Assembly (NCBI RefSeq): GCF_001880325.1 | Contig: NZ_CP016312.1 | Location: 1,612,001 to 1,676,000, forward strand | Direction of reading: 5' to 3' | From: Thermus brockianus | GTDB taxonomy: Bacteria > Deinococcota > Deinococci > Deinococcales > Thermaceae | Length of the DNA: 64,000 nt | Shown here: positions 1-64,000 of the stretch, in pieces | Numbering within the stretch: position 1 is the first letter of the stretch | How the letters are laid out: each line of letters starts with the position of its first letter | Program-made: the position numbers and the translations under genes | The notes under the pieces: model-generated | Seen by the model: only the letters and a program-made list of their open reading frames with translations | The model's database searches: none | What the model was told of the DNA's origin: nothing

Positions 1-752
1 GCTACCCCGTCTAAGGCGGCGAAGGCCTCGGCGAGGCCCGGGCTCGCCTCCACCTGGATCTCGTACCCGCCCCCGAGCACCCTTTGGGCGAGCTCCTCCA
101 CGGTGCCCAAAAGGGCGAGCCTTCCCTTGTGGAAAAGCCCCACCCGGTCGCAGATCTCCTGCACCTGGTGCAGGAGGTGGCTGGAAAGGAGGACGGTGAT
201 GCCCTCCTGCTTTAGGCCCTTGATGAGCGCCAAAAACTCCCGGGCGGCCTCCGGGTCCAAGCCCAGGGTGGGCTCGTCCAGGATGGCCACCTTGGGCCGT
301 TTGAGGAGGACCTCCGCCAGGCCCAGGCGCTGGCGCATCCCCCGGCTGAAGGCGGAAACCCGCCGGTCCCTTACCTCCCAAAGCCCCATGCGCTTTAGCA
401 CCTCCTCAATCCGGGCCTTGGCCTCGGCCTCGGAAAGGCCGAGAAGCCTTGTGGTGTAGCGCAGGTTTTCCCAGGCGGTGAGTTCCCCATAGAAGCCCAC
501 CTGGTCCGGGAGGTAGCCCACCTTCGCCTTCACCTTCAGGGGCTCCCGCATGGGGTCAAGCCCCAGGACCCGGGCCTCGCCTGCGGTGGGCTCGGTGAGG
601 CCCAGGAGCATGAGGATGGTGGTGGTCTTGCCCGAGCCGTTGGGGCCGAGGAGGCCGAAAACCTCCCCCTCCGCCACCTCCAGGTTCAGGTCCTCCACGG
701 CCACCACCCGGCTGTAGCGCTTGGTGAGGCCGCGGGTTTGGATGACCGCCAT
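1..752 (-). CDS. ABC transporter ATP-binding protein (3' end beyond window)
   Basis: ATPase subunit of an ABC transporter; it would drive a membrane partner that is not in view. Reading leftward from ATG at 752 the protein shows Walker A (GPNGSGKTT, complement of about 630-655), the ABC signature [11 protein letters not shown] (about 310-350) and Walker B with [10 protein letters not shown] (about 255-295). It is similar to the DrrA/CcmA class of ATPases used by exporters. About 250 residues are visible and the reading frame is open at base 1, so the C-terminus lies outside. The start is two bases after the stop of the upstream NEW3-like gene (TAG at 754-756), so the two are translationally coupled and probably form one complex. 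Substrate unknown. Confidence 0.9.
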
Positions 753-753
753 G

Positions 754-1896
754 CTACCTCCGGCCGAAGCGGTTCACGGCAAAGCCCAGGACCAGAAGGG
801 CCACGGCCATGATGCCCACCCCCACCAGACCCCAGAGGCTGGAGCGCACCACGGTGGCCCGGTAGTCCAGGCTTTCCGAGACCCCCTCGTCCCCCGAGAG
901 GGAAAGGGTCACCATGTAGTCCCCCGTGACCGCCTTGGGGGAGGGCTTGATGCGGGCGGTAATTTCCTCTTCCTGGCCGGGGTTCAGGGCTTCCAGCTTT
1001 TCGGGTTCAAACTTCACCTCCCACCCCGAGGGCTCCATGGCGCTGAAGGAGAGGTTCTTGGCGGGGGCGCTTCCCTCGTTTTTCACCACGAGCTTCACGG
1101 CGTTTTCCCGGCCCGCCACCACCTGGCCGGAAAGCCGCCCTTCCTTGGTGGTGAAGCGCACCTCGGGCCGCCCCGTGACCTCCAGGGTGAGGGCGAGCTC
1201 CGCCCTGGCCTCCCCCGCCACCGCCCGCAGGGTAAGGCCGTAGGTGTCCGCCTGGGTGTCCTTGGGCAAGGAGACCTCCACGTCCAGATCCTTGCTTTCC
1301 CCGGCCTTGAGGGGCAGGCTCGTCACCTGCTGGCTGGCGAAGGCGGGGGTGAAGGTGACCTGGAAGCCCTTGGGGGCCTCGTACTCCAGGGAAACCAAAA
1401 GGTCCCGGTCGGACTCGTTCTTGAGGGTCACCCGGTAGCGGAAGGCGCTGGTGGGGGGGCCTTTGAGCACGGGGAGTTCGGCCTCGAGGCTAAGCCGTTG
1501 CGGCAAGCCTTGGCCCACCACCAAGGCGATGGGGAGGCTCGTCGTTTGCCCTAGGCCCTCGGCCCGCACCAGGAAGCGGTAGGTGCCCGGCTTCACCTCC
1601 TTAGGGGGCTGGAGCCTAAGGGTCAGGGTGGCCTCCCCGTCCGTGGCCAGGTGCACCGCCCGCACGAGCCGGCCGCCCCCAATCAGGCTCGCCTGCCAGC
1701 CCTGGGGAACCTCCGCCACGCTTAGGCGGATCACCCCAGGCGGAAGCCCGTAGTTCTTCAGGGTGAGGGTCAGGTTGACGCTTTCCCCCGGTTGCACCCC
1801 CATCTCGGGGTAGGGGGTGCCCAGGGAAAGGCCCCGGAAGTTTTGTGCCAGGGCAAGACCCAAGAGGAGCACGAGGGGAAAGAGCCTACGCACCAT
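754..1896 (-). CDS. Exported, membrane-anchored NEW3-domain-like protein
   Basis: A 380-aa protein with an N-terminal signal peptide (MVRRLF then a Leu-rich core ending ALAQ), a long all-beta region with repeated Ig-like units containing phrases such as [15 protein letters not shown] and [14 protein letters not shown], and one C-terminal transmembrane helix followed by NRFGRR. This layout matches NEW3/alpha-galactosidase-associated Ig-like proteins found beside ABC ATPases. The start at 1896 is chosen because a GAGGAGG ribosome site lies about 8 nt upstream and the signal peptide then begins properly; an in-frame start at 1941 would add 15 residues without a site. It is likely the extracytoplasmic partner of the ATPase encoded immediately downstream. 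Its function is otherwise unknown. Confidence 0.75.
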
Positions 1897-1983
1897 ACCT
1901 AAGCCTCCTCTATCAAGGCTAGGCAGAAAGGATGAGCGCAAAATGAAAACCCCGGGCGTGCCCGGGGAAGGGGGGTGGGCCCG

Positions 1984-2421
1984 CTAGCTGACCCGGGCCT
2001 CCAGGTACTCCCGTTCGCCCAGGACAATCTTCCGGGCCAGCTCGGGGTCCTTGGGGAACTCCTTGCCCCGGTGGATCATGTAGGTCTCGTAGCGCCCGAT
2101 CTCAAAGACCTCGGCCAGCTTCTTCAGGGCCTTGGCCATGTCAAAGGCCTTGCAGGAAAAGATGTCGATGGAGAGGAAGCGCTTCTTGGGGAAGGTGTGG
2201 ATGGCGATGTGGCTTTCGGCGATGATCACCACCCCCGTCACCCCGTCCTCCCCGTTCGGGCCGTAGCTGTAGACGAAGGGGGGGAGAACCTTGGTCATCT
2301 CCATCTCCTGGGGGAGCTCGTCCAGGACGCGGCGCACCAGCTCAGCGTCCTGGAGCTTAATGGGGTTGGCGTCGTACCCGTCCACCATGAGATGCGGACC
2401 GAATCCGAAGAGTTCCACCAT
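1984..2421 (-). CDS. speD: S-adenosylmethionine decarboxylase proenzyme
   Basis: Decarboxylates S-adenosylmethionine to give the aminopropyl donor for polyamine synthesis, including the long polyamines of Thermus. The 145-aa product is the short prokaryotic class 1B form. The self-cleavage site that creates the pyruvoyl group is visible in AESHIAIHTFP (Glu-Ser bond), and the conserved SIDIFSC segment carries the catalytic Cys. ATG 2421 has AAGGAGG five bases upstream; a GTG at 2427 overlaps that site and is less likely. The gene stands alone and is transcribed away from sdhC. Its promoter has a remarkable all-purine spacer (see 2472-2499). Confidence 0.95.
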   Translation of the reverse strand: MVELFGFGPHLMVDGYDANPIKLQDAELVRRVLDELPQEMEMTKVLPPFVYSYGPNGEDGVTGVVIIAESHIAIHTFPKKRFLSIDIFSCKAFDMAKALKKLAEVFEIGRYETYMIHRGKEFPKDPELARKIVLGEREYLEARVS

Positions 2422-2471
2422 GACCACCTCCTTCCCGTGCCCCCCGGGGTATCCCCCGCGGCACGCCCCCC

Positions 2472-2499
2472 ATTATGCCCCCCCTCCCCCCCCTGTCAA
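2472..2499 (-). promoter_or_regulatory. speD promoter with G8-A-G7 spacer
   Basis: On the minus strand TTGACA (complement of 2494-2499) and CATAAT (complement of 2472-2477) are separated by exactly 16 bases made only of purines: eight G, one A, seven G. The -35 box is perfect and the -10 box matches 5 of 6. The start of transcription would lie near 2465, about 45 nt before the speD ATG. Confidence 0.75.
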
Positions 2500-2672
2500 T
2501 ACCTCGTTCCCGGGCGGGAAAAGCCCGCCTTGCCCCTGGGAAGGCCCCCTTCTTGGGGCGGTGGGGGCAGCCAAGGGGGAAGCTTCGTTGGGACCAAGCC
2601 TCGTATACGGGCATGGGGTATAGGACGGCGGAAAGGTGGGCTGCCCGACGCAAGGGCCCAGGGGGAAAGGTG

Positions 2673-2678
2673 TATGAT
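2673..2678 (+). promoter_or_regulatory. -10 box of the sdhCDAB operon
   Basis: TATGAT preceded directly by TG lies 20 bases before the sdhC start, with an AAGGAGG ribosome site at about 2688-2694 between them. No clear -35 box was seen. The preceding 170 bases, back to the speD promoter, hold no gene. Confidence 0.5.
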
Positions 2679-2698
2679 AACTCCGGCAAGGAGGTGCC

Positions 2699-3064
2699 AT
2701 GTACAGGGGAAGAGAAGGGCAGTGGGCGTTTTACCTGCACCGGATCTCAGGCCTGGGCATCCTGGTCTTCCTCATGCTCCACGTGGCCAATATCTCAAGC
2801 GCCATGTGGGGGCCGGAGGTGTCCAACGCCCTCATGAAGTTCTACCACCAGCCCGTGTTCCAGGTGGGGCTATTGCTCCTCATCGCCGGGGTGCTCTACC
2901 ACGGGTTCAACGGGCTTAGGATCATCCTCATGGACTTCACCACCTGGGGGGTGCGCTACCAAAGGCAGCTTTGGTACGCCGTCTGGGTGCTTTTCGTCCT
3001 CTTCTACCTGCCCTTCCTGGTGAAGATTGGCGGGGGCATCCTGGGAGGGAGCCATGGCGATTAA
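2699..3064 (+). CDS. sdhC: Succinate dehydrogenase cytochrome b subunit
   Basis: First membrane anchor of succinate:quinone oxidoreductase (complex II); it helps bind haem b and quinone. The 121-aa product has three hydrophobic segments (about 18-38, 55-78, 92-115) and the family sequence LHRISGLGILVF near the N-terminus, with a His in LMLHVAN placed as haem ligand. It is preceded by AAGGAGG and overlaps sdhD by 11 bases. The order C-D-A-B is the usual one. Confidence 0.93.
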   Translation: MYRGREGQWAFYLHRISGLGILVFLMLHVANISSAMWGPEVSNALMKFYHQPVFQVGLLLLIAGVLYHGFNGLRIILMDFTTWGVRYQRQLWYAVWVLFVLFYLPFLVKIGGGILGGSHGD

Positions 3065-3449
3065 GTCCAAGCGCTACCAAGAGGCGAGGCTCGAGGCCAG
3101 CACCAACCTGGAGCTTTACTGGTGGGTTTTCATGCGCATCTCCGGGGTGGTCCTCGTCTTCCTCCTCATCGGCCACATGTGGATGAACGCCGTCCTCATG
3201 GACCTCAACAAGATTGATTACAACTACGTGGCCAAGAGACTTTCCCAGACCACCTGGAAGATCTACGACTGGCTTATCCTGGCCCTGGCCCTCCTGCACG
3301 GGACCAACGGGCTTCGCTACGTTCTGGACGATTGGATCCGCCATCCCGCCAAGCGCTTCTGGACCAAGGTGGTGCTCTACGGCCTCATCGCCTTCCTCTT
3401 CGTCCTGGGGAGCCTGAGCCTTTTTAACCACGACTTTGGGGTGAACTAG
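3054..3449 (+). CDS. sdhD: Succinate dehydrogenase hydrophobic anchor subunit
   Basis: Second membrane anchor of complex II. The 131-aa product has three membrane segments; RISGVVLVFLLIGHMW contains the likely haem-ligand His, and ALLHGTNGLRYVLDD follows in the second helix. ATG 3054 is chosen over an in-frame ATG at 3027 because GGGAGG lies just before it and 3027 would extend far into sdhC. The stop is one base before the sdhA start. Confidence 0.93.
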   Translation: MAIKSKRYQEARLEASTNLELYWWVFMRISGVVLVFLLIGHMWMNAVLMDLNKIDYNYVAKRLSQTTWKIYDWLILALALLHGTNGLRYVLDDWIRHPAKRFWTKVVLYGLIAFLFVLGSLSLFNHDFGVN

Positions 3450-3450
3450 T

Positions 3451-5184
<1,734 letters not shown>

Positions 5185-5193
5185 GAGGCGCCC

Positions 5194-5892
5194 ATGCAGG
5201 TCACCCTGAAGATCCTCCGTTTTGACCCCGCCAAGGACCCAAAGCCCCGCTGGCAGACCTACCAGGTGGAGGCGGAGCCCACGGACCGGGTCTTGGACCT
5301 CCTGCACAAGGTCAAGTGGGAACAGGATGGCACCCTGGCCTTCCGCCGGAGTTGTGGCCACGGGATCTGCGGCTCCGACGCCATGCTCATCAACGGCAGA
5401 AACCGCCTGGCCTGCAAGACCCTGGTGAAGGACCTGGGTAACGTCATCACCGTGGAGCCCATCCGGGGCCTGCCGGTGGAGAAGGACCTCATCGTGGACA
5501 TGGAGCCCTTCTTCGCCGCCTACCGGGCGGTGAAGCCCTTTCTCATCAACGACGAACCCCCGCCCCAGCGGGAGCGCCTCCAGTCCCCCGAGGAAAGGGA
5601 GCGCTTTGACCAGGGCACCAAGTGCATCCTCTGCGCCAGCTGCACCACCAGCTGCCCCGTCTTCTGGGTGAACGGCACCTACTTGGGCCCGGCGGCCATC
5701 GTCCAGGCCCACCGTTTCATCTTTGACTCCCGCGACCGGGGCAAGAGGGAGCGCTTCAAGGCCCTGGGCTCGGGAAGCGGGGTGTGGCGTTGCCGCACCG
5801 CCTACAACTGCACCGAGGCCTGTCCCCGGGAGATCCCCGTGACCCAGCTCATTGAAGAGGTGAAGCGGGAAATCCTCTTTGACCGCTTCTAG
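5194..5892 (+). CDS. sdhB: Succinate dehydrogenase iron-sulfur subunit
   Basis: Carries electrons from the SdhA flavin to quinone through three iron-sulfur centres. Ligands are visible: the [2Fe-2S] ligands in CGHGICGSDAM with NRLAC, the first cluster motif CILCASCTTSCP, and the second in CRTAYNCTEACPREI. Length is 232 aa, normal for the family. A GGAGG site lies before ATG 5194. The operon ends at a strong hairpin shared with the convergent aspS2 gene. Confidence 0.97.
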   Translation: MQVTLKILRFDPAKDPKPRWQTYQVEAEPTDRVLDLLHKVKWEQDGTLAFRRSCGHGICGSDAMLINGRNRLACKTLVKDLGNVITVEPIRGLPVEKDLIVDMEPFFAAYRAVKPFLINDEPPPQRERLQSPEERERFDQGTKCILCASCTTSCPVFWVNGTYLGPAAIVQAHRFIFDSRDRGKRERFKALGSGSGVWRCRTAYNCTEACPREIPVTQLIEEVKREILFDRF

Positions 5893-5896
5893 CCCC

Positions 5897-5922
5897 GGGC
5901 GGGGAGCTCAGGCTCCCCGCCC
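5897..5922. terminator. Bidirectional hairpin terminator between sdhB and aspS2
   Basis: Perfect 11-bp stem GGGCGGGGAGC / GCTCCCCGCCC with a TCAG loop, placed between the converging ends of sdhB (stop 5890-5892) and aspS2 (stop 5926-5928). The T-run is weak (CTTCT), as is common in GC-rich Thermus DNA. Confidence 0.7.
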
Positions 5923-5925
5923 CTT

Positions 5926-7194
5926 CTAGGGGGTAAGCCGGTGCCGGTCCCGGGGGAAGGCCCGGGCGTAGCGCACGTTGGGCAGGCCCAGAAGCTTCTG
6001 CGTGAGCCTTTCCGCCCCGATGGCAAAGCCCCCGTGGGGGGGCATGCCGTACTTGAAGACCTCCAGGTACCCCTGGAAGGCCTCGGGGTCCATGCCCTTG
6101 GCCTGGAGGCTCTGCAGGAGGTCTTCGTAGCGGTGGATGCGCTGGCCCCCTGAGGTGATCTCCAGGCCGCGGAAGAGGAGGTCAAAGCTCCGGGTGGTGC
6201 CGTCGGGCTCGGGGTAGGTGTAAAAGGGACGCACCGCCCGCGGGTAGCGGGTGAGGAAGAGCCAGTCCGTGCCCCAGCGCTCCTTGGCGTACTGGCCGAG
6301 GAGCCTCTCCGCCTCCTCGGAGAGGTCCTGGCCGGCGGGGTAGCCTAGCTCCTCCTTCAGGAGGCGCCGGGCCTCGGCCAAGGTCAGGCGGGGGATGTCC
6401 TTGGGGAGGGAGGGCCACTCGGCCCCGAGAAGCCTTATCTCGTTCCCGGCGGCGGTGAGGGCTTCTTCCAGCATCTCCTGGAGGAGGCCTTCCTCCAGGC
6501 GCATAAGGTCCTCCTCGCCCTCAATGAAGCCCATCTCCACGTCCAGGGAGAGGTACTCGTTCAGGTGGCGGCTCGTGTTGTGCTCCTCCATGCGCCACAC
6601 CGGGGCCACCTCGTAGACCCGCTCAAACACCCCCACCATGATCTGCTTGTAGAGCTGGGGGGACTGGGCCAGGTAGGCCCTTTGCTCAAAGTAGTCCACG
6701 CCGAAAAGCCCCGACCCCCCCTCGGCCCCGGCCCGCACCACCTTGGGGGTGAAGATCTCCGTGAAGTCCTGCCGGTCCAAATAGCGGCGGAAGCCCCGCA
6801 CCAAGGCGGCCTGCACCTTGAGGGGGGCGCGGGCCTTTTCCCCCCTCAGGGTCACGTAGCGGTACTCCAGGAGGGTATCGGGGTGGGCCCGCCACTCCTC
6901 CTTGGGGATCTCCACCGGGGTGGGTTCTAGGGCGGGGGAGAGGACCTCCAGGTCCTGGGCCTGGACCTCGAGGCCCCCCGGGGCCTTGGGGTTTTCCACC
7001 ACTACCCCCCGCACCCGTAAGGAGGACTCGGGCAGGGGAAGCTTCCTTCCCCCCGTCACCACCTGCACCACCCCGCTTCGGTCCCGGAAGAGGAGGAACT
7101 GCACCTTGCCCAAATCCCGCCGCCAGTGGAGAAAGCCAAAAAGCTCCACTTCCTCGCCCACGTGCCGCTTCAGGTCCTTCACCAGTACGCGCAT
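5926..7194 (-). CDS. aspS2: Archaeal-type aspartyl-tRNA synthetase (AspRS2)
   Basis: Charges tRNA with aspartate. At 422 aa it is the short archaeal type, not the roughly 580-aa bacterial type; the N-terminal OB-fold anticodon domain is followed directly by the class II catalytic core (YRYVTLRG, FTPKVVRAGAEGGSGLFGVDYF, GAERLTQKLLG). In T. thermophilus this second enzyme is known to be non-discriminating and to make Asp-tRNA(Asn), which GatCAB then amidates to Asn-tRNA(Asn). Start ATG 7194 follows GGAGG. The mRNA leader of about 100 nt holds a perfect 12-bp hairpin just before the ribosome site. Confidence 0.95.
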   Translation of the reverse strand: MRVLVKDLKRHVGEEVELFGFLHWRRDLGKVQFLLFRDRSGVVQVVTGGRKLPLPESSLRVRGVVVENPKAPGGLEVQAQDLEVLSPALEPTPVEIPKEEWRAHPDTLLEYRYVTLRGEKARAPLKVQAALVRGFRRYLDRQDFTEIFTPKVVRAGAEGGSGLFGVDYFEQRAYLAQSPQLYKQIMVGVFERVYEVAPVWRMEEHNTSRHLNEYLSLDVEMGFIEGEEDLMRLEEGLLQEMLEEALTAAGNEIRLLGAEWPSLPKDIPRLTLAEARRLLKEELGYPAGQDLSEEAERLLGQYAKERWGTDWLFLTRYPRAVRPFYTYPEPDGTTRSFDLLFRGLEITSGGQRIHRYEDLLQSLQAKGMDPEAFQGYLEVFKYGMPPHGGFAIGAERLTQKLLGLPNVRYARAFPRDRHRLTP

Positions 7195-7211
7195 CCTTCC
7201 CTCCTAAGCGT

Positions 7212-7245
7212 TGGCCCCCCCGGCCATGGGGGACCGGGGGGGCCA
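7212..7245 (-). promoter_or_regulatory. Leader hairpin before aspS2
   Basis: TGGCCCCCCCGG (7212-7223) pairs perfectly with CCGGGGGGGCCA (7234-7245) around a 10-base loop, ending only a few bases before the aspS2 ribosome-binding site. No T-run follows on either strand. It could terminate transcription from the gene upstream or affect aspS2 translation. Confidence 0.6.
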
Positions 7246-7302
7246 GGTGCATCGCCCCCCAGCTAGCCGTTGTTGAGAAGACGCGGGCGCATGTTGGGCC
7301 TA

Positions 7303-7331
7303 AGTTTAGGGGGTTTCCCCCTCCCGGTCAA
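7303..7331 (-). promoter_or_regulatory. aspS2 promoter
   Basis: Minus-strand TTGACC (complement of 7326-7331) and TAAACT (complement of 7303-7308) with a 17-base spacer. The -10 box overlaps the TAA stop of the upstream gene at 7306-7308. Transcription would begin near 7296, leaving a leader of about 100 nt. Confidence 0.6.
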
Positions 7332-7605
7332 GCCGCTCAAAGGCCAAGACGAGCTCGGGAAGCCGCTCGGGCTCGGCCACGGCAAAGAAGTTCTCCTCCA
7401 CCTCCAGGCGGGCCGCCCACTCCCCCGCCACCCCGGCTAAGGTCCTGGGGCCCGCTTCCTCCCGGAGGAAGCGGCGCCGCCTTAGCCTTACATCCCCCCC
7501 TTCCCCGTAGAAGACCTGGTAGACCACCCCGCCCCGGCGCTTCTCCGCATACCACCCCCCCTCAAGGGGGCTCACCTCGTAGCCCAGGGCTTTAAGGGCT
7601 TCCAT
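7306..7605 (-). CDS. Hypothetical protein, 99 aa
   Basis: Not recognised. A small, charged, soluble protein beginning MEALKALGYEVSPLEGGW, with a basic stretch RLRRRRFLREE in the middle and no cysteine, signal peptide or membrane segment. It overlaps the end of the phospholipase-D-family gene by 14 bases on the same strand, so it is probably co-translated with it. The codon pattern (G/C third positions) supports a real gene. Confidence 0.6.
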   Translation of the reverse strand: MEALKALGYEVSPLEGGWYAEKRRGGVVYQVFYGEGGDVRLRRRRFLREEAGPRTLAGVAGEWAARLEVEENFFAVAEPERLPELVLAFERLDREGETP

Positions 7606-8893
7606 CCAGGACCTCCAGGGCCTCGGGGCTTTCCAGGACGATCTCGTAATACCCGGCGTAGAGGACGATGCGCCCCTTGGCCCGCACCCGCTTGCCCAGG
7701 TAGCTTTGGGGGAAGGGTTGTTGGAAGAGGCCGTAGCTCCGGGGGAAGACCACCAGGCGCAGGTCCCTTTCCCCCGTGCCGAAGTGGAGGAAGGCCACGG
7801 TGCCCCGGTCCTCCACCCGCTGGATCACCCCTTCCACCCAGGCCACCCGGCCAAAATACCTGGGGGCCTCCTGCCAGGGGATGACCCCTTCCACCTCGGG
7901 GAGGGCGAAGGGGTTCTCCTTAAGCCCCGCCTGGAAGTCCTTTTCCATGGTGGCGAGGAGGCGGGCGAAGGCCTCGGGGGCTTCCTTGCGGGAAAGGAGC
8001 ACGGCGAGTTCCCGGTTGGCGTTGAGGGAGTTGGCGCTCAGGTTCAGGCTTCCCAAAAGGGCCACCTCCCCGTCCTTGACCAGGACCTTGGCGTGGACAT
8101 AGGGGTCGGGGAGGAAGCGCACCTCGGCCCCCGCCGCCTTAAGCGCCTCCGCACCCGCCAGGAAGTAGGTGTCCCCGGGCTCGGCGGGGCTTCCCACCAG
8201 GCGCACCCTGACCCCCCGGGCCAAGGCCTCCTTCAGAGCCGCCACCACCTCGGGGTCCGCCATGGCCTGGTGCTCCAAGAAAAGCTCCTTCTTGGCCCCG
8301 CGGATGAGGGAGAGGAGGACCTCGCGGGCGTTGCCCTCCTTGACCCCGCCCAGGGTGCGGCTTGGGGCCCAGACGAGGAGGGGCCGGGAAAGGTCCAGGC
8401 GCTCCCCCTTCCAGTCCGCCTCAAAGACCCGGGCCACCTCCGCCACCTGCTTGGGGTCGTCCAGGATGAGGGCGTATTCCCGGTTGGCACCGAAGGAGCT
8501 TCCCGTGAAGTTCATCGTCCCCACCCAGGCCCGTTTGCGGTCCACCACCACGCTCTTCTCGTGGACGAAGACGAAGCGGAAGGGGGTGGTGAGGCGCACC
8601 TCCACTCCCCGTTCCTTCAGGGCCTGGTAGACCGTGAGGTCCGCCCGCCCCCCTGAGGGCTCCCGCTCCAGGAGGACCCGCACCTTAACCCCTCGGGCTA
8701 CCGCCTCCCCCAAGGCCTCCACCAGGTCCAGGCGGCTTGGGGTCCAGAGGTAGACCTTGACCAGGATCTCCTCCTTGGCCGAGCGGATGAGGTCCAGGAG
8801 GGGTTCTACCCCGTCCTCGGGCTCCACCACGAGCCGGGGAGCCGCCAGGGCGGCGAGGAGGAGGAAGACCAGGGCAAAAAGGAGCCTTCGCAT
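7592..8893 (-). CDS. Secreted phospholipase-D-family protein with C-terminal OB-like domain
   Basis: A 433-aa protein with a signal peptide (MRRLL then a hydrophobic stretch ending ALAAP) and two HKD catalytic motifs: VHEKSVVVDRKRAWVGTMN and VHAKVLVKDGEVALLGSLN, each followed by the usual Gly-Ser/Asn residues. The family contains phospholipases and metal-independent nucleases such as Nuc. The last 110 residues (GRVAWVEGVIQRVEDRG onward to GRIVLYAGYYEIVLESPE) resemble an OB-fold nucleic-acid-binding domain, which favours a nuclease role. Start 8893 is chosen because its ATG overlaps the tatD stop (TGATG) and gives a proper signal peptide. Confidence 0.8.
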   Translation of the reverse strand: MRRLLFALVFLLLAALAAPRLVVEPEDGVEPLLDLIRSAKEEILVKVYLWTPSRLDLVEALGEAVARGVKVRVLLEREPSGGRADLTVYQALKERGVEVRLTTPFRFVFVHEKSVVVDRKRAWVGTMNFTGSSFGANREYALILDDPKQVAEVARVFEADWKGERLDLSRPLLVWAPSRTLGGVKEGNAREVLLSLIRGAKKELFLEHQAMADPEVVAALKEALARGVRVRLVGSPAEPGDTYFLAGAEALKAAGAEVRFLPDPYVHAKVLVKDGEVALLGSLNLSANSLNANRELAVLLSRKEAPEAFARLLATMEKDFQAGLKENPFALPEVEGVIPWQEAPRYFGRVAWVEGVIQRVEDRGTVAFLHFGTGERDLRLVVFPRSYGLFQQPFPQSYLGKRVRAKGRIVLYAGYYEIVLESPEALEVLDGSP

Positions 8894-9644
8894 CACCACC
8901 CAAAGCATACCTGGGCGTTTCGGTCCGTGAGGGCTTCCGCCTCGGCGAGGCTTAGCCCCCGCACCTCCGCAAGCCGCGCCAGGGTAAAGCGCACGTAGTG
9001 GGGGCGGTTGCGCTTCCCCCGGTGGGGCTCGGGGGGAGGAAGGGGGTGTCGGTTTCCACCAGGAGGCGGTCTTCGGGGAGGCGCCTCGCCACCTCCCTTA
9101 GGGGTTCGTTCTTCCTGTAGGTGAGGGGGCCTGCCAGGCTGAAGTAGGCCCCCACCTCGAGGCCCGCCCGCTCCAAGGCCGGGTGCCCGCCGAAGGCGTG
9201 GAGGACCACCCGTTTGGGGCGGTGGAGGCGGAGCCAGGCGGCGAGGTCCTCCTCGGCGCTTCCGTCCTTGCTCCGCACGTGGAGGACAAGGGGAAGCCCC
9301 CTTTCTTCCGCCAGGGCCGCCTGGAAGTCCAGGGCGCGCAGCTGGGCCCTTTGGGTCTCGGGGGTCCAGTAGTAGTCCAGGCCCGTCTCCCCGATGGCCC
9401 TTACCCGCTCGTGGCGGGCGTGGTGGCGGAGCGCCTCCTCCACCTCCGGGGAGAGGAGGTGGGCGCTCGTGGGGTGGAGGCCGAGGGCGGCGTACACGTT
9501 CCCTTGGGCCAGGGCCAGGGTCTTCTCCCAACGGCTTGGGTCCACCCCTAGGGTGAGGACGGCCCGGAGTTCCGGGAGGTGGGCCTGCACCTCCGCTAGC
9601 TCCCCGGGTTCCAGGAAGTCCAGGTGGGCGTGGGTATCGGTCAC
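8893..9644 (-). CDS. tatD: TatD-family metal-dependent hydrolase (frameshifted in this sequence)
   Basis: TatD DNases are TIM-barrel metalloenzymes. The N-terminal part begins TDTHAHLDFLE (metal ligands HAH) and continues through GLHPTSAH, GETGLDYYW and LHVRSK to LVETDTPFLPP, all family motifs. After that the frame is lost at a run of six G (plus strand 9031-9036). With one extra base the frame reads PPEPHRGKRNRPHYVRF and ends at TGA 8893-8895, giving a normal 250-aa protein whose stop overlaps the next start. The break is probably a sequencing error. Start is GTG 9644, with a -10 like box TAAGCT (complement of 9652-9657) seven bases before it, suggesting a leaderless mRNA. Confidence 0.85.
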
Positions 9645-9727
9645 GGGGATAAGCTTAGCCCAAAGGCCTGTTTGCGGGGTTACACAGGCCCCCCTCTGCC
9701 CCGGTAGGCTATAGGGGGAGGCCCCTT

Positions 9728-10714
9728 ATGAAGCGGCTGGCCCTGCTTCCCCTTCTCCTCGCCGCCTGCGCCCCTCTCCTTTTGCGGGTGGACCCCGAAA
9801 GGCTTCCCGACCCCAAGGATTGGGACCCGAAGCCCGCCCCTTTGGAGTGGTGGTACGCCTCGGGCCACGCGGAGCCCTACGCCTTCCACTTCGCCTTCTT
9901 CAAGGCCTACGCCCCTCCTTCCTACCGCATCCTGGGCCTGCCGGGAAGCCTCTTTGGCGCCTTCCACGCCGCCCACCTGGCCCTCACCGACCTGCGCACG
10001 GGGGAGAGGCGCTTCCTCGAGGTTTCCGACCAGGACCTCCTGGCCCCCCGGGGCCGGGCGGAGCCTGGGCCCAGGCTGGAGGTGGGGGGTTGGCGCCTGG
10101 AGCGGGAAGGGGAAGACTTCCGCCTCCTGGCGGGGCCGCTAGACCTCTTCTTCCAGCCCCAAAAGCCCCCCGTGGTCCACCCCCCGGGCTACTCCGGCAC
10201 GGAGGCCACGGGGCGGATGTACTACCAGTCCTACACCCGGGTCCGGGCCTCGGGCAGGATTCTCGGGGAAAAGGCCGAAGGGGAGGCCTGGCTGGACCAC
10301 CAGTGGGGGGAGCAGCTTTCCGGGGTCCAGGCCACCTGGGACTGGTTTGGCCTCCACCTCTCCGACGGCTCCGAGCTCATGGCCTACCAGGTGAAGGACG
10401 CCCAGGGCCAGGTGGTCCAGGTCCTGGGGAGCCGGATGGACCCCTTGGGGTGGGTGGAGGCCTTGGACCTCGCCTTCGTCCCCTTGGAGGTTTGGCGAAG
10501 CCCCTCGGGCCGGGTCTACACCCTGGCCTGGCGCCTCGAGGGGCCAGCGCTCTCCCTAACCCTCAGGCCCCTCTTCCGGGAAGGGGAGATCCTCTCCCGC
10601 ACCACCCGGGTGGCCTACTGGGAAGGCCCCGTGGCGGGGGAGGGGTGGCTGCAGGGCTACCCCGTGCGGGCCCGGGGGATGGGGGAGTTTGTGGCCGGGA
10701 CCTTCCGCCCGTAA
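9728..10714 (+). CDS. Lipoprotein of the AttH/CrtC lipocalin-like family
   Basis: A 328-aa predicted lipoprotein: signal peptide MKRLALLPLLLAAC with the lipobox Cys at residue 14. The body has the family signatures EWWYASGH near the N-terminus, YYQSYTRVRASGRI in the middle and the GEAWLDHQWG motif that follows in AttH, Svf1-like and carotenoid 1,2-hydratase proteins. These bind or modify lipids; the substrate cannot be told here. Thermus makes carotenoids, but no carotenoid gene is nearby, so a hydratase role is only possible. A GGGGGAGG site precedes ATG 9728. It stands alone, divergent from tatD. Confidence 0.75.
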   Translation: MKRLALLPLLLAACAPLLLRVDPERLPDPKDWDPKPAPLEWWYASGHAEPYAFHFAFFKAYAPPSYRILGLPGSLFGAFHAAHLALTDLRTGERRFLEVSDQDLLAPRGRAEPGPRLEVGGWRLEREGEDFRLLAGPLDLFFQPQKPPVVHPPGYSGTEATGRMYYQSYTRVRASGRILGEKAEGEAWLDHQWGEQLSGVQATWDWFGLHLSDGSELMAYQVKDAQGQVVQVLGSRMDPLGWVEALDLAFVPLEVWRSPSGRVYTLAWRLEGPALSLTLRPLFREGEILSRTTRVAYWEGPVAGEGWLQGYPVRARGMGEFVAGTFRP

Positions 10715-10759
10715 ATGCGCGTGTTATACTAAAAGAGGTTTAGTGCGTAGGTGATATTT

Positions 10760-11413
10760 ATGGGTTTACGCGTGCTCGGCGTCAACGCATCGGCACGGAC
10801 GGACGGGTTTACGGCGGAGCTTTTGGACGAGGTTTTGGAGGCGGCCAGGCGCAAGGGAGCCACCACGGAGCGCCTGGACTTGGTGAAGCACCCCTTTCCC
10901 CTATGCGCGGGGAACTACTCCCAAGACCCTTCCTCCTGCGGTCCCGAAACCTGCGTGCAGGGGCCTTGGGACGGGTTTGGCAAGGTGGCGGAGCGGATCC
11001 TGAACGCCGACGCCGTGGTCTTCGCCACCCCCGTGTACTGGTTTAGCGTTTCCGCCCGGATGAAGGCCCTCTTGGAGCGGATGACCTCCATGGAAAACCA
11101 GGGGCTTCTCAACCTGGGCAAGCCCATGGCCCTCCTGGCGGTGGCCGAGGAGGAGGGGGCGAGCCAGGCCTTGGCCCAGATGCTCCTGCCCCTTTCCTAC
11201 ATGGGCTTCGTCCTTGCGCCCTTGGGCCTCGTCTATGCCCACCGGCGGGGGCTTGCTACCTTCAAGGAGAACCCGGAACTGGTGGAGGACGCCCGCATCG
11301 CCGGGGAGAACCTGGTCCTCATGGCGGAAAGGCTCCGGGGGGCCCCCTTCCAAGAGCCCCTTCCGAGCTACCTCTACCGGGTTCCCCGCCTCCCGGGGGT
11401 GGCCGCCGACTAG
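10760..11413 (+). CDS. NAD(P)H-dependent FMN reductase family protein
   Basis: A 217-aa flavodoxin-fold protein. It opens with VLGVNASARTDGFTAELL, the FMN-phosphate loop of the NADPH-dependent FMN reductase family (iron-sulfur flavoprotein branch), and has FATPVYWFSVSARMKALLERM, where the flavin ring sits. A Cys-rich stretch (LCAGN, SSCGPETC) follows the first third but is not the full iron-sulfur pattern. ATG 10760 follows AGGTG; an in-frame GTG at 10751 is possible. A TATACT box lies upstream near 10726-10731. Its 3' end overlaps the convergent tsaB by 4 bases. Reduces quinones, flavins or nitro compounds by family analogy; no specific substrate. Confidence 0.75.
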   Translation: MGLRVLGVNASARTDGFTAELLDEVLEAARRKGATTERLDLVKHPFPLCAGNYSQDPSSCGPETCVQGPWDGFGKVAERILNADAVVFATPVYWFSVSARMKALLERMTSMENQGLLNLGKPMALLAVAEEEGASQALAQMLLPLSYMGFVLAPLGLVYAHRRGLATFKENPELVEDARIAGENLVLMAERLRGAPFQEPLPSYLYRVPRLPGVAAD

Positions 11414-11948
11414 AGGTAAAGGGGTTCCGCCCCTTCCTGGGCGAAGGGAAGGAGCTCGTAAAGGGCCCGGGGGTCAGGGGGTGGGTCCAGGAGGAGGCCT
11501 TCGTGGGGAAGCTCCTCCGCCTTGAGCTTCCTGGGGGGGTTATCTCCACCGGCCTCCCTTCCCGCTTGGCGTAGGTGGCCCCGTAGTAGAGCCGGTTCCT
11601 TGCGGTGAAAAGGGGGGTGAGGGGCGGTCCCCCTTCCGCCAGGAAGGGCCAGGCGGCGGCGAGGAGGGAGCTTACCCCATGGACCCTGGCCCCTTGGGCG
11701 AAGGCGATGCCAAGCCCCGCCGCCAGGGCGATGCGGAGGCCCGTGTAGGAGCCTGGGCCCGTGCCCAGGACCAGGGCGCCGATCGCTTCCCTCTCCGCCC
11801 CCACCTCGGCTAAGACCTCGTCCAGGAGGCCAAAAAGCACCTCCTCGTGCCGCCTTCCCAGGCGCACCACCCGGCCCACCCCCTCCTCCCCCCGGAAGAG
11901 GCCCAGGGCCAGGTAGGGGGTGGCGGTGTCCAGGGTCAGGGTCCACAT
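11410..11948 (-). CDS. tsaB: tRNA threonylcarbamoyladenosine synthesis protein TsaB (frameshifted in this sequence)
   Basis: Partner of TsaD in making t6A37 on ANN-decoding tRNAs; essential in most bacteria. The N-terminal part (WTLTLDTATPYLALGLF, LVLGTGPGSYTGLRIALA, FTARNRLYYGATY) is clearly TsaB. The frame then breaks at a run of seven G (plus strand 11533-11539): one extra base restores PPRKLKAEELPHEGLLL through to AEPLYL and a stop at 11410. The repaired protein is 179 aa. ATG 11948 is taken; an ATG at 11957 would add three residues. As the gene should be essential, an assembly error is the most likely reason. Confidence 0.85.
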
Positions 11949-11971
11949 GCTCCCCATCCTAAGGGGGTTGG

Positions 11972-11977
11972 TATACT
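11972..11977 (+). promoter_or_regulatory. -10 box of the ABC importer operon, in a divergent promoter
   Basis: TATACT lies ten bases before the permease start at 11988, so the mRNA would have almost no leader. The box is inside GTATAC, a palindrome; read on the other strand it gives TATACC, 15 bases before the alternative tsaB start. The same six bases may therefore serve both directions. Confidence 0.5.
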
Positions 11978-11987
11978 CCGGCACGGG

Positions 11988-13181
11988 ATGCGGGGGTACC
12001 CGTTGCACCTTCTCCTCTCCGTGGGGGTCCTTTGGGCCTTGGCGGTGCTGGCGGAAAGGCTTGGCTTTGCGCCTCCCTTTTGGGTCCCCCTTGGGGCTTT
12101 GGCCTACGGCGCCTTCGCCCTCTATGGCCTCCGCTTTGGCCTCCGCCATGCGCTCTTGCTCTTGGGGCTTTTGGCGCCTTGGTTTCCCTGGGCCGCTTTC
12201 CTCGTCCCCCTCGCCTTTGCCCTCCTCTTCGGGCGGCGCATGGGGGAGAGGGAGCAGGCGGCCTTTTACGGGTGGGCTTTGGTCTGGCCGGCCCTGGCGC
12301 TTTTATTGGTCTGGCAGGTCTTTCCCACCTTCTACGCCTTTTACCTGAGCCTTTTTGAGAAGGTGAACTTCCTGCGCCCGGCAGCCTTTGCCGGGCTTGA
12401 GAACTACCAGATCCTCCTCAGGGACCCGCTTTTTTGGCGGGCCTCGGGGAACACCTTTTGGTACGTGCTCTTCACCGTACCCACGGGGCTTCTCCTGGCC
12501 ACCGCCATCGCCATCCTCCTGAACACGGGGGTGGCCTTCCAGGGGTTTTACCGCACCCTCTACTTCCTCCCCTACATCACCGCCCTCACGGCGGCGGCGG
12601 CGGTGTGGCGGTGGATCTACCACCCGGAGTTCGGCTTCTTGAACTGGCTTCTCGGCACCCCGGGCCTGGACTGGCTCAATACCCCCACCGGGGTCTTCGC
12701 CCTGCTCCTCAGGCCCTTGGGCCTCGAGCCCCAGGGCTTTTGGGCGGGGCCGAGCCTCGCCTTCGTGGCGGTCATGGCCATGAGCGTCTGGCACTTCCTG
12801 GGCTACCAGGTGGTGATCCTCCTGGCAGGGCTTCAGGCCATCCCGAAGGAGTACTACGAGGCGGCGGAGCTGGACGGGGCGAGCTTTTGGCAGCAACACC
12901 GCCTCATCACCTGGCCCCTCCTTTCCCCCACCACCTTCTTCCTCTTCACCTTGGGGATCATCGGGGCATTCCAGGTCTTCACCCAGGTCTACGTCCTGAC
13001 CCCCACGGGGGGGGTCTTGCAGGACACCCTGACCCTGGCCTTTTACCTTTACAACAAAGGCTTCCGCGATTCCGACTTCTCCTATGCCAGCGCCATCGCC
13101 ATGGTGACCTTCCTGATCATCCTGGTCCTGACCCTCGTGCAACGGCGGATTTTGGAGCGGCGGGTGAACTATGAGATTTAA
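11988..13181 (+). CDS. ABC importer permease, MalF/UgpA type
   Basis: Inner-membrane permease of a carbohydrate-type importer. The 397-aa product has an extra N-terminal hydrophobic region of about 110 residues (three or four membrane helices) before the usual MalF-like core beginning LVWPALALLLVWQVFPT. The cytoplasmic EAA loop that docks the ATPase is visible as EYYEAAELDGASFWQQHRLITWPLL. ATG 11988 is taken because the -10 box is directly upstream. It overlaps the second permease by 11 bases. No ATPase is encoded here; such systems in Thermus often share one ATPase encoded elsewhere. Confidence 0.88.
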   Translation: MRGYPLHLLLSVGVLWALAVLAERLGFAPPFWVPLGALAYGAFALYGLRFGLRHALLLLGLLAPWFPWAAFLVPLAFALLFGRRMGEREQAAFYGWALVWPALALLLVWQVFPTFYAFYLSLFEKVNFLRPAAFAGLENYQILLRDPLFWRASGNTFWYVLFTVPTGLLLATAIAILLNTGVAFQGFYRTLYFLPYITALTAAAAVWRWIYHPEFGFLNWLLGTPGLDWLNTPTGVFALLLRPLGLEPQGFWAGPSLAFVAVMAMSVWHFLGYQVVILLAGLQAIPKEYYEAAELDGASFWQQHRLITWPLLSPTTFFLFTLGIIGAFQVFTQVYVLTPTGGVLQDTLTLAFYLYNKGFRDSDFSYASAIAMVTFLIILVLTLVQRRILERRVNYEI

Positions 13182-14364
13182 GGCCTCTATCCTCCTGGTC
13201 CACCTTCTGCTCCTCGCCGGCGGGCTCTTGATGGCCTTCCCCTTCTACTGGATGCTGGCCACGAGCCTCAAAAGCCCCCAGGAGGCCCTGCAGGCAAAGC
13301 CCATCTGGGTGCCGGCGAGGATGAAGCCGCAGAACTGGCTGAAGGCGGCGAGGCTTGGGGATAGCCCCTTCTGGGGGGGGTTGGGCCCTGGGCGGAGCGT
13401 GGAGCTCGCCTTCCCGGGGGAGGAGGGGAGGCCCCCGAGGGCCTTCGTGCCCCGAACCCCGGGGGCCTTTTTTGACCCGGTGGCGGACGGGACCCGGGTG
13501 GAGGTGGCCTACCGGGAGGGGGCGTGGCGGGTCCGCCTCACCAACACCACGGAAGGGGCCTTCCGGGTTCTCCCCTTGGTGGTCCTTTGGCCCAAGGAGG
13601 TGCCCCTTTCCCCGCCCTTGCCCCCCGATGCCCTCCGCTCCCAAGGGGAGGCGTGGCGGCTAGAGTGGGTGAACGCCGTGCCCGGGGCCTTGGGGTACGT
13701 GTTCCACAACTACCTCGAGGCCTGGCGGGCCGCCCCTTGGGGCCGGTACTTCTTCAATAGCTTCTTCACCGCCCTGACCCAGGTGGGGGTGGGGCTTTTC
13801 CTGGCGGCCTTGGCCGCCTTCGCCCTGGCCCGGGTGCCCTTCCCCGGCAAGGAGGGGGTCTTCGTCCTCATCCTCGCCACCCTGATGGTGCCGGGGGAGG
13901 TCCTCCTTATCCCCAACTACGTCCTCCTGGCCCGGCTCGGCTGGCTGGACACGTACTACGCCCTCATCGTGCCCTGGCTGGCCTCGGTTTTTGGCATCTT
14001 TCTCCTCAGGCAGTTCTACCTCTCCCTGCCCCAGGACCTCTTTGACGCCGCCCGCATAGACGGGGCCGGGTACCTCACCCAGCTTTTCCGCATCGCCTTG
14101 CCCCTTTCCCTGCCGGGGCTTGTGTCCTACGGCATCTTTACCTTCCTGGGGGCCTACAACGCCCTCCTTTGGCCCCTCATCGTCACGCAAAGCCCGGAGA
14201 TGCGCACGGTGCAGCTGGGCCTCCAGGCCTTTGTTTCCGAGGCGGGTTCGGACTATGGGGCGTTGATGGCCGCCAGCACCTTCGTGATCCTTCCCGTCAT
14301 CCTGGGCTACTTCGTGGCCCAAAGGCAGTTCATCCAGGGCATCGCCCGCTCGGGGCTCAAGTAG
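13171..14364 (+). CDS. ABC importer permease, MalG/UgpE type, with large periplasmic insertion
   Basis: Second permease of the importer. It has the normal first helix (residues 7-30) and the C-terminal core with the EAA loop DLFDAARIDGAGYLTQLFRIALPLSLPG split over residues about 290-317. At 397 aa it is some 110-120 residues longer than usual MalG proteins (about 275-285). The extra part lies at about residues 60-170, between the first and second helices, that is outside the membrane. It is rich in beta-type sequence (RVEVAYREGAWRVRLTN) and contains no membrane helix. It could extend the docking surface for the binding protein encoded next. Confidence 0.88.
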   Translation: MRFKASILLVHLLLLAGGLLMAFPFYWMLATSLKSPQEALQAKPIWVPARMKPQNWLKAARLGDSPFWGGLGPGRSVELAFPGEEGRPPRAFVPRTPGAFFDPVADGTRVEVAYREGAWRVRLTNTTEGAFRVLPLVVLWPKEVPLSPPLPPDALRSQGEAWRLEWVNAVPGALGYVFHNYLEAWRAAPWGRYFFNSFFTALTQVGVGLFLAALAAFALARVPFPGKEGVFVLILATLMVPGEVLLIPNYVLLARLGWLDTYYALIVPWLASVFGIFLLRQFYLSLPQDLFDAARIDGAGYLTQLFRIALPLSLPGLVSYGIFTFLGAYNALLWPLIVTQSPEMRTVQLGLQAFVSEAGSDYGALMAASTFVILPVILGYFVAQRQFIQGIARSGLK

Positions 14365-14395
14365 CTGACACGGGCCTGACCCGGGGCGGTATACT
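14365..14395 (+). promoter_or_regulatory. Promoter of the binding-protein gene
   Basis: CTGACA (14365-14370) and TATACT (14390-14395) with a 19-base spacer, directly after the permease stop. It would give the binding protein its own, stronger transcript, as is usual for importers of this type. Confidence 0.5.
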
Positions 14396-14418
14396 CCTAG
14401 CCGGAGGTGTGGAGGCGT

Positions 14419-15669
14419 ATGAAGAAGATATTGCCGTTCGTGGCCCTTTTGGGGCTAGCCCTAGCCCAGCAGGCCAAACCCGAGGACGTCATCAAGGAGC
14501 AGTGCGCCAAGGCCAAGGTGGTGGCTGAGCTTTGGCACGGGTTCACCGGCGGAGCCCCCAAGACCGCTTTGGAGAACCTGGTGGTGGAGTTCAACAAGAC
14601 CCAGCAGGGCCGTTGCGTCCGCCCCGTGCCCCAGGGGGGGTACCGGGACCTTTCCACCAAGATCAAGGCCGCCTTCGCCGCCGGGAAGGTGCCGGCCATG
14701 GCCCAGGCCTACGAGAACAACATTGCCCTTTACCTGGAGGCCAAGGCCCTCTTGCCCATTGAGTCCTTGGGGGTGAAGCTCCAAGGGGTGAACCTCACCT
14801 TCCTGAACGCCGTGCGGTTCAGGGGCATGGTCTACGGCGTGCCCTTCAACAAGAGCATCCAGGTCCTCTACTACAACAAGGACCTCCTGAAGAAGCACGG
14901 GGCCAAGGTGCCCACCACCCTCGAGGCCTTCGTGGCCCTGAGCAAGCGGCTTTCCCAGGCGGAAGGGGGCCCCGTTTACTGGTTCCAGCCCGACGCCTCC
15001 ACCTTCGCCTACTTCTTCTTCAACCTGGGGGGAAGCTACCTGCAAAACGGCAAGCTCGTCCTGAACTCCAAGGAGGCGGTGGAGGCCCTCACCCTCCTGC
15101 AAAACGGGGTGAAGGAGGGCTGGGCCAAGGCCATCACCTCGGGCTACATCAACCAGAACCTGGGCTCCGGCCCTTACGCCTTCAGCGTGGACACCTCCGC
15201 CGGCTACACCTACTACCGCCAAGGGGCCAAGTTTGACCTGGGGGTGGCCACGCTTCCGGGAAGCAAAGGGCAGGCGGGCTTCGGCTTGGTCCAGGGCACC
15301 AACCTGGTGGTCTTCCGCCAGGCCTCCAAGGAGGAACAGGGGGTGGCCAAGGACTTCCTCCAGTTCGTCCTAAGCCCCAGGGCCCAGGCGGTCTTCGCCA
15401 CGGCCACGGGGTACGTGCCCGTGACCGAGGCCGCCCTCAAGGACCCCGTCTACCAGGGCTACGTGGCCGAAAACCCCGATTACGCCACCATCGTCCGCCA
15501 AAGCCGCTACGCCAAGTTTGAGCCCGCCTTGGCCGAGTGGGAGCAGATCCGCTTTGACATCCTGGGCCAGGCCATCAAGGAGGCCATCCTGAACAGGGTG
15601 GACCCCAAGGCGGCCTTGGACAAGGCGCAAAAGCTCGCCGAGGACCTCCTTTCCGGCAGGACCCGTTAG
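14419..15669 (+). CDS. Extracellular solute-binding protein, UgpB-like
   Basis: Periplasmic binding protein of the importer (family 1). The 416-aa product has a signal peptide ([17 protein letters not shown]), then VVAELWHGFTGGAPKTALENLV, which is the start of UgpB-type proteins for glycerol-3-phosphate or its diesters; the segments VPFNKSIQVLYYNKDLL and FAYFFFNLGGSYL also fit. Sugar binding cannot be excluded. ATG 14419 follows GGAGG; an in-frame GTG at 14407 would add four residues. A strong terminator follows at 15686. Confidence 0.88.
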   Translation: MKKILPFVALLGLALAQQAKPEDVIKEQCAKAKVVAELWHGFTGGAPKTALENLVVEFNKTQQGRCVRPVPQGGYRDLSTKIKAAFAAGKVPAMAQAYENNIALYLEAKALLPIESLGVKLQGVNLTFLNAVRFRGMVYGVPFNKSIQVLYYNKDLLKKHGAKVPTTLEAFVALSKRLSQAEGGPVYWFQPDASTFAYFFFNLGGSYLQNGKLVLNSKEAVEALTLLQNGVKEGWAKAITSGYINQNLGSGPYAFSVDTSAGYTYYRQGAKFDLGVATLPGSKGQAGFGLVQGTNLVVFRQASKEEQGVAKDFLQFVLSPRAQAVFATATGYVPVTEAALKDPVYQGYVAENPDYATIVRQSRYAKFEPALAEWEQIRFDILGQAIKEAILNRVDPKAALDKAQKLAEDLLSGRTR

Positions 15670-15685
15670 GCCAAGGGCCCTTGGA

Positions 15686-15711
15686 CCGCCCGCCCTAAGG
15701 GCGGGCGGTTT
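15686..15711 (+). terminator. Terminator after the ABC importer operon
   Basis: Perfect 10-bp stem CCGCCCGCCC / GGGCGGGCGG with a TAA loop and TTT after it. The last T begins the -10 box of the next gene. Confidence 0.85.
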
Positions 15712-15716
15712 AGACT
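15711..15716 (+). promoter_or_regulatory. -10 box of the aldehyde:ferredoxin oxidoreductase gene
   Basis: TAGACT ends six bases before ATG 15723, so the transcript should be leaderless. The box overlaps the T-run of the terminator of the previous operon. Confidence 0.5.
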
Positions 15717-15722
15717 TAAGGC

Positions 15723-17585
15723 ATGCCCAAGGGATACCACGACCGCGTGGCCTTCGTGGACCTCTCCACGGGGCGCATCTGGTACGAAAGCTACGGTGAG
15801 GGCTTTTGGCGCCGGTACCTGGGGGGTAGGGCCCTTGCCGCCTACCTCCTCCTCAAGCACGTGCCCAAGGGGGCGGACCCCCTGGGGCCGGAAAACGCCC
15901 TCGTCTTTGCCCCCGGGGTCCTCACCGGCACCCCCATCTCCGGCTCGGGGCGGAACACCGTGGCCGCCAAGAGCCCCTTGACCGGCGGGTACGGGGACGC
16001 CGAGGGGGGTGGCTTCTTCGGGGCTGAGCTGAAGAACGCCGGACTGGACGCCTTGGTGGTCCTTGGCCAGGCGGAAAGCCCCGTCTACCTGCACGTGGAG
16101 GGGGGCGAGGTGGCCATCCACCCCGCCAGCCACCTTTGGGGCAAGGACCCCTTGGAGGTGGAGGCCCTCATCAAGGAGGCGCACGGGGGGAATGCCCGCA
16201 TCGCCCAGATCGGCCTGGCGGGGGAGAACGGGGTCCTCACCGCCAACGTGATCCACGACCTGGCCCACTTCGCCGGCCGGGGAGGCTTGGGGGCGGTGAT
16301 GGGGGCGAAACGCCTCAAAGCGGTTTCCGCCCGGGCAAGGAAGGAAACCCTTCCCCCTTACCACGACCCCGCCCTCCTCAAGGAGCTCGCCCGGCGCATG
16401 GCCAAGGAGCGCATGGAGCGGGCGGCGGGCCTCGTCACCATGGGTACCGTGGGCACGGTGAAGCCCTTTAACCTCCGGGGGGTCCTCCCGAGCCACAACT
16501 TCCTGGATGGCTTTTTGGAGGGCGCCGAGGCCCTGGACGGCACCAGCCTGGACGCCCTGGGCATCCGCATTGGCCGGGACACCTGCTACGCCTGCGCCAT
16601 CCGCTGCAAGCAGGTGGTGAGGATAGAGGGCACGGGCAAGTACGATGTGCGCCCGGAGTACGGGGGGCCGGAGTATGAGGGGCTTGGGGCCTTGGGCTCC
16701 ACCTGCGGGGTCACCGAACCCTACGCCGTGACCAAGGCCAATACCCTTTGCAACCAGTACGGGCTGGACGTGATCGGGGTGGGGGTGACCGTCGCCTGCG
16801 CCATGGAGGCGGTGGAAAAGGGCTATTTGGACGATGAGGGGCTTGGCCTCCGCTTCGGCAACGGGGATGCCCTCATCGCCGCCATTGAGAAGCTCGCCCG
16901 CAAGGAGGGGCGGCTTGGGGCCCTTCTGGCCTTGGGGGCGAGGCGGTTGGCGGAGGCCATCGGCCATCCCGAGCTCGCCATGCACGTGAAGGGCCAGGAG
17001 GTGCCCATGCACGACCCCCGGTACAAGCGGGCCCTGGGGGTGGGCTACGCCGTGAGCCCCACGGGGGCGGACCACAACCACAACCTCCACGACACCGCCT
17101 TCGCCAAGGAAGGGAAGGCTCTAAAGGAGCTCCGCTTCTACGGGGAGGACTTCCCGCCCCTGCCCATTGAGGACCTCTCCGAAACCAAGATCCGCATGCT
17201 CTGGACCAAGACCCGGGAGCGGGGCTTCGTGAACAGCCTGGTGCTTTGCGACTTCGTCCCCTGGACCCCCGAGGAGTGGCAGGAGGCGGTCTACGCTGCC
17301 ACGGGCTGGCGCCTGACCCCTGAGGAGATGCTGGCGGTGGGGGAGAGGACCTTGCAGCTCACGCGCCTTTTCAACCTCCGGGAAGGCCTCTCCCCGGAGG
17401 AGGACCGGCTTCCCGAGCGCTTTTTCCAGCCCTTCCGGCGGGGGAACCTCGAGGCCCGGCTGGACCCGGTGGCCTTCCGGGAAGGGGTCTTGGCCTACCG
17501 CCGGCTCGCGGGCTGGGAAGGGGGGGTGGACCCCGGGCGGCTTGCCGCCCTTGGCCTAGAGGAGTTCCAAAACGCCCTGGCGTAG
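15723..17585 (+). CDS. aor: Aldehyde:ferredoxin oxidoreductase (tungsten enzyme family)
   Basis: Oxidises aldehydes to acids with ferredoxin as acceptor, using a bis-pyranopterin tungsten (or molybdenum) cofactor and one [4Fe-4S] cluster. Of 620 aa, the cluster ligands are Cys288, Cys291 and Cys295 (CYACAIRC) and probably Cys509 (LVLCDF), matching the AOR pattern. Pterin-contact motifs such as GRNTVAAKSPLTGGYGDAEG and YGLDVIGVGVTVACAMEA are present. No RBS is needed if the mRNA is leaderless. The 3' end overlaps the convergent DUF58 gene by 30 bases. The substrate range is not predictable; moeA, a cofactor gene, lies 9 kb away. Confidence 0.93.
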   Translation: MPKGYHDRVAFVDLSTGRIWYESYGEGFWRRYLGGRALAAYLLLKHVPKGADPLGPENALVFAPGVLTGTPISGSGRNTVAAKSPLTGGYGDAEGGGFFGAELKNAGLDALVVLGQAESPVYLHVEGGEVAIHPASHLWGKDPLEVEALIKEAHGGNARIAQIGLAGENGVLTANVIHDLAHFAGRGGLGAVMGAKRLKAVSARARKETLPPYHDPALLKELARRMAKERMERAAGLVTMGTVGTVKPFNLRGVLPSHNFLDGFLEGAEALDGTSLDALGIRIGRDTCYACAIRCKQVVRIEGTGKYDVRPEYGGPEYEGLGALGSTCGVTEPYAVTKANTLCNQYGLDVIGVGVTVACAMEAVEKGYLDDEGLGLRFGNGDALIAAIEKLARKEGRLGALLALGARRLAEAIGHPELAMHVKGQEVPMHDPRYKRALGVGYAVSPTGADHNHNLHDTAFAKEGKALKELRFYGEDFPPLPIEDLSETKIRMLWTKTRERGFVNSLVLCDFVPWTPEEWQEAVYAATGWRLTPEEMLAVGERTLQLTRLFNLREGLSPEEDRLPERFFQPFRRGNLEARLDPVAFREGVLAYRRLAGWEGGVDPGRLAALGLEEFQNALA

Positions 17586-18230
17586 GAGGGCGGGCAGGGG
17601 CGGTTCCCCCACCCTTAGGAGGGCGTACCTTCCCCGGAGGAGGGCGAGGAGGCGGAGGGCTTTGAGGTGCTTCGCCAGGGCCTCCCGGTAGGCCTCCACC
17701 TCCGCCCTCCCCACCCAAAGGGCCTCCCCCGTCTCCACGTCCCGCAGGAGGGCTTCCCCAAAGGGCGGCTGGAGCTCCTGGGGGGAGAGGATCTGGACCA
17801 GGACCACCCGCCGGGGGAGGAGCTTCGCCCAGGGCAAGGGGTCCAGGCCGTCCGTGAGGAGGACCAAGGTACCCCTTCCCGCCCCCCAGGCCCCGGGTCT
17901 ACCCCGCGCTAGACGGGCTTGGGGGTCCTCCTGCCGGGCGATCCGGAGGAGGAGGGAGGCCACCTCCTCGGCGTAGGCCAGTTTCCCGTGGAGGCGCATG
18001 CTCTCGCTCTCGTCCAGGTAGAGGCGGAAGCGGGGCCTTTCCGGGGCGGTTTCCAGGCGGGTGTAGAGCCTTCCCGTCTTGGCGTAGGCCCGCCAGTGGA
18101 CCCGGCGCACCTCGTCCCCGGGGGCGTAGGGGCGAAGCTCAAAGAACTCCCCTCCAAAGCCCTTTCTCCGGGCGAGTCGCTCCCCGGGGTAGGGGAGGTA
18201 GGGCTTGGTGGCGAGGCGGTAGCGGGTCAT
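17556..18230 (-). CDS. DUF58 domain protein, short form
   Basis: A 224-aa protein starting TRYRLATKPYLPYPGERLARR; the DUF58 signature FELRPYAPGDEVRRVHWRAY comes at residues about 30-50 (PGD..R.I.W). A von Willebrand-like part follows with LYLDESESM and LVLLTDGLD, in which the metal-site Asp-x-Ser-x-Ser pattern is recognisable. It lacks the N-terminal membrane helices of longer DUF58 proteins. The start ATG overlaps the nrdJ stop (ATGA), so the two are coupled. These proteins often work with MoxR ATPases, but none is seen here. Confidence 0.8.
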   Translation of the reverse strand: MTRYRLATKPYLPYPGERLARRKGFGGEFFELRPYAPGDEVRRVHWRAYAKTGRLYTRLETAPERPRFRLYLDESESMRLHGKLAYAEEVASLLLRIARQEDPQARLARGRPGAWGAGRGTLVLLTDGLDPLPWAKLLPRRVVLVQILSPQELQPPFGEALLRDVETGEALWVGRAEVEAYREALAKHLKALRLLALLRGRYALLRVGEPPLPALLRQGVLELL

Positions 18231-19987
18231 GCCGTCTGGCAGAAGGTGCAGACCCCCACGGGGGGCAAGGGCTCCATGACCTCCTCCCGGCTTCCCTCCC
18301 GGAAGACGGTGATCCCCTTGCACCCCTCCTTCCAAGCGGTGAGGAAAAGCTGTTCCACCACCTCCTTGGGGGTTTCCTTGGGCAGGTTCACCGTGGAGGA
18401 GATGCTTTGGTCCACGTGGCGTTGCAAGGTGGCTTGGAGGCGCACCCTTTGGAATGGGTCCACGGTGTGCGCCGTGGGCCAGTCGGGGGTGCCGCCTTTG
18501 GTGGCCTTTCGGTAGCGCTTGAGAAGGGGGTGCTCCGCCAGGAAGACCTCTCCCCCGGCGTGGCGGAGGTAGGTGAGGGCGAAGATGGGCTCAATGCCGC
18601 CCGTCACCCCGGCCAGGATGGAGATGGACCCCGTGGGGGCGATGGAGAGGAGGGCGGCGTTTCTTAAACCTTTTTCCACCTTCTGGATGAGGGCCTCGGG
18701 GAGGGCCTGGATGAAGGGGCTTTGGAGGTGTTTTGCGGCGTTAAAGGCGGGGAAGGGGCCCTTCTCTTGGGCCAGCTGGGCGCTTTCCCCGTAGGCCGCC
18801 TCCTTGATGCGGCGCATGACCTCCTCGGCGAGGCGGAGGGCTTCCCCGCTGCCGTAGGGGAGGCCCAGCATGGCCAGCATGTCGGCGAGGCCCATGAGGC
18901 CAAGCCCGATGCGGCGGCTTCTCAGGGAGGCTTCCTTCTGGGCCCGCACGGGGTGGCGGTTCTTCCCCAGGTCCACCACCGCATCCAAGAAGCGCACCGC
19001 AAGCCGGGTGGCCTCCTCCAAGGCGGCGTAGTCCAGGGAGGCGTGGGGGGTGAAGGGGGCCTGGACGAAGGCGGCGAGGTTGAGGCTTCCCAGGTTGCAG
19101 GCCCCGTAGGGCTCCATGGGCACCTCCCCGCAGACGTTGACGCCTTGCACCTCCATCCCCCCGTACTGGGCCGTGGCCCAGGTGCGCACCCGGTCCCAGA
19201 AGAGGAGGCCAGGCTCGGCGCTGGCCCAGGCGGCCTCCACCAGGAGGGTCCATGCCTCCCTGGCCCGGATCTCCGCCCTGATTTCCTCCCTGGGCGTGGT
19301 GAAGGAAAGCCGCCAGGGCTCGTCGGCCAAGGCGGCTTCCAGGAAAGCGTCCGTGGCCCTTAGGGAGAGGTTGGCGTGGCGGATCCTCCTGCGCTCGGGG
19401 TCGGTCTTGGCCCTAAGGAAGTCCAGAAGCTCGGGGTGGGTGTCGGCGAAGGTGAGCATGAGGGCACCCCTCCTCCCCCCGCTCGCCCCCATGACCCCGG
19501 CCAGGGTGGAGAATAGCTCCATGAAGCTCACCGCCCCCGAGCTTTCCACCCCGGCGTTCCCCACCTTGGCCCCCTTGGGGCGGAGGACGTCGGCGTTGGT
19601 GCCCACCCCGCCTCCGTAGGCGAAGGTGCGCATGGCCTCGTCCAGGAAGCGGGCGATGCCCCGCACGGAGTCTTCCCGGATGGGGACGAAGTAGCAGTTG
19701 AAAAGGGTGCTCTTCCGCCAGTTGCCGAGGCCGAAGAGGATCCTCCCCCCAGGGACGAAGCGGAAGTCCTGGAGGAGCCAAAGGTAGGCTTCCTCCATCC
19801 CCCGGTCCAGCCGGGCGGCGTGGCGGGCGAGGCGGCGCCATAGCTCCGGGGGGGTGGCCTCGAGGGGCCTCCCCTCCCTGTCCCGCAGGGCGTAGCGCCG
19901 GAGGAAGACGCTCGCCCTAAGTTCGTCCCCCTCAAAGAACTCCAGGGCCAGGCGGATGGCCTCTTCTTCCCGGTAGGGCTTGGGCAC
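18227..19987 (-). CDS. nrdJ: Adenosylcobalamin-dependent ribonucleotide reductase (class II)
   Basis: Makes deoxyribonucleotides using adenosylcobalamin instead of an oxygen-dependent radical subunit. The 586-aa product has the N-terminal disulfide Cys region (LFNCYFVPI), GVGTNADVLRPKGAKVGNAGVESSG cut short here as GGGVGTNADVLR, the radical/acid motif NVCGEVP (usually NPCGE), ACNLGSLNL, and the phosphate loop SIAPTGSISILAG. The last residues VCTFCQTA hold the redox-active Cys pair that re-reduces the site. Start is GTG 19987 with GAAGG upstream. It faces away from the IS element at 20.06 kb. Confidence 0.92.
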   Translation of the reverse strand: MPKPYREEEAIRLALEFFEGDELRASVFLRRYALRDREGRPLEATPPELWRRLARHAARLDRGMEEAYLWLLQDFRFVPGGRILFGLGNWRKSTLFNCYFVPIREDSVRGIARFLDEAMRTFAYGGGVGTNADVLRPKGAKVGNAGVESSGAVSFMELFSTLAGVMGASGGRRGALMLTFADTHPELLDFLRAKTDPERRRIRHANLSLRATDAFLEAALADEPWRLSFTTPREEIRAEIRAREAWTLLVEAAWASAEPGLLFWDRVRTWATAQYGGMEVQGVNVCGEVPMEPYGACNLGSLNLAAFVQAPFTPHASLDYAALEEATRLAVRFLDAVVDLGKNRHPVRAQKEASLRSRRIGLGLMGLADMLAMLGLPYGSGEALRLAEEVMRRIKEAAYGESAQLAQEKGPFPAFNAAKHLQSPFIQALPEALIQKVEKGLRNAALLSIAPTGSISILAGVTGGIEPIFALTYLRHAGGEVFLAEHPLLKRYRKATKGGTPDWPTAHTVDPFQRVRLQATLQRHVDQSISSTVNLPKETPKEVVEQLFLTAWKEGCKGITVFREGSREEVMEPLPPVGVCTFCQTA

Positions 19988-20024
19988 GCCTTCAGTTTAG
20001 AGAAAAGCGGGGGCGTGGGGGAGC

Positions 20025-20030
20025 TATAAT
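20025..20030 (+). promoter_or_regulatory. Perfect TATAAT -10 box upstream of the IS element
   Basis: TATAAT on the plus strand about 30-100 bases before the likely left end of the tnpB element. It may be the original proS promoter now separated from the gene by the insertion, or the tnpB promoter. No clear -35 box was identified. Confidence 0.4.
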
Positions 20031-20100
20031 GCCCCGGACTTTCCGCCCCTGGGATACATGGCCTCCCCCCCGCCCTCTGGAGGCAGACAGAGCATCGTGG

Positions 20101-20135
20101 GCGCCAGATGCCCTGTCATGGTAGACAGGTGGCGC
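20101..20135 (+). promoter_or_regulatory. Left-end hairpin overlapping the tnpB start
   Basis: GCGCCA (20101-20106) pairs with TGGCGC (20130-20135), and inside it CCTGTC (20112-20117) pairs with GACAGG (20124-20129) around loop ATGGTA; bases 20107-20111 bulge out. The GTG start of tnpB (20129-20131) is within the stem. Confidence 0.55.
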
Positions 20136-21267
20136 GTAGAGCCTTCAAATACCGCCTCTATCCCACCAAGCCCCAACAAAAAGACCTAGAACGCACCCTG
20201 GAACTCTGCCGCCAGCTCTACAACGCCGCCCTTCAGGAGAGGAGGGAGGCCTACAAGAAGGCGAAGAAAAGCCTCTCCCTCCACGAGCAAAAGCGATGGC
20301 TCCCCGAGATACGGGCTGACCTGCCCGAGTACCAAAGGGTCCACTCCCAGGTCCTGCAAGACGTTCTCCAAAGGGTAGACCGGGCTTTTCAAGGCTTCTT
20401 CCGTCGGGTTAGGGCCAAAGGGGGAAAAGCCGGTTATCCCCGGTTCAAGGGAAAGGGACGCTACGACTCCTTCACCTTCCCCCAAGCCTACGCCACCGGG
20501 GTCAAACTCCAGGAGGGGGGGAAGCGGGTGCTCATCCACGGCGTTGGTTCGGTAAAGGTGAAGCTTCACCGACCCTTAGAGGGGCAACTCAAGACCGCCA
20601 CGGTCAAGCGAGAGGGGAACGAATGGTACGTGGTCTTCGTCTGCGAGGTGGAGCCCAAACCCCTTTCCCCTTCTGGCGAGGCGGTGGGCATTGACTTGGG
20701 GACCAACCCCCACTTTCTCATCACCTCGGAGGGGGAGAAGATAGAAGCCCCCAGGTATTATCAAAAGGCTCAAAACAAACTAGCTAGGAAGCAGAGGGAG
20801 CTTTCCCGTAAGAAACGGGGTAGCAACCGGTACGACAAGGCAAAAGAGGAGCTTGCCCGGCTTCACCGGAAGGTAGCCCGGCAACGGCTGGATTTTCACC
20901 ACAAGGTGGCCCGGGGGTTGGTGAACCGCTATGGAACCATCGTCCACGAAGACCTGAACATCCTAGGTCTGAGCCGTAGCCACGTGGCTAAGGGCGTACA
21001 TGACGCTGGTTGGGCTCAGTTTTTGCGGATCCTTGCCTACAAAGCGGAGGAGGCTGGTAGGCGAGTGATAACGGTAGACCCTAAGTACACCAGCCAGGAC
21101 TGCCCGGTGTGCGGCCACAGGGAGAGGCGACCCTTGTGGGTCAGGGAGTTCACCTGTCCCGCTTGTGGGACTTCCCTGCACCGGGATGTGGCCATGTGGC
21201 CGCTGCGCGGAACATCCTGGCGAAGGCCTGGACGGGGCCTTCGGGGAGGGATGCCCTCGCGTTCTGA
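20129..21267 (+). pseudogene. tnpB: tnpB RNA-guided nuclease gene, broken by an 8-bp duplication
   Basis: TnpB is the RuvC-type, omega-RNA-guided nuclease of IS605 elements and the ancestor of Cas12. From GTG 20129 the protein runs RAFKYRLYPTKPQ, then the RuvC motifs GIDLGTNP (Asp189), IVHEDLNILGL (Glu274), the zinc ribbon CPVCG...CPACG, and RDV with Asp353. Directly there ATGTGGCC occurs twice in tandem (21186-21193, 21194-21201), shifting the frame. Removing one copy restores AAARNILAKAW, the conserved RuvC-III end, and a stop at 21265-21267 (376 codons). As it stands the RN residues after the last catalytic Asp are lost, so the nuclease is probably dead. Confidence 0.85.
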
Positions 21268-22757
<1,490 letters not shown>

Positions 22758-22758
22758 C

Positions 22759-24495
22759 GTGCGGGTCCTGGGGCGCAGGGTTTACTGGCGGTGGTACGGG
22801 GAGGTGCTCCTGGAGGAGGGCATCGTCCTCCGCATGTCGGGGGATGCCGCCAAGTGGCTTCGCCCAGGGGACCGGGTGCGCTTAAGGACGGAGTTCCAAA
22901 AGCCCCTCCTGGACTTTGACGAGTACGCCCTAGAGGGGGCCTTCCCCCTCTGGCCCCCCTTTAGCCGGGAGCTCGTGCACGTGCGGGAAAGCCCCTTGGG
23001 CGGGGAGGCCTACCGGTACCGCCTTCGGGTGCGGGAGGCCACCTACGAGGGGGATTTTGAGGCCATCGCCGAGCTGGAGCAGTTCCACTACGCCTCGGAG
23101 AAGGAGGTGGTGGCCCTTTGGGTCTGCACCCGGTGCCATAAGACCCTTCTCGCCAACGCCAAGCCCGTCTGCGATTGCGGGGGAGAGGCGCGGCTTAAGG
23201 AGATTCGGGGCTCCACCCCGGCGAGCCGCTTCCTGGTGTTAGAACTCCTGGAGCGCCTCCCCTTTGAGCCCAAGATCCTCGGCTACCTGCGCCTAGACCC
23301 GCCCATCCCCCGCATGCACCGCAAGACCCCCCAAGGGGTGGAGCGGGACATCCGGGAAAGGATTTTCCCCAAGGACTGGTTCCACCCCACCTACGAGGGG
23401 GGAGGCGACTGGGAGGAGGCCCTGGACCGGGTGCATACCGCCGCCGCCCGCATCGCCCGGGTGGTGGTCCACCCCGACTACCGCTCGGAGGGCTTTGGGA
23501 AGCTTCTGGTGGAGATGGCCTTGGCCTGGGCCAAGGAGCGGGGCGCCCCCGAGGGAAGGCGGGAGAAGCACCTCGTCTACACCATCGCCCAGATGGCCCG
23601 CTACCACCCCTTCTTTGAGAAGGTGGGCTTCCGCTACCTCTTTGAAACCGCCTCGGGGCGGCCCGTGCTCTTTTACCCCTTAACCGAGGAGGCGAGGGCG
23701 TATTTAGAGCGCTTCCTCCGGGAGGATCCCTACGCCCGGGCCCACGGGGGGAGGCTCTTCCGGCCCCGGTTTGGGCGGGTGGCGGGGCTTAAGGGGCCCA
23801 TAAGCCTCCAAGGGGTCCACAAGGCTTACCGGAGCCACCTGGACCTTAAGGGGCTCTCCGGGGAGGTTCAGGAGGCCTTGGCGGCCTTTGGGGTGAAGGC
23901 GCGGGTGGTGGAGCGGGCGGTGCTCCGGGGTGCGGCGTTGGAAATTCCCCCAGGGGCCCTGGTGGTCCTGGCGGGGGCGAGCGGGGCGGGGAAGACCACC
24001 CTGCTCCGCCTCCTCCTGGGCGAGCCCCCGGACCTGGGCCGGGTGGTCCTGCCCCCGGGCAGGCGCGTGGCCTACATCCCGGGGGAGCGGGAGGTGGCGC
24101 TGGGGGAGGGGGCGGTCCTCGAGGCGGTCTACCGGAAGCTTGGGGACGTGGGGGCGGCCATTGAGGTCTTGAACCGCGTGGGGCTTTCCGACGCCGTGCT
24201 CTACCGGGCCAGGCCCTTGGAGCTTTCCACGGGGCAGAGGGAGCGCTTCCGCCTCGCCCTTCTCTTGGCCGAGAGGCCCGACCTTCTCCTCATAGACGAG
24301 TTCGCCGCCCACCTGGACGTGCCCACCGCCCGGCGGGTGGCCTTGGGCCTGGGCAAGCTTTGCCGGGAAGCGGGGATCACCCTGGTGGCGGCCACCCACC
24401 GCCCCGAGGTCATCGCCGCCTTGGACCCCGACCTGCTGGTCTTTGTGGGCTACGGGGGGCTCACCACGGTACCTCGGAGAGGTCCACGAACATGA
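22759..24495 (+). CDS. Fusion of a zinc-finger/GNAT acetyltransferase part with an ABC-type ATPase
   Basis: A 578-aa protein with unusual domain order. Residues 1-110 resemble no family known to me; a zinc-binding CTRCHKTLLANAKPVCDCGG follows at about 122-141. A GNAT acetyltransferase core has VVVHPDYRSEGFGKLLVEMA at about 234-253 (acetyl-CoA loop). The C-terminal third is an ABC ATPase: Walker A GASGAGKTT at about 404, signature LSTGQRERF at about 488, Walker B LLLIDEFAAHLD at about 509. No membrane segment exists, so it is not a transporter. GTG 22759 starts one base after the proS stop, so the two are co-translated, which hints at a translation-related role. Function unknown. Confidence 0.75.
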   Translation: MRVLGRRVYWRWYGEVLLEEGIVLRMSGDAAKWLRPGDRVRLRTEFQKPLLDFDEYALEGAFPLWPPFSRELVHVRESPLGGEAYRYRLRVREATYEGDFEAIAELEQFHYASEKEVVALWVCTRCHKTLLANAKPVCDCGGEARLKEIRGSTPASRFLVLELLERLPFEPKILGYLRLDPPIPRMHRKTPQGVERDIRERIFPKDWFHPTYEGGGDWEEALDRVHTAAARIARVVVHPDYRSEGFGKLLVEMALAWAKERGAPEGRREKHLVYTIAQMARYHPFFEKVGFRYLFETASGRPVLFYPLTEEARAYLERFLREDPYARAHGGRLFRPRFGRVAGLKGPISLQGVHKAYRSHLDLKGLSGEVQEALAAFGVKARVVERAVLRGAALEIPPGALVVLAGASGAGKTTLLRLLLGEPPDLGRVVLPPGRRVAYIPGEREVALGEGAVLEAVYRKLGDVGAAIEVLNRVGLSDAVLYRARPLELSTGQRERFRLALLLAERPDLLLIDEFAAHLDVPTARRVALGLGKLCREAGITLVAATHRPEVIAALDPDLLVFVGYGGLTTVPRRGPRT

Positions 24496-24826
24496 CCCGG
24501 CCCTTGCGCCGGGGAACCCAGAGGGGTTTTTCATAGCGGAAGGCGTTTTCCAAGACCCAGGCGTAGAGGGGGGCATCCTCGGCGTAGGCCCGGAGGAAGG
24601 CCTCCTCCGCCCGGTGCTTGGCGAAGTGGGGCAGGAGCTCCTCCACGCTGAAAGGGCCTTCCACGCCCACCAGGTCCGCCTGGCCGATAAGCCTCCCTCC
24701 CGTGACGATGCCCAAGGGCCCCCGGTGGCGGGCGTAGCGCTTGCGAATCTCCCAGGTTTTCTCGCCGTCCACGATGAGGCTGGCGTAGGGTTCGCGCACG
24801 ATGAGCCCGATTTTGGGCCTTTCCAC
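24461..24826 (-). CDS. ASCH domain protein
   Basis: A 121-aa protein with the ASCH (PUA-like, RNA-binding) signature at its start: GLIVREPYASLIVDGEKTWE followed by IRKR; the rest (LIGQADLVGVEGPFSVEELL, then VMFVDLSEVPW) fits the fold. ASCH proteins bind RNA or act as small nucleoside hydrolases. Its 3' end overlaps the end of the GNAT-ABC gene on the other strand by 35 bases. It is divergent from nth. Confidence 0.8.
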   Translation of the reverse strand: MERPKIGLIVREPYASLIVDGEKTWEIRKRYARHRGPLGIVTGGRLIGQADLVGVEGPFSVEELLPHFAKHRAEEAFLRAYAEDAPLYAWVLENAFRYEKPLWVPRRKGRVMFVDLSEVPW

Positions 24827-24849
24827 ACCCCCATTGTAGAGTAGGGGGC

Positions 24850-25503
24850 GTGGGTTGTCCGAGGGAAGGGCTTAAGGAAAGGAAGGCGAGGGCGCTGGCC
24901 GTTCTCAGAGCCTTAAAGGAGGCCTATCCCGGTGCCCGCACGGAGCTTAAGCACAATAGCCCCTTCCAACTCCTTGTGGCCACGGTCCTTTCCGCCCAGG
25001 CCACGGATAGGAGCGTGAACGAGGCCACCCCGGCTCTCTTCGCCCGCTTTCCCGACGCCAAGGCCCTGGCGGAGGCCACGCCCGAGGAGGTGGAGCCCTA
25101 TATCAGGCGCATCGGGCTCTACAAGACCAAGGCCAAGAACCTGGTGGCCCTGGCGCAGCGGCTCGTGGCGGAGTATGGGGGAGAGGTGCCTAGGAGCAAG
25201 GAGGCCCTCATGCGGCTTCCCGGGGTGGGTTGGAAGACGGCCACGGTGGTCCTGGGGGCGGCCTTCGGCGTCCCCGGCATCGCCGTGGACACCCACGTGG
25301 CGCGCCTAAGCCGGAGGCTTTGCCTTACGGAAGCCAAGCGCCCGGAGAAGATTGGAAGGGATTTGGAAAGCCTTTTCCCCAAGGAGGACTGGGTCTTCGT
25401 CCACCACGCCCTGGTCCTCCACGGCCGCTACGTGTGCACGGCGAGGAGGCCCCGTTGCGGCGCCTGCGTCCTCGCCCCCTACTGTCCAAGCCGGGAGGCT
25501 TAG
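24850..25503 (+). CDS. nth: Endonuclease III
   Basis: Base-excision repair glycosylase/AP lyase for oxidised pyrimidines. The 217-aa product has the helix-hairpin-helix LPGVGWKTATVVL with the catalytic Lys, VDTHVARLSRRL with the catalytic Asp, and the [4Fe-4S] motif C-x6-C-x2-C-x5-C in CTARRPRCGACVLAPYC. Start GTG 24850. The MFS gene follows after a short gap with its own ribosome site. Confidence 0.95.
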   Translation: MGCPREGLKERKARALAVLRALKEAYPGARTELKHNSPFQLLVATVLSAQATDRSVNEATPALFARFPDAKALAEATPEEVEPYIRRIGLYKTKAKNLVALAQRLVAEYGGEVPRSKEALMRLPGVGWKTATVVLGAAFGVPGIAVDTHVARLSRRLCLTEAKRPEKIGRDLESLFPKEDWVFVHHALVLHGRYVCTARRPRCGACVLAPYCPSREA

Positions 25504-25519
25504 GCTAAGGAGGTCTTCG

Positions 25520-26659
25520 GTGAAGGGGATTTCCCCCGCATACCGCTTTGTGCTGGCCAGTTTTCTTTGGTCCTTCGGGGCCAACCTGGTTTACTTTTTC
25601 CTCAACTTCCACCTCCAGGCCCTGGGCTATACCCGGGCCCACATCGGCTACGCCCAGGCCCTTCTCCTCCTCATGGGGGTGGTGTCCGCCCTGCCCCTCG
25701 CCTACCTCATCCCCCGCCTGGGTTACCTCAAAAGCCTCTACTTGGCCTTTTTCCTGGCGGCGGGAAGCGGTCTGCTCCTGGGGCTCGGCCTCTTGGTCTT
25801 TCCCGCCCTCGGGGGGTACGGCCTGGCGGGGGCCCTTTTGCAGGGGGCGGCGGCGCCCCTCATGGCGCGGCTCGTGCCCCCGGAAAGGCGGGTGGCCCTT
25901 TTCAGCCTGCAGGCGGCCCTCACCACGGCGAGCGGCTTTTTCTCCACCCTGCTCGCTGGCCTCCTGTCCGAGTGGGTGGGGGCCAGGCACGTCCTCCTCT
26001 TCGCCCTGCCCTTCTTCCTCCTGGCGGTGCCCTTGGCCCTGGGCTTGCCGGAAGGGGAAGGGAAGACCCCTCGGCTTGGGGGGCGGTTTGGGGTGTGGCT
26101 TCGCCTCCTCGTGCCCCAGGTGGTCATCGGCTTTGGGGCGGGGCTCGTCATTCCCTTTTTGAACCTTTACCTGAAGGAGAAGTTCGGCCTCACCTACGGG
26201 GCCACGGGGCTCGTCTTCGCCCTCTCCTCCTTGGCCACGGGCGGGGCCATGCTCCTCCAGCCCCTTTTGGTGCATAGGGTGGGGAAGCTTAAGGCCATCG
26301 TCCTGGTGCAGGCCCTCTCCCTCCCCTTCCTCGCCCTTTTGGCCTGGGCCCCTTGGCTTCCCGTGGTCACCTTCGCCCTTTTGGTGCGGGGGGCCCTGAT
26401 GAACGCCGCCGGGCCCGTCTACGCCGCCTTGGTCATGGACTACTTGCCCGAGGAGGAGCGCCCGGGTTTCTTTTTGGTGGAGTCGGCGCTTTGGAGCCTC
26501 CTTTTCGCCCTAGGAAGTGCCCTTTCCGGTAAGCTCCAGGCGGCTTTGGGGCTTCCCGCCTTCCACTACCTCTTTGGGGCCACCTTGGCCCTTTACGCCC
26601 TGGGCATCGCCCTTTGGCCGTGGGCCTTTGGCCGCCTAAAAGCCCTTTACGAGGCCTAA
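25520..26659 (+). CDS. MFS transporter
   Basis: Membrane carrier of 379 aa with about 12 hydrophobic helices, starting KGISPAYRFVLASFLWSFGANLVYF in two parts; the loop between helices 2 and 3 reads LIPRLGYLKSLY, similar to the MFS-A motif. Start GTG 25520 lies eight bases after AAGGAGGT; longer in-frame starts would run through nth. Substrate not predictable; drug or sugar efflux are both possible. Confidence 0.85.
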   Translation: MKGISPAYRFVLASFLWSFGANLVYFFLNFHLQALGYTRAHIGYAQALLLLMGVVSALPLAYLIPRLGYLKSLYLAFFLAAGSGLLLGLGLLVFPALGGYGLAGALLQGAAAPLMARLVPPERRVALFSLQAALTTASGFFSTLLAGLLSEWVGARHVLLFALPFFLLAVPLALGLPEGEGKTPRLGGRFGVWLRLLVPQVVIGFGAGLVIPFLNLYLKEKFGLTYGATGLVFALSSLATGGAMLLQPLLVHRVGKLKAIVLVQALSLPFLALLAWAPWLPVVTFALLVRGALMNAAGPVYAALVMDYLPEEERPGFFLVESALWSLLFALGSALSGKLQAALGLPAFHYLFGATLALYALGIALWPWAFGRLKALYEA

Positions 26660-26676
26660 TGCGCTAGACTGGACCC

Positions 26677-27891
26677 GTGCGCACGAACCTCAGCGTGGAG
26701 GAAGCCTTGGCCCTGGTGCTGGCGGAGGCCCGCGGGGAGCTGGGCGTGGAGGAGGTTCCCCTCCGGGAGGCCTACGGCCGGGTCCTGGCGGAAGACCTCG
26801 CCTCCCGGGTGGACCACCCGGACCAGGACGACACCGCCGTGGACGGCTACGCCTGCCGGGAGGAGGATACTTGGGGGGCTTCGGGGGATAACCCCGTGCG
26901 CCTCCGGGTCATCGGGGAGTCTCCGGCGGGGAGGCCCTTTGCGGGCAGGGTGGGGAAGGGCGAGGCGGTGGCGGTGTACACGGGTGCCCCCATTCCCCCG
27001 GGGGCCAACGCCGTGGTGCGGGTGGAGGACACGCGGCGGGAAGGGGAGGATGTCCTCCTCTTCGCCCCAGCGAGCCCCAAGGACATCCGGCCCAAGGGGG
27101 ATGACCTGAAGCGGGGGGAGGTTTACCTGAGGCGGGGGGATCTCCTCACCCCCGGGAGGCTGGGCCTGGCTGCGGCCATGGGCTACCCACGCCTCAAGGT
27201 CTTCCGCCGGCCCCGGGTGGGCATCCTCTCCACGGGGGACGAGGTGGTGGAGCCGGGGGAGCCCTTGCCCTTCGGCGGGGTGTACAACTCCAACGCCTAT
27301 AGCCTGTTGGGGTTGGTCCTCGAGGCGGGGGGGGAACCCGTCCTCCTGGGCAAGGTGGCGGACCGTCCCGAGGAGGTGCTGGCCCGCCTGGAGGCGGCGG
27401 GGCCTTTGGACCTCCTCCTCACCTCGGGCGGGGTTTCCATGGGGGAGTACGACGTGGTGCGGAAGGTCTTGGAAGAGAGGGGCGAGGTGGTCTTCTGGAA
27501 GGTGAAGCAGCAGCCCGGAGGGCCTTTGCTCCTCGCCCGGCTAGGGGGCCTTCCCGTCCTAGGCCTTCCGGGAAACCCCGTGTCCAGCATGGTCACCTTC
27601 TTCCTCTACGGCAGGCCCTTCCTCTTCCGCCTCCTAGGGCGCACCGACCCCCCTTACCGCCCCCTCAAGGCCCGGGCCCTTACCCCCTTCAAGGGGGCCA
27701 AGGGCAAGAAGGTCTTCCGCCGGGGGGTGCTTTCCTTTGAGGAGGAGCTCGTGGTGCGCACCACGGGCAACCAAAGCAGCGGCGTCCTCCGCTCCATGGC
27801 CTTCGGCAACGCCCTCGTGGTCCTTCCCCCGGACCGGGACGCCCGGGAGGGGGAGGTGGTGGAGGTCATCCCCTTGACATTCGTGCTCTAG
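26677..27891 (+). CDS. moeA: Molybdopterin molybdenumtransferase
   Basis: Inserts molybdate (or tungstate) into adenylylated molybdopterin, last step of Moco synthesis. The 404-aa product has the MoeA features DQDDTAVDGYA, AVYTGAPIPPGANAVV, GILSTGDEVVEPGEPL, LLTSGGVSMGEYDVV and GLPGNPVSSMV in order. Start GTG 26677 has TAGACT (26665-26670) six bases upstream, so the mRNA is probably leaderless. The promoter of hera lies in its last codons. Confidence 0.95.
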   Translation: MRTNLSVEEALALVLAEARGELGVEEVPLREAYGRVLAEDLASRVDHPDQDDTAVDGYACREEDTWGASGDNPVRLRVIGESPAGRPFAGRVGKGEAVAVYTGAPIPPGANAVVRVEDTRREGEDVLLFAPASPKDIRPKGDDLKRGEVYLRRGDLLTPGRLGLAAAMGYPRLKVFRRPRVGILSTGDEVVEPGEPLPFGGVYNSNAYSLLGLVLEAGGEPVLLGKVADRPEEVLARLEAAGPLDLLLTSGGVSMGEYDVVRKVLEERGEVVFWKVKQQPGGPLLLARLGGLPVLGLPGNPVSSMVTFFLYGRPFLFRLLGRTDPPYRPLKARALTPFKGAKGKKVFRRGVLSFEEELVVRTTGNQSSGVLRSMAFGNALVVLPPDRDAREGEVVEVIPLTFVL

Positions 27892-27902
27892 TTCACTAAA
27901 CT
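27874..27902 (+). promoter_or_regulatory. Strong promoter of hera inside the moeA end
   Basis: TTGACA (27874-27879), 17-base spacer, TAAACT (27897-27902). The -35 lies within the last codons of moeA. Transcription should begin near 27909, giving a leader of about 58 nt before hera ATG 27967. Confidence 0.8.
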
Positions 27903-27966
27903 TGAAAGGTTTACGGGCTTTACCCCTCCTTTTCGGGCGCGGGTGGGGCCCGGGAAGCGAGCGAGA

Positions 27967-29502
27967 ATGGAGTTCAAAGATTTTCCCCTAAAGGAAGAGA
28001 TCAAGGAAGCCTTGGCCCGGCGGGGCATCACCGCCCCTACCCCCATCCAGGCGGCCGCCCTCCCCTTGGCCCTGGAGGGCAAGGACCTCATCGGCCAGGC
28101 CCGCACGGGTACCGGCAAGACCCTGGCCTTCGCCCTGCCCATCGCCCAGGCCCTGGAACCGAGCCCCACCCGCGGCAGGAAGCCTAGGGCCCTGATCCTC
28201 ACCCCCACCCGGGAACTGGCCCTCCAGGTGGCGGGGGAGGTGGCGGCGGTGGCCCCCCACCTCAAGGTGGTGGCGGTCTACGGGGGCACCGGCTACGGCA
28301 AACAGAAGGAGGAGCTTGCCCGGGGGGCGGACGTGGTGGTGGCCACCCCGGGGCGGGCCCTGGACTACCTGCGGCAAGGGGTTTTGGACCTTTCCGAGGT
28401 GAAAATCGCCGTCTTGGACGAGGCGGACGAGATGCTCTCCATGGGCTTTGAGGAGGAGGTGGAGGCCATCCTTTCCGCTACCCCTGCCGCGCGGCAGACC
28501 CTCCTTTTCTCCGCCACCTTGCCCTCCTGGGCGAGAAGGCTCGCCGAACGCTACATGAAGGCTCCCGTGGTCATCAACGTGGTGCGGGAGGAGGGGGTCA
28601 CCTACCAGGAGGAGGCCATCCTGGCCCCGGGGGACCGGCTGGCCCTGCTTTCCGACATCCTGTACGTGAAGGCGCCCAAGCGGGCCATTGTCTTCACCCG
28701 CACCAAGGCGGAAACCGAGGAGGTGGCCACGGGCCTCTTGCGCCTGGGTCACCCGGCCCGGGCCATCCATGGGGACCTTTCCCAGACGGACCGGGAGCGG
28801 GTGATGCGGGCCTTCCGCGAGGGGGAGGTGCGGATTCTGGTGGCCACGGACGTGGCCGCCAGGGGCCTGGACATTCCCGAGGTGGACCTGGTGGTCCATT
28901 ACCGCCTGCCCGATAAGGCGGAAACCTACCAGCACCGTTCGGGACGCACGGGCCGGGCCGGACGAGGGGGCGAGGTGGTGGTCCTTTACGGGGCCCGGGA
29001 GAAGCGGGAGCTCTCCGAGCTGGAGCGGGCGGTGGGCCGCACCTTCAAGCGGGTGAATCCCCCCACCCCCGAGGAGGTGTTGGAGGCCAAGTGGCACCAC
29101 CTCCTGGCCCGGCTGGCCCGGGTGCCGGAGCGGGACTTTAAGCCCTACCTGGACTTCGCCGGGAGGCTTTTCGCCGAGGGGCGGGTGGAGGTGGTGGCCG
29201 CCATCATGGCCCTCCTCTTGGGCGGGGCGCCCAAGGAGAAAAGCCTCCTCACGGGGGAGGAGGGCTGGCTCACGTTCAAGGCCACGGGGCCCAGGCTTAC
29301 CCTGCCCCGGCTTGTGGCCCTCTTGAAGGAGCAGGGCCTCGAGGTGGGGAAGATCGCCCCCGGGGAGGAGGGCTTCTACGTGGACCTCCGCCCCCAGGAC
29401 CTGCCCCGGCTCGCCGAGGTGCAGGGGGTCAGGCTGGAGAGGGCCAAGCGGGTGGAGGCCCTGCCCGAGGCCGCCCCCAGCCGGCGCCGGGTGCGGGCGT
29501 AG
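27967..29502 (+). CDS. hera: DEAD-box RNA helicase Hera
   Basis: RNA-dependent ATPase that remodels structured RNA; Hera of T. thermophilus binds RNase P RNA and 23S rRNA hairpin 92. The 511-aa product has all helicase motifs: Q motif (TAPTPIQAAA), ARTGTGKT, PTRELA, TPGR, DEAD, SAT, and in the second domain HRSGRTGRAGR. After about residue 365 come the dimerisation and RNA-binding domains specific to Hera, ending SRRRVRA. ATG 27967 is chosen for its match to the 510-aa protein and the start MEFKDFPL; an in-frame ATG at 27943 would add eight residues. Confidence 0.93.
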   Translation: MEFKDFPLKEEIKEALARRGITAPTPIQAAALPLALEGKDLIGQARTGTGKTLAFALPIAQALEPSPTRGRKPRALILTPTRELALQVAGEVAAVAPHLKVVAVYGGTGYGKQKEELARGADVVVATPGRALDYLRQGVLDLSEVKIAVLDEADEMLSMGFEEEVEAILSATPAARQTLLFSATLPSWARRLAERYMKAPVVINVVREEGVTYQEEAILAPGDRLALLSDILYVKAPKRAIVFTRTKAETEEVATGLLRLGHPARAIHGDLSQTDRERVMRAFREGEVRILVATDVAARGLDIPEVDLVVHYRLPDKAETYQHRSGRTGRAGRGGEVVVLYGAREKRELSELERAVGRTFKRVNPPTPEEVLEAKWHHLLARLARVPERDFKPYLDFAGRLFAEGRVEVVAAIMALLLGGAPKEKSLLTGEEGWLTFKATGPRLTLPRLVALLKEQGLEVGKIAPGEEGFYVDLRPQDLPRLAEVQGVRLERAKRVEALPEAAPSRRRVRA

Positions 29503-29558
29503 GGGCCAAGGTGGCCTAAGGCGCTTTTAAAGATAAAGCGCTCGCCTATCCTTGAGGG

Positions 29559-30602
29559 GTGGAGTTCGGCCTTTACACCTTTGGCGAGCGCACCTTTGAC
29601 CCCGGGCTGGGCCGCCCCCCCACGGCGGAGGAGAGGCTAAAGCGCCTTTTGGAGGAGGCAGAGCTAGCCGACGAAGTGGGGCTTTCCCTCTTCGCCGTGG
29701 GCGAGCACCACCGGGAGGACTACGTGGTTTCGGCCCCGGCGGTGGTGCTTGCCGCCATAGCGGCCCGCACGCGGCGGATACGCCTCGCCAGCGCCGTGGT
29801 GGTCCTCTCCTCCGAGGACCCCATCCGGGTCTTCCAGCAGTTTTCCACCCTGGACCTCCTTTCTGGCGGGCGGGCGGAGCTTTGGGTGGGCCGGGGCTCG
29901 TTTGTGGAGTCCTTCCCGCTTTTTGGGTACGATCTCCGGGATTACGAGGCCCTTTTTGAGGAGAAGCTTGCCCTTCTCCAGAAGCTTCGGGAAGAGGAGA
30001 AGGTCTTTTGGCCCGGGGGGCGCTTCACCCGGCCCATCCCGGGCCTTGGGGTATACCCGAGGCCTAAGCAAAATCCCCTGCCCCTTTGGGTGGCGGCGGG
30101 GGGGAGTCCGGAGTCGGCGGTGCGCGCCGGGAAGCTTGGGCTTCCCCTGGTCCTCGCCATCATCGCCGGAAGCCCCCAGCGCTTCCTGCCCTTTGTGGAG
30201 CTTTACCGGGAAACGGCCCAGGCCCACGGCCACACCCCCAGGCTCGCCCTCGCCGCCCACGGCTTCGTGGCGGAGGACGACGCCGAGGCTTTCCGCCTCG
30301 CCGCCCCCGCCTTCCTAGAGGTGATGAACCGGATCGGGCGGGAGCGGGGCTGGCGGCCCATGGACGTGAATTACTTCGCCTGGTCGCGGGGCCTACAGGG
30401 GGCCGACTTTATCGGCGACCCCCTTAGGGTGGCGGAGAAGGCCCTTTACTGGCATGAGCTTTTCCGCCCCGAGCGGCTCATCCTCCAGCTCACCGTGGGC
30501 ACTCTTCCCCACACCAAGGTGCTCCGGGCCATAGAGCTTTTGGGCACGGAGGTCCTGCCCCGGGTGCAAAAGGCCCTCGCTACACGCCCTGTCGCAGGAT
30601 AG
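29559..30602 (+). CDS. Luciferase-like (LLM) flavin-dependent oxidoreductase
   Basis: A 347-aa TIM-barrel flavoenzyme of the bacterial luciferase superfamily: [39 protein letters not shown] and [18 protein letters not shown] are typical. Such enzymes use FMNH2 or F420; the substrate is unknown. The start GTG 29559 is six bases after TATCCT (29547-29552), so it is probably leaderless. The 3' end overlaps sat on the other strand by 23 bases. Confidence 0.85.
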
Positions 30603-31629
30603 GGAGGAGTTCGGGCCGCACCAGTTCGGGTGGAGGGGTTTTCCCCTCCCGCAGGAGGGACCGCACCTTGGTCATGCTGATGGAAAGGCGCTTCTCCCTA
30701 TGGGCCTCGGGGCAGGTCCTTTCCGAGGCGATGCCGCCGCAAAGGGGGCAGTGGAAGATGGCTCCTACCCGGACGATCTCAATGCCCAGAGGGGGAAGCT
30801 CGTCAAAGATGCGGTGGGCGGCGTAGGGATCGTAGAAATCCCCCACCCCGGCGTGGTCCCGGCCCACCAGGAAGTGGGTGGCCCCGAAGTTCTTGCGCAC
30901 CAGGGCGTGGAAAACCGCCTCCTTGGGCCCAGCGTAGCGCATGGGGGTGGCGAGGCCCAAAAGGGCCACGCGGTTTTGTGGGAGGAAGTCGCGGATAAGG
31001 GCCTCGTAGGCTTGGACAATGACCTCCGTGGGGAAGTCGTCCGCCTTTTTGGCCCCGAGGATGGGGTGGATGAGGACCCCGTCCGCCAGCTCCAGGCCGA
31101 GCCGGATCAGGTACTCGTGGGCCCGGTGGGGGGCGTTGCGGGTTTGGAAGGCCACCACCCGCCTCCACCCCCATGCCCGGAAGAGGGCCCGCACCTCCTC
31201 GGGGGTTTTCTCCAAGGGGCCGCGCGCCCGGGGTTTTAGGACTTCCACCCTACCCCCCAGGGCGTAGGGGCCTTTGGCGTAGAGGCGGGCCACACCGGGG
31301 TGGGCTTCGCTTTCCGTGCCGAAGACCTGCTTGGCCAGTTGCCTTAGGTCCAGGGCGTACACGTCCTGCACGTGGAGGAGGGCCACCCGCTCCCCGCCGT
31401 GGACCAAGGCCAGGGTCTCCCCCCGGCCCACCCGGGGCCTTTCCGGGGTCTGGAGGAGGATGGGGATGGTCCAGACCTCTCCTGTGGGCAGGCGCATGGC
31501 CTCGGCCACGCTTAGGGTTTCCTCCCGGGTCATGAAGCCTTGCAGGGGGGCGAAGGCCCCCGTGGCCAGGTTCTCCAGGTCCAAGCGCTCGTCCTCGCCA
31601 ATCTGTAGGGTGGGAAGGGTCTCCACCAT
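30580..31629 (-). CDS. sat: Sulfate adenylyltransferase (ATP sulfurylase)
   Basis: First step of sulfate assimilation: ATP plus sulfate to APS. The 349-aa product has the [11 protein letters not shown] motif (nucleotide site), [15 protein letters not shown], and a zinc-type site [17 protein letters not shown] as known in the T. thermophilus enzyme. Unlike longer fungal forms there is no APS kinase domain. It is the last gene of the minus-strand sulfur/siroheme operon, 3 bases after cobA. Confidence 0.96.
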
Positions 31630-31632
31630 GGG

Positions 31633-32352
31633 CTACCTCCATGGGAGGGCTTCGGCTTTAAGGCGGGCTTCCTCAAAGACCTGCACCGTTTCCCCTAGGA
31701 TCCAGAGGGCAGGGGCTTCCACGGACACCTTGCCTTGGGCCACCTCGCCCAGGCGGGCGAGGATGCGGCGCTCCCTGGGCGTGGTGGCCCGTTCCACAAA
31801 GAGGGTGGGTTCTTGGGGGTTGCGGCCCAAGCGGAGGAGCTCCTTGGCGATCCAGACCCGCCGCTTTACCCCCATGAGCACCACCAGGGTGGGAACGTGG
31901 GCGAAGGGGGTCAGGTCGGGGTAGCCGCCTCCTTCCACCACGCCGGAAAGGGCGGCGAAGCCGTGGGCGAGGCCCCGGTGGGTGAGGGGTAACCCTGTGG
32001 CGAGGAGGCTGCTTACCCCCGGGACCACCTCCACGGGGATCCCGTGCCTGAGGAGGAAAAGCGCCTCCTCCCCGCCCCGGCCGAAGACGAAGGGGTCCCC
32101 ACCCTTTAGGCGCACCACGAAGGGGTAGCGGCGGGCGTAGTGGAGGAGAAGGTGGTGGATGGCCGCTTGCTTCCTGCTTTCCCCCTCCTCCTTCCCCACA
32201 TAGACCTTCTTTCCCCGGACAAGGCCCAGAATGCGTTCGTCCACCAGGCGGTCGTGGAGGACCACGGGGGCCTCCTGGAGGAGGCGGTGGGCCTTGAGGG
32301 TGAGGAGCTCGGGGTCGCCTGGGCCTGCCCCCACCAGGTAGACCTTACCCAT
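31633..32352 (-). CDS. cobA: Uroporphyrinogen-III C-methyltransferase
   Basis: Methylates uroporphyrinogen III twice to precorrin-2, on the way to sirohaem for the sulfite reductase of this operon. The 239-aa product has YLVGAGPGDPELLTLKA at its start, VVRLKGGDPFVFGRGGEEA and VVPGVSSLLA, the SUMT motifs. ATG 32352 is chosen; it overlaps the stop of the TauE gene by eight bases. Confidence 0.95.
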   Translation of the reverse strand: MGKVYLVGAGPGDPELLTLKAHRLLQEAPVVLHDRLVDERILGLVRGKKVYVGKEEGESRKQAAIHHLLLHYARRYPFVVRLKGGDPFVFGRGGEEALFLLRHGIPVEVVPGVSSLLATGLPLTHRGLAHGFAALSGVVEGGGYPDLTPFAHVPTLVVLMGVKRRVWIAKELLRLGRNPQEPTLFVERATTPRERRILARLGEVAQGKVSVEAPALWILGETVQVFEEARLKAEALPWR

Positions 32353-33085
32353 GGGCCACCCCCCGGTAGATGAGGTGCCCCCCAACGAAGAGGAGCCAGA
32401 GGAGGAGGGCCACCCTCAGGGGTTCCCGGGGCAGGCGGGTGGCGAAGAGGGCTCCCAGGGTGGCGCCCAGGATCCCCCCGGTCCCCAGGGTGAGGAGGAG
32501 GTCCGGGGCCACCTGGCCGAAGAGGAGGTGCACCCCACCCCCTAGGAGGGAGAGGACGAGGCCGAAGAGAATATCCGTCCCCACCACCTGTTGCGGGGAG
32601 AGCCGGGTGGCGTAGAGGAGGAGAAGGGTGCCCAAGGCCCCGGCCCCGGCGGAGGAAAAGCCCACCTCGAGGCCAATCCCAAAGGCCGCGGGGGGAAGAA
32701 GCCTAGGCCTCTCCCGGCCCACGGTGGGTTTCCCGAAGCTCCGCCAAAGCCCCAAGGCGGCGGAGGCCACCACGGTGAGGCCCACCAGGAGGAGGACAAG
32801 GTCCTTAGCCCCCTTGACCCCTGTGAGGAGAAGGCTTCCCAGGAGCACCCCGGGTATTCCTCCGAGGAGGAGGAGGGCCAGGGCCTTGGGCGCCACCTGC
32901 CTCTGGGCGAGGTAGACCGCACCTGCGGGGAGCTTCACCAGGAAACCGAAGAGGAGGGCGGTGCCCACCGCCACCTCCGGGGGAAGCCCCAGGGCCAGCA
33001 TGAGGAGGGGTGCGGTGATGGTTCCCGCTCCCACCCCTGTGACCCCGATGGCGAAGGCGATGAAGAAGCCCAGGAGGAAGGCCAT
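32345..33085 (-). CDS. TauE/SafE family membrane transporter
   Basis: Membrane protein of 246 aa with about seven or eight hydrophobic helices; the repeated family motif is seen as GVTGVGAGTITAPLL and again as FSSAGAGALGTLLLL. Members move sulfite, sulfonates or other sulfur anions. Its place between cysH and cobA strongly suggests sulfate uptake or sulfite efflux. It starts one base after the cysH stop. Confidence 0.85.
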   Translation of the reverse strand: MAFLLGFFIAFAIGVTGVGAGTITAPLLMLALGLPPEVAVGTALLFGFLVKLPAGAVYLAQRQVAPKALALLLLGGIPGVLLGSLLLTGVKGAKDLVLLLVGLTVVASAALGLWRSFGKPTVGRERPRLLPPAAFGIGLEVGFSSAGAGALGTLLLLYATRLSPQQVVGTDILFGLVLSLLGGGVHLLFGQVAPDLLLTLGTGGILGATLGALFATRLPREPLRVALLLWLLFVGGHLIYRGVAHG

Positions 33086-33086
33086 G

Positions 33087-33755
33087 CTACCCCTCCTTCC
33101 CGTGCAGGTGGATGCCGCACTCCAGCTTGCCCTTACCCGCCCAGCGTCCGGAACGGGGGTCGTTGGGGTCTAGGGGCTTGGCGGTGCAAGGGGCGCAGCC
33201 GATGGAAAGGTAGCCTTGGTCGTAAAGGGGAAGGTAGGGCAGGTCCTGCACCGCCAGGTAGGCAAAGACTTCCTTGAGGGTCCAGTCGTAAAGGGGGCTT
33301 ACCTTCCTGAGCCGGTGGCCCGAAGGGAGGACCGCTTCTTCCAGGGGCTGGAGGTTGGCCCGGGTGGGAGACTGTTCCCGCCTCAGGCCGGTAAACCAGG
33401 TGTCGTACCCTTCCAGGGCTTGGAAAAGGGGCTCCACCTTGCGGATTTGGCAGCAGCGGGTGGGGTCGCTTTCGTAGAGCTTCCCGTAGCGGCGTTCCTG
33501 CTCTTCCCGGGAAAGAGAGGCCTGAAGGTTCACCAGGCGGAAGCCGAAACGCCTTTGCATTGCGTCGCGGTAGGCGTAGACCTCGGGGAAGTGGTAGCCG
33601 GTATCCAGGAAGAGGATGGGGATGTCGGGCTTGACCTCCAAAAGCATGTGGAGCACCGCCACATCCTCCGCTTGGAAGCTGCAGGTAAAGCAGGGATTTT
33701 GGCTTTGGGCCAGGGCTTCCTGTACGAGGGCCTTGGCGCTTTTCACCTTGTCCAT
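33087..33755 (-). CDS. cysH: Adenylyl-sulfate (APS/PAPS) reductase
   Basis: Reduces activated sulfate to sulfite. The 222-aa product begins with CFTCSFQAEDVAVLHML and has the sulfate-site LFLDTGYHFPEVY. The Cys pairs RCCQIRK and GCAPC plus the catalytic ECGIH indicate a [4Fe-4S] enzyme that prefers APS, which fits the lack of an APS kinase gene in the operon. It overlaps the sirC-like gene by 13 bases. Confidence 0.92.
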   Translation of the reverse strand: MDKVKSAKALVQEALAQSQNPCFTCSFQAEDVAVLHMLLEVKPDIPILFLDTGYHFPEVYAYRDAMQRRFGFRLVNLQASLSREEQERRYGKLYESDPTRCCQIRKVEPLFQALEGYDTWFTGLRREQSPTRANLQPLEEAVLPSGHRLRKVSPLYDWTLKEVFAYLAVQDLPYLPLYDQGYLSIGCAPCTAKPLDPNDPRSGRWAGKGKLECGIHLHGKEG

Positions 33756-34387
33756 ACCTCCTCCAGGGTGGCTTCAGCCTTAGCGATGGCCTTGGACAAG
33801 CCTTCCTTGGGATCTAGGTCCAGCTCCTCCAGGGCCTGGTCCACGATGCGGTACCAAAGCCGCCTCCTCTCCTCAAAGCCCGGGATCTGGGCGATCCTGG
33901 GCCTTAGGGTGCGGAGGAAGGCCACGAGTTCCCCGTAGGTCTCGGGGAAGAGCCGGGCGAGCCGCTCCTTGAGGCGCACCGCCAGGGCGGGGGCCGCGCC
34001 CGAGGTGGAAAGGGCCGCCACCAGGTCGCCCCGGCGGAGCACGGCGGGAAGGATGGCGCTGGCGTGTTCTGGGTCGTCCACCGCCACCAGGAAGATGCGC
34101 CTTTCCTCCGCCTCCCGGCGCACCCGGGGGTGGATGGCCTTGTCCTTGGGGTGGCTGAGGACCAGGAAATAGCCTTCCAGGTCCCCTTCCCGGTAGCCCC
34201 GCCGGAGCCAGCGGATCCTCCCTTCCCGTTCCAGGGCGCTCAAGCCCCAAGCGTCCTCCTCCGCCAGCACCGTAACCCGGGCCCCAGCCTGGAGGAGGGC
34301 GTGGAGCTTGGCCTCGGTCTCGGGGCCCCCGGCGATAAGGAGGACAGGGCGGTTTTTAAGGTCCAGCATCAAGGGGAAGTAGGTCAT
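33743..34387 (-). CDS. Precorrin-2 dehydrogenase / sirohydrochlorin ferrochelatase (CysG N-terminal type)
   Basis: Converts precorrin-2 to sirohydrochlorin, and possibly inserts iron, to make sirohaem. The 214-aa product starts YFPLMLDLKNRPVLLIAGG, the NAD-binding fold of CysG-N/SirC/Met8, with VAVDDPEHASAILPAVLRRG following. It is coupled to hemD by ATGA overlap. Together with cobA it does what a single CysG does in enterics. Confidence 0.9.
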   Translation of the reverse strand: MTYFPLMLDLKNRPVLLIAGGPETEAKLHALLQAGARVTVLAEEDAWGLSALEREGRIRWLRRGYREGDLEGYFLVLSHPKDKAIHPRVRREAEERRIFLVAVDDPEHASAILPAVLRRGDLVAALSTSGAAPALAVRLKERLARLFPETYGELVAFLRTLRPRIAQIPGFEERRRLWYRIVDQALEELDLDPKEGLSKAIAKAEATLEEVWTR

Positions 34388-35145
34388 GGCACCTCCTGGA
34401 AAAGGGCCTTCTTGAAGCCCTGGAGCATGCTCCCTAGGCGCTCGGTTTCGTCCACGTAGAAGGGCCTTACCCCCCATTCCCTCAGGGTGTCCGCCGTGAC
34501 CCGGCCCACGGCCACCGCCTTCACCTGGGTGTTTAGGGCTTCCCGGAGGGCGTGGGGGTTCCTGGCGCCTTCAAAGAGGAACTCCACCTGGATGGCGGCC
34601 ACGAAGGCCACCGCCTCCACGGCCCTTTCCCGGATGGCTGCCTCCAGGGCCCGGATACCCTCGGGGTTGGGTAGGTGTTGGTAGGGCATTAGGGAAAGGA
34701 CCTCGTACCCTTTTTCCCTTAGGGCCCCTTCCAGGAGGGGCAGGGGCTTGCCGTAAAGCTGGAGCGCCGCCTTGCCCGGGCCTTCAGGGAGGAGGGGGAT
34801 GAGGCTTGGGCTCGTACCGTCCCCCATGGCGTGGGGGGAAAGGCCTTCCTCCCGCAGGATGCGGGCCGCCTTGGCCCCCCGGGCCAGGCGGTGGGCCTCG
34901 GCCAGGGGCCCCTTGAGGTCCAGGCCCAGGGTCCTGCCTCCCTCCAGGAGGTCCCGCACGCCCACCCCCGTGGTGGCGAGGAAGAGGTCCACCCCTTGGT
35001 GGAGTTCCCGGAGGCGGTCCTGGTACTCGGGGACGGGCACCTTTTCCGTGGTCTGGGCGGGGAGAATGAGCGGCGTAAAGCCCAGCTTTTCCGCTAGGGC
35101 CTTGAACTCTTCCCTGCGTCTTAGGCCAGCGTAGGCGATGCGCAT
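34384..35145 (-). CDS. hemD: Uroporphyrinogen-III synthase
   Basis: Closes hydroxymethylbilane to uroporphyrinogen III, the common precursor of haem, sirohaem and cobalamin. The 253-aa product starts RIAYAGLRRREEFKAL and holds FLATTGVGVRDLLE and AVAVGRVTADTLREWG, regions typical of this weakly conserved family. It is placed between the sulfite reductase and sirC, so its supply is tied to sirohaem demand. Confidence 0.9.
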   Translation of the reverse strand: MRIAYAGLRRREEFKALAEKLGFTPLILPAQTTEKVPVPEYQDRLRELHQGVDLFLATTGVGVRDLLEGGRTLGLDLKGPLAEAHRLARGAKAARILREEGLSPHAMGDGTSPSLIPLLPEGPGKAALQLYGKPLPLLEGALREKGYEVLSLMPYQHLPNPEGIRALEAAIRERAVEAVAFVAAIQVEFLFEGARNPHALREALNTQVKAVAVGRVTADTLREWGVRPFYVDETERLGSMLQGFKKALFQEVP

Positions 35146-35154
35146 GGCGTCTTC

Positions 35155-36885
35155 CTATACGGCGCATTCCCCGCGCCCAAGCTGCACGCTGAAGGCCTCC
35201 CCTTCCGCCCCCAGGTCCTGGTAGAACTCCGGGGTCTCCGCGTAGGGCGGAATCTCCTGGAATTGCTCTAGCAATGCCTTGAAGGAAGCTGCTCCTACCC
35301 GGTCCAAGTAGGCTTGGAAGCTTTCCCCGTTTTGCCGCTCCCCTAGGTAGCGTTGGAGGATGGCCTCCACCGCCTCGGGAACCCGGTGGGCGGGGATGCG
35401 GCCTACCACCTGGCCGAAGCGGGCTTCCCCTTCCCGGGTCCGCCCTCCCAGGAGGAGGACGTAGTGGGGCACCTCCCGGTCCCCCACCTTGCGGCTAGAG
35501 CCGTAGAAGCCGATGTCGGCGATGGGGTGTTGCCCGCAAGAGTTGGGGCAACCGGAGATTTTGACGCTGATGGCCTTTACCCCTGGGTCCTGGGCCAAGG
35601 GGAGGGCCTGTAGCTTCTCCCCCAGGGCCTGGGCCAGGCCCCGGGAGCGGGTGATGGCCAGGTTGCAGGTGTCGGCCCCGGGGCAACGGGTAATGTCCAG
35701 GAGGGTGTGGGCGTCCGTATGGGCGAGCCCTGCCTGCAGGAGGGCCTCGTAGAGCCCACCCAGGGCCTCCTCGGGCACAAAACGCAGGAGGAAGTTTTGG
35801 CTGATGGCGCTTCGGATCTCCCCGGCGTAGGTCTCGGCGATTTCCGCCAGGGCCCTGAGCCCTTCGGGGGTGATGTCCCCCAAGGGGAGGCGCACGGTGA
35901 CGGTGTAGAAGCCTTCCTGCTTCTGCTTGAAGAGGTTGGTTCGCCGCCAGGCGTCAAAGCCGGGAGCGAAGGAGAAGGGCTTTCGGGGCGGGTTGGGGAG
36001 GCGAGGGGGCGGGTAGTCCTCGGGCGGGGCCCAGGCCTCGAGGTCGGCCCCGCTTGCCGTGAGCTTCACCACCCGCCTTTCTTCCCGCACCGCCTCCCGG
36101 AAGGCGGCGATGCCCCACTTCTTCACCAGGAACTTGAGCCGGGCCTGGGTCAGGACCTTGCGGTTGCCATAGCGGTCAAAGAGGCGGATGATGGCGAGCA
36201 TGGTGGGGAGGAGGTCCTCCTCGGGGGTAAAGGCTTCCAGGAGCTCGGCGCTCATGGGGGCGGCGCCCAGCCCCCCACCCACGTAGATGCGGAAGCCCCG
36301 CTTGCCCCCCTCCACCGCCGCCACCACCCCGATGTCGTGGATGGGGGTGCGGGCATGGTCCGTGGCGCACCCTTCAAAGGCCACCTTGAACTTCCGGGGC
36401 AGGTTCTGCCCCACGGGGTGGCGGAGGAAGTAGCGGTAGGCCCTTTCCGCATAGGGGGTGACGTCAAAGGGCTCCTCGGGGGAGACCCCGGCGTAGGGGC
36501 AACAGGTGATGGCCCGGATGGAGTGGCCGCAGGCCTCGCGGGTGGTGAGGCCCACGGCGTTCACCGCCCGGAGGACCTTGGGCACGTCCCGCCGGTGCAC
36601 GTGGTGGAGCTGCACCGCCTGGCGGGTGGTCACGTGGGCCAGGCGGTTTTCCGTATAAGCCTCGGCCACGTCCGCCAGGACCCGGAGGCCCTCTGGGGTA
36701 ATGCGGCCCACGGGGAGCTTGATGCGGATCATGTGGTGCTCAGGGCGTCCCCGAATCCCGTAGATCCCGTTCTTGAGCCGGTAGACCCGGAAGTCCTCGG
36801 GGTCTTCCTCCCCGGCCTCGAGGCGGGCGATCATCGCCTCCAGGTACCGGATTTCCGCTTCCACCACCTCGGAAAGCCCTGCCAT
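35155..36885 (-). CDS. sir: Ferredoxin-type sulfite (or nitrite) reductase
   Basis: Six-electron reduction of sulfite to sulfide at a coupled sirohaem-[4Fe-4S] centre. The 576-aa product shows the two repeated halves of the family (VGRITPEGLRVLADVAEAY and LGDITPEGLRALAEIAETY) and the cluster ligands CPGADTC (C-x5-C) and CPNSC (C-x3-C). Its operon with cysH and sat points to sulfite rather than nitrite. ATG 36885 follows GGGAAGGAGGGG. It is the first gene of the operon, with a clear promoter at 36927-36954. Confidence 0.92.
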   Translation of the reverse strand: MAGLSEVVEAEIRYLEAMIARLEAGEEDPEDFRVYRLKNGIYGIRGRPEHHMIRIKLPVGRITPEGLRVLADVAEAYTENRLAHVTTRQAVQLHHVHRRDVPKVLRAVNAVGLTTREACGHSIRAITCCPYAGVSPEEPFDVTPYAERAYRYFLRHPVGQNLPRKFKVAFEGCATDHARTPIHDIGVVAAVEGGKRGFRIYVGGGLGAAPMSAELLEAFTPEEDLLPTMLAIIRLFDRYGNRKVLTQARLKFLVKKWGIAAFREAVREERRVVKLTASGADLEAWAPPEDYPPPRLPNPPRKPFSFAPGFDAWRRTNLFKQKQEGFYTVTVRLPLGDITPEGLRALAEIAETYAGEIRSAISQNFLLRFVPEEALGGLYEALLQAGLAHTDAHTLLDITRCPGADTCNLAITRSRGLAQALGEKLQALPLAQDPGVKAISVKISGCPNSCGQHPIADIGFYGSSRKVGDREVPHYVLLLGGRTREGEARFGQVVGRIPAHRVPEAVEAILQRYLGERQNGESFQAYLDRVGAASFKALLEQFQEIPPYAETPEFYQDLGAEGEAFSVQLGRGECAV

Positions 36886-36926
36886 CTTCCCCTCCTTCCC
36901 CTCCCAGAGGGAGGGTTGCCGGGCAT

Positions 36927-36954
36927 GGTATACCATTGAGCTCATGAATGTCAA
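36927..36954 (-). promoter_or_regulatory. Promoter of the sulfate/sirohaem operon
   Basis: Minus-strand TTGACA (complement of 36949-36954), 16-base spacer, TATACC (complement of 36927-36932). The spacer contains a GAGCTC-centred near-palindrome (CATTGAGCTCATG on the plus strand), which could be an operator. Confidence 0.7.
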
Positions 36955-37005
36955 GGGTATAAGGCCCTTTGTGTCCCCCTTTCCATTCCCTAGGCCCTTT
37001 CGTGG

Positions 37006-37011
37006 TAAAGT
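37006..37011 (+). promoter_or_regulatory. -10 box of the thiamine operon
   Basis: TAAAGT about ten bases before the first paired bases of the TPP riboswitch. The -35 region is weak. It is divergent from the sulfate operon promoter. Confidence 0.45.
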
Positions 37012-37020
37012 GGCCCTTGC

Positions 37021-37113
37021 AGGCTAGGGGTGCCCTAATAGAGGGGCTGAGAGCTGGGTCTTTCCCAGCAACCCTTGGAACCTGATCCGGGTAATGCCGG
37101 CGGAGGGAAGCCT
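37021..37113 (+). promoter_or_regulatory. TPP riboswitch (THI element)
   Basis: All conserved parts are present: P1 closed by AGGCT (37021-37025) and AGCCT (37109-37113), the CTGAGA box at 37047-37052, and ACCTGATCCGGGTAATGCC then GGCGGAGGGAA. It precedes thiE and should switch off the whole thi operon when thiamine pyrophosphate is plentiful. Downstream, CCCCTT (37148-37153) can pair with GAGGGG (37182-37187) next to the thiE start, which suggests control of translation. Confidence 0.95.
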
Positions 37114-37195
37114 ATGCGGAGGATCCCCAATCCCCAAAACCCAAATGCCCCTTGGGCCGCGTGGGCCTTGGCCGCTGGCTTGAGGGGGTGAAAGG

Positions 37196-37816
37196 TTGTT
37201 TGGAAGGCTCTACTTGGTGGTGACCCCAAGGCCTGGCTGGACGTGGGAAGAGGTGCTTTCCCGTACCGAGCGGGCCCTTGGGGGTGGGGTGGAGGTGTTG
37301 CAGCTTAGGGCCAAGGACTGGGAGGCCAGGCCCATCCTGGAGTTGGGCGAAAGGATGCTGGCCTTGGCCCGGCGCTACGGGGTTCCCTTCTTCCTCAACG
37401 ACCGCCCGGACCTCGCCGCCCTCTTGGGGGCCGATGGGGTGCACCTCGGGCAGGGGGACCTGACGCCCCTGGAGGCCAGGCGCTTTTTCCAGGGCCTCGT
37501 GGGCCGTTCCACCCACGCCCCCGATCAGGCCCTACGGGCCTTGGAGGAAGGGGCGGACTACCTTTCCGTGGGGCCCGTGTGGGAAACCCCCACCAAGCCC
37601 GGGCGCAAGGCGGCGGGGCTCGGCTACGTCCGCTTTGCAGCGGAGAACCTGGGGGAGAGGCCCTGGTTCGCCATCGGGGGCATCAACCTGGAAAACCTGG
37701 CGGCGGTCCTCGAGGCGGGCGCCCGGCGCATCGTGGTGGTGCGGGCCATCCTGGACGCCGAAGACCCCGAGAAGGCAGCCCGGGCCTTTAGGGAGAGGCT
37801 TTATGGTGTGGCTTAA
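37196..37816 (+). CDS. thiE: Thiamine-phosphate synthase
   Basis: Joins HMP-pyrophosphate and thiazole phosphate to thiamine phosphate. The 206-aa TIM barrel begins GRLYLVVTPRPGWTW and shows VEVLQLRAKDWEAR, FFLNDRPDLAALLGADGVHL, STHAPDQ and the glycine-rich FAIGGINLENL. The start appears to be TTG 37196, with GAGGGGGTG upstream; no ATG or GTG fits the fold. It overlaps thiS by 14 bases. Confidence 0.93.
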   Translation: MFGRLYLVVTPRPGWTWEEVLSRTERALGGGVEVLQLRAKDWEARPILELGERMLALARRYGVPFFLNDRPDLAALLGADGVHLGQGDLTPLEARRFFQGLVGRSTHAPDQALRALEEGADYLSVGPVWETPTKPGRKAAGLGYVRFAAENLGERPWFAIGGINLENLAAVLEAGARRIVVVRAILDAEDPEKAARAFRERLYGVA

Positions 37817-37997
37817 CGGCGAGCCCAAGCCCTTGGAGGGGAAGACCCTTAAGGAGGTGCTGGAGGCCTTGGGGGTGGAGCCGGAGCGGGTGGCCGTCCT
37901 CCTCAACGGGGAGGCCTACTCCGGCAGGGAGCTTCCGCCCCACGTCCTCCAGGAGGGGGACGAGGTGGAGGTGGTGGCCCTGATGCAAGGGGGGTAA
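37803..37997 (+). CDS. thiS: Sulfur carrier protein ThiS
   Basis: Ubiquitin-like carrier of the sulfur for the thiazole ring. The 64-aa product starts MVWLNGEPKPLEGKTL, has VAVLLNGE in the middle and ends with the required Gly-Gly (VALMQGG), which becomes the thiocarboxylate. It begins inside the end of thiE and is followed by thiG after ten bases. Confidence 0.93.
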   Translation: MVWLNGEPKPLEGKTLKEVLEALGVEPERVAVLLNGEAYSGRELPPHVLQEGDEVEVVALMQGG

Positions 37998-38007
37998 AGG
38001 AGGATAG

Positions 38008-38790
38008 ATGGACGCTTGGCAGGTGGGACCCATAACCCTCACGAGCCGCCTCATTTTGGGCTCGGGGAAGTTCCAGGACTTCGCGGTGATGCGGGAGGCC
38101 ATAGAGGCGGCGCGGGCGGAGGTGGTGACGGTTTCCGTGCGCCGGGTGGAGGTGGGGGCCCCGGGGCATGTGGGGCTTCTGGAGGCCCTAGAGGGGGTGC
38201 GCCTCCTCCCCAACACCGCCGGGGCGCGCACGGCGGAGGAGGCGGTGCGGCTTGCCCGGCTCGGCCGGCTCCTTACAGGGGAGAACTGGGTGAAGCTGGA
38301 GGTCATCCCCGACCCCGCTTACCTCCTCCCCGATCCCCTGGAGACGCTAAAGGCGGCGGAGATGCTTCTCCAGGAGGGCTTCGTCGTCCTGCCCTACATG
38401 GGGCCGGACTTGGTTCTGGCCAAAAGGCTCGCCGCCCTGGGCACGGCCACGGTGATGCCCCTGGCCGCCCCTATCGGCTCGGGATGGGGGGTGAAGACGC
38501 GGGCCCTTCTGGAGCTCTTCGCCCGGGAACGCCCAGGCCTCCCGCCCGTGGTGGTGGACGCCGGGCTCGGCCTTCCCTCCCACGCGGCGGAGGTGATGGA
38601 GCTGGGCCTGGACGCCGTCTTAGTGAACACCGCCATCGCCGAGGCCAAGGACCCGCCCGCCATGGCCGAGGCCTTCCGCCTGGCGGTGGAGGCGGGGAGG
38701 AAGGCCTACCTGGCGGGGCCCATGCGGCCTAGGGAGGGGGCGAGCCCCTCTAGCCCCACGGAAGGGGTGCCCTTGGGGAGGCCAGGGTGA
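38008..38790 (+). CDS. thiG: Thiazole synthase
   Basis: Forms thiazole phosphate from deoxyxylulose phosphate, ThiS-thiocarboxylate and dehydroglycine. The 260-aa barrel has [13 protein letters not shown], the catalytic Lys in [24 protein letters not shown] and [20 protein letters not shown]. Ten bases separate it from thiS; its stop overlaps thiO (GTGA). Confidence 0.95.
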
Positions 38791-39716
38791 GGGCCGAGGT
38801 GGCCGTGGTGGGGGCGGGGATCATCGGGGCCCTGGCCGCCCACGAGCTCGCCAAGCGGGGCCTCGAGGTTCTCCTCCTGGATGCGGAGAAGCCCGGCGCC
38901 GCCACCCTGGCGAGCGCCGGGATGCTCGCCCCTTACCCCGAGGGGCTTTCGGGGGAGCTTCTGGAGGCGGGGCTTTTCGCCCTGGACTACTACCCGGAAC
39001 TTTTGGCGGAGCTTGGGGAAAAGGGCTTCCCGGTGGAGGCGGGCTTCGCCGGCACCTTCGTGGCCGCCTTGAGCCCCGGGGAGAAGGAGGCCTGGGAGGC
39101 GGAAGACCCCCCGCCCTACCCGGTCCGGGGGGCCTTGGGCGCCCGGGCCTTCCCTGGGGGGTATGTCCACCCAAGGGCCCTTAGGGAGGCCCTTTTGGCC
39201 TCGCTTCGGGGCATGGGGGTGCCCTACCTGAGGGCCGAGGCCCAGGGGGTGCGGGAGGGGCAGGTAGTCCTCGCCGAAGGGGCGGTACAGGCCCGGCGCA
39301 TCCTCCTCGCCGTGGGGGCCTGGGGAGCGCGGTTTGGCCTAGGGGTGCGCCCCCTTAGGGGGGAGGCCCTCCTCCTCCAGGGACCCTCTCCCCCTGGCCC
39401 CCTCTTCGCCGGCGAAGGCTACCTCCTGCCCCGGGAGGGCGGGGTCTACGTGGGGGCCACGGGCCGGGAGGGTTGGGGGGAGGGCGTGGACCTCTTTGGG
39501 CTTCGGTGGCTTGCGGACTACGCCCACGAGCGCTTTCCCCTCCTGGAGGGGGCCCGCTTCCGGGGGGTGGTCTGGGGGTATAGGCCCATGGGGGAGGTCT
39601 TCGTGGGGGAGGTGGGGGAGGGGGTCTATGCGGCCACGGGGCATGGCCGGAACGGGGTTCTCCTCGCCCCTTGGACGGCGAGGCGGCTTTTGCGGCTTAT
39701 GGGGGTGGAAGGATGA
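38787..39716 (+). CDS. thiO: Glycine oxidase ThiO
   Basis: FAD enzyme supplying dehydroglycine to ThiG in aerobes. The 309-aa product begins with the dinucleotide fold [21 protein letters not shown], then [12 protein letters not shown], and ends with the FAD motif [13 protein letters not shown] plus [16 protein letters not shown], as in ThiO. Start GTG 38787 overlaps thiG. Confidence 0.92.
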
Positions 39717-41020
39717 CGCAACTGGAAGCGGCAAGGAAAGGGATCATCACGGAGGAGATGGCTTACGTGGCGGAGCAAGAGGGGGTTTCCCCCGGGTTCG
39801 TGCGGGAAGGGGTGGCGGCGGGAAGGATCGTGATCCCCAGGAACCCCAACCACCGCACCCTTAGGGACTTCAAGGGGATCGGGGAGGGGCTTGCCGTAAA
39901 GGTCAACGCCAACCTAGGCACCTCCTACGATTACGTGGACGTGGAGGAGGAGGTGGAAAAGGCCCGGGTGGCCATCCGCTACGGGGCGGACACCCTCATG
40001 GACCTCTCCACCGGGGGGGATCTGAAGGAGATCCGGCGGCGCATCCTCGAGGTGGCCACCGTCCCCCTGGGCACCGTGCCCATCTACGAGGCGGAGTTCC
40101 GGGCCGCCAAGCGCAAGAACTTCTTTGACATGTCCGCCGATGAGCTCTTTGCGGTGATTGAGGAGCACGGCAAGGAGGGGGTGGACTACATCACGGTGCA
40201 CGTGGGGGTCACCCTGAAGAACCTGGAGGTTTACCGGCACAGCCCCCGCACCACGGGCATCGTGAGCCGGGGCGGGGGGCTCATGGCCGCCTGGATGCTC
40301 CACCGCGGGGAAGAAAACCCCCTCTACGCCCGTTTTGACGACCTCCTGGACATCGCCCGCACCTACGACATGACCCTTTCCCTGGGGGATGGCCTTAGGC
40401 CGGGCTCCCTGGCGGACAGCACCGACCGGGCGCAGATCGCCGAGCTCCTCACCATCGGGGAGCTGGTGGAGCGGGCCAGGCGGGCCGGGGTCCAGGCCAT
40501 GGTGGAGGGGCCAGGGCACATCCCCCTCAATGAGGTGGCCACCAACGTCCAAATCCAGAAAAAACTCACGGGGCACGCCCCTTTCTACATCCTCGGCATG
40601 CTCCCCGTGGACACCGCCGCCGGCTTTGACCACATCGCCGGGGCCATCGGCGGGGCGTTGGCGGGCTGGATGGGGGCGGACATGCTCTGCTACCTAACCC
40701 CGGCGGAGCACCTGGGCCTGCCCACCGCCGAGCACGTGAAGCAGGGCGTCATCGCCTTCAAGGTCGCCGCCCACGCCGCCGACGTGGCCCGGGGAAACCC
40801 GAGGGCGTTAGAGCGGAACCGGCGCATGTCCGAGGCCCGCTACCGCCTGGACTGGGAGGCCCAGTTCGCCCTCGCCCTTTTCCCCGAGGAGGCCAGGCGG
40901 CTTAAGGAGGAGCGGGGAAGCCGCACCAAGGCTTGCAGCATGTGTGGCCCCTTCTGCCCCATGAACCTGGTGGAGGCGGTGCTAAGGGGCCGCGAGCGCC
41001 AAGAGCTTCCCCTGGCATGA
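39713..41020 (+). CDS. thiC: Phosphomethylpyrimidine synthase
   Basis: Radical-SAM enzyme converting aminoimidazole ribotide to HMP phosphate. The 435-aa product has [37 protein letters not shown], the [13 protein letters not shown] motif and the non-classical cluster CSMCGPFC (C-x2-C-x4-C) near the C-terminus. ATG 39713 overlaps the thiO stop (ATGA). It is the shorter ThiC type, without the N-terminal extension of enteric ones. Confidence 0.96.
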
Positions 41021-41793
41021 GGGTAGCCCTCACCATCGCCGGCTCCGACTCGGGGGGTGGGGCGGGGGTGCAGGCGGACCTCAAGGTGTTCTTCCGCTTC
41101 GGGGTCTATGGGACGAGCGCCCTCACCCTGGTCACGGCCCAGAACACCCTGGGGGTAGAGGCCCTTCACCTTTTGCCGCCCCGCCTGGTCTATGCCCAGA
41201 TCCAAAGCGTGGCCACGGATTTCCCCATCCACGCCGCCAAGACGGGGGCTCTCGGGGATGCGGGCATCGTCCAGGCGGTGGCCGAGGGGGTGCGGCGCTT
41301 TGGCATCGCCCCCTTGGTGGTGGACCCCGTGATGGTGGCCAAGGGCGGGGACCCGCTCCTCGCCCCCGAGGCGGTGGAGGCCCTGAAGGCGGAGCTTTTC
41401 CCTTTGGCTGACCTCATCACGCCCAACCGCCTCGAGGCGGAAGCCCTCCTCCGGAGCCCCATCCGCACGCTTGCCGAGGCGGAGGAGGCCGCCCGGGCTC
41501 TTTTGGCCCTTGGCCCCAAGGCGGTCCTCCTCAAAGGGGGGCACCTGGAGGGGGAGGAGGCGGTGGACCTCCTCGCCACCCGGGAGGGAGTGCGGGCCTA
41601 CCGGGCCCCCAGGGTGGCCACCCGGAACACCCACGGCACGGGCTGCACCCTTTCCGCCGCCATCACCGCCCTTTTGGCCCTGGGAAAACCCCTGGAGGAG
41701 GCGGTGGCCGAGGCCAAGGCCTACCTCACCCGGGCCCTAAGGACGGCCCCTCCCCTGGGCCAGGGGCACGGACCCCTTAACCACGGGGCCTAA
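41017..41793 (+). CDS. thiD: Hydroxymethylpyrimidine/phosphomethylpyrimidine kinase
   Basis: Phosphorylates HMP twice. The 258-aa ribokinase-fold product starts [20 protein letters not shown], has [15 protein letters not shown] and [10 protein letters not shown], and the anion hole [13 protein letters not shown]. Start overlaps thiC (ATGA). It is the last gene of the thi operon and is followed by a perfect terminator. Confidence 0.96.
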
Positions 41794-41794
41794 A

Positions 41795-41829
41795 AAGCCT
41801 CTCCCCTCCCAAAGGAGGGGAGAGGCTTT
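41795..41829 (+). terminator. Terminator of the thiamine operon
   Basis: Perfect 15-bp stem AAGCCTCTCCCCTCC / GGAGGGGAGAGGCTT with loop CAAA, ending in TTTC. It sits between thiD and the left attachment site of the integrated element. Confidence 0.9.
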
Positions 41830-41876
41830 CTGGTGCGCCCGGAGGGATTCGAACCCCCGACCTAGGGCTTAGGAAG
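41830..41876. repeat. attL: left copy of the 47-bp tRNA-Arg direct repeat
   Basis: Identical over 47 bases to 54693-54739, which is the 3' half of tRNA-Arg(CCU) from the anticodon loop to CCA. Only this 3' part is present here; the sequence then departs (TCCTTGG instead of CCCCCGC). It contains the near-palindrome CCTAGGGCTTAGG (41861-41873), a likely core-type integrase site. It marks the left end of the integrated element. Confidence 0.93.
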
Positions 41877-41970
41877 TCCTTGGAAAACGTTTCCTGTGCT
41901 CCGTGGGGACCCATGGAGGGGCACGGGGACGCGATTTATTCGCTTGGCTGTTTCCTGGTGTTTCTCCGTT

Positions 41971-42013
41971 TAGGGGTAGCCGTGGGGGTAGTATGGGGGT
42001 AAAAAGAGGGGTA
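41971..42013 (+). repeat. Left integrase arm-type sites
   Basis: Four same-direction copies around GGGGTA: TAGGGGTA (41971), GTGGGGGTA (41982-41990), ATGGGGGTA (41993-42001) and GAGGGGTA (42006-42013). The same ATGGGGGTA occurs twice near the right end. The stretch 41877-42136 holds no gene; besides these it contains a repeated TTTCCTG and an inverted repeat before xis. Confidence 0.6.
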
Positions 42014-42066
42014 AAACTTTGGAAAAGGGCTAATCTTTCTCCCGCCCCTCGAGGAGCGGGTAACTA

Positions 42067-42107
42067 CAACATGTGGCGGTTATCACTTGCGACACCACTA
42101 TATGTTG
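42067..42107. promoter_or_regulatory. Inverted repeat before the excisionase-like gene
   Basis: CAACAT-GTGG (42067-42076) is mirrored by CCAC-TAT-ATGTTG (42095-42107). It lies about 30 bases before ATG 42137 and may be an operator or Xis site. Confidence 0.4.
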
Positions 42108-42136
42108 GGGTACAAGTGGAACCGGAGGGATAGCGG

Positions 42137-42334
42137 ATGAAACAGAGCACCGGGCAGCCCCCCCTGGCCGTGAGCGTGAACGAGGCCGCGCGTTTGCTTT
42201 CGGTGAGCAGGGTTACGATCTACCGCGCGATCTGGCGCGGGGAGCTCAAGGCCATGAAAATCGGGGCGCGCACGCTCATCCCGTACAAGGAACTCGAGGC
42301 GTTTCTGGAAAGGGGATTGGGGGGAAGGAGGTAA
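42137..42334 (+). CDS. xis: Excisionase-family helix-turn-helix protein
   Basis: A 65-aa DNA-binding protein with the MerR-like winged helix of the excisionase family: VNEAARLLSVSRVTIYRAI is the helix-turn-helix, and KIGARTLIPYKELEAFLER is the typical wing and last helix. Such proteins bend DNA at attachment sites and steer the integrase to excision. GGAGGG precedes the ATG. Its place at the far end of the element from the integrase is unusual but not unknown. Confidence 0.8.
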   Translation: MKQSTGQPPLAVSVNEAARLLSVSRVTIYRAIWRGELKAMKIGARTLIPYKELEAFLERGLGGRR

Positions 42335-42505
42335 AAAAGGCGCTCCCACGGGGGGCGTGGGAGCGTACGCGCGATCCGGCTGATGCGCAAGGTTCAGCTT
42401 ATCCACCCAAACGCAACCTTGCAACCCCGCCCTGGAAACCGGGAACGGGCGGCCCTCTCCTACCCCCTACGCCGCATGACGGCACGGGACGCTAGGGTCG
42501 GCGTG

Positions 42506-42697
42506 ATGAGGGAGAAGAAACTCCTCACCTTCAACGAGGTGGCCCCCATCCTGGCCGAGCACCTGGGTCTGGGGAGGGATGGGGTGCGGCGGTTTATGAG
42601 GAAATACGGCGTTCGTGTGGGGCGCAAACTTTACCTTCATTCCAGCATCCTCGAGGGCCTTCTGGAGCGGGGCCGCTTGCCCCGGGAGGAGGCGTAG
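42506..42697 (+). CDS. Small DNA-binding-like protein, 63 aa
   Basis: Begins MREKKLLTFNEVAPILAEHL and continues RRFMRKYGVRVGRKLYL, again similar to excisionase/HTH_17 proteins with a helix-turn-helix and a wing. An ATG at 42383 in the same frame would add 41 Pro/Arg-rich residues with no support, so 42506 is chosen. It may be a second directionality factor or a repressor. It is two bases before the next gene. Confidence 0.6.
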   Translation: MREKKLLTFNEVAPILAEHLGLGRDGVRRFMRKYGVRVGRKLYLHSSILEGLLERGRLPREEA

Positions 42698-42699
42698 CC

Positions 42700-42888
42700 G
42701 TGGGAAAAGCTCAAACGCTTCGCGACCGCATCCTCCTGGCGGTCCTGCGCGTCATCCTCGCCATGCTCACGCCCACGGGCCGCGTTGACGCGCTGTACGC
42801 GGCCAACGAGGCGGTTGATTGGGACCTGCAACGTGAAGAGGAGGGGGCGGAAAAAACCGCCCCCGCCCTCGAGGGGCGAGGGAGGTGA
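42700..42888 (+). CDS. Hypothetical protein, 62 aa
   Basis: Not recognised. GTG start 42700; a Leu/Val-rich amphipathic stretch (RILLAVLRVILAMLTPTG) is followed by an acidic part and a Pro/Gly/Arg end. It overlaps the next gene by four bases (GTGA), which supports translation as part of the replication operon. Confidence 0.5.
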   Translation: MGKAQTLRDRILLAVLRVILAMLTPTGRVDALYAANEAVDWDLQREEEGAEKTAPALEGRGR

Positions 42889-43931
42889 GCACGATGAACC
42901 CGGTGCCCGCCGGTACTCGCACCCTAGGCCCCGAGGGGGTCCTCGAGCACATCCTCTGGGCCACCCGGGCCCGCCCCTCGGGCCAGGGCCGGTGGATCGG
43001 CCATTGCCCCGCCCACGAGGACCGGGATCCCTCTCTCTCCATCCGCCTCAGCCCCGAGGGGCGGGTCCTGTTGCATTGCTTTGCGGGCTGCCCCACGGAG
43101 GCCGTCCTCGAGGCCCTGGGCCTTTCATGGGGCGCACTTTTCCCCGACTCCCACGAGGAGCCCTTGGGGAGGGTTTTTCGCCGCGTTCGGCCCGCGCCCT
43201 CTCCCCGCCCCGAGCCCCGACCGGACGAGGGGCGGCGGAGGCTCCTCGAGGCCATCTGGGCCCGGGCTGTCCCCCTCGACCGCCCCGGCGCGGAGCTGGG
43301 GCGGCGCTACCTCGAGGCCCGGGGCCTGAGCCTCGAGGCCGTCCTCCCCGGCCTCCAGAACCTCCGCCTCCACCCCGGCCTGGAGTACCGGGAAGGGGAG
43401 GAGGCCTTAGGGACTTTTCCCGCCCTCCTCGCCCGGGTGGAGCACCCTCAGCACGGCTTAGTAGCCCTGCACCGGACCTATCTGAGCCCGGACGGGAGGG
43501 GGAAGGCCCCGGTGGGGAGCCCCAAAAAGCTCAGCCGGGCGGTTCTCGAGGGCGGCCTGAAGGGGGCGGCCATCCGCCTCTACGCCCCTGGGGGCGGGGT
43601 TTTGGCCGTGGCCGAAGGGGTGGAGACCGCCCTCGCGGTGCGCGAGGCCGCGGGCCTTCCCGCCTGGGCCGCCGTGAGCGCGGGGGGCCTCGAGGCGTGG
43701 GAGCCCCCACCCGGGGTGGGAGAGGTCTTGATCGCGGCTGACGGGGACGAGAGGGGGGTGGAAGCTGGGAAAAAACTGGCGAAGCAGCTTTTGGCGCTTG
43801 GGATCGCGGTGAAGTTGGCCGTGCCGCCAGACGGCACGGACTGGCTTGACGTGCTGGCGGCGAAAAAGCGCGCGGGGCGGGTAGAGGCCGCCCCGGGAGA
43901 GGAGGAAACTGATGCTCAAGGAACACTCTAA
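42885..43931 (+). CDS. Zinc-finger/Toprim primase-like replication protein
   Basis: A 348-aa protein with a CHC2-like zinc finger: GHCPAHEDRDPSLSI followed by LLHCFAGCPTEAVLEALG, the pattern of phage and plasmid primases. A Toprim domain follows: VLAVAEGVETALAVREAAG (acidic Glu), then VLIAADGDERGVEAGKK with the Asp-x-Asp metal pair. It would make RNA primers, together with the DUF3987 protein whose start overlaps its end by 20 bases. GTG 42885 start. In the element it takes the place of a Rep protein. Confidence 0.8.
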   Translation: MSTMNPVPAGTRTLGPEGVLEHILWATRARPSGQGRWIGHCPAHEDRDPSLSIRLSPEGRVLLHCFAGCPTEAVLEALGLSWGALFPDSHEEPLGRVFRRVRPAPSPRPEPRPDEGRRRLLEAIWARAVPLDRPGAELGRRYLEARGLSLEAVLPGLQNLRLHPGLEYREGEEALGTFPALLARVEHPQHGLVALHRTYLSPDGRGKAPVGSPKKLSRAVLEGGLKGAAIRLYAPGGGVLAVAEGVETALAVREAAGLPAWAAVSAGGLEAWEPPPGVGEVLIAADGDERGVEAGKKLAKQLLALGIAVKLAVPPDGTDWLDVLAAKKRAGRVEAAPGEEETDAQGTL

Positions 43932-45474
43932 GGTTTTGAACGGCGTTTCGCAACAGGCTGACGGCTTCGACCCCGAGAAGGCCCTCGAGGCCCTGCGCAA
44001 CGTGCCCTACGTGCGGCCCGAGGACGTGGACGATTGGCCAGAGCCCCTGCCCCTGTTCCGGGAGGCCGACCCGCCCGAGCCCTACCCCCTCGAGGCCCTC
44101 GGGCCCCTGGAGGGCGTGGTGCGGGAGGCCCTGCGCGTGGTCCAGGGCGCGGAGGCCCTGACCGCCGCCGCGTTCCTCGCCGGGGCGTCCCTGGGGGCCC
44201 AGGGCATCGCCAACGCCGTGGTGGACGGGCGGACGTACCCGGCGAGCCTGTTTTTCCTGACCGTGGCCGACTCGGGGGAGCGCAAAACGGAGTTGGACCG
44301 CCTCGCCCTCCTGCCCGCCCGGGCGTGGCAGACCGCGAAGGCGGAGGTTGCCGCCTTGGCCGAGGAGGCCTGGCGCGCGGAGCGCGAGGCCTGGGAGGCG
44401 GAGCGCCGGCGCATCCAGGGGGAGAAGGGCCTCTCCCGGGAGGAGCGGGCCGAGGCCCTGAAGGCCCTGGGCCTCCCCCCGGCCAGGCCGTGGAGCGGGT
44501 TGTGCCTCCTCTCGGACGCTACCACTGAGGCCATCGTGAGCGCCCTGGCGGACGACTGGCCCAGCGTGGGGCTGTTCGCCTCCGAGGCCGGCGTGTTCCT
44601 GGGCGGCCACGCCATGAGTAAGGAGAAGCGGCTCTACACCATCTCCGTCCTGAGCCGCCTCTGGGACGGGCAGGGAGTGGAGCGGGCCCGGCAGGGGGAC
44701 GGGAAGCGCCTCCTCCTCGGGAGGCGGCTGAGCGTCCACCTGGGCATGCAACCCGAGGTGGCCCGGGACCTCCTCGAGGACCGCCTGGTGCGAAACCAGG
44801 GACTCTTGGCGCGCTTCTTCACCGCCTGGGCCCCCCAGGTGGGCCCCCGGCGCTACGTGGAGGAGGACCTGACGCGAAACCCCGCCTACATCGCCTACCA
44901 GGGCCGTCTGGACGCCCTCCTCGAGGCCACCGCCGGGAACGTCCGGGACGACCCCGAGGCCCGGGTGCGGGGGCTGGAACTCCCCAGCCTCCCCCTGCAC
45001 CCCGCCGCCAAGCGGCTGTACGTGGCGTTTTTTGAGCACCTGGAGGCGCAAAAGGAGGAGCTTGGGGAGGCCCGGGCGTTCGCGGCCAAAACGCCCGAGC
45101 ACGCGGTGCGCCTCGCCCTGGTCCTGGGCCTCTTCGAGGATCCGTCTCTCACCCGCCTGGGCCCCGAGCACATGGAGCGGGGCATCGCCCTAGCCGAGTG
45201 GTACATGCTGGAACACCGGCGGCTGATGGAGGGGGCCCGGGTGCCCGAGCCCCTTCGGCGGGCCGCGCGCCTCCTGGAGTGGCTGCGGGAGCGGGCGCGG
45301 GGGGGCGCGTCGCCCATCGCCACGCCGGACGTGGTGCGCTACGGTCCCCGGGCCGTGGGGCGCACCACCCAGGCCGTGCGGGAGGCCCTGCGGCTCCTCG
45401 AGGCCCACGGGTACGTTCGCGTCCATCGGGAGGGGCGCAGGGAGGTCTGGGAGTTGAACCCCCGGGCGCTTTGA
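43912..45474 (+). CDS. DUF3987-family replication (primase/helicase-like) protein
   Basis: A 520-aa protein of the DUF3987/YfjI type, found with Toprim proteins in plasmids and integrated elements. It has a variant P-loop at VADSGERKTELDRL, a long charged coiled-coil (AEEAWRAEREAWEAERRR), a GLFASEAGVFLGGHAMS segment typical of the family, and a C-terminal winged-helix-like part (VREALRLLEAHGYVRVHR). GKS is replaced by RKT, common in this family. Its likely role is origin opening or helicase loading; the heptamer array begins eight bases after its stop. Confidence 0.8.
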   Translation: MLKEHSKVLNGVSQQADGFDPEKALEALRNVPYVRPEDVDDWPEPLPLFREADPPEPYPLEALGPLEGVVREALRVVQGAEALTAAAFLAGASLGAQGIANAVVDGRTYPASLFFLTVADSGERKTELDRLALLPARAWQTAKAEVAALAEEAWRAEREAWEAERRRIQGEKGLSREERAEALKALGLPPARPWSGLCLLSDATTEAIVSALADDWPSVGLFASEAGVFLGGHAMSKEKRLYTISVLSRLWDGQGVERARQGDGKRLLLGRRLSVHLGMQPEVARDLLEDRLVRNQGLLARFFTAWAPQVGPRRYVEEDLTRNPAYIAYQGRLDALLEATAGNVRDDPEARVRGLELPSLPLHPAAKRLYVAFFEHLEAQKEELGEARAFAAKTPEHAVRLALVLGLFEDPSLTRLGPEHMERGIALAEWYMLEHRRLMEGARVPEPLRRAARLLEWLRERARGGASPIATPDVVRYGPRAVGRTTQAVREALRLLEAHGYVRVHREGRREVWELNPRAL

Positions 45475-45482
45475 GCGGGGGG

Positions 45483-45740
45483 TGGCTATAGTGGCTACTT
45501 TGGCTACTGAACCCCATGAGCGCCGTCCAGGACGGTAAAAAAACAGTAGCCACCCCCTGGCTACTGTTGGCTACGGAATGGCTACGGTCCTGAGGATCCC
45601 TACCCCGGGGCCCCGGCTACCGTAGCCGACCGTAGCCACAGTAGCCACTCCGTAGCCACCCTGTGGCTACTGTATTTTCCCCGTCCAGGACGGAGAAAAC
45701 CCCTCTCAGTAGCCAAAGTAGCCACCGTAGCCATAGCCGC
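45483..45740. repeat. Symmetrical iteron array, candidate replication origin or partition site
   Basis: The region has 13 exact copies of TGGCTAC: six forward (45492, 45501, 45558, 45568, 45579, 45664) and seven inverted as GTAGCCA (45546, 45632, 45641, 45652, 45709, 45718, 45727), with further near copies at 45483, 45614, 45622 and 45735. The 13-bp palindrome CCGTCCAGGACGG occurs twice (45523-45535, 45681-45693). The left arm (45483-45585) is mirrored by the right (45632-45733) with the same spacing to within one base. The palindrome CCGGGGCCCCGG (45605-45616) lies at the centre. It follows the replication genes directly and holds no gene. Confidence 0.85.
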
Positions 45741-45754
45741 GTGGAGGAGGTCGT

Positions 45755-46054
45755 ATGGGGTACCAGCGGTTTCGGCCTGAATGGGTAGTGGAGCCCCCTG
45801 TTGCGCCAGAGAGCCGCACCGAGAGCGAGGAACCCCATCGGGCGGTGCCTGTCCGGCCCACCGGGCGCGAAGTCCGCGCCGCCTGGTTTGCCGCGCCGCC
45901 CCGCCCCCTCCCTCCCGAGGTCATGCGCAAGGTAGGGGCGGTCTTGGAGATCCACGGCGTTCAGGGGGCCTGGAACATGGCGGGCAACCGCCTCCCCCCG
46001 GAGGAACTTGCCCGGCTCCTCGAGGCTTTGGGAGAGGGCACGTTGCCAGCGTAA
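45755..46054 (+). CDS. Hypothetical protein, 99 aa, next to the iteron array
   Basis: Not recognised. ATG 45755 follows a strong GGAGGAGG site. The N-terminal half is Pro/Arg/Glu-rich (EWVVEPPVAPESRTESEEP); the C-terminal half (PPEVMRKVGAVLEIHG then RLPPEELARLLEALGEG) looks helical. Starting 15 bases after the array, it could be a partner or regulator acting at it, but this is only inferred from position. Confidence 0.6.
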   Translation: MGYQRFRPEWVVEPPVAPESRTESEEPHRAVPVRPTGREVRAAWFAAPPRPLPPEVMRKVGAVLEIHGVQGAWNMAGNRLPPEELARLLEALGEGTLPA

Positions 46055-46063
46055 GGCCGGGGG

Positions 46064-46084
46064 TAGAATGGAGTCCCCTAGGGG
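46064..46084 (+). promoter_or_regulatory. Promoter and operator-like palindrome before the ImmA/IrrE gene
   Basis: TAGAAT (46064-46069) is a -10 box; six bases further on lies CCCCTAGGGG (46075-46084), a perfect 10-bp palindrome at the expected transcription start, nine bases before ATG 46093. It would suit auto-repression by the HTH domain of the gene product. Confidence 0.5.
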
Positions 46085-46092
46085 GGGCCGGG

Positions 46093-47226
46093 ATGAAAAC
46101 GGTAGAGGTACCCATCAAGCCAGAAACCCTCCGGTGGGCCATGGACTGGGCGGGCCTCGAGGCAGAAAGCCTCGCCCGGAAGGTCCAGGTCAAGCCGGAG
46201 AAGGTGGAGCGCTGGCTAGAGGGGAAAGAGAAGCCCACCTACCCCCAGGCCCTGAAGCTGGCCCAGGCCCTTCATTTGGGCTTGGGGCACCTCCTCCTGC
46301 CCCCGCCCGAGGTCAAGCTTCCTTTGAGGGACTTTCGTCGGGGAAGAGGGCGGCAAGCCCCCCCAAGCCCGGAGCTCCTCGAGGCCTACCACGACGCGCG
46401 ACGTAAGCAGGAGTGGTGGCGGGAGCGCAAGGGGAAGCCCCTTCCCTTCGTGGGAAGCGGCAAGGGCGCTTCCCCGGCAGAGGTGGCCCGCGAGATGGCG
46501 ACCTTCCTGCAAGTGGAAGCCTTGCGGAGAAGGGCCCGGGACCATCAAGGCTTCCTCAAGGCCCTTGCGGACAGGGCGGAAGCCCTTGGGGTTCTGGTCC
46601 TCCGGCAAGGGCACGTGGGCACCCACACCCGGAGGACCTACGACCCGGAGGAGTTCTCCGGCTTCGCCCTGGTGGACCCCGTGGCCCCCGTGGTCTTCCT
46701 GAACGCCCGCGAGCACCCTTCCCGCCAGGTCTTCACCCTGGCCCACGAGCTGGCCCACGTGTGGCGGGGAGAAGGGGGACTGGAGGGCGGGCTGGAGGAA
46801 GAGGCCCGGGACGAGGTGGAGGTCTGGGCGGACCACGTGGCCGCGGAGCTTCTGATGCCCGAGGAGGAGTTTCGCGCGGCTTGGAACGGGCACCTTCCCC
46901 CCTTGGAGGCCGCCCGGGAGGCTTCCCGGCGCTTCTTCGTGAGCCCGAGGGCCGCCCTGGAGCGGGCCTTTCGCTTGGAACTTGTGCACCGGGAGGGGTA
47001 CATGGAGGCCCTCGAGGCCCTGCGGAAGACCGCGCCTCCCCGTCCCAGGAAGGGGGGCGGGGACTTCTGGAAGACCCTGGTGGTCCAGAACAGCCCCGCC
47101 TTCGTGCGGGAGGTCAGGCGGGCGGCCCTAGAAGGGGAAGTGGACGCCAAGGACGTGGCCTTTCTCCTCAATGTGGACCTCAGGACGGCCTGGGCCTTCC
47201 TGGAGGGCAAGGGTGTACCTACTTGA
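46093..47226 (+). CDS. XRE-HTH plus ImmA/IrrE metallopeptidase
   Basis: A 377-aa protein. Residues about 10-70 form a Cro/CI-type helix-turn-helix (LARKVQVKPEKVERWLEG). The second half is a ImmA/IrrE zinc peptidase with HELAH at residues 218-222 and the third-ligand region DEVEVWADHVAAELLMP. Such proteins cleave repressors or are antitoxins of the Xre-COG2856 type. Its stop lies inside the next gene, a PIN-like protein, with 14 bases overlap, the pattern of a toxin-antitoxin pair. The HTH probably controls its own promoter. Confidence 0.85.
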   Translation: MKTVEVPIKPETLRWAMDWAGLEAESLARKVQVKPEKVERWLEGKEKPTYPQALKLAQALHLGLGHLLLPPPEVKLPLRDFRRGRGRQAPPSPELLEAYHDARRKQEWWRERKGKPLPFVGSGKGASPAEVAREMATFLQVEALRRRARDHQGFLKALADRAEALGVLVLRQGHVGTHTRRTYDPEEFSGFALVDPVAPVVFLNAREHPSRQVFTLAHELAHVWRGEGGLEGGLEEEARDEVEVWADHVAAELLMPEEEFRAAWNGHLPPLEAAREASRRFFVSPRAALERAFRLELVHREGYMEALEALRKTAPPRPRKGGGDFWKTLVVQNSPAFVREVRRAALEGEVDAKDVAFLLNVDLRTAWAFLEGKGVPT

Positions 47227-47782
47227 CGCCAACGCCATCATCACTCCCTTCGTCCCAGGCTTCCTGGAAGCCCTGGCTAAGGCCCTCGGGAGATCACCAG
47301 AGGAGGCCAAGGCCCATCTGGAGGCCTGGTTCCGGGACGGAATCAAAAGGGGCATCCTTCGGCTAGGGCGCGAAGTGAGGGACGAGATCTTGCGAAAGCG
47401 GGGTCCGGGCCATGACCTCCTGAAGTCCTTAGACGGGCAGTACAAGCTTCTGGAAGTTACCGAAGCTTTTTTTGACGCCTTGGAGAAGGTGGCCCACTTT
47501 GTGAGGGAACACTATGCCCCTGAGGACGCTGAGCCTTTTCTCCGAGGCGCTGACCCGACCCTGGTGGCCCTGGCCAAGGTCCACAACCTCACCCTGATTA
47601 CCCAGGAAAGGCACGTGGTGCCCCAGCTGGACGGGGCGAGTGGCCTAATCACGGGAAGGCCACGCCTACCCTATGTGGCCTTCGCCTTCGGGGTGCGGTG
47701 CGTGCCCTTGCTGACGGCTCTCCTGGAGGTCCAGGGGCAGGCTAGCCTTCCTCAGGCTCCAGGCGAGGCGGGCGGAGGGTAA
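47213..47782 (+). CDS. DUF4411-like PIN-fold protein, putative toxin
   Basis: A 189-aa protein beginning YLLDANAIITPF, the first acidic motif of PIN-like nucleases; further acidic residues occur in VRDEIL and in the GADPTLVALAKVHNLTLITQE segment (Asp plus the typical Ala-rich helix). This agrees with the DUF4411 family, usually encoded beside ImmA/IrrE-HTH proteins. It would be an RNase. GTG 47213 is chosen since it makes the first Asp come at residue 5, as in PIN proteins. From 47783 to 47914 only the palindrome GAACCGGTTC (47812-47821) was noticed. Confidence 0.75.
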   Translation: MYLLDANAIITPFVPGFLEALAKALGRSPEEAKAHLEAWFRDGIKRGILRLGREVRDEILRKRGPGHDLLKSLDGQYKLLEVTEAFFDALEKVAHFVREHYAPEDAEPFLRGADPTLVALAKVHNLTLITQERHVVPQLDGASGLITGRPRLPYVAFAFGVRCVPLLTALLEVQGQASLPQAPGEAGGG

Positions 47783-47914
47783 TCGGTAGCCCATCCCTCG
47801 AGGCCCCGCCCGAACCGGTTCTGAACCGCCCTTCAATCGCCCGAGGCGCCGGAGGTCTTGGGCGGGCTCCAGGCCCCCCTAATCCTTCCGCGTAGGACTC
47901 GGAGCCAAGCGGGG

Positions 47915-50401
47915 TCAGAGACGGGCCGCTTGGCGGAGGGCATCAAGCTCTTGGAGGGTGCGCACCATGAGGAAGCGGTTGCCCGTCTTCCGGGCCCAGA
48001 GCTGGCCAATGGCCTCCTTCTCGTAGGTCTCGGGGGTGTGCGCCAGGTGCGCCCCCTTGTACTCCACCACGAGAAGGGTCCCGTTCCGAAGCTTGGCCAG
48101 GAAGTCCGGGAAGAAGGTGCCACCGGGGTAGGGCAGGCGGAAGGCGTGGCGCCAGGTGGGGTAGTTGCGCACCCAGAACTCCACCTCGTCTAGCTCGTCC
48201 AGAAGGCGGGCGCACTGGAACTCCTCCGTGCCGTCCTCGAGGTCGGCGATGACCGGGAAGAAGTGCTTGCGGAAGACGTAAGCCCCCCGGTAGGGGTTGG
48301 ACGGGAAGTAGTCCCCCTCCAACCGCAAGGTGAGGGTCCCCAGGCTGGCAGGAGGGTTCTTCAAGAGGCGCTGAAAGACCTCCTTTCGGGCCGCTTCCCG
48401 GTGGGCGCGGATCTTGGCCTCCAGGAGGTCTCTGAGCCGCCGCTTCTCCGCCACCAGATCCTCTAGGGCGAAGCCCCGCTCCAGAAGCCCCCCCAAGGCC
48501 CTGTAGAGGAAGGGCAGGGTCTCCTCCTGGGGCAGGTCGGGGTGGGGGATGTGGCGGTCCAGCCAAAGGGCGAGGCTTTCCAGGGTCCAGCCCACGTGGG
48601 GACCGAACAGCCTCCCCGCCCGGTCCAACCCCTCCAGGCGGGCGATGCGCACCCGGCCCCCCTCCAGGCCGATCTCCCCCCTCACCCCCAGGGGCCCCGG
48701 GACGAAGTCCACGTGGGCGTCCCGACCCGCCAGGCTCCACCCCTCCTCCAGAAAGTGCTCGGCCTCCAGGGGCTCCCCGTGCCAGGCGAGGAGGGGTACT
48801 TCCAGGACCCTGCCCTCCTCGGAGGGGGTGCGAACGGTTTGTGGAAGCTTGTCCCGGTCCTCCTCCTTCAGCCCCTCGCGGAGGATGGCCTTTTCGCTAG
48901 GGGTCAGGGGCTCCTTGAGGACCAGGGTTTTGGTCTTCGGGTCGTAGGCGATCTTGGACCCTAGGGACTCCAGGACCTCTGGCTTGGGATGGGCTTTGAG
49001 GGGCACGCGCTCCTCCAAGCCCAAGCCCACGGCGTACACGGCCCGCTCGGCCTCGTAGCGCTCAAACCCCTCGAGGACCAGGGCTTCCCGGAGGGTGTTG
49101 GCCGCCTCCCAGAAGTCCTCGGACACGGCGAAGGCGTAGGCCCGGTTGAGCTCCTCCCGCTCCTTGGGCCTGGCCCCCGGCATCCGCAGCACCCGGCCCA
49201 GCACCTGTTCAATGGCCGTGGACGACTTCAGGGAGCGCACCGAGGCCAGCACGTAGGCGAAGGGGCAGTCCCATCCCTCCTTGAGCTTGTCCACGGTGAT
49301 GACGTAGCGCACGGGGGAGGAGGGAGAGAGGAGGTCCTGGCCCGTGAGGTCGTCCCGTTCCCCCGTGGAGACCGCTATCTGTTCTTCCTTTACCCCGAGC
49401 TCCAGGAGGAAGGAGCGGACCCTTTCCCAAGTGAAGGGGTCCTCGCCACGTTTGGGTTCGGCCTGGATCAGGAGGATGGGGCGGAGGTACTCCCGGCTTC
49501 CCTCGGCCAGGGCCTCGAGGTCCTTCCGCTTGGCCAGGGCCGCCTGTAGGACCGCCTCCCGGTCCTTCAGCACCACGAGCTCTATGGGCAGCTTGATCAT
49601 GCCCTCCCGGTGAAGCTCGTGGGCCGTGGCGGCGAAGAGGACGTTGGAGTCCTCCCGGGGCGTGGCGGTGAACTCCAGGATGACCCCGGGCTCCAAGCGG
49701 GCCAGGGTGTCAAAGGAGAGGGGGGTGCGGGCGTTGTGGGCCTCGTCCACCACCACGATGGGACGCATGAGGCGGAGGAGGTTGGCCAGGGAGTACCGCC
49801 CCACCCCTTCCGGGGGCGAGGATGCCCCTTCCGGAAGGGCGGTCTCGAGGTTCCCGAAGACGGCCATGAGGTGGCCGTTGTCCTCGTAGACTTTGCGCCC
49901 CTCGGTTTCCTCCACCCGGAAGGCCTGGAGGGTGGCCACCAGCACCAGGCTGACCGCGCCTACGTCCCCGGGAGTCAGGGCCAGGGCCTCCCGTAGGTCC
50001 ATGACCCGGACCTCACCCAGAGCCCCCTCGAGGGCCTGGCGGTAGGGATGGCGGGGGTCCTTCAAAGCCCGCAAGGTCTGCTGGCGGATGGCCTCCGTGG
50101 GCGTGAGCCAGACCACAGCGGGGGCGTCTTGGCCCAGGAAGCGCCGGGCCGGGGCCAGGGCGTGGGCCGCCAGGAGGGTTTTGCCCCCGCCCGTGGGGAT
50201 GCGGAAGCACACGTAGGGGATCCCCTCGAGGCCCACCGGTTCGTAGTAAGGAGGGGGGTTGTCCAGATACCTCCCCGCCACTTCGCGGTAGGCCTGGCCC
50301 AAGGGGTTGGGAAGGCCGGCGTCCGCGTGAACCCTTACCCGGTGGAGGAAGTCCTCCAGGGCCTTCAGGGCTTCCTCTTGATAGGCCTTCAGCTTCATCA
50401 T
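47915..50401 (-). CDS. res: Type III restriction endonuclease subunit Res
   Basis: ATP-dependent restriction subunit. The 828-aa product has helicase motifs ([77 protein letters not shown]) and a C-terminal PD-(D/E)xK nuclease: FFPDFLAKL then [11 protein letters not shown]. The start overlaps the mod stop (ATGATGA), so both are made together. No stop or shift is seen; it should be active. Confidence 0.92.
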
Positions 50402-51990
50402 GGAGCCACCTCGTAAGGGATGTGGCGGAAGGTGATGCCCAAAGCCTTCAGGGTGGCGGGGCTCAGGCGGCAGGAGGTGCCGTAGACCACCTTGGGGCCG
50501 TCAAAAGGGGGCAGGTGGGCCAGGACCTCCCGGGTGAGGGCGTTTCCCCCCTTGGGGGACTTGTCCTTCAGCACCCCGTTGTAGAGGAGGTAGACCGCCA
50601 CCCCGCGCTGGGACACGCCTAAAAGAGGGGGGGTGAAGGTCTCGGGCAAGGGCTCTCCCGTCTCCCGGTAGTAGACGTACCGGGCCAAGGTGAGGTAGTC
50701 CACCCCTTCCCGGATGCGCCCGTCTGGGGTGAAGAGGGGTTCCCCCAGGCGCAGGTACCGGAAGCCGCCCCCATGCGTCCTGGCGGCGTACTCCAGGCGC
50801 TTGCGGGTGATGTTCTGTGCGATCCCAGGGTCCAGCTCCACCAGGATGAAGCGCCGGTTACCCCCGTCCTCGGCGTTTTGCTTGAGCACCGCGTGCCCCG
50901 TGGTGCCGCTACCGGCAAAGGAGTCCAGGACGATGTCCTCGTCATGGGGGTTCGTGGCGATCTGCAGGATGCGCTGGAGGAGCCGGGTGGGCTTGGGGGT
51001 GGGGAAGTCCTCCCCTGCCAGGATTTGGCGCACCTCTCTGCGGGCCTCCTGGGTATCCCCAACGTCTTCCCGCAACCAGAGCGTGGTGGGCACCATGGCG
51101 GCCTGGACTTCACTTAGAAACTTCTTTAGCCTGGGTCTACCCCTACCATCTTTCCCCCACCAGATGCGATTTTCCTTCAAATGGCGCTCGTGTTCCTCAC
51201 GGGAAAAGGCCCAGACCCGGGTAGGAGAGGGCCAGATCTCCTCGCCGGTGTTGGGGTTGACGATGGGGTAGTAAAGGTTGGGCCGCTCGTCTTTGGTTTT
51301 TGCGCACGTGTAATCTACCGACTGCCAAGGACCTCTCGGATCATCGTCCGGGTTTTGGTACCGGGCCACCTTCGCCGGCGTAGCGGGGAGTTTGTTCAGA
51401 GCCCATCCCGCAGGGTCGTCCCGGTTGGACTTTTTTCGCTTGGCGTAGACCAGGATGTAGTCGTGCATGTCGGAGAAGTAGGTGGCATCGTTTTGAAGCG
51501 AAAACTTCTTTTGCCAAATCACCGTGGCCACGAAGTTTTGAGGCCCAAAAATCTCGTCTAGGAGCATCCTCGCCCGGTGGACCTCGTTGTCGTCTATGCT
51601 CATCCACAGGCTTCCGTCCTCCCGCAAAAGCTCGTGGAGGAGCCTGAGCCTGGGATACATCATGGAAAGCCACTTGTCGTGCCGGGAGAGGTCTTCCGCT
51701 TCCGGGCCTACCACCTTCTTCAGCCAGGCCTGGATTTCGGGGCTGTTCACGTTGTCGTTGTAGACCCAGCCTTCGTTGCCCGTGTTGTAGGGGGGATCTA
51801 TGTAGATGAGCTTCACCCGCCCCCGGTACTCGAGGAGGAGGGCCTTTAGGGCCTCGAGGTTGTCCCCCTCCACCAAAAGGTTCTCGCCCTCGCCGTAGGA
51901 GAGTTCGGGCACCGGGGCGAGGATGCGGTAAGGGACTTCCAAGTGGTGCCGCACCACCGCCTGCTTGCCGATCCACTCCAAGGCTGGCAT
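50398..51990 (-). CDS. mod: Type III DNA methyltransferase subunit Mod
   Basis: Adenine-specific methyltransferase of the beta class: [13 protein letters not shown] (motif IV, catalytic DPPY) comes first at about residue 70, then a target-recognition region, then the SAM-binding motif [12 protein letters not shown]. The product is 530 aa. ATG 51990 is chosen: TATACT (complement of 51998-52003) is seven bases upstream, so the mRNA is leaderless, and the longer frame to 52080 would overlap the darT remnant. The recognition site cannot be told from sequence. Confidence 0.92.
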
Positions 51991-51997
51991 GAGGAAG

Positions 51998-52017
51998 AGT
52001 ATATCCCCAGGTATAAT
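51998..52017. promoter_or_regulatory. Back-to-back -10 boxes for mod and the darT remnant
   Basis: Minus-strand TATACT (complement of 51998-52003) ends seven bases before mod ATG 51990; plus-strand TATAAT (52012-52017) ends six bases before ATG 52024 of the darT remnant. Both would give leaderless mRNAs. Confidence 0.6.
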
Positions 52018-52023
52018 GGAACC

Positions 52024-52161
52024 ATGCCACAGCAAAGCCCGGTCTATCCGGTGCCCACGCGCATCTACCACATCACCCACCTGGAAAACCTCGAGGGCAT
52101 CCTCGTTTCATGCGAGACGACCTCCTCAAAGCCCCGGTGGAAGCCCTGGTCAACAGGGTGA
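52024..52161 (+). pseudogene. darT: darT remnant (N-terminal fragment)
   Basis: The 45-codon frame begins [20 protein letters not shown] and continues ENLEGIL, which is the N-terminus of DarT, the DNA ADP-ribosyltransferase toxin (VPTRIYRITH...NL). After ILVS the sequence jumps into darG sequence in another frame, so some 170 or more toxin codons, with all catalytic residues, are deleted. The promoter -10 box still looks intact. This identification rests on a short but characteristic stretch. Confidence 0.7.
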
Positions 52162-52276
52162 ACACCGTGGGGGTCATGGGCAAGGGGTGGCCTTCTTGAA
52201 GCGGGGGGCCCTCCGCCCCGAGGAGTGGCGGGACCGGCTTCCTAAACCGCCCGCCAACGTGGCCCAGGAAGCTTAG
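52110..52276 (+). pseudogene. darG: darG remnant (macrodomain antitoxin fragment)
   Basis: From 52110 the frame reads DDLLKAPVEALVNRVNTVGV then MGKG, the start of the DarG macrodomain (usually ...LVNTVNTVGVMGKGIAL). It stops at 52197-52199. One added base in the GGGG run would continue as GVAFLKRGALRPEEW to a stop at 52276, but the remaining macrodomain is absent, so it is a decayed piece with an internal deletion. Order darT-darG matches intact systems. Confidence 0.7.
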
Positions 52277-52336
52277 GCCACTCGCGCCCGCGCCTTCCCC
52301 GACTCCCGGGAAACCGCCCCGGGAGCTGTGCGTTGG

Positions 52337-52699
52337 CTACCGCATCCGGGGCAGGGAAGGCGGGACCATGTCCGGGTCGTTCACCACGTAGGCTTCCTCG
52401 TGAGGGGGCATGTAGCTGTGGGGCTCGTAGCGCTCCCCCCAGGCCACCTTCTGCTGGTAGTGGCGGATGGCCGCCCTCCAGAGCTTCTTCCAGTCCCCCT
52501 TCCAGTAGGCGGCCAGGCGCTCCCGGGCCACGGGGTCGTCCGCCTCCCCCTGCACGGGGGAGTCCTCCCCGTAGGCCTCTTGCAGCCAGCGCTTGATCCA
52601 CCACCAGTAGGGGCCGAAGGCCACGTAGCTCATGGGGTCCATCCTCAGGAGCGTGGCCACCCCCTCGAGGAGCTCCTTTCCTGGTCCTTCCTTAAGCAC
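52337..52699 (-). CDS. Hypothetical protein, 120 aa, aromatic-rich
   Basis: Not recognised. A soluble protein with many Trp/Tyr residues (MSYVAFGPYWWWIKRWLQEA, WKKLWRAAIRHYQ, YEPHSYMPPHEEAY). GTG 52699 follows GGAGG; an ATG at the MDPMSY point would be a shorter choice. A frame ending just upstream (RLAIKDALEQFWYKLVTEAR, stop near 52692) overlaps its start and may be the tail of a lost partner gene. It lies between the defence remnant and the small-RNA-like unit, so a defence function is possible but unproved. Confidence 0.55.
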   Translation of the reverse strand: MLKEGPGKELLEGVATLLRMDPMSYVAFGPYWWWIKRWLQEAYGEDSPVQGEADDPVARERLAAYWKGDWKKLWRAAIRHYQQKVAWGERYEPHSYMPPHEEAYVVNDPDMVPPSLPRMR

Positions 52700-52846
52700 G
52701 GCGGGCCTCCGTCACCAGCTTATACCAGAACTGCTCCAGAGCGTCTTTGATGGCGAGGCGGCTCCGGAGGCAAACTCCCAGGGAGGGTGGCCCACCTGCG
52801 GGAGAGGCGGAGGGCGAAAGGGGAACGGGATAAGGACCGTTATCCG

Positions 52847-52874
52847 TTGACAGGGGGGAGCGTCGGGGCATACT
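52847..52874 (+). promoter_or_regulatory. Promoter of a possible small RNA
   Basis: TTGACA (52847-52852), 16-base spacer, CATACT (52869-52874). A perfect -35 box is rare in this window. No normal gene follows before the XRE gene at 53223, while a terminator-like hairpin lies at 53050-53088. Confidence 0.65.
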
Positions 52875-52948
52875 GAGGACGTGCCTGCGCATGGGCTCGC
52901 GCGCCAGACCCTGAAAGCCAAGCCTTCTACCTCGGCTTTGTGGGGCTT

Positions 52949-53001
52949 GGCGCGGCGTGGCACGGCCCGGCATGGCGAGGCGTGGCCCGGCGTGGCGCGG
53001 C
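52949..53001. repeat. GGCNN pentamer repeat
   Basis: Ten consecutive in-phase units GGCGC, GGCGT, GGCAC, GGCCC, GGCAT, GGCGA, GGCGT, GGCCC, GGCGT, GGCGC and a final GGC. GGC is kept in every unit, while the last two bases vary. Confidence 0.75.
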
Positions 53002-53049
53002 TGGCGCGGTAAGGCCAGGCCTTGCGCGGCGACCCATCCGCACCACAAG

Positions 53050-53088
53050 CCTGCCTCTCTTGCGCTTGGCGAGGGAGGCAGGTTCTTT
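53050..53088 (+). terminator. Terminator-like hairpin
   Basis: CCTGCCTC (53050-53057) pairs with GAGGCAGG (53075-53082), followed by TTCTTTT. It is the only clear intrinsic terminator within the element's right half on the plus strand before the regulator gene. Confidence 0.55.
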
Positions 53089-53179
53089 TGCTTGCAGGGG
53101 CTTGAGGGGCGGTCCCTTCTTGGGCAGGTGCTCCCTTCCCACACCCCCCTGGGCCACCTGTGCTTTAGCTCCACAAGAG

Positions 53180-53215
53180 TAGTCTAGTAAAGCAGTTGAT
53201 TGATATAGTAGACTA
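53180..53215. promoter_or_regulatory. Promoter and paired TAGNCTA operators of the XRE regulator
   Basis: TAGTCTA (53180-53186) and TAGACTA (53209-53215) are odd-length palindromes 29 bp apart; extended, TAGTCTAGTA and TAGTAGACTA are nearly inverted copies. The right one includes the -10 box TAGACT (53209-53214), eight bases before ATG 53223. Binding there would block transcription of regulator and integrase. Confidence 0.55.
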
Positions 53216-53222
53216 TCGGACA

Positions 53223-53480
53223 ATGGGGCGGAAGCGCATTCGGTTCCGACTGCGGGAGTACCTGAAGGAGCGGGGGCTCAGCGTCTACAAGCTGGTGAAG
53301 CTCGTGCCCGAAATGCACCCGTCTACGGTCTACGCGATCGCCGCAGGTAGGATTGAAAGCGTTAGGCTCAGCACACTCGCCCAGGTGTTGGAGGGCCTCG
53401 AGCGGCTCACGGGCGAGCCCGTGGACCTGTGTGCGCTCCTGCGGGTAGAGGAGGTGGAAGGTGCCGAAACGGGGCGCTAA
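53223..53480 (+). CDS. XRE-family regulator of the integrase
   Basis: An 85-aa Cro/CI-type helix-turn-helix protein: FRLREYLKERGLSVYKLVKL, then HPSTVYAIAAG (recognition helix) and LSTLAQVLEGLERLTG, as in small XRE proteins. ATG 53223 is chosen because a -10 box lies eight bases before it. Its last codons overlap the integrase start by 20 bases, so it is co-translated with it and probably represses both by the TAGNCTA sites. Confidence 0.8.
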   Translation: MGRKRIRFRLREYLKERGLSVYKLVKLVPEMHPSTVYAIAAGRIESVRLSTLAQVLEGLERLTGEPVDLCALLRVEEVEGAETGR

Positions 53481-54594
53481 ACCGCGCCGCCACGCCTCGG
53501 GCCTTTGGGAGGTCCGGGTGTATGTGGTGGAGGACGGCAAACGCGTGCGCCGCTCCTTTTACGGCAAGACGGCCAAGGAGGCGCAGGCGAAGGCGGCGGA
53601 GTACCAGGTCAAGCACCGGCTGGGACTCATCCCCAAGCGCGACCCCCGGACCTTTGCCGAGTTCGCCCAGGCCTGGCTTGAGCGCAAGGCCCGGGTGCGT
53701 GGCCCCACCACCATCCGGGCCTACGAGAGAGAGTTGCGGTACCTGCTGCCCACCCTGGGCAACAAACGCCTCCAGGACATCGTCCCAAGCGACATCCGCG
53801 CCGCTCTTGACGCCCTGGCCCGCAAGGGGCTTTCCCCCAGGTCGCTGAGGAAGGTCCTGGAGCGGGCCCGGGCCGTGTTCCGGGAGGCCCTGGCCCTCGA
53901 GCTGGTGGCGCGGGACCCCACCGCCGCCGTGCGGGTGGAGGTCCCCTCAAGGCCCCCCGTGGGCCGCGCCCTCGAGCCCCACGAGGTGGAGGCCTTGCTC
54001 CGGGCCTTTGACGCGTGGCCCACTTGGGAGGTGGGCATGGCCCTGCGCCTCTGCCTTGCCCTGGGGCTTCGCGCGGGCGAGGCGCTGGCGCTCCGGTGGG
54101 AGGACGTGGACCTCGAGGCGGGGGTCCTCCACGTGCGCCGGGCGTGGACTGCGATGGGCGGGCGGGGGGTCCTCACCGAGCCGAAGACGCCCTCCTCGAG
54201 GCGGAGCATCCCCATCCCCCACGCCACCCTGGCCCGGCTTCGCGCCCGCTACCAGGAGCTCCTCGAGCTGGGGATCCCGCCCGAGGAGCTCAGGTTGGCC
54301 TGGGTGTTTCCGGGGCGGACGGGGGGGCCCCTGAACCCCCACACCCTGGGGCACGCCTTACGGAAGATGACCACCCGCCTGGGCCTTCCCCCCATCCGTG
54401 TCCACGACCTTCGCCACACCTACGGAAGCCTGCTCCTCGCCAACGGAGCCCCCCTTGAGCTTGTGGCGGAGCGCATGGGCCACGCAAACCCCAGCATCAC
54501 CCTGGGCATCTACCGCCACCTCTTGGCCCACGAGCGGGCGGCCTGGGTCGTGGACCCCGAGGAGCTGACGAGCCGGCCCAGGGGGCAAGCGTAG
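53461..54594 (+). CDS. int: Tyrosine recombinase (integrase)
   Basis: Integrates and excises the element at tRNA-Arg. The 377-aa product has an N-terminal arm-binding part (ASGLWEVRVYVVEDGKRVRR), a core-binding SAM-like domain (about 65-160) and the catalytic domain with Arg204 (LGLRAGEAL), Lys242 (EPKTPSSRRS), His315 and Arg318 (HDLRHTYGS), His341 (MGHANPSIT) and Tyr351 (GIYRHLL). All are present, so it should be active. GTG start 53461. It ends 99 bases before the right attachment site. Confidence 0.93.
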   Translation: MPKRGAKPRRHASGLWEVRVYVVEDGKRVRRSFYGKTAKEAQAKAAEYQVKHRLGLIPKRDPRTFAEFAQAWLERKARVRGPTTIRAYERELRYLLPTLGNKRLQDIVPSDIRAALDALARKGLSPRSLRKVLERARAVFREALALELVARDPTAAVRVEVPSRPPVGRALEPHEVEALLRAFDAWPTWEVGMALRLCLALGLRAGEALALRWEDVDLEAGVLHVRRAWTAMGGRGVLTEPKTPSSRRSIPIPHATLARLRARYQELLELGIPPEELRLAWVFPGRTGGPLNPHTLGHALRKMTTRLGLPPIRVHDLRHTYGSLLLANGAPLELVAERMGHANPSITLGIYRHLLAHERAAWVVDPEELTSRPRGQA

Positions 54595-54621
54595 GGGGGC
54601 ACATGAGGGGAGCTTGGCGCT

Positions 54622-54643
54622 ATGGGGGTAGAACATGGGGGTA
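54622..54643 (+). repeat. Right integrase arm-type sites
   Basis: Two direct copies of ATGGGGGTA (54622-54630 and 54635-54643), the same motif and orientation as at 41982-42001 near the left end. They lie 50-71 bases inside the core repeat. Confidence 0.6.
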
Positions 54644-54675
54644 AAAAAGGCCCCGCCCACGCTTCCGTGGGCGGG
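54643..54675 (-). terminator. Terminator of the tRNA-Arg transcript
   Basis: Perfect 10-bp stem CCCGCCCACG / CGTGGGCGGG (54652-54675) with loop CTTC. On the minus strand it is followed by six T (complement of 54643-54648), so it ends transcription coming from tRNA-Arg. It lies within the mobile element. Confidence 0.75.
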
Positions 54676-54692
54676 AGGATTGCGTCCTGGTG

Positions 54693-54739
54693 CTGGTGCG
54701 CCCGGAGGGATTCGAACCCCCGACCTAGGGCTTAGGAAG
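54693..54739. repeat. attR: right copy of the 47-bp direct repeat
   Basis: Identical to 41830-41876. It is the 3' half of the functional tRNA-Arg gene. The near-palindrome CCTAGGGCTTAGG here is 54724-54736, in the anticodon loop and 3' anticodon stem, where recombination probably occurs. Confidence 0.93.
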
Positions 54740-54770
54740 CCCCCGCTCTATCCTGCTGAGCTACGGGCGC
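54694..54770 (-). tRNA. tRNA-Arg (anticodon CCT)
   Basis: Complete cloverleaf on the minus strand: acceptor GCGCCCG / CGGGCGC, D-arm GCTC...GAGC, anticodon loop TTCCTAA with anticodon CCT (reads AGG), T-arm GGGGG TTCGAAT CCCTC (with one G-T pair), encoded CCA. It is the attachment site of the integrated element and is kept intact by the 47-bp repeat. Confidence 0.95.
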
Positions 54771-54783
54771 CCACGCCCTTGGG

Positions 54784-54812
54784 ATTTTAGCACCCCTTGG
54801 AGGCCATGGCAA
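54784..54812 (-). promoter_or_regulatory. tRNA-Arg promoter
   Basis: Minus-strand TTGCCA (complement of 54807-54812), 17-base spacer, TAAAAT (complement of 54784-54789), 14 bases before the tRNA 5' end. It overlaps the upstream region of the divergent tkt promoter. Confidence 0.65.
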
Positions 54813-54827
54813 CCGCCCGGGGTCCGG

Positions 54828-54920
54828 TATAGTCTTTCGCGGGGGATAAGGGGGTTTTCATAAGTCCCCCTTTATGCGCCAACGCCCCAGGCTTCCTTGC
54901 GCTTTGGCTCGGGGAAGCCT
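54828..54920 (+). promoter_or_regulatory. tkt promoter and structured leader
   Basis: TATAGT (54828-54833) is a -10 box about 100 bases before the tkt start. The leader holds two stems: AAGGGGG (54848-54854) with CCCCCTT (54866-54872) followed by T, and a perfect 8-bp AGGCTTCC (54889-54896) with GGAAGCCT (54913-54920). The second ends six bases before the GGAGGG ribosome site. The first looks like an attenuator. Confidence 0.5.
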
Positions 54921-54934
54921 ACCCTGGAGGGAAC

Positions 54935-56890
54935 ATGACCAAGACCCAGGACCTCACCGCCCTATCCGTGAACGCCATCCGTTTCCTGGCGATGGATGCT
55001 GTGGAAAAGGCCAAAAGCGGCCACCCGGGGATGCCTATGGCCATGGCCCCCTTGGCCTACCTCCTCTTCCGGGAGGTGATGCGGCACAACCCCCTGGACC
55101 CCACCTGGCCCAACCGGGACCGGTTCGTCCTTTCCGCCGGCCACGGGTCCATGCTCCTTTACGCCGCCCTCCACCTCACGGGGTACGATCTCCCCCTAGA
55201 GGAAATCCAGCGCTTCCGCCAGTGGGGCTCCAAGACCCCAGGCCACCCCGAGCGGGGGCACACCCCAGGGGTGGAGGTGACCACGGGGCCCTTGGGCCAG
55301 GGGATTTCCACGGCGGTGGGCCTGGCCCTGGCGGAGAAGAAGCTCGCCGCCGAGTTCAACCGCCCTGGGCACACCGTGGTGGACCACTACACCTACGTGC
55401 TGGCCTCCGACGGGGACCTGATGGAAGGGGTTTCGGGGGAGGCGAGCTCCTTGGCGGGGCAGTGGGGGCTTTCCAAGCTCATCGTCTTTTGGGACGATAA
55501 CCGCATCTCCATAGACGGCCCCACGGACCTGGCCTTTAAGGAGGACGTCCTCCTGCGCTACCGCGCCTACGGCTGGCAGACCCTAAGGGTGGAGGATGCC
55601 AACGACCTGAACGCTCTCCGCCACGCCCTCAGGCTTGCCCAACTGGACGAGCGCCCCAGCCTCATCGCCGTGCGGAGCCACATCGGCTACGGCTCTCCCA
55701 AGCAAGACTCCCCCAAGGCCCATGGGGAGCCCTTGGGCCCGGAGGCGGTGGAGGCCACCCGCAAGAACCTGGGCTGGCCCTACCCGCCCTTTGTGGTGCC
55801 CGAGGAGGTTTACCGGCACATGGACCTGCGCGCCCAGGGGCGGGCCTGGCAGGAGGCTTGGGAGGGGGCGATGGAGGCCTACGCCAAGGCGTACCCCGAG
55901 CTCTACCAAGAGCTTCTTCGGCGCCTCCGTGGGGAGCTTCCCCCCTTGCCGGAGGAGCCTCCCGCCTTTGACAAGCCCCTCGCCACCCGGGCGGCAAGCG
56001 GCAAGGTCCTGGACCTCCTCGCTCCCCGTATGCCCGAACTCTTGGGGGGTAGCGCCGACCTTACCCCTTCCAACAACACCAAGGCCCAGGGTATGGAGGA
56101 CTTCTCCCCGCAAAACCCCACGGGCCGCTACCTGCGCTTTGGGGTGCGGGAGCACGGCATGGGGGCCATCCTCAATGGGCTTAACCTCCACGGGGGCTAC
56201 CGGGCCTACGGGGGCACCTTCTTGGTCTTCTCCGACTATATGCGCCCTGCCATCCGCCTCGCCGCCCTTATGGGAACCCCCACGGTCTTCGTCTTCACCC
56301 ACGACTCCATCGCCCTGGGGGAGGACGGGCCCACCCACCAGCCCGTGGAGCACCTAATGGGCCTGAGGGCCATGCCGGGGCTTTGGGTGATCCGCCCTGC
56401 CGACGCCTACGAGACCTTCTACGCCTGGCAGGTGGCCCTAAGGCGGAAGGAAGGCCCCACCGCCTTGGTCCTCACCCGGCAGGCGGTGCCCCTCCTTTCC
56501 CCCGAGAAGGCCAAGGGACTTTTGCGGGGCGGGTACGTTCTGGAAGACGCCGAGAAGCCCCAAGGGGTGATTTTGGCCACGGGGAGCGAGGTCCACCTGG
56601 CTTTGAAGGCTAAGGAACTCCTAGGGGAGCGGGGCGTTGGGGTGCGGGTGGTAAGCCTGCCTTGCCTGGAGCTCTTTGAGGCCCAGCCCGAGGAATACCG
56701 CAAAGCGGTCTTACCCCCAGGCCTTCCCGTGGTGGCGGTGGAGGCGGGGGCTTCCTTGGGATGGGAGCGGTACGCCCACAGGGTGGTGGGCCTGGACCGC
56801 TTTGGGGCGAGCGCCCCCTACCCTGAGGTCTACGAGCGCCTGGGCTTTACGCCGGAGCGGGTGGCGGAAGTCCTTCTAGAGCTGGTGTAA
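54935..56890 (+). CDS. tkt: Transketolase
   Basis: Moves two-carbon units between sugar phosphates with thiamine pyrophosphate, made by the thi operon in this window. The 651-aa product has ANA start motifs [20 protein letters not shown], the TPP motif [18 protein letters not shown] with [11 protein letters not shown], the pyrimidine domain [14 protein letters not shown], and [20 protein letters not shown] precedes ATG 54935. Its pathway partner rpe lies 0.5 kb downstream. Confidence 0.96.
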
Positions 56891-56945
56891 TCACACGAGC
56901 TTTTCCCTCCTGGGCAAGGGGTGTCCTCGGGGTTACCCTTTCCTC

Positions 56946-57377
56946 ATGGAGGGGTTTTACCGCTTTTTTCCCCGCGCGGAGGCGGTCATTTATCTCTTCG
57001 CGGGGATATTGGTTGTTTTGGGTGCAGCCTACCTTTTGGCCATGGCGGTGGTGGAGGGGGTTGCGCTTCTCCTGGGCGGTGAAGGGGGCAAGCTGGCCGT
57101 TTTTCTTTTGGATCGCGTTCTCCTTGCCTTGATGATGGCGGAAATCCTCTACACCTTGGTGCGTTTTGCCAAGGAGGGTCAGCTTCAGGTGGAACCCTTC
57201 CTTATCATCGGGGTGATTGCGGGGGTACGGCGCATCTTGGTGGTGACAGCCGAAGGGCTCCAGAAGTTTCCCTTTTCCCTGGACCATCCGGGTTTTCAGG
57301 CGGTTTTGGCTGAACTTCTCCTGCTTTCCCTGATGATTTTGGCTTTGGCCTTGGCGTACCGGTGGGTGCGCCGCTAA
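56946..57377 (+). CDS. PsiE-family membrane protein
   Basis: A 143-aa protein with four hydrophobic helices; the beginning FPRAEAVIYLFAGILVVLGA and the middle AEILYTLVRFAKEGQLQVEPF fit the phosphate-starvation-inducible PsiE family, function unknown. TACCCT lies six bases before ATG 56946, so it may be leaderless. Its end overlaps the rpe upstream region. Confidence 0.75.
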   Translation: MEGFYRFFPRAEAVIYLFAGILVVLGAAYLLAMAVVEGVALLLGGEGGKLAVFLLDRVLLALMMAEILYTLVRFAKEGQLQVEPFLIIGVIAGVRRILVVTAEGLQKFPFSLDHPGFQAVLAELLLLSLMILALALAYRWVRR

Positions 57378-57385
57378 GGAGGGGG

Positions 57386-57391
57386 TATAGT
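57386..57391 (+). promoter_or_regulatory. -10 box of rpe
   Basis: TATAGT ends six bases before the GTG start of rpe (57398), which gives a leaderless transcript. Confidence 0.55.
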
Positions 57392-57397
57392 TTTTTC

Positions 57398-58048
57398 GTG
57401 CATTTCGCCGCTTCTATTCTCACGGCTGATTTCGGTAGGTTGAGGGAGGAGATCCAGGAGGCGGAAAGGGCGGGGGTGGACTGGATCCACCTGGACGTGA
57501 TGGACGGGGTGTTCGTGCCCAACCTGACCTTTGGCCCCATCCTGGTGGAGGCGGTGCGCCGGGTCACGGCTTTACCTCTGGACGTGCACCTCATGATCGT
57601 GCACCCCGAGCGCTACCTGGAGGACTTCGCCCACGCAGGGGCGGACCACATCACCGTGCACGTGGAGGCCACCTACCACCCCCATCGGGCGGTGGAGCGC
57701 ATCAAGGATTTGGGCAAAAAGGCCGGCCTCGCCATCAACCCCGGAACCCCCCTCCAGGCCTTTGAGCCCCTTTTGCCCTACCTGGACCTGGCCCTCCTCA
57801 TGACCGTGAACCCGGGGTTTGGCGGGCAACGGTACATCCCCACTTCCACCGAGCGGATCCGGGGGTTGAAAGCCCTTAGGGACCGCCTAAACCCCGGCTG
57901 CCTCATTGAGGTGGATGGGGGGGTGAATGCGAGGACCGTGGGAGAGGTATACCAAGCGGGTGCCGATGTGGCGGTGGTGGGTAGCGCCCTTTTCAACGGG
58001 AGGCCCGTGGCGGATAACCTTCGGGCTTTGCGCGAGGTCTTGGAATAA
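57398..58048 (+). CDS. rpe: Ribulose-phosphate 3-epimerase
   Basis: Interconverts ribulose-5-phosphate and xylulose-5-phosphate, the latter a transketolase substrate. The 216-aa barrel has AASILTADFGRLREE, the metal and catalytic WIHLDVMDGVFVPNLTFG, VHLMIVHPERY, MTVNPGFGGQ and EVDGGVN. GTG 57398 is chosen over the in-frame start at 57362 because the -10 box is between them. A perfect terminator follows. Confidence 0.95.
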   Translation: MHFAASILTADFGRLREEIQEAERAGVDWIHLDVMDGVFVPNLTFGPILVEAVRRVTALPLDVHLMIVHPERYLEDFAHAGADHITVHVEATYHPHRAVERIKDLGKKAGLAINPGTPLQAFEPLLPYLDLALLMTVNPGFGGQRYIPTSTERIRGLKALRDRLNPGCLIEVDGGVNARTVGEVYQAGADVAVVGSALFNGRPVADNLRALREVLE

Positions 58049-58053
58049 ACCAT

Positions 58054-58081
58054 GGCCCCGCCTTTGGGCGGGGCCTTTTTT
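58054..58081 (+). terminator. Terminator after rpe
   Basis: Perfect 9-bp stem GGCCCCGCC / GGCGGGGCC, loop TTTG, then six T. The last T is the end of the CCA of the tRNA-Pro gene on the other strand. Confidence 0.92.
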
Positions 58082-58157
58082 GGTCGGGGAGGCCGGATTT
58101 GAACCGACGACCACACGCACCCCAAGCGTGTGCGCTACCAGGCTGCGCTACTCCCCG
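58081..58157 (-). tRNA. tRNA-Pro (anticodon GGG)
   Basis: Complete cloverleaf on the minus strand: acceptor CGGGGAG / CTCCCCG, D-arm GCGC...GCGC, anticodon stem CACGC / GCGTG with loop TTGGGGT (anticodon GGG), T-loop TTCAAAT, encoded CCA. Its promoter is at 58171-58199. Confidence 0.95.
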
Positions 58158-58170
58158 GCGCGCAAAGGTT

Positions 58171-58199
58171 AGTGTAGTGCCCCAAAAGGGCTTCGTCAA
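58171..58199 (-). promoter_or_regulatory. tRNA-Pro promoter
   Basis: Minus-strand TTGACG (complement of 58194-58199), 17-base spacer, TACACT (complement of 58171-58176). The transcript would start about 7 bases before the tRNA. Confidence 0.8.
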
Positions 58200-58200
58200 G

Positions 58201-58206
58201 TAGACT
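58201..58206 (+). promoter_or_regulatory. -10 box of the cupin gene
   Basis: TAGACT ends seven bases before ATG 58214, so the mRNA is leaderless. It is directly next to the -35 box of tRNA-Pro on the other strand. Confidence 0.5.
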
Positions 58207-58213
58207 GGGGCCC

Positions 58214-58531
58214 ATGGAAATCCGGGACCTCAAGCGGCTGGCCCGCTACAGCCAGGAGAAGATGGTGAAGATCCCCGTATTTGACTCGCCATACCTGCTC
58301 TACGACCTCTACGCCCTCCTCCCTGGCCAGGCCCAGAAGGTGCACGCCCATGCGGGGGCGGACAAGGTCTACTTGGTGCTGGAGGGGGAGGTGGTGGTGC
58401 AGGTGGGGGAGGAGGAGGCCCTTTTGGCCCCGGGGATGGCTGTGCGGGCCAGGGAAGGCGAGCCCCACGGGGTGCGGAACCAGTCGGCAAGCCCCGCCCT
58501 CCTCCTGGTGGTCATGGCCCCAAAGCCCTAG
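58214..58531 (+). CDS. Cupin domain protein
   Basis: A 105-aa single-domain cupin. The two family motifs are seen as VHAHAGADKVYLVLEGEVVV (metal-binding His residues) and GMAVRAREGEPHGVRN (third His). Many such proteins are small dioxygenases or sensors; the role is not known. It is 42 bases before the histidine kinase gene, but that has its own -10-like box. Confidence 0.85.
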   Translation: MEIRDLKRLARYSQEKMVKIPVFDSPYLLYDLYALLPGQAQKVHAHAGADKVYLVLEGEVVVQVGEEEALLAPGMAVRAREGEPHGVRNQSASPALLLVVMAPKP

Positions 58532-58573
58532 GCCTTCACATCCCCTTCAAACCTTCGGGCTAGGCTGAGGACG

Positions 58574-60745
58574 ATGCTCCAAGAGCACCCCCCCACGGAC
58601 CTAGCCTTTTTGGCCGAGCTTTTGCGCCGGTACCCGGTGCGGGTGGCCTTCCGGGGGGAGGTGTTGCCCGAGCCCCCCCTGCGGGGGGAGAAGCTTTGGG
58701 AGGAGGGGGACCTGGCCCTTTACTGGGAGGGTAGGCCTCCCTCGCCCCAGGTCCAGGAGGCCCTGCGCCTCCTCCTTCGGGCGTTTCGGGAGCTTTGGGA
58801 GCTTCGGGAAAGGGAGCTGGCCCTGCTTAAGGCACAGGGGGAGACGGCGAGGCTCCTTGGCCTACTCCTCCACGAGATAAAAAACCCCCTCATGAGCGTC
58901 TTGGGGGCTTTGGAGCTTCTCCGGGAGACCGAGGGCCTGCCGGAAGAGGCTTTGGAGCTTCTGGAGATCGCCGAGCGCTCCGCCCGGCGTATCCGGGAGC
59001 TTTTGCAACGGGCCCAGGAGTACCTGAGCCTGGGCCAGGGGGTGCGGCTTAAGTCCGAGCGGGTGGACCTGAAGGCCCTCCTCTTGCAGGCGGTGGAGGA
59101 GGTGCGCCCCCTGGCCCGCAGAAAGGGCCTGGCCATCCGCCTTTCCCTGCCCCGGCGGGAGGCTTGGGTCTACGGGGACCGGGACTGGCTCTACCAGGCG
59201 ATCCTCAACGTCCTGAGCAACGCCGTCAAGTACACCCCAGAAGGGGGAAGGGTTTCCGTGCGGCTTCTTGCGGGCGCGGACCGCTACGGCATAGCCATAA
59301 GCGATACCGGGCCTGGCATACCCGAGGAGGAGGCGGAGAAGGTCTTTGAACCCTTTTTCCGGGCCTCCACCCGGGGGGAGGCGGAGGGGACGGGGCTGGG
59401 CCTCGCCTTGGTGAAGCGGGTCCTCGAGGCCCATGGGGGAGAGGTGCGCCTGAAAAGCCGCCTGGGCCGGGGGAGCACCTTCCTGCTCCTCCTCCCCCGG
59501 CCCCGGCCTGGGCAGCGGGCTCCCGTGGGGAGGCTTCTTCTCCTCATGCTGGCCCTCATCGCCCTGGCCCGGCTTCCCGTTTACCCCGCTCCCTTGGGCT
59601 CCCGGGCCTTTGGGGAGGTGCCGGCGGGGGAGGTGGTGCGGCTTAAGGGGCTGGAGCTCGCCTTTAGCCCCGATGCGCAAGGGGAGGCCCGGCGTTGGCG
59701 GAGCCTCTGGGGTGGGGGGGAGCGGGTAAGGGTGGCCTTGGAAAGGGGCGGGGTGGAGGCGGTGCGGGAGGGGAACGCAAGCCTCGCCTTCGCCACCCCC
59801 GAGGGGGAGCTAAGGCCCACGGGCACCCACCTGCGCCTTTCCCGGGAGGAGCGGAGTAGGGTTTCCCTCTACCAGGGGCGGCTTTCCCTGGGCCGGGAGG
59901 CCCTGCCCGCCGGGGAGGGGGCGGTTTTGGGCACGGGGGTGCGGCGGAAACTCCTCCCCGCTCCCCTGGTGCGGCCGGCGCCGGGGGAGGGGGGAGAGGT
60001 GGTCTTCCGCCTCTTGGGCCCGGAAGGGGCGAGGGGCTTTTTCGTGGAGGTGCGGAGCGGGGAAAAGGTGCTCCTTTCCGCCCGGACAGAGGAAGGGTTT
60101 TTCCGCTACCTGCCCGAGGCGGACCGCTTAAGCCAGGTGCGGGCTTTCGCCCTGGACGAGGCGGGGCTTTTGGGCTACCCTTCGGACCCCGTACCCTTTC
60201 GGGAGCGGTATAGCTTGTACCAGGGTAAAAGGCGCTTGCCCAAGGACCCCGCTGGGGCGGAAGCCTTCTTGCGCAGGGCGGTGGCCGTCTTTCCCGACGA
60301 CGCCGAGGCCCTTGGGGAATTGGCCTTCGCCCTCTACCTCCAAGGCCGCCACGCCGAGGCCAAGCCCCTATACGAGCGGGCCTTGGCCCTCTTGGATAGC
60401 CCCGATATCCGCGTGCGCTACGGGCGGCTCCTTTACCATATGGGCCGCTATGCCGAGGCGGAGGAGAGCTACCGCCAGGTGTTGGCCGAGGATCCGGGCA
60501 ACCTGGATGCCCGCTGGGGCCTCGCTGAGGTGGTCTTGGCCCTAGGGCGGGCCAGGGAGGCGGAGCTTTTGGCCCGGCAGGTGCTTTCCCTAAAGCCCGA
60601 CTACCCCTTGGCCCGCTTCACCCTGGCCAAGGCCCTGCTGGAGGTGGGCAAGAAGGAGGAGGCCCGGCGCCTCCTTGCGGAGGAGCTTCGCCGCAACCCC
60701 GACCCCGAGGTGCGGGCCCTTCTGGAGCGCCTATCCGGGGAATAA
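58574..60745 (+). CDS. Histidine kinase with C-terminal exported FecR-like and TPR domains
   Basis: A 723-aa sensor kinase of reversed layout. The kinase comes first: phospho-acceptor His100 (LLHEIKNPLMSVLG), N-box Asn212-Asn216 (NVLSNAVKY), G1 box Asp244 (DTGPGIP) and G2 box (GTGLGLALVKR). A single hydrophobic segment follows at about 318-337 (LLLLMLALIALARL). After it come a FecR-like beta domain (about 350-480), a linker, and at least three TPR repeats (about 560-715). The N-terminal 90 residues have no membrane segment, so the sensor part lies outside after the kinase. TAGGCT lies seven bases before the ATG. Confidence 0.85.
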   Translation: MLQEHPPTDLAFLAELLRRYPVRVAFRGEVLPEPPLRGEKLWEEGDLALYWEGRPPSPQVQEALRLLLRAFRELWELRERELALLKAQGETARLLGLLLHEIKNPLMSVLGALELLRETEGLPEEALELLEIAERSARRIRELLQRAQEYLSLGQGVRLKSERVDLKALLLQAVEEVRPLARRKGLAIRLSLPRREAWVYGDRDWLYQAILNVLSNAVKYTPEGGRVSVRLLAGADRYGIAISDTGPGIPEEEAEKVFEPFFRASTRGEAEGTGLGLALVKRVLEAHGGEVRLKSRLGRGSTFLLLLPRPRPGQRAPVGRLLLLMLALIALARLPVYPAPLGSRAFGEVPAGEVVRLKGLELAFSPDAQGEARRWRSLWGGGERVRVALERGGVEAVREGNASLAFATPEGELRPTGTHLRLSREERSRVSLYQGRLSLGREALPAGEGAVLGTGVRRKLLPAPLVRPAPGEGGEVVFRLLGPEGARGFFVEVRSGEKVLLSARTEEGFFRYLPEADRLSQVRAFALDEAGLLGYPSDPVPFRERYSLYQGKRRLPKDPAGAEAFLRRAVAVFPDDAEALGELAFALYLQGRHAEAKPLYERALALLDSPDIRVRYGRLLYHMGRYAEAEESYRQVLAEDPGNLDARWGLAEVVLALGRAREAELLARQVLSLKPDYPLARFTLAKALLEVGKKEEARRLLAEELRRNPDPEVRALLERLSGE

Positions 60746-60746
60746 A

Positions 60747-61118
60747 ATGGCCTCCGTGGCCCGGGTTTTGGTGGTGGAGGATGACCCCGCCGTGGCCAAG
60801 GTCCTGGAGCTTGCCCTTAAGCGGGAGGGCTTCCAGCCCCACCTGGTCCGGGACTACCCCTCAGCCCTGGCGGTTTTGGGGGAAGACTGGGACGCCATCC
60901 TTTTGGACCTGAACCTCCCCGGGGGGTTCGGTCTGAACCTCCTGCGCCACCTGCGCGGGACCCTGGGGAAGCGGACCCCGGTGCTGGTCCTTTCGGGCCT
61001 AAGGCAGGAGCACCACGTGTTGGAGGCCCTGCGGGCGGGGGCGCAGGACTACCTGACCAAGCCCTTTAGCCCAAAAGAGCTGGTCCTTCGCTTGGAGCGG
61101 TATGTGGCGTCCCGGTGA
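60747..61118 (+). CDS. Single-domain response regulator
   Basis: A 123-aa receiver without an output domain. It has the acidic pair Glu11/Asp12-Asp13 (LVVEDDPAV), phospho-acceptor Asp54 (ILLDLNLPGG), Ser83 and Lys105 (YLTKPFSPKEL). Start ATG 60747 is one base after the kinase stop, so it is the partner. It must act by protein contact, probably on the downstream HEAT or glycosyltransferase proteins; it overlaps the HEAT gene by 17 bases. Confidence 0.93.
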   Translation: MASVARVLVVEDDPAVAKVLELALKREGFQPHLVRDYPSALAVLGEDWDAILLDLNLPGGFGLNLLRHLRGTLGKRTPVLVLSGLRQEHHVLEALRAGAQDYLTKPFSPKELVLRLERYVASR

Positions 61119-62235
61119 GGGGCTTTACGCCCTGGTGGTCTTCCTGGTGGTCCTCCTCGAGGCCCTGGCCTTGGGGTATCTGGTCCTCACCCTTACGGCG
61201 CGCCTCTTTGGCCTTCTTGGGTATGGGGAAACGCTGGGCGCCCTTCTCCTTGGCCTCGCCCTCACCGGGCTCGCCCTTGTCCTCCTGGGGGCCTATGCCC
61301 TCCTCTACCACGCCTACACCGCTTGGCGGGAAGGCCAGGAGGAAAGACTCCGGGAAAGATACCTGGAGCGCTTCGCCCAGGCCCTCCTGGAGGGGGGAAG
61401 TCCGCCTCCTTTTCCTTGGCCCAAGGAGGCCTTCGCCGCCCTTTTGGCCTTAAGGGAGAGCCTGAAAGGGGATTTGGGCCAAGCCCTCCTTCCCTGGCTC
61501 CGCCTGGGCTTACCCCGTTGGGAAAGGGCCTTGAAGGGCCCCCTCGCTTCCCGGGCCCGCCGCCTCGAGGCCCTGGACGCCCTGGCCCAGGCCCGCCTAC
61601 CCGAGGCCTTTCCCCTCGTCCTCCCCTACCTGGCCCACCCGGACCCCGTGCTGCGCCTGGCGGCCGCCCGGTCGGGGGCCCGCCTCGTGGGGGAGCAGGA
61701 CCTGGAGGCCTTCGCCGAGGCCTTGTTGCGGGCGGCGCTCCCTCGGGGGGCGCTCTTGGAGGTCCTCCTCCTCTTGGAGGGCCGGGCGGAGCCGGTGGTG
61801 CGGCGCCTTCTGAAAGCGGGGGGAAGGGAGGAGGTGGGGGCGGCCTTGGAGGCCCTGGGCCGGCTCAAGCTCCACAGCCTGGCGGAGGAGGCCCTAGCGT
61901 TTCTCCACCACCCGGACCCCGAGGTGCGGGCGGCGGCCATGCGGGCCCTTTGGCGCCTGGAATACCCTCCTTTGGGGCACGAGGAGGCGGTGCTCGCCGC
62001 CTTGGAGGCGGAGGAGGAGTTCGTGCGGCTTCAGGCGGTGCGCCTTCTTCCCCTCCTGGGGGAACCCTTGGCCCGGAGGGCCTTGTGGAGGGCCCTCTCC
62101 GACCCCTCCTTCTACGTGCGCCGGGCGGCGGCGGAGGCCCTTAAGGCCTTGAACCCGGCCCTCCTGGAACGGGCGGCCGAGGCCCACCCCGACCCTTACG
62201 GCCGGGCCATGGCCAAGCAGGTTTTGGGGGCGTGA
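61102..62235 (+). CDS. Membrane-anchored HEAT-repeat protein
   Basis: A 377-aa protein with two N-terminal membrane helices (about 8-35 and 45-70) and a cytosolic part of repeated helix pairs: LPYLAHPDPVLRLAAARSGA, FLHHPDPEVRAAAMRALWRL, ALSDPSFYVRRAAAEALKAL. These are HEAT repeats, used as protein-docking surfaces. Placed between the response regulator and a glycosyltransferase, it may link signalling to synthesis of a surface polysaccharide. Start ATG 61102 lies inside the regulator gene. Confidence 0.85.
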   Translation: MWRPGEGLYALVVFLVVLLEALALGYLVLTLTARLFGLLGYGETLGALLLGLALTGLALVLLGAYALLYHAYTAWREGQEERLRERYLERFAQALLEGGSPPPFPWPKEAFAALLALRESLKGDLGQALLPWLRLGLPRWERALKGPLASRARRLEALDALAQARLPEAFPLVLPYLAHPDPVLRLAAARSGARLVGEQDLEAFAEALLRAALPRGALLEVLLLLEGRAEPVVRRLLKAGGREEVGAALEALGRLKLHSLAEEALAFLHHPDPEVRAAAMRALWRLEYPPLGHEEAVLAALEAEEEFVRLQAVRLLPLLGEPLARRALWRALSDPSFYVRRAAAEALKALNPALLERAAEAHPDPYGRAMAKQVLGA

Positions 62236-63671
62236 TGGAGACGCTTCTTGGGCTTCTTTTCGCCTATCAAGTCTTTATCCTCTACTACTTTGCCCTTTTG
62301 AACTTACTTTACGCTTACTTCGCCCTAAGCGGCCTCGCCATGGTGGCCCGTTACGCCCGGGAGCTTTCCGAGGTGGCCCTGAAGGACCTCTTGGAGCGGG
62401 AGGCTTACCTGCCCGTTTCCATCCTGGTGCCCACCTACAACGAGGAAAAGACCATCGCCGCCGCGGTGGGTTCCTTCCTCGCCCTGCACTACCCGGAGTT
62501 TGAGGTGGTCGTGGTGGCGGACGGGCCCAAGGACCGGACCCTCGAGGTCCTAAAGGAAGCCTTCCGGCTGGTGGCGGTGGACTGGGTCTACCGCCGGGTG
62601 CTCCCGAGCAAACCGGTGCGGGGGGTGTACCGCTCCCTCCTCTACCCCAACCTCCTGGTGGTGGACAAGGAAAACGGAGGCAAGGCGGACGCCCTGAACG
62701 CCGGGCTCAACTTCGCCCGCTACCCCCTCTTCTGCGCCGTGGACGCCGATAGCCTCCTGGACGCCCAGGCCCTCCTCAGGGCGAGCCGGCTTTTCCTGGA
62801 GGACGACCGGGTCTTGGCCGTGGGGGGCACCATAAGGCCCCTGAACGGGGCCGTGGTGCGGGGCGGGGTGGTTAGGGAGATGCGGCTACCCCGGGGCTTC
62901 CTGGAGAAGATGCAGGTGATTGAGTACGCCCGGGCCTTCTTTATGGGGCGCGCCGGCTGGAGCGCCATGAATGCTCTCCTCATCATCTCCGGGGCCTTTG
63001 GGGTGTTCCGCCGGGAGGAGGCCCTCCGCGTGGGGGGCTACCGCACGGACACCGTGGGGGAGGACATGGAGCTCGTGGTGCGCCTGCACCGCCGCGCCCG
63101 GGAGGAGGGGCGGGCGTACCGCATCCTCTACACCCCGGACCCCATCTGCTACACGGAGGTGCCCGCCGACTGGGCCACCTTGCGTAAGCAGCGCAACCGC
63201 TGGCACAGGGGGCTTTGGGAGGTGCTTGGGCACCACCGGGCCATGCTCTTCAACCCCCGGTACGGGCGGCTTGGCCTCGTGGCCATGCCCTACTTTTTCC
63301 TCTTTGAGGCCTTGGGCCCGGTGGTGGAGGTGCTGGGCTACGCCCTTCTTCCCGTCTTCTGGCTTCTGGGCCTCCTGAACGCCCAGGTGGCGGGGCTCTT
63401 CCTGGCCCTGGCGGTGGGGTATGGGGTGCTCCTTTCCCATCTCGCCGTGGGTATGGAAACCCTGCTCCTCAAGCGGTACCCCCGGCTAAGGGACAGGCTT
63501 TGGCTCCTCTTCCTGGGGTTCCTGGAGGCCTTGGGCTACCGCCAGCTCCTCGCCTGGGAGCGCTTTCTCGCCACCTTCCAGGTGTGGCGTAAACGGGGGG
63601 TCTGGGGGGAGATGCAGCGGAAAGGCCTAGAGGCGCCGGAAGGCCAAAGCCACCAGGAGCCGAAGGCCTAA
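62235..63671 (+). CDS. Processive family 2 glycosyltransferase (BcsA-like)
   Basis: A 478-aa membrane glycosyltransferase. An N-terminal helix is followed by the GT-2 domain: SILVPTYNEEKTIAAAV, VVADGPKD, AVDADSLL, the TVGEDMELVVR acid, and QRNRW of the QxxRW motif, then four more membrane helices. This pattern is that of polysaccharide synthases such as hyaluronan, cellulose or PNAG-type enzymes. No PilZ domain is seen. ATG 62235 overlaps the HEAT gene stop (TGATG); a GTG three bases before is possible. Confidence 0.92.
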   Translation: METLLGLLFAYQVFILYYFALLNLLYAYFALSGLAMVARYARELSEVALKDLLEREAYLPVSILVPTYNEEKTIAAAVGSFLALHYPEFEVVVVADGPKDRTLEVLKEAFRLVAVDWVYRRVLPSKPVRGVYRSLLYPNLLVVDKENGGKADALNAGLNFARYPLFCAVDADSLLDAQALLRASRLFLEDDRVLAVGGTIRPLNGAVVRGGVVREMRLPRGFLEKMQVIEYARAFFMGRAGWSAMNALLIISGAFGVFRREEALRVGGYRTDTVGEDMELVVRLHRRAREEGRAYRILYTPDPICYTEVPADWATLRKQRNRWHRGLWEVLGHHRAMLFNPRYGRLGLVAMPYFFLFEALGPVVEVLGYALLPVFWLLGLLNAQVAGLFLALAVGYGVLLSHLAVGMETLLLKRYPRLRDRLWLLFLGFLEALGYRQLLAWERFLATFQVWRKRGVWGEMQRKGLEAPEGQSHQEPKA

Positions 63672-64000
63672 CGAAACCAGGATGGGCAGGTGGTAAGGGC
63701 TAGGCCCCACGCCTAAGTGGGCGATGCTTCCGGCAAGGAGGCTTCCCGCAAGCCCCCCGAGCCCTAGGGCGAGCCAAAAGAGGGCCAGGTAGCCGCCCCG
63801 CACCTCCTCGGGGGCCCGGGCGAGGGCGGCGTTGGCCATGGCGGTGCTTAGACCGCTCCAGGCCAGGGCGTCGGCCACAGCGGAAAGCCAGATGGGCCAG
63901 GGGAAGGTGGGGGAGCCTAGGAGCCACAAAGCGGGCATCAGGGCCCCCACTAGGCCCGCCCGGAAGAGGACCACGCCGTGCCCTTCCCGGTCGGCGAGCC
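63627..64000 (-). CDS. MFS transporter, C-terminal part (5' end beyond window)
   Basis: About 120 residues of a membrane carrier: three to four hydrophobic helices, with LSAVADALAWSGLSTAMANAA and PEEVRGGYLALFWLALGLGG, the latter resembling the second-half loop of MFS drug exporters. The frame is open to the right edge. Its 3' end overlaps the glycosyltransferase gene by 45 bases on the other strand. Confidence 0.7.
   Translation of the reverse strand, partial: LADREGHGVVLFRAGLVGALMPALWLLGSPTFPWPIWLSAVADALAWSGLSTAMANAALARAPEEVRGGYLALFWLALGLGGLAGSLLAGSIAHLGVGPSPYHLPILVSLGLRLLVALAFRRL

Follow-up and report, generated by a model that had tools for sequence, protein, structure and literature searches.

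The window analysed here, a 64,000-nucleotide stretch of the Thermus brockianus genome (contig NZ_CP016312.1, positions 1,612,001 to 1,676,000), contains a gene whose product joins a GNAT acyltransferase domain to an ABC ATPase domain (hereafter GNAT-ABC), which raises the question of what such a protein acts on. Near-full-length relatives share 47-96% identity with it, which rules out a spurious GC-rich frame. An earlier note had described zinc ligands, GNAT and ABC ATPase as fused in one soluble protein, and this description was borne out by Pfam, the Cys ligands and hydropathy. Pfam recognised Acetyltransf_7 (PF13508) at residues 228-292 (E 1.7e-8; 35.1 bits, cut-off 27) and ABC_tran (PF00005) at residues 390-515 (E 3.8e-16; 60.4 bits, cut-off 25), both above the gathering scores, and no membrane span was evident in the chain, the best 19-residue Kyte-Doolittle mean being 1.54. 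The features of the gene and of its convergent neighbour are collected in Table 1.

Table 1. Positions in the window of the GNAT-ABC gene, its domains and motifs, and the convergent ASCH gene.
Feature	Position	Strand	Basis and remarks
OB-like + zinc-ribbon-GNAT + ABC ATPase fusion protein	22759..24495	+	578 aa, GTG start
Small N-terminal beta barrel, OB-like, residues 1-65	22759..22953	+	AlphaFold pLDDT 93.4; weak structure matches, best Z 6.8
GNAT acyltransferase domain, approximately residues 66-335	22954..23763	+	Pfam; AlphaFold pLDDT 92.7; structure matches
Zinc-ribbon insert in GNAT, residues 119-145, Cys 123, 126, 138, 140	23113..23193	+	Four Cys in 33 of 62 aligned sequences
Acyl-CoA pyrophosphate loop R242-S-E-G-F-G247	23482..23499	+	R242, G245 and G247 invariant in 62 of 62; aligned in phage GNAT
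ABC ATPase domain, residues 352-566	23812..24456	+	Pfam PF00005; alignment
Walker A, GASGAGKTT	23974..24000	+	Motif in alignment
ABC signature, LSTGQ	24223..24237	+	Motif in alignment
Walker B, LLLIDE, with catalytic Glu	24283..24300	+	Motif in alignment
H-loop, His547	24397..24399	+	Motif read
ASCH-domain partner, 121 aa, convergent	24461..24826	-	PF04266, E 4.4e-10; 35-nt overlap with the 3' end of GNAT-ABC

Residues 1-352 were modelled with AlphaFold from 62 aligned sequences (mean pLDDT 92.7), and the N-terminal barrel was also modelled by itself. Foldseek with the barrel model returned nothing at E 0.001 or better, and structure comparison gave weak matches, among others to ModE/ModG, lysyl-tRNA synthetase, SSB, RPA and TiaS, many of which we take to be OB-type barrels. 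The earlier note had placed the zinc ligands in a domain of their own ahead of the acetyltransferase; the order of GNAT followed by ABC stood, and the ligands were found in an insert inside the GNAT fold. Among the 62 aligned sequences, this ribbon carries CxxC...CxxC in 27, CxxC...CxC in six (the pattern of the window protein), one CxxC in 15 and fewer Cys in 14; relatives from the order's other family lack two of the four zinc-ribbon Cys. Invariant columns in the N-terminal and GNAT part number 48, ten of which hold Arg, Lys or His. The acyl-CoA loop conforms to the GNAT pattern R/Q-x-x-G-x-G/A.

In the Foldseek search with the GNAT model, NAT10 occupied ranks 1-3 (E 6.0e-6 to 7.9e-6) with poor superposition (TM 0.26-0.28, rmsd approximately 10). 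In VIA-align the highest Z belonged to the phage Mu protein Mom (12.2, 168 residues, rmsd 3.1), in a tie with YhbS (12.0) and many acetyltransferases that act on proteins or small molecules. These model-based rankings would favour a nucleobase substrate without proving one. With Walker A, the LSTGQ signature, the Walker B Glu and the H-loop all intact, the ABC domain should, as predicted from these motifs, hydrolyse ATP, and since each chain contains one PF00005 stretch, two chains would presumably have to dimerise.

A scan of named genomes with the family alignment recovered 136 relatives, so the protein is not unique. The best 80 of these 136, many from draft genomes, were kept for locus analysis. 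Bacterial carriers among them belong to Thermus, other Thermaceae, Chloroflexota, Bipolaricaulota/Acetothermia and Neomarinimicrobiota, and archaeal carriers to Thermococcus, Archaeoglobaceae, many Thermoproteota and several DPANN and Asgard-related lineages. Most of these lineages are known for thermophiles. The N-terminal and GNAT part of the window protein is 57% identical to that of Thermococcus, from which gene transfer between bacteria and archaea seems likely; in Thermomicrobium roseum the gene lies on a 0.9-Mb plasmid. Carriage is patchy at every level sampled: GNAT-ABC was found in 23 of 50 genomes of the Thermus family (E 1e-30) and in 35 of 111 of a phylum sample that includes them (E 1e-24). 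In 300 Thermoproteota genomes, sampled from the phylum of a Desulfurococcales carrier, all 18 carriers fall within the 175 genomes with reverse gyrase (hypergeometric 4e-5, kinship ignored), which indicates that the gene is optional even in presumed heat-lovers.

Several copies appear damaged. The gene reads as broken or split by stops, frame changes or contig breaks in four Thermus genomes (L024, L027/L032, L028, L029/L031/L033), and in genome G045 the ASCH gene is split alongside a broken GNAT-ABC, a picture fitting either a dispensable module or assembly errors. At two loci of the order's other family (L043, L044), Walker A, signature or Walker B is altered in a frame that is long and open, an apparent decay of the ATPase judging from these motifs; ASCH was not found near these two loci.

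The earlier note had drawn attention to proS, which ends one nucleotide before the GTG start of GNAT-ABC, and took this as a hint at modification of tRNA or ribosomes. The close spacing is real and local. Among the 23 Thermus-family genomes with GNAT-ABC, proS lies upstream at 10 nt or less in 12 and at 69-1076 nt in four; it was not found in approximately 1.5 kb upstream in five (L013, L014, L022, L023, L028), and two were unscorable (in G042 the contig ends there, and the G045 copy is broken). In the order's other family, proS precedes GNAT-ABC by 43-69 nt at L040-L043 and by 1.7 kb at L044, no proS was present in the upstream DNA examined at L034, L035, L037, L038 and L039, and L036 could not be scored; in Thermomicrobium (L046) there is none within 10 kb of the gene. 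The linkage is thus seen within the order Thermales only and is missing in several of its members, which makes it a weak hint of function, and proS was rejected as a functional partner in favour of lineage synteny. The window's proS is itself irregular: it is split by a frameshift into overlapping frames (21325-22422 and 22200-22757, together spanning 21325-22757 on the + strand), its own open frame has 384 codons, whereas five other Thermus genomes have 479-502, and a single proS place was found in the genome it belongs to (E 1e-40). The frameshift is likely a sequencing or assembly error. An IS605-type TnpB (OrfB) gene (20108-21310, +) lies immediately 5' of proS.

The informative partner of GNAT-ABC is the ASCH gene, not proS. 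A close relative of the ASCH protein is TTHA0113 of Thermus thermophilus (structures 1wk2 and 2dp9), the Thermus structures having been deposited as hypothetical proteins. Of 50 Thermus-family genomes, 23 hold both genes and 27 hold neither, with none holding just one. Five Thermus genomes lacking both have proS adjoining nth at 0 to approximately 190 nt, and because these five do not group as one clade on a proS+nth tree, several losses are likely. Across named genomes, Thermus included, locus counts were based on an ASCH profile built from domain envelopes. At the best 80 of the 136 loci, ASCH is downstream and convergent in 12, upstream and divergent in eight, upstream on the same strand in seven, fused to the GNAT-ABC C-terminus in six (bacterial) and approximately 2.9 kb away in two; it is therefore adjacent within 0.5 kb or fused at 33 of the 80. 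The DNA examined around the other 45 loci, nine of them near a contig end, contained no ASCH.

Co-occurrence extends to genomes in which the two genes are far apart. Among 94 Thermococcaceae, 57 have both genes, 32 neither, one GNAT-ABC only and four ASCH only (Fisher 1.4e-19, kinship ignored), and in the 30 tabulated genomes with both on contig C1 the genes are separated by 31 kb to 1 Mb, so that linkage does not explain the association. At four Thermococcaceae loci (L179-L182), the unlinked ASCH gene sits inside a conserved stretch whose neighbours, from translations read by eye, look like a PRPP synthetase and RadB-like, FAU-1-like and Trm5/TYW2-like proteins; some frames in this stretch look antisense to rRNA. 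A whole-genome ASCH search covered 41 of the 45 loci without a nearby ASCH, together with three positive controls, all of which were detected. ASCH was present elsewhere in nine of these 41 genomes (seven of the eight Thermococcaceae, one Archaeoglobaceae and one partial) and was not found at E 1e-5 in 32, mostly draft genomes of Thermoproteota, which argues against an obligatory pair. Neighbour families present in at least four of 65 mainly archaeal loci were also clustered and read by eye. Only ASCH (16 loci) recurred across unrelated lineages within approximately 0.4 kb; four loci in two lineages had a helicase-like family, mostly kilobases away, and the remaining families represented single-lineage synteny or antisense-looking frames.

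The partner family shares the ASCH domain and the octapeptide G-x-K-x-x-[ETS]-x-R with YqfB-type ASCH amidohydrolases, and its Lys and Arg are kept. According to the parts of the literature used here, YqfB-type proteins hydrolyse N4-acetylcytidine by a Lys-Thr-Glu triad (PMC6972931, PMC9599836), and the YqfB variant Thr24Ala is inactive (PMC6972931). The families differ at this sixth place of the octapeptide, which is the catalytic Thr24 in YqfB (PMC9599836, PMC6972931) but Glu in 25 of 25 aligned partner sequences and in 42 of 42 domain hits (39 distinct). Because Glu stands at the position of the catalytic Thr, binding is a more probable role for the partner than YqfB-type hydrolysis. A role as YqfB-type deacetylase was considered and judged unlikely for the same reason.

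Relatives of both GNAT-ABC domains were also identified in phages. With the window protein as tblastn query, six Rhizobium phage records were matched, all in the ABC part alone, and in these phages GNAT and the ABC domain are separate genes (phrog_886 and phrog_293). The phage GNAT profile matched the family GNAT profile over 66 columns (E 2.7e-6, probability 88%). For the phage ABC profile, E was 2.4e-32 with the family profile and 6.3e-23 with the single window sequence, whereas the best of seven ordinary ABC ATPases from the same genome as the window reached 6.4e-15; one of these ordinary sequences, however, is matched by the family ABC profile at 5.4e-31. When a Thermococcus member served as tblastn query, ABC genes of SSU5-type phages appeared at 3e-13 to 1e-8, intermixed with ordinary ABC ATPases, among the matches listed (60 of 884 records). 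The ABC likeness is thus specific only in part, and the main support for a phage link comes from the GNAT match together with the pairing of the genes. When only the GNAT part was used as tblastn query against phages, matches did not exceed chance level (best E approximately 1), and an IMG/VR search with the Thermus protein and with the family alignment returned no relative.

The phage GNAT gene is present in 30 phage records. In all four records opened, ParB-like genes precede the GNAT and ABC pair, and a terminase follows it in three, the Cyrano record ending before that point. The GNAT gene of Cyrano is annotated with the MK0520 name, and that of a Klebsiella phage carries a similar annotation with the wording 'acyltransferase' and without 'MK0520'. 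Taken together, the split pair of SSU5/RHEph10-type phages is a distant, homologous form of the GNAT-ABC family. The pair (RHEph10, SSU5, Cyrano) shares the GNAT and ABC profiles, the latter partly by general likeness, but differs from the cellular protein in being two genes, in aligning without the zinc ribbon or a matching N-terminal domain, and in having ParB-like genes alongside, with no ASCH annotated in the four stretches opened. A survey of jumbo phages, in the part available to us, mentions a prediction by which a GNAT paired with an ABC ATPase puts an uncharacterised acyl modification on a DNA base (PMC7824862). This GNAT and ABC combination is likely the present family; the example phage named in that part of the survey was in none of three sets of phage matches: those of the window protein, the records with the GNAT gene, and those listed for the Thermococcus member (60 of 884 records).

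The name found on the Cyrano gene belongs to the MK0520-type family ('ABC-type ATPase fused to a predicted acetyltransferase domain'), which likewise has GNAT and then a single ABC in one chain and is presumably COG2401. By domain order and by this name on phage homologues, the window protein appears to be a cellular member of the family. We found no paper on the MK0520-type/COG2401 family in the open-access literature, though parts may be in print; to what the family name conveys, the present analysis adds the OB-like barrel, a ribbon within the GNAT fold and the ASCH partner. Among characterised enzymes, the RNA cytidine acetyltransferases NAT10/Kre33/TmcA similarly join an ATP-using module to GNAT. 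Their ATPase is an RNA-helicase module, in contrast to the ABC domain here, and GNAT_acetyltr_2 matched the window protein at E 0.16 only. Mom, a DNA adenine modifier, likewise has a GNAT fold, by which it ranked first in a tie with other GNATs, and to our knowledge it has no ABC domain.

We consider the best explanation, at a probability of roughly 0.47, to be that GNAT-ABC and ASCH form an ATP-gated module for nucleobase acylation in RNA or DNA, with ASCH as reader. Two GNAT-ABC chains would clamp the nucleic acid once ATP joins their ABC domains, while the OB barrel and zinc ribbon might grip the strand. GNAT would then acylate the exocyclic amine of a base, with acyl-CoA as donor, ATP hydrolysis would free the nucleic acid, and ASCH, with its PUA-like fold, could bind the mark or guide the writer. 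This explanation is favoured by the homology to the phage pair, the statement in the available part of the jumbo-phage survey (PMC7824862), the first ranks of NAT10 and Mom, the ASCH association and the ten basic or His residues among the 48 invariant columns. It is weakened by the fact that the Mom and NAT10 matches do not discriminate, by the weak OB matches, by the general ABC likeness, by the 32 of 41 genomes without ASCH found and, within the part of the source used here, by a gel-shift assay in which YqfB-type ASCH proteins did not bind tRNA (PMC9599836). The passages on modified nucleosides in one review name no acylated base for Thermus (PMC6313347). Action on a nucleic acid, which the earlier note had proposed, has thus gained support from the phage pair, the OB-like N-terminus (weakly), the Mom and NAT10 ranks and ASCH, short of proof. 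For the cellular protein we lean slightly to RNA (tRNA or rRNA) over DNA as the target.

The main rival is a protein acetyltransferase similar to RimI or Ard1, in which the ABC domain would gate access to a ribosomal or chromatin protein. Many structure matches of the GNAT model are protein N-acetyltransferases, NatC, Naa60, RimI and Ard1 lie only 0.8-1.3 Z under the top match, and the OB, zinc-ribbon and ASCH parts would fit an enzyme bound to ribosomes as well. The position of the phage pair beside ParB-like genes and, in three of the four records opened, a terminase speaks against it, as does the published enzymatic activity of ASCH proteins, which in the parts of the sources used here is on N4-acylcytosine compounds (PMC9599836, PMC6972931); we regard this rival as a serious but minority possibility. 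DNA self-marking against restriction or phage, again with ASCH as reader, is a branch of base acylation rather than an additional reading. A patchy distribution with repeated absence, phage homologues close to packaging genes and the first, though tied, rank of Mom would all suit it, but reverse gyrase in 18 of 18 Thermoproteota carriers points to heat rather than defence, and no restriction gene was recognised among the neighbours that were clustered and read by eye. This branch is rather unlikely.

Two further readings are improbable to a similar degree. ABC-F and ABCE proteins have two tandem ABC domains, and the single domain found here counts against the likeness to soluble ribosome-acting ABC proteins that had been suspected earlier. 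A ribosome-associated ABC factor such as EttA with an extra GNAT could be argued from the upstream proS and from EttA and YheS as best PDB sequence matches, but these matches run through the ABC domain and reflect general ABC likeness, and many relatives have no proS linkage; the single ABC domain led us to judge an EttA-like factor unlikely. Part of a transporter, or an acetyltransferase that detoxifies small molecules, is suggested by the ABC_tran domain and by the small molecules on which GNATs often act, yet the chain has no membrane span and the co-inheritance with ASCH would be left unexplained.

Base acylation by GNAT-ABC would have consequences beyond this locus. The ASCH fusion, the three gene arrangements, the joint absence and the unlinked co-occurrence define a two-protein module with a testable product. 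If an acylated base is made, it would represent a new class of ATP-driven nucleic-acid modification, give a role to the ASCH protein and suggest which enzyme might make the orphan acylated nucleosides found in hyperthermophiles. The MK0520 prefix is, we assume, the locus prefix of Methanopyrus. In the part of one review used here, the biosynthesis of N6-acetyladenosine in Methanopyrus kandleri tRNA is listed as unknown, and for Thermus thermophilus five tRNAs are given as sequenced and three as partly sequenced (PMC6313347); a mesophilic methanogen, in the section used of another study, showed a mass fitting N6-acetyladenosine or a dimethylated alternative (PMC7668247). From the unknown biosynthesis and the MK0520 name on a phage homologue, one may speculate, at odds well short of even, that thermophilic bacteria and archaea have an undescribed acylated nucleobase in common, with GNAT-ABC as its ATP-gated writer and ASCH as its dedicated binder, and that in Methanopyrus the writer is possibly the missing enzyme for N6-acetyladenosine in tRNA. 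Elsewhere in the window, Pfam identified an aldehyde ferredoxin oxidoreductase (15723-17585, +), and the translation of a gene at 18227-19987 (-) reads as a vitamin B12-type ribonucleotide reductase.

Follow-up and report, generated by a model that had tools for sequence, protein, structure and literature searches.

The origins of PICI and SaPI elements are located 3' of their initiator gene, according to two papers (PMC6092414, PMC7581432). As described in PMC6092414, a pri-rep-ori segment of the Escherichia coli PICI EcCICFT073 maintained a plasmid in E. coli, and deletion of the ori resulted in fewer colonies. The sites of this origin read TCTACC, and their arrangement comprises two forward sites, 46 bp, one reverse site, 22 bp and three forward sites, followed in the second half by two reverse sites, 22 bp, one forward site, 46 bp and two reverse sites. 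The annotation of the phage P4 record places ori1 at 9310-9413, with three reverse sites, 22 bp, one forward site, 43 bp and two reverse sites (steps of 10/43/22/11/10), and crr at 4291-4590. Both SaPI Rep and SCCmec Cch2 bind downstream iterons via their C-terminal domain (PMC7581432). DUF3987 proteins, which occur in PICMI satellites and as PrimPol-DUF3987, are predicted to be replicative helicases of mobile genetic elements (PMC5862659, PMC10803314). A term search of the text of these last two papers found no mention of iterons, and no earlier link between DUF3987 and a PICI- or P4-type origin was found in the literature searched.

The locus described here lies in a window of 64,000 nucleotides of Thermus brockianus DNA, within an integrase-bearing element of 12.9 kb that is bounded by 47-bp att repeats in tRNA-Arg. 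The repeat is an exact direct one, with its left copy at 41830-41876 and its right copy at 54693-54739, the latter inside tRNA-Arg(CCT) (54694-54770), and corresponds to an insertion in the 3' part of this gene. The joined flanks match uninterrupted in four other Thermus genomes, with 91% identity in two of them (G010 and G011) and 82% in the other two (G021 and G024). Judging from the att repeats and these empty sites, the element is probably mobile, and it appears to be integrative and satellite-like; no terminase or capsid family was found among the element ORFs searched. Thermus parvatiensis carries the element at 99% identity, and its left 8.7 kb is also present in another Thermus at 97% identity.

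The primase, the DUF3987 gene, the 99-aa ORF and the integrase gene described below are on the forward strand. A primase with DUF7146 and Toprim_3 domains (42885-43931; Pfam E-values 3.5e-25 and 2.7e-19; PHROG 510, DNA primase, E 2.8e-40) overlaps a YfjI-type DUF3987 gene (43912-45474; Pfam E 5e-70; PHROG 2373, 'DNA helicase', E 2.4e-39), the candidate helicase/initiator. In T. parvatiensis (L017/L021) the DUF3987 gene is split into two overlapping frames, covering residues 1-197 and 185-520, as a result of a frameshift or a sequencing error. Just 3' of the array, a 99-aa ORF (45755-46054) has no family match and is plausibly a real gene. The region 45781-47782 holds an HTH-M78 peptidase gene, whose true start is probably near 46094, and after it a DUF4411 gene, likely a toxin-antitoxin-like pair. 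A type III restriction-modification operon (47915-52080; res E 6.8e-129, mod E 1.4e-194) is carried as cargo and likely serves phage defence, and a tyrosine integrase (53461-54594; Pfam E 1.9e-27) lies close to the right end.

The array directly follows the Toprim and DUF3987 genes, as the original prediction had stated, and starts 9 bp past the DUF3987 stop codon. It forms a mirror-symmetric unit at 45483-45733, with its dyad at 45608, made up of 13 exact TGGCTAC heptamers (all within 45492-45733), three near copies (TGGCTAT at 45483, and CGGCTAC at 45614 and 45622) and two CCGTCCAGGACGG palindromes, at 45523-45535 and 45681-45693, whose midpoint is the dyad. The left arm begins with three outer iterons on the forward strand (TGGCTAT, TGGCTAC and TGGCTAC; 45483-45507), followed by a gap that contains the first palindrome and then a TAAAAAAAC tract, a single inverted iteron (45546-45552, reverse strand) and three inner iterons (45558-45585, forward). 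A GC-rich central segment (45586-45631) around the dyad holds the two CGGCTAC near copies. The right arm mirrors this arrangement, with three inner iterons (45632-45658, reverse), a single inverted iteron (45664-45670, forward), the second palindrome and three outer iterons (45709-45733, reverse). Iteron centres fall at -122, -113, -104, -59, -47, -37 and -26 from the dyad in the left arm and at +27, +36, +47, +59, +104, +113 and +122 in the right arm, with steps of 9/9/45/12/10/11 from the outside inwards. The heptamers, near copies, palindromes and mirrored arms had all been claimed from the sequence, and the motif positions bear them out; the distances given there between heptamers and palindrome centres (25, 34 and 43 bp on the outer side, 20, 32 and 42-43 bp on the inner side) are also correct.

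About five TGGCTAC copies are expected by chance in the whole window. Elsewhere in the window, and likewise in Markov-1 simulations, every other 7-mer stays at six copies or fewer per 260 bp, and a chance-repeat reading was rejected on the basis of the simulations. The mirrored-pair count of the array was equalled in none of 20,000 random placements and in 27 of 20,000 permutations of the observed spacings and orientations. The array is one compact unit that occurs once in the whole genome. Its arms are identical at 71 of 125 positions, mostly in the iterons, the palindrome and the outer 28 bp. The AT fraction is 0.20-0.35 in both 20-bp bins flanking the dyad, and short A-tracts are found only in the gaps. 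A central palindrome had also been proposed, and CCGGGGCCCCGG (45605-45616) is indeed present near the dyad; its centre at 45610.5, however, is 2.5 bp off, and more distant relatives do not keep it as a palindrome. It was therefore rejected as a functional dyad and is probably incidental.

Clusters of TGGCTAC, a search for which had been suggested as a check, do exist, but in only three Thermus genomes, and other relatives use different heptamers. A pattern search alone would thus wrongly suggest that there are no relatives, and the protein-anchored search was decisive. Relatives were gathered in successive searches, first with DUF3987, next with the protein encoded behind it in Meiothermus-like relatives and finally with PF13148, yielding a set of 19 Thermaceae arrays beside helicase genes (that of the window and 18 others). 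An array at this place is accordingly carried by the Thermaceae relatives, with different heptamers; its lack there had been named as grounds for abandoning the proposal. The two-armed layout is kept in all 19 arrays despite about nine different iterons (TGGCTAC, TGCTAA, TGCGAA, CCCGCA, CACTGAC, ACCGACA, AATGTCA, CCCGACA and CCCGGCA); CACTGAC, for example, belongs with the G066b protein. From the outside in, a typical arm comprises two to three outer iterons spaced by 8-10 bp, a gap of 43-47 bp (55 bp in two Thermus elements), one reversed iteron and, 11-14 bp further, three to five iterons spaced by 9-11 bp, and the second arm is the mirror image of the first. All but one of the 19 arrays have the single inverted iteron in one or both arms, and the positions of both gap palindromes are conserved in relatives. 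The whole unit is tandemly duplicated in one locus (L083), whereas another (L020) has two near-identical complete arrays in opposite orientation (10617-10859 and 15309-15534) that flank the primase-helicase operon. In some Meiothermus copies an open reading frame runs through the array, so the DNA layout is kept there despite coding constraints.

Several arrays deviate from this pattern, namely a palindromic GTGCAC class, the AATGTCA class in its spacing, and those built on CCCTTTA and TTGACAA, and no array was detected by the test used at some DUF3987 loci of the phylum (G092, G102 and G033). Thermus Prim-Pol elements with iteron arrays, some of them with the palindrome, were also observed (L153:2760-2958, L156:2245-3028, L165:6828-6992, L166:6131-6447 and L168:6769-7037); we take these to be, perhaps, relatives of ICETh2. 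Neither the single protein nor the first alignment, used as queries, led to related loci in viral contigs, and among genome contigs these searches gave only T. parvatiensis, Meiothermus luteus and a distant Verrucomicrobiales MAG; phages gave no match. Outside the phylum, mirrored arrays lie right behind DUF3987 in a Psychrobacter plasmid pair (L113 and L114), which also carries RepM and an integrase, and at a Paracoccus megaplasmid locus, and Legionella oakridgensis has an array of three forward sites facing three reverse sites. No array was detected by the test used at the Legionella hackeliae, Citrobacter and E. coli YfjI loci.

The gene 5' of the array varies in its N-terminal part, which may be a separate Toprim primase, a fused Prim-Pol or an NrS-1-type helicase-binding domain, and a predicted C-terminal winged helix is retained across the relatives. 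The AF2 model of the window's DUF3987 protein has a pLDDT of 84.9 and places this winged helix at residues 446-515; an earlier model from five sequences was poor except for the same domain. A PDB sequence search returned nothing useful. The best Foldseek matches of the model are MCM helicases (probability 1.00, E 8e-4) with a TM-score of only about 0.3, so any likeness of DUF3987 to MCM would be confined to its AAA+ core. Among 11 non-redundant members, similarity of the initiator C-terminus correlates with similarity of the iterons (r 0.53, permutation p 0.0004), a relation confounded by overall relatedness. The second-element proteins of G010 and G026, whose iterons are CCCGACA and CCCGGCA respectively, share 91% identity across 787 aligned residues. 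The predicted C-terminal winged helix of DUF3987 is proposed as the candidate iteron reader.

Taken together, these data point to a replication origin of the PICI/P4 kind that would be loaded by DUF3987 and would serve the 12.9-kb satellite-like integrative element, a reading to which we assign a probability of roughly 0.84. It is supported by the place of the array 3' of a helicase gene, by an anatomy whose layout is conserved in 19 arrays while the iterons change, by the match of this layout to the tested EcCICFT073 origin and to P4 ori1, by the correlation between C-terminus and iterons, by the predicted winged helix and MCM-like core, and by the mobility of the element. Weighing against it are the GC-rich centre, the differing helicase family, the DUF3987 loci that have no array, the deviating Thermaceae arrays and the confounding of the correlation. 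DUF3987 would act as an MCM-like hexameric helicase-initiator and recognise the TGGCTAC iterons through its C-terminal winged helix. The six or seven sites of an arm (two to three outer, one inverted and three inner) would suit one hexamer in number, and we infer that one hexamer is assembled per arm. The gap DNA, with its CCGTCCAGGACGG palindrome and A-tract, may be bent back so that the outer and inner sites touch the same hexamer. The two mirrored arms would then load two opposed hexamers and permit bidirectional replication after excision, with primers supplied by the adjacent Toprim primase.

The original prediction had left the choice between an origin and a partition site, and the comparison strongly supports the former. 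A partition (centromere) site, or an incompatibility or handcuffing site that stabilises the excised circle, appears improbable here: iterons and palindromes are known in such sites and some relatives have two complete arrays, but family searches of the larger ORFs of the element found no ParA/ParB-like protein, arrays stand behind the helicase gene in a variety of elements, and the layout equals that of a tested origin. Slightly less probable again is a role as operator, with iterons and palindromes controlling the downstream genes or autoregulating the primase-helicase operon. Directly downstream of the array there is indeed an ORF that has a ribosome-binding-like sequence, and the palindromes of the array resemble repressor sites; a 250-bp mirror of 16 sites, however, far exceeds the needs of an operator, the downstream genes are not the same in Thermus and Meiothermus, and the array of Meiothermus lies inside an open reading frame. 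There is very little chance that the symmetry merely arose when one arm was recently duplicated in inverted form, with the iterons alone being functional. The arms do share long matches (28 bp at 93% and 42 bp at 81%), but many elements with other iterons, as well as a proteobacterial PICI, show the mirrored layout, so that selection maintains the symmetry however it came about. We also discarded the readings as a relaxase oriT or a telomere, as no matching genes were found among the ORFs searched or the fit was poor.

The gaps of both arms contain palindromes of the GTCCWGGAC type. Across the set, 28 of 38 gaps hold a copy with no more than one mismatch in 10 positions, compared with 0.3% of shuffled gaps. 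These palindromes persist while the iterons change and are, for this reason, probably read by a different protein. In 27 Thermus genomes, CCGTCCWGGACGG is found at 51 places, compared with seven for the reversed control. Among the fetched sites outside the window's element, about 17 belong to CRISPR leaders, where the first repeat follows some 20 bp further on, and about ten are in other mobile-element or plasmid-like loci, several of them beside iteron arrays; the remaining fetched sites are mostly chance-like matches in genes. The leader sites precede the first repeat (GTTGCAAGAGCTTGAGCCCCGTAAGGGGATTGCGAC or similar) of Thermus CRISPR arrays at L169:4289, L170:2226 and 17388, and L171:2807 and 16700, and further ones are present in L176, L177, L186, L190, L191, L195-L197, L199, L200 and L207-L210. 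The leaders are homologous to one another, and their CCGTCCWGGACGG copies are therefore not independent events. At L203:641 (G021:C5:91340) the palindrome is flanked by a DnaA-box-like TTATCCACAG and by TTTTCCACA, an arrangement like that of plasmid or chromosomal origins. The genome of the window also includes a contig of 10.3 kb, perhaps a plasmid, on which the palindrome (L161:2449, G000:C3:9448, and L189:651) is apparently intergenic and is accompanied by an A-tract as in the origin gaps.

A host DNA-bending factor at the palindrome would be the simplest idea. A broader proposal, possible but doubtful, is that a single DNA-bending protein of the Thermaceae host, a substitute for IHF, binds at CCGTCCWGGACGG and serves two unrelated machines: it would fold the gaps of satellite origins, bringing outer and inner iterons to one and the same helicase hexamer, and bend CRISPR leaders by the first repeat for spacer acquisition. 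Separately, the same tentative proposal holds that the one-arm grammar (outer pair, gap of 43-47 bp, inverted site, inner triplet) is a general one-hexamer loading site common to P4, PICI and DUF3987 elements, with P4 ori1/crr as its split form.

The satellite-origin reading places origins of this type in Deinococcota and gives the large, uncharacterised DUF3987 family a link to a defined origin, for which the C-terminal winged helix is a testable candidate reader. An arm grammar common to P4, the E. coli PICI and Thermus despite different helicases and iterons offers a model for the loading of two hexamers and for the need of P4 for crr. The presence of the palindrome in both origins and CRISPR leaders points to a host factor. 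The stability of Thermus proteins and their suitability for structural work could bring a structure of the complex within reach. Against the literature searched, the arm grammar shared between families and the palindrome shared by gaps and CRISPR leaders look new.

The comparison with PICI origins is based on the E. coli EcCICFT073 sequence and, for SaPI, on published descriptions. As in the PICI origin, the Thermus array is directly 3' of the primase-helicase gene and consists of two mirrored sets of short element-specific iterons. Its orientation code is that of EcCICFT073 and its spacing is similar (9/9/45/12/10/11 compared with 9/46/22/11/9), with an outer pair, a 46-bp gap, a single inverted iteron and an inner triplet in the latter. 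The step past the inverted iteron, by contrast, is 12 bp in Thermus and 22 bp in EcCICFT073, a difference of one helical turn, and a GTCCWGGAC palindrome is present in both Thermus gaps but not in the PICI origin. The PICI iterons are reported to flank an AT-rich region, whereas the centre in Thermus is GC-rich, and the array is for this reason classed as a variant of the PICI/SaPI-type origin rather than a typical member. The initiators also differ, being an MCM-like DUF3987 protein in Thermus and D5_N/DUF5906 in the E. coli PICI, which leaves homology of the whole replicon unproven. P4 ori1 equals exactly one arm of the PICI/Thermus unit in orientation, with nearly equal spacing, a likeness in layout only. 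The P4 crr lies 3' of the alpha gene, and both of its repeats begin with two forward sites, 43 bp and a reverse site, which resembles the start of the second arm. The Thermus arms stand back to back, whereas P4 ori1 is about 4.8 kb from crr and its second arm is degenerate; P4 ori1/crr can be read as a split form of the two-armed origin. The SCCmec Cch/Cch2 and SaPI Rep self-loading helicases combine a C-terminal DNA-binding domain, predicted here for DUF3987, with downstream iterons (PMC7581432). Cch, however, carries DUF927 in place of DUF3987, and for Cch2 only three AAGTG iterons and no mirror array are described. The DUF3987 primase of PICMI satellites and the PrimPol-DUF3987 replicases belong to the same helicase family as the Thermus protein. 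The claim that no described origin has this design was thus wrong in kind, as the E. coli PICI origins and phage P4 ori1 share the arm layout. Judged on its layout, the array appears to be an origin of the PICI/P4 kind that is new in its host phylum and in its helicase family and that has gained a palindrome.
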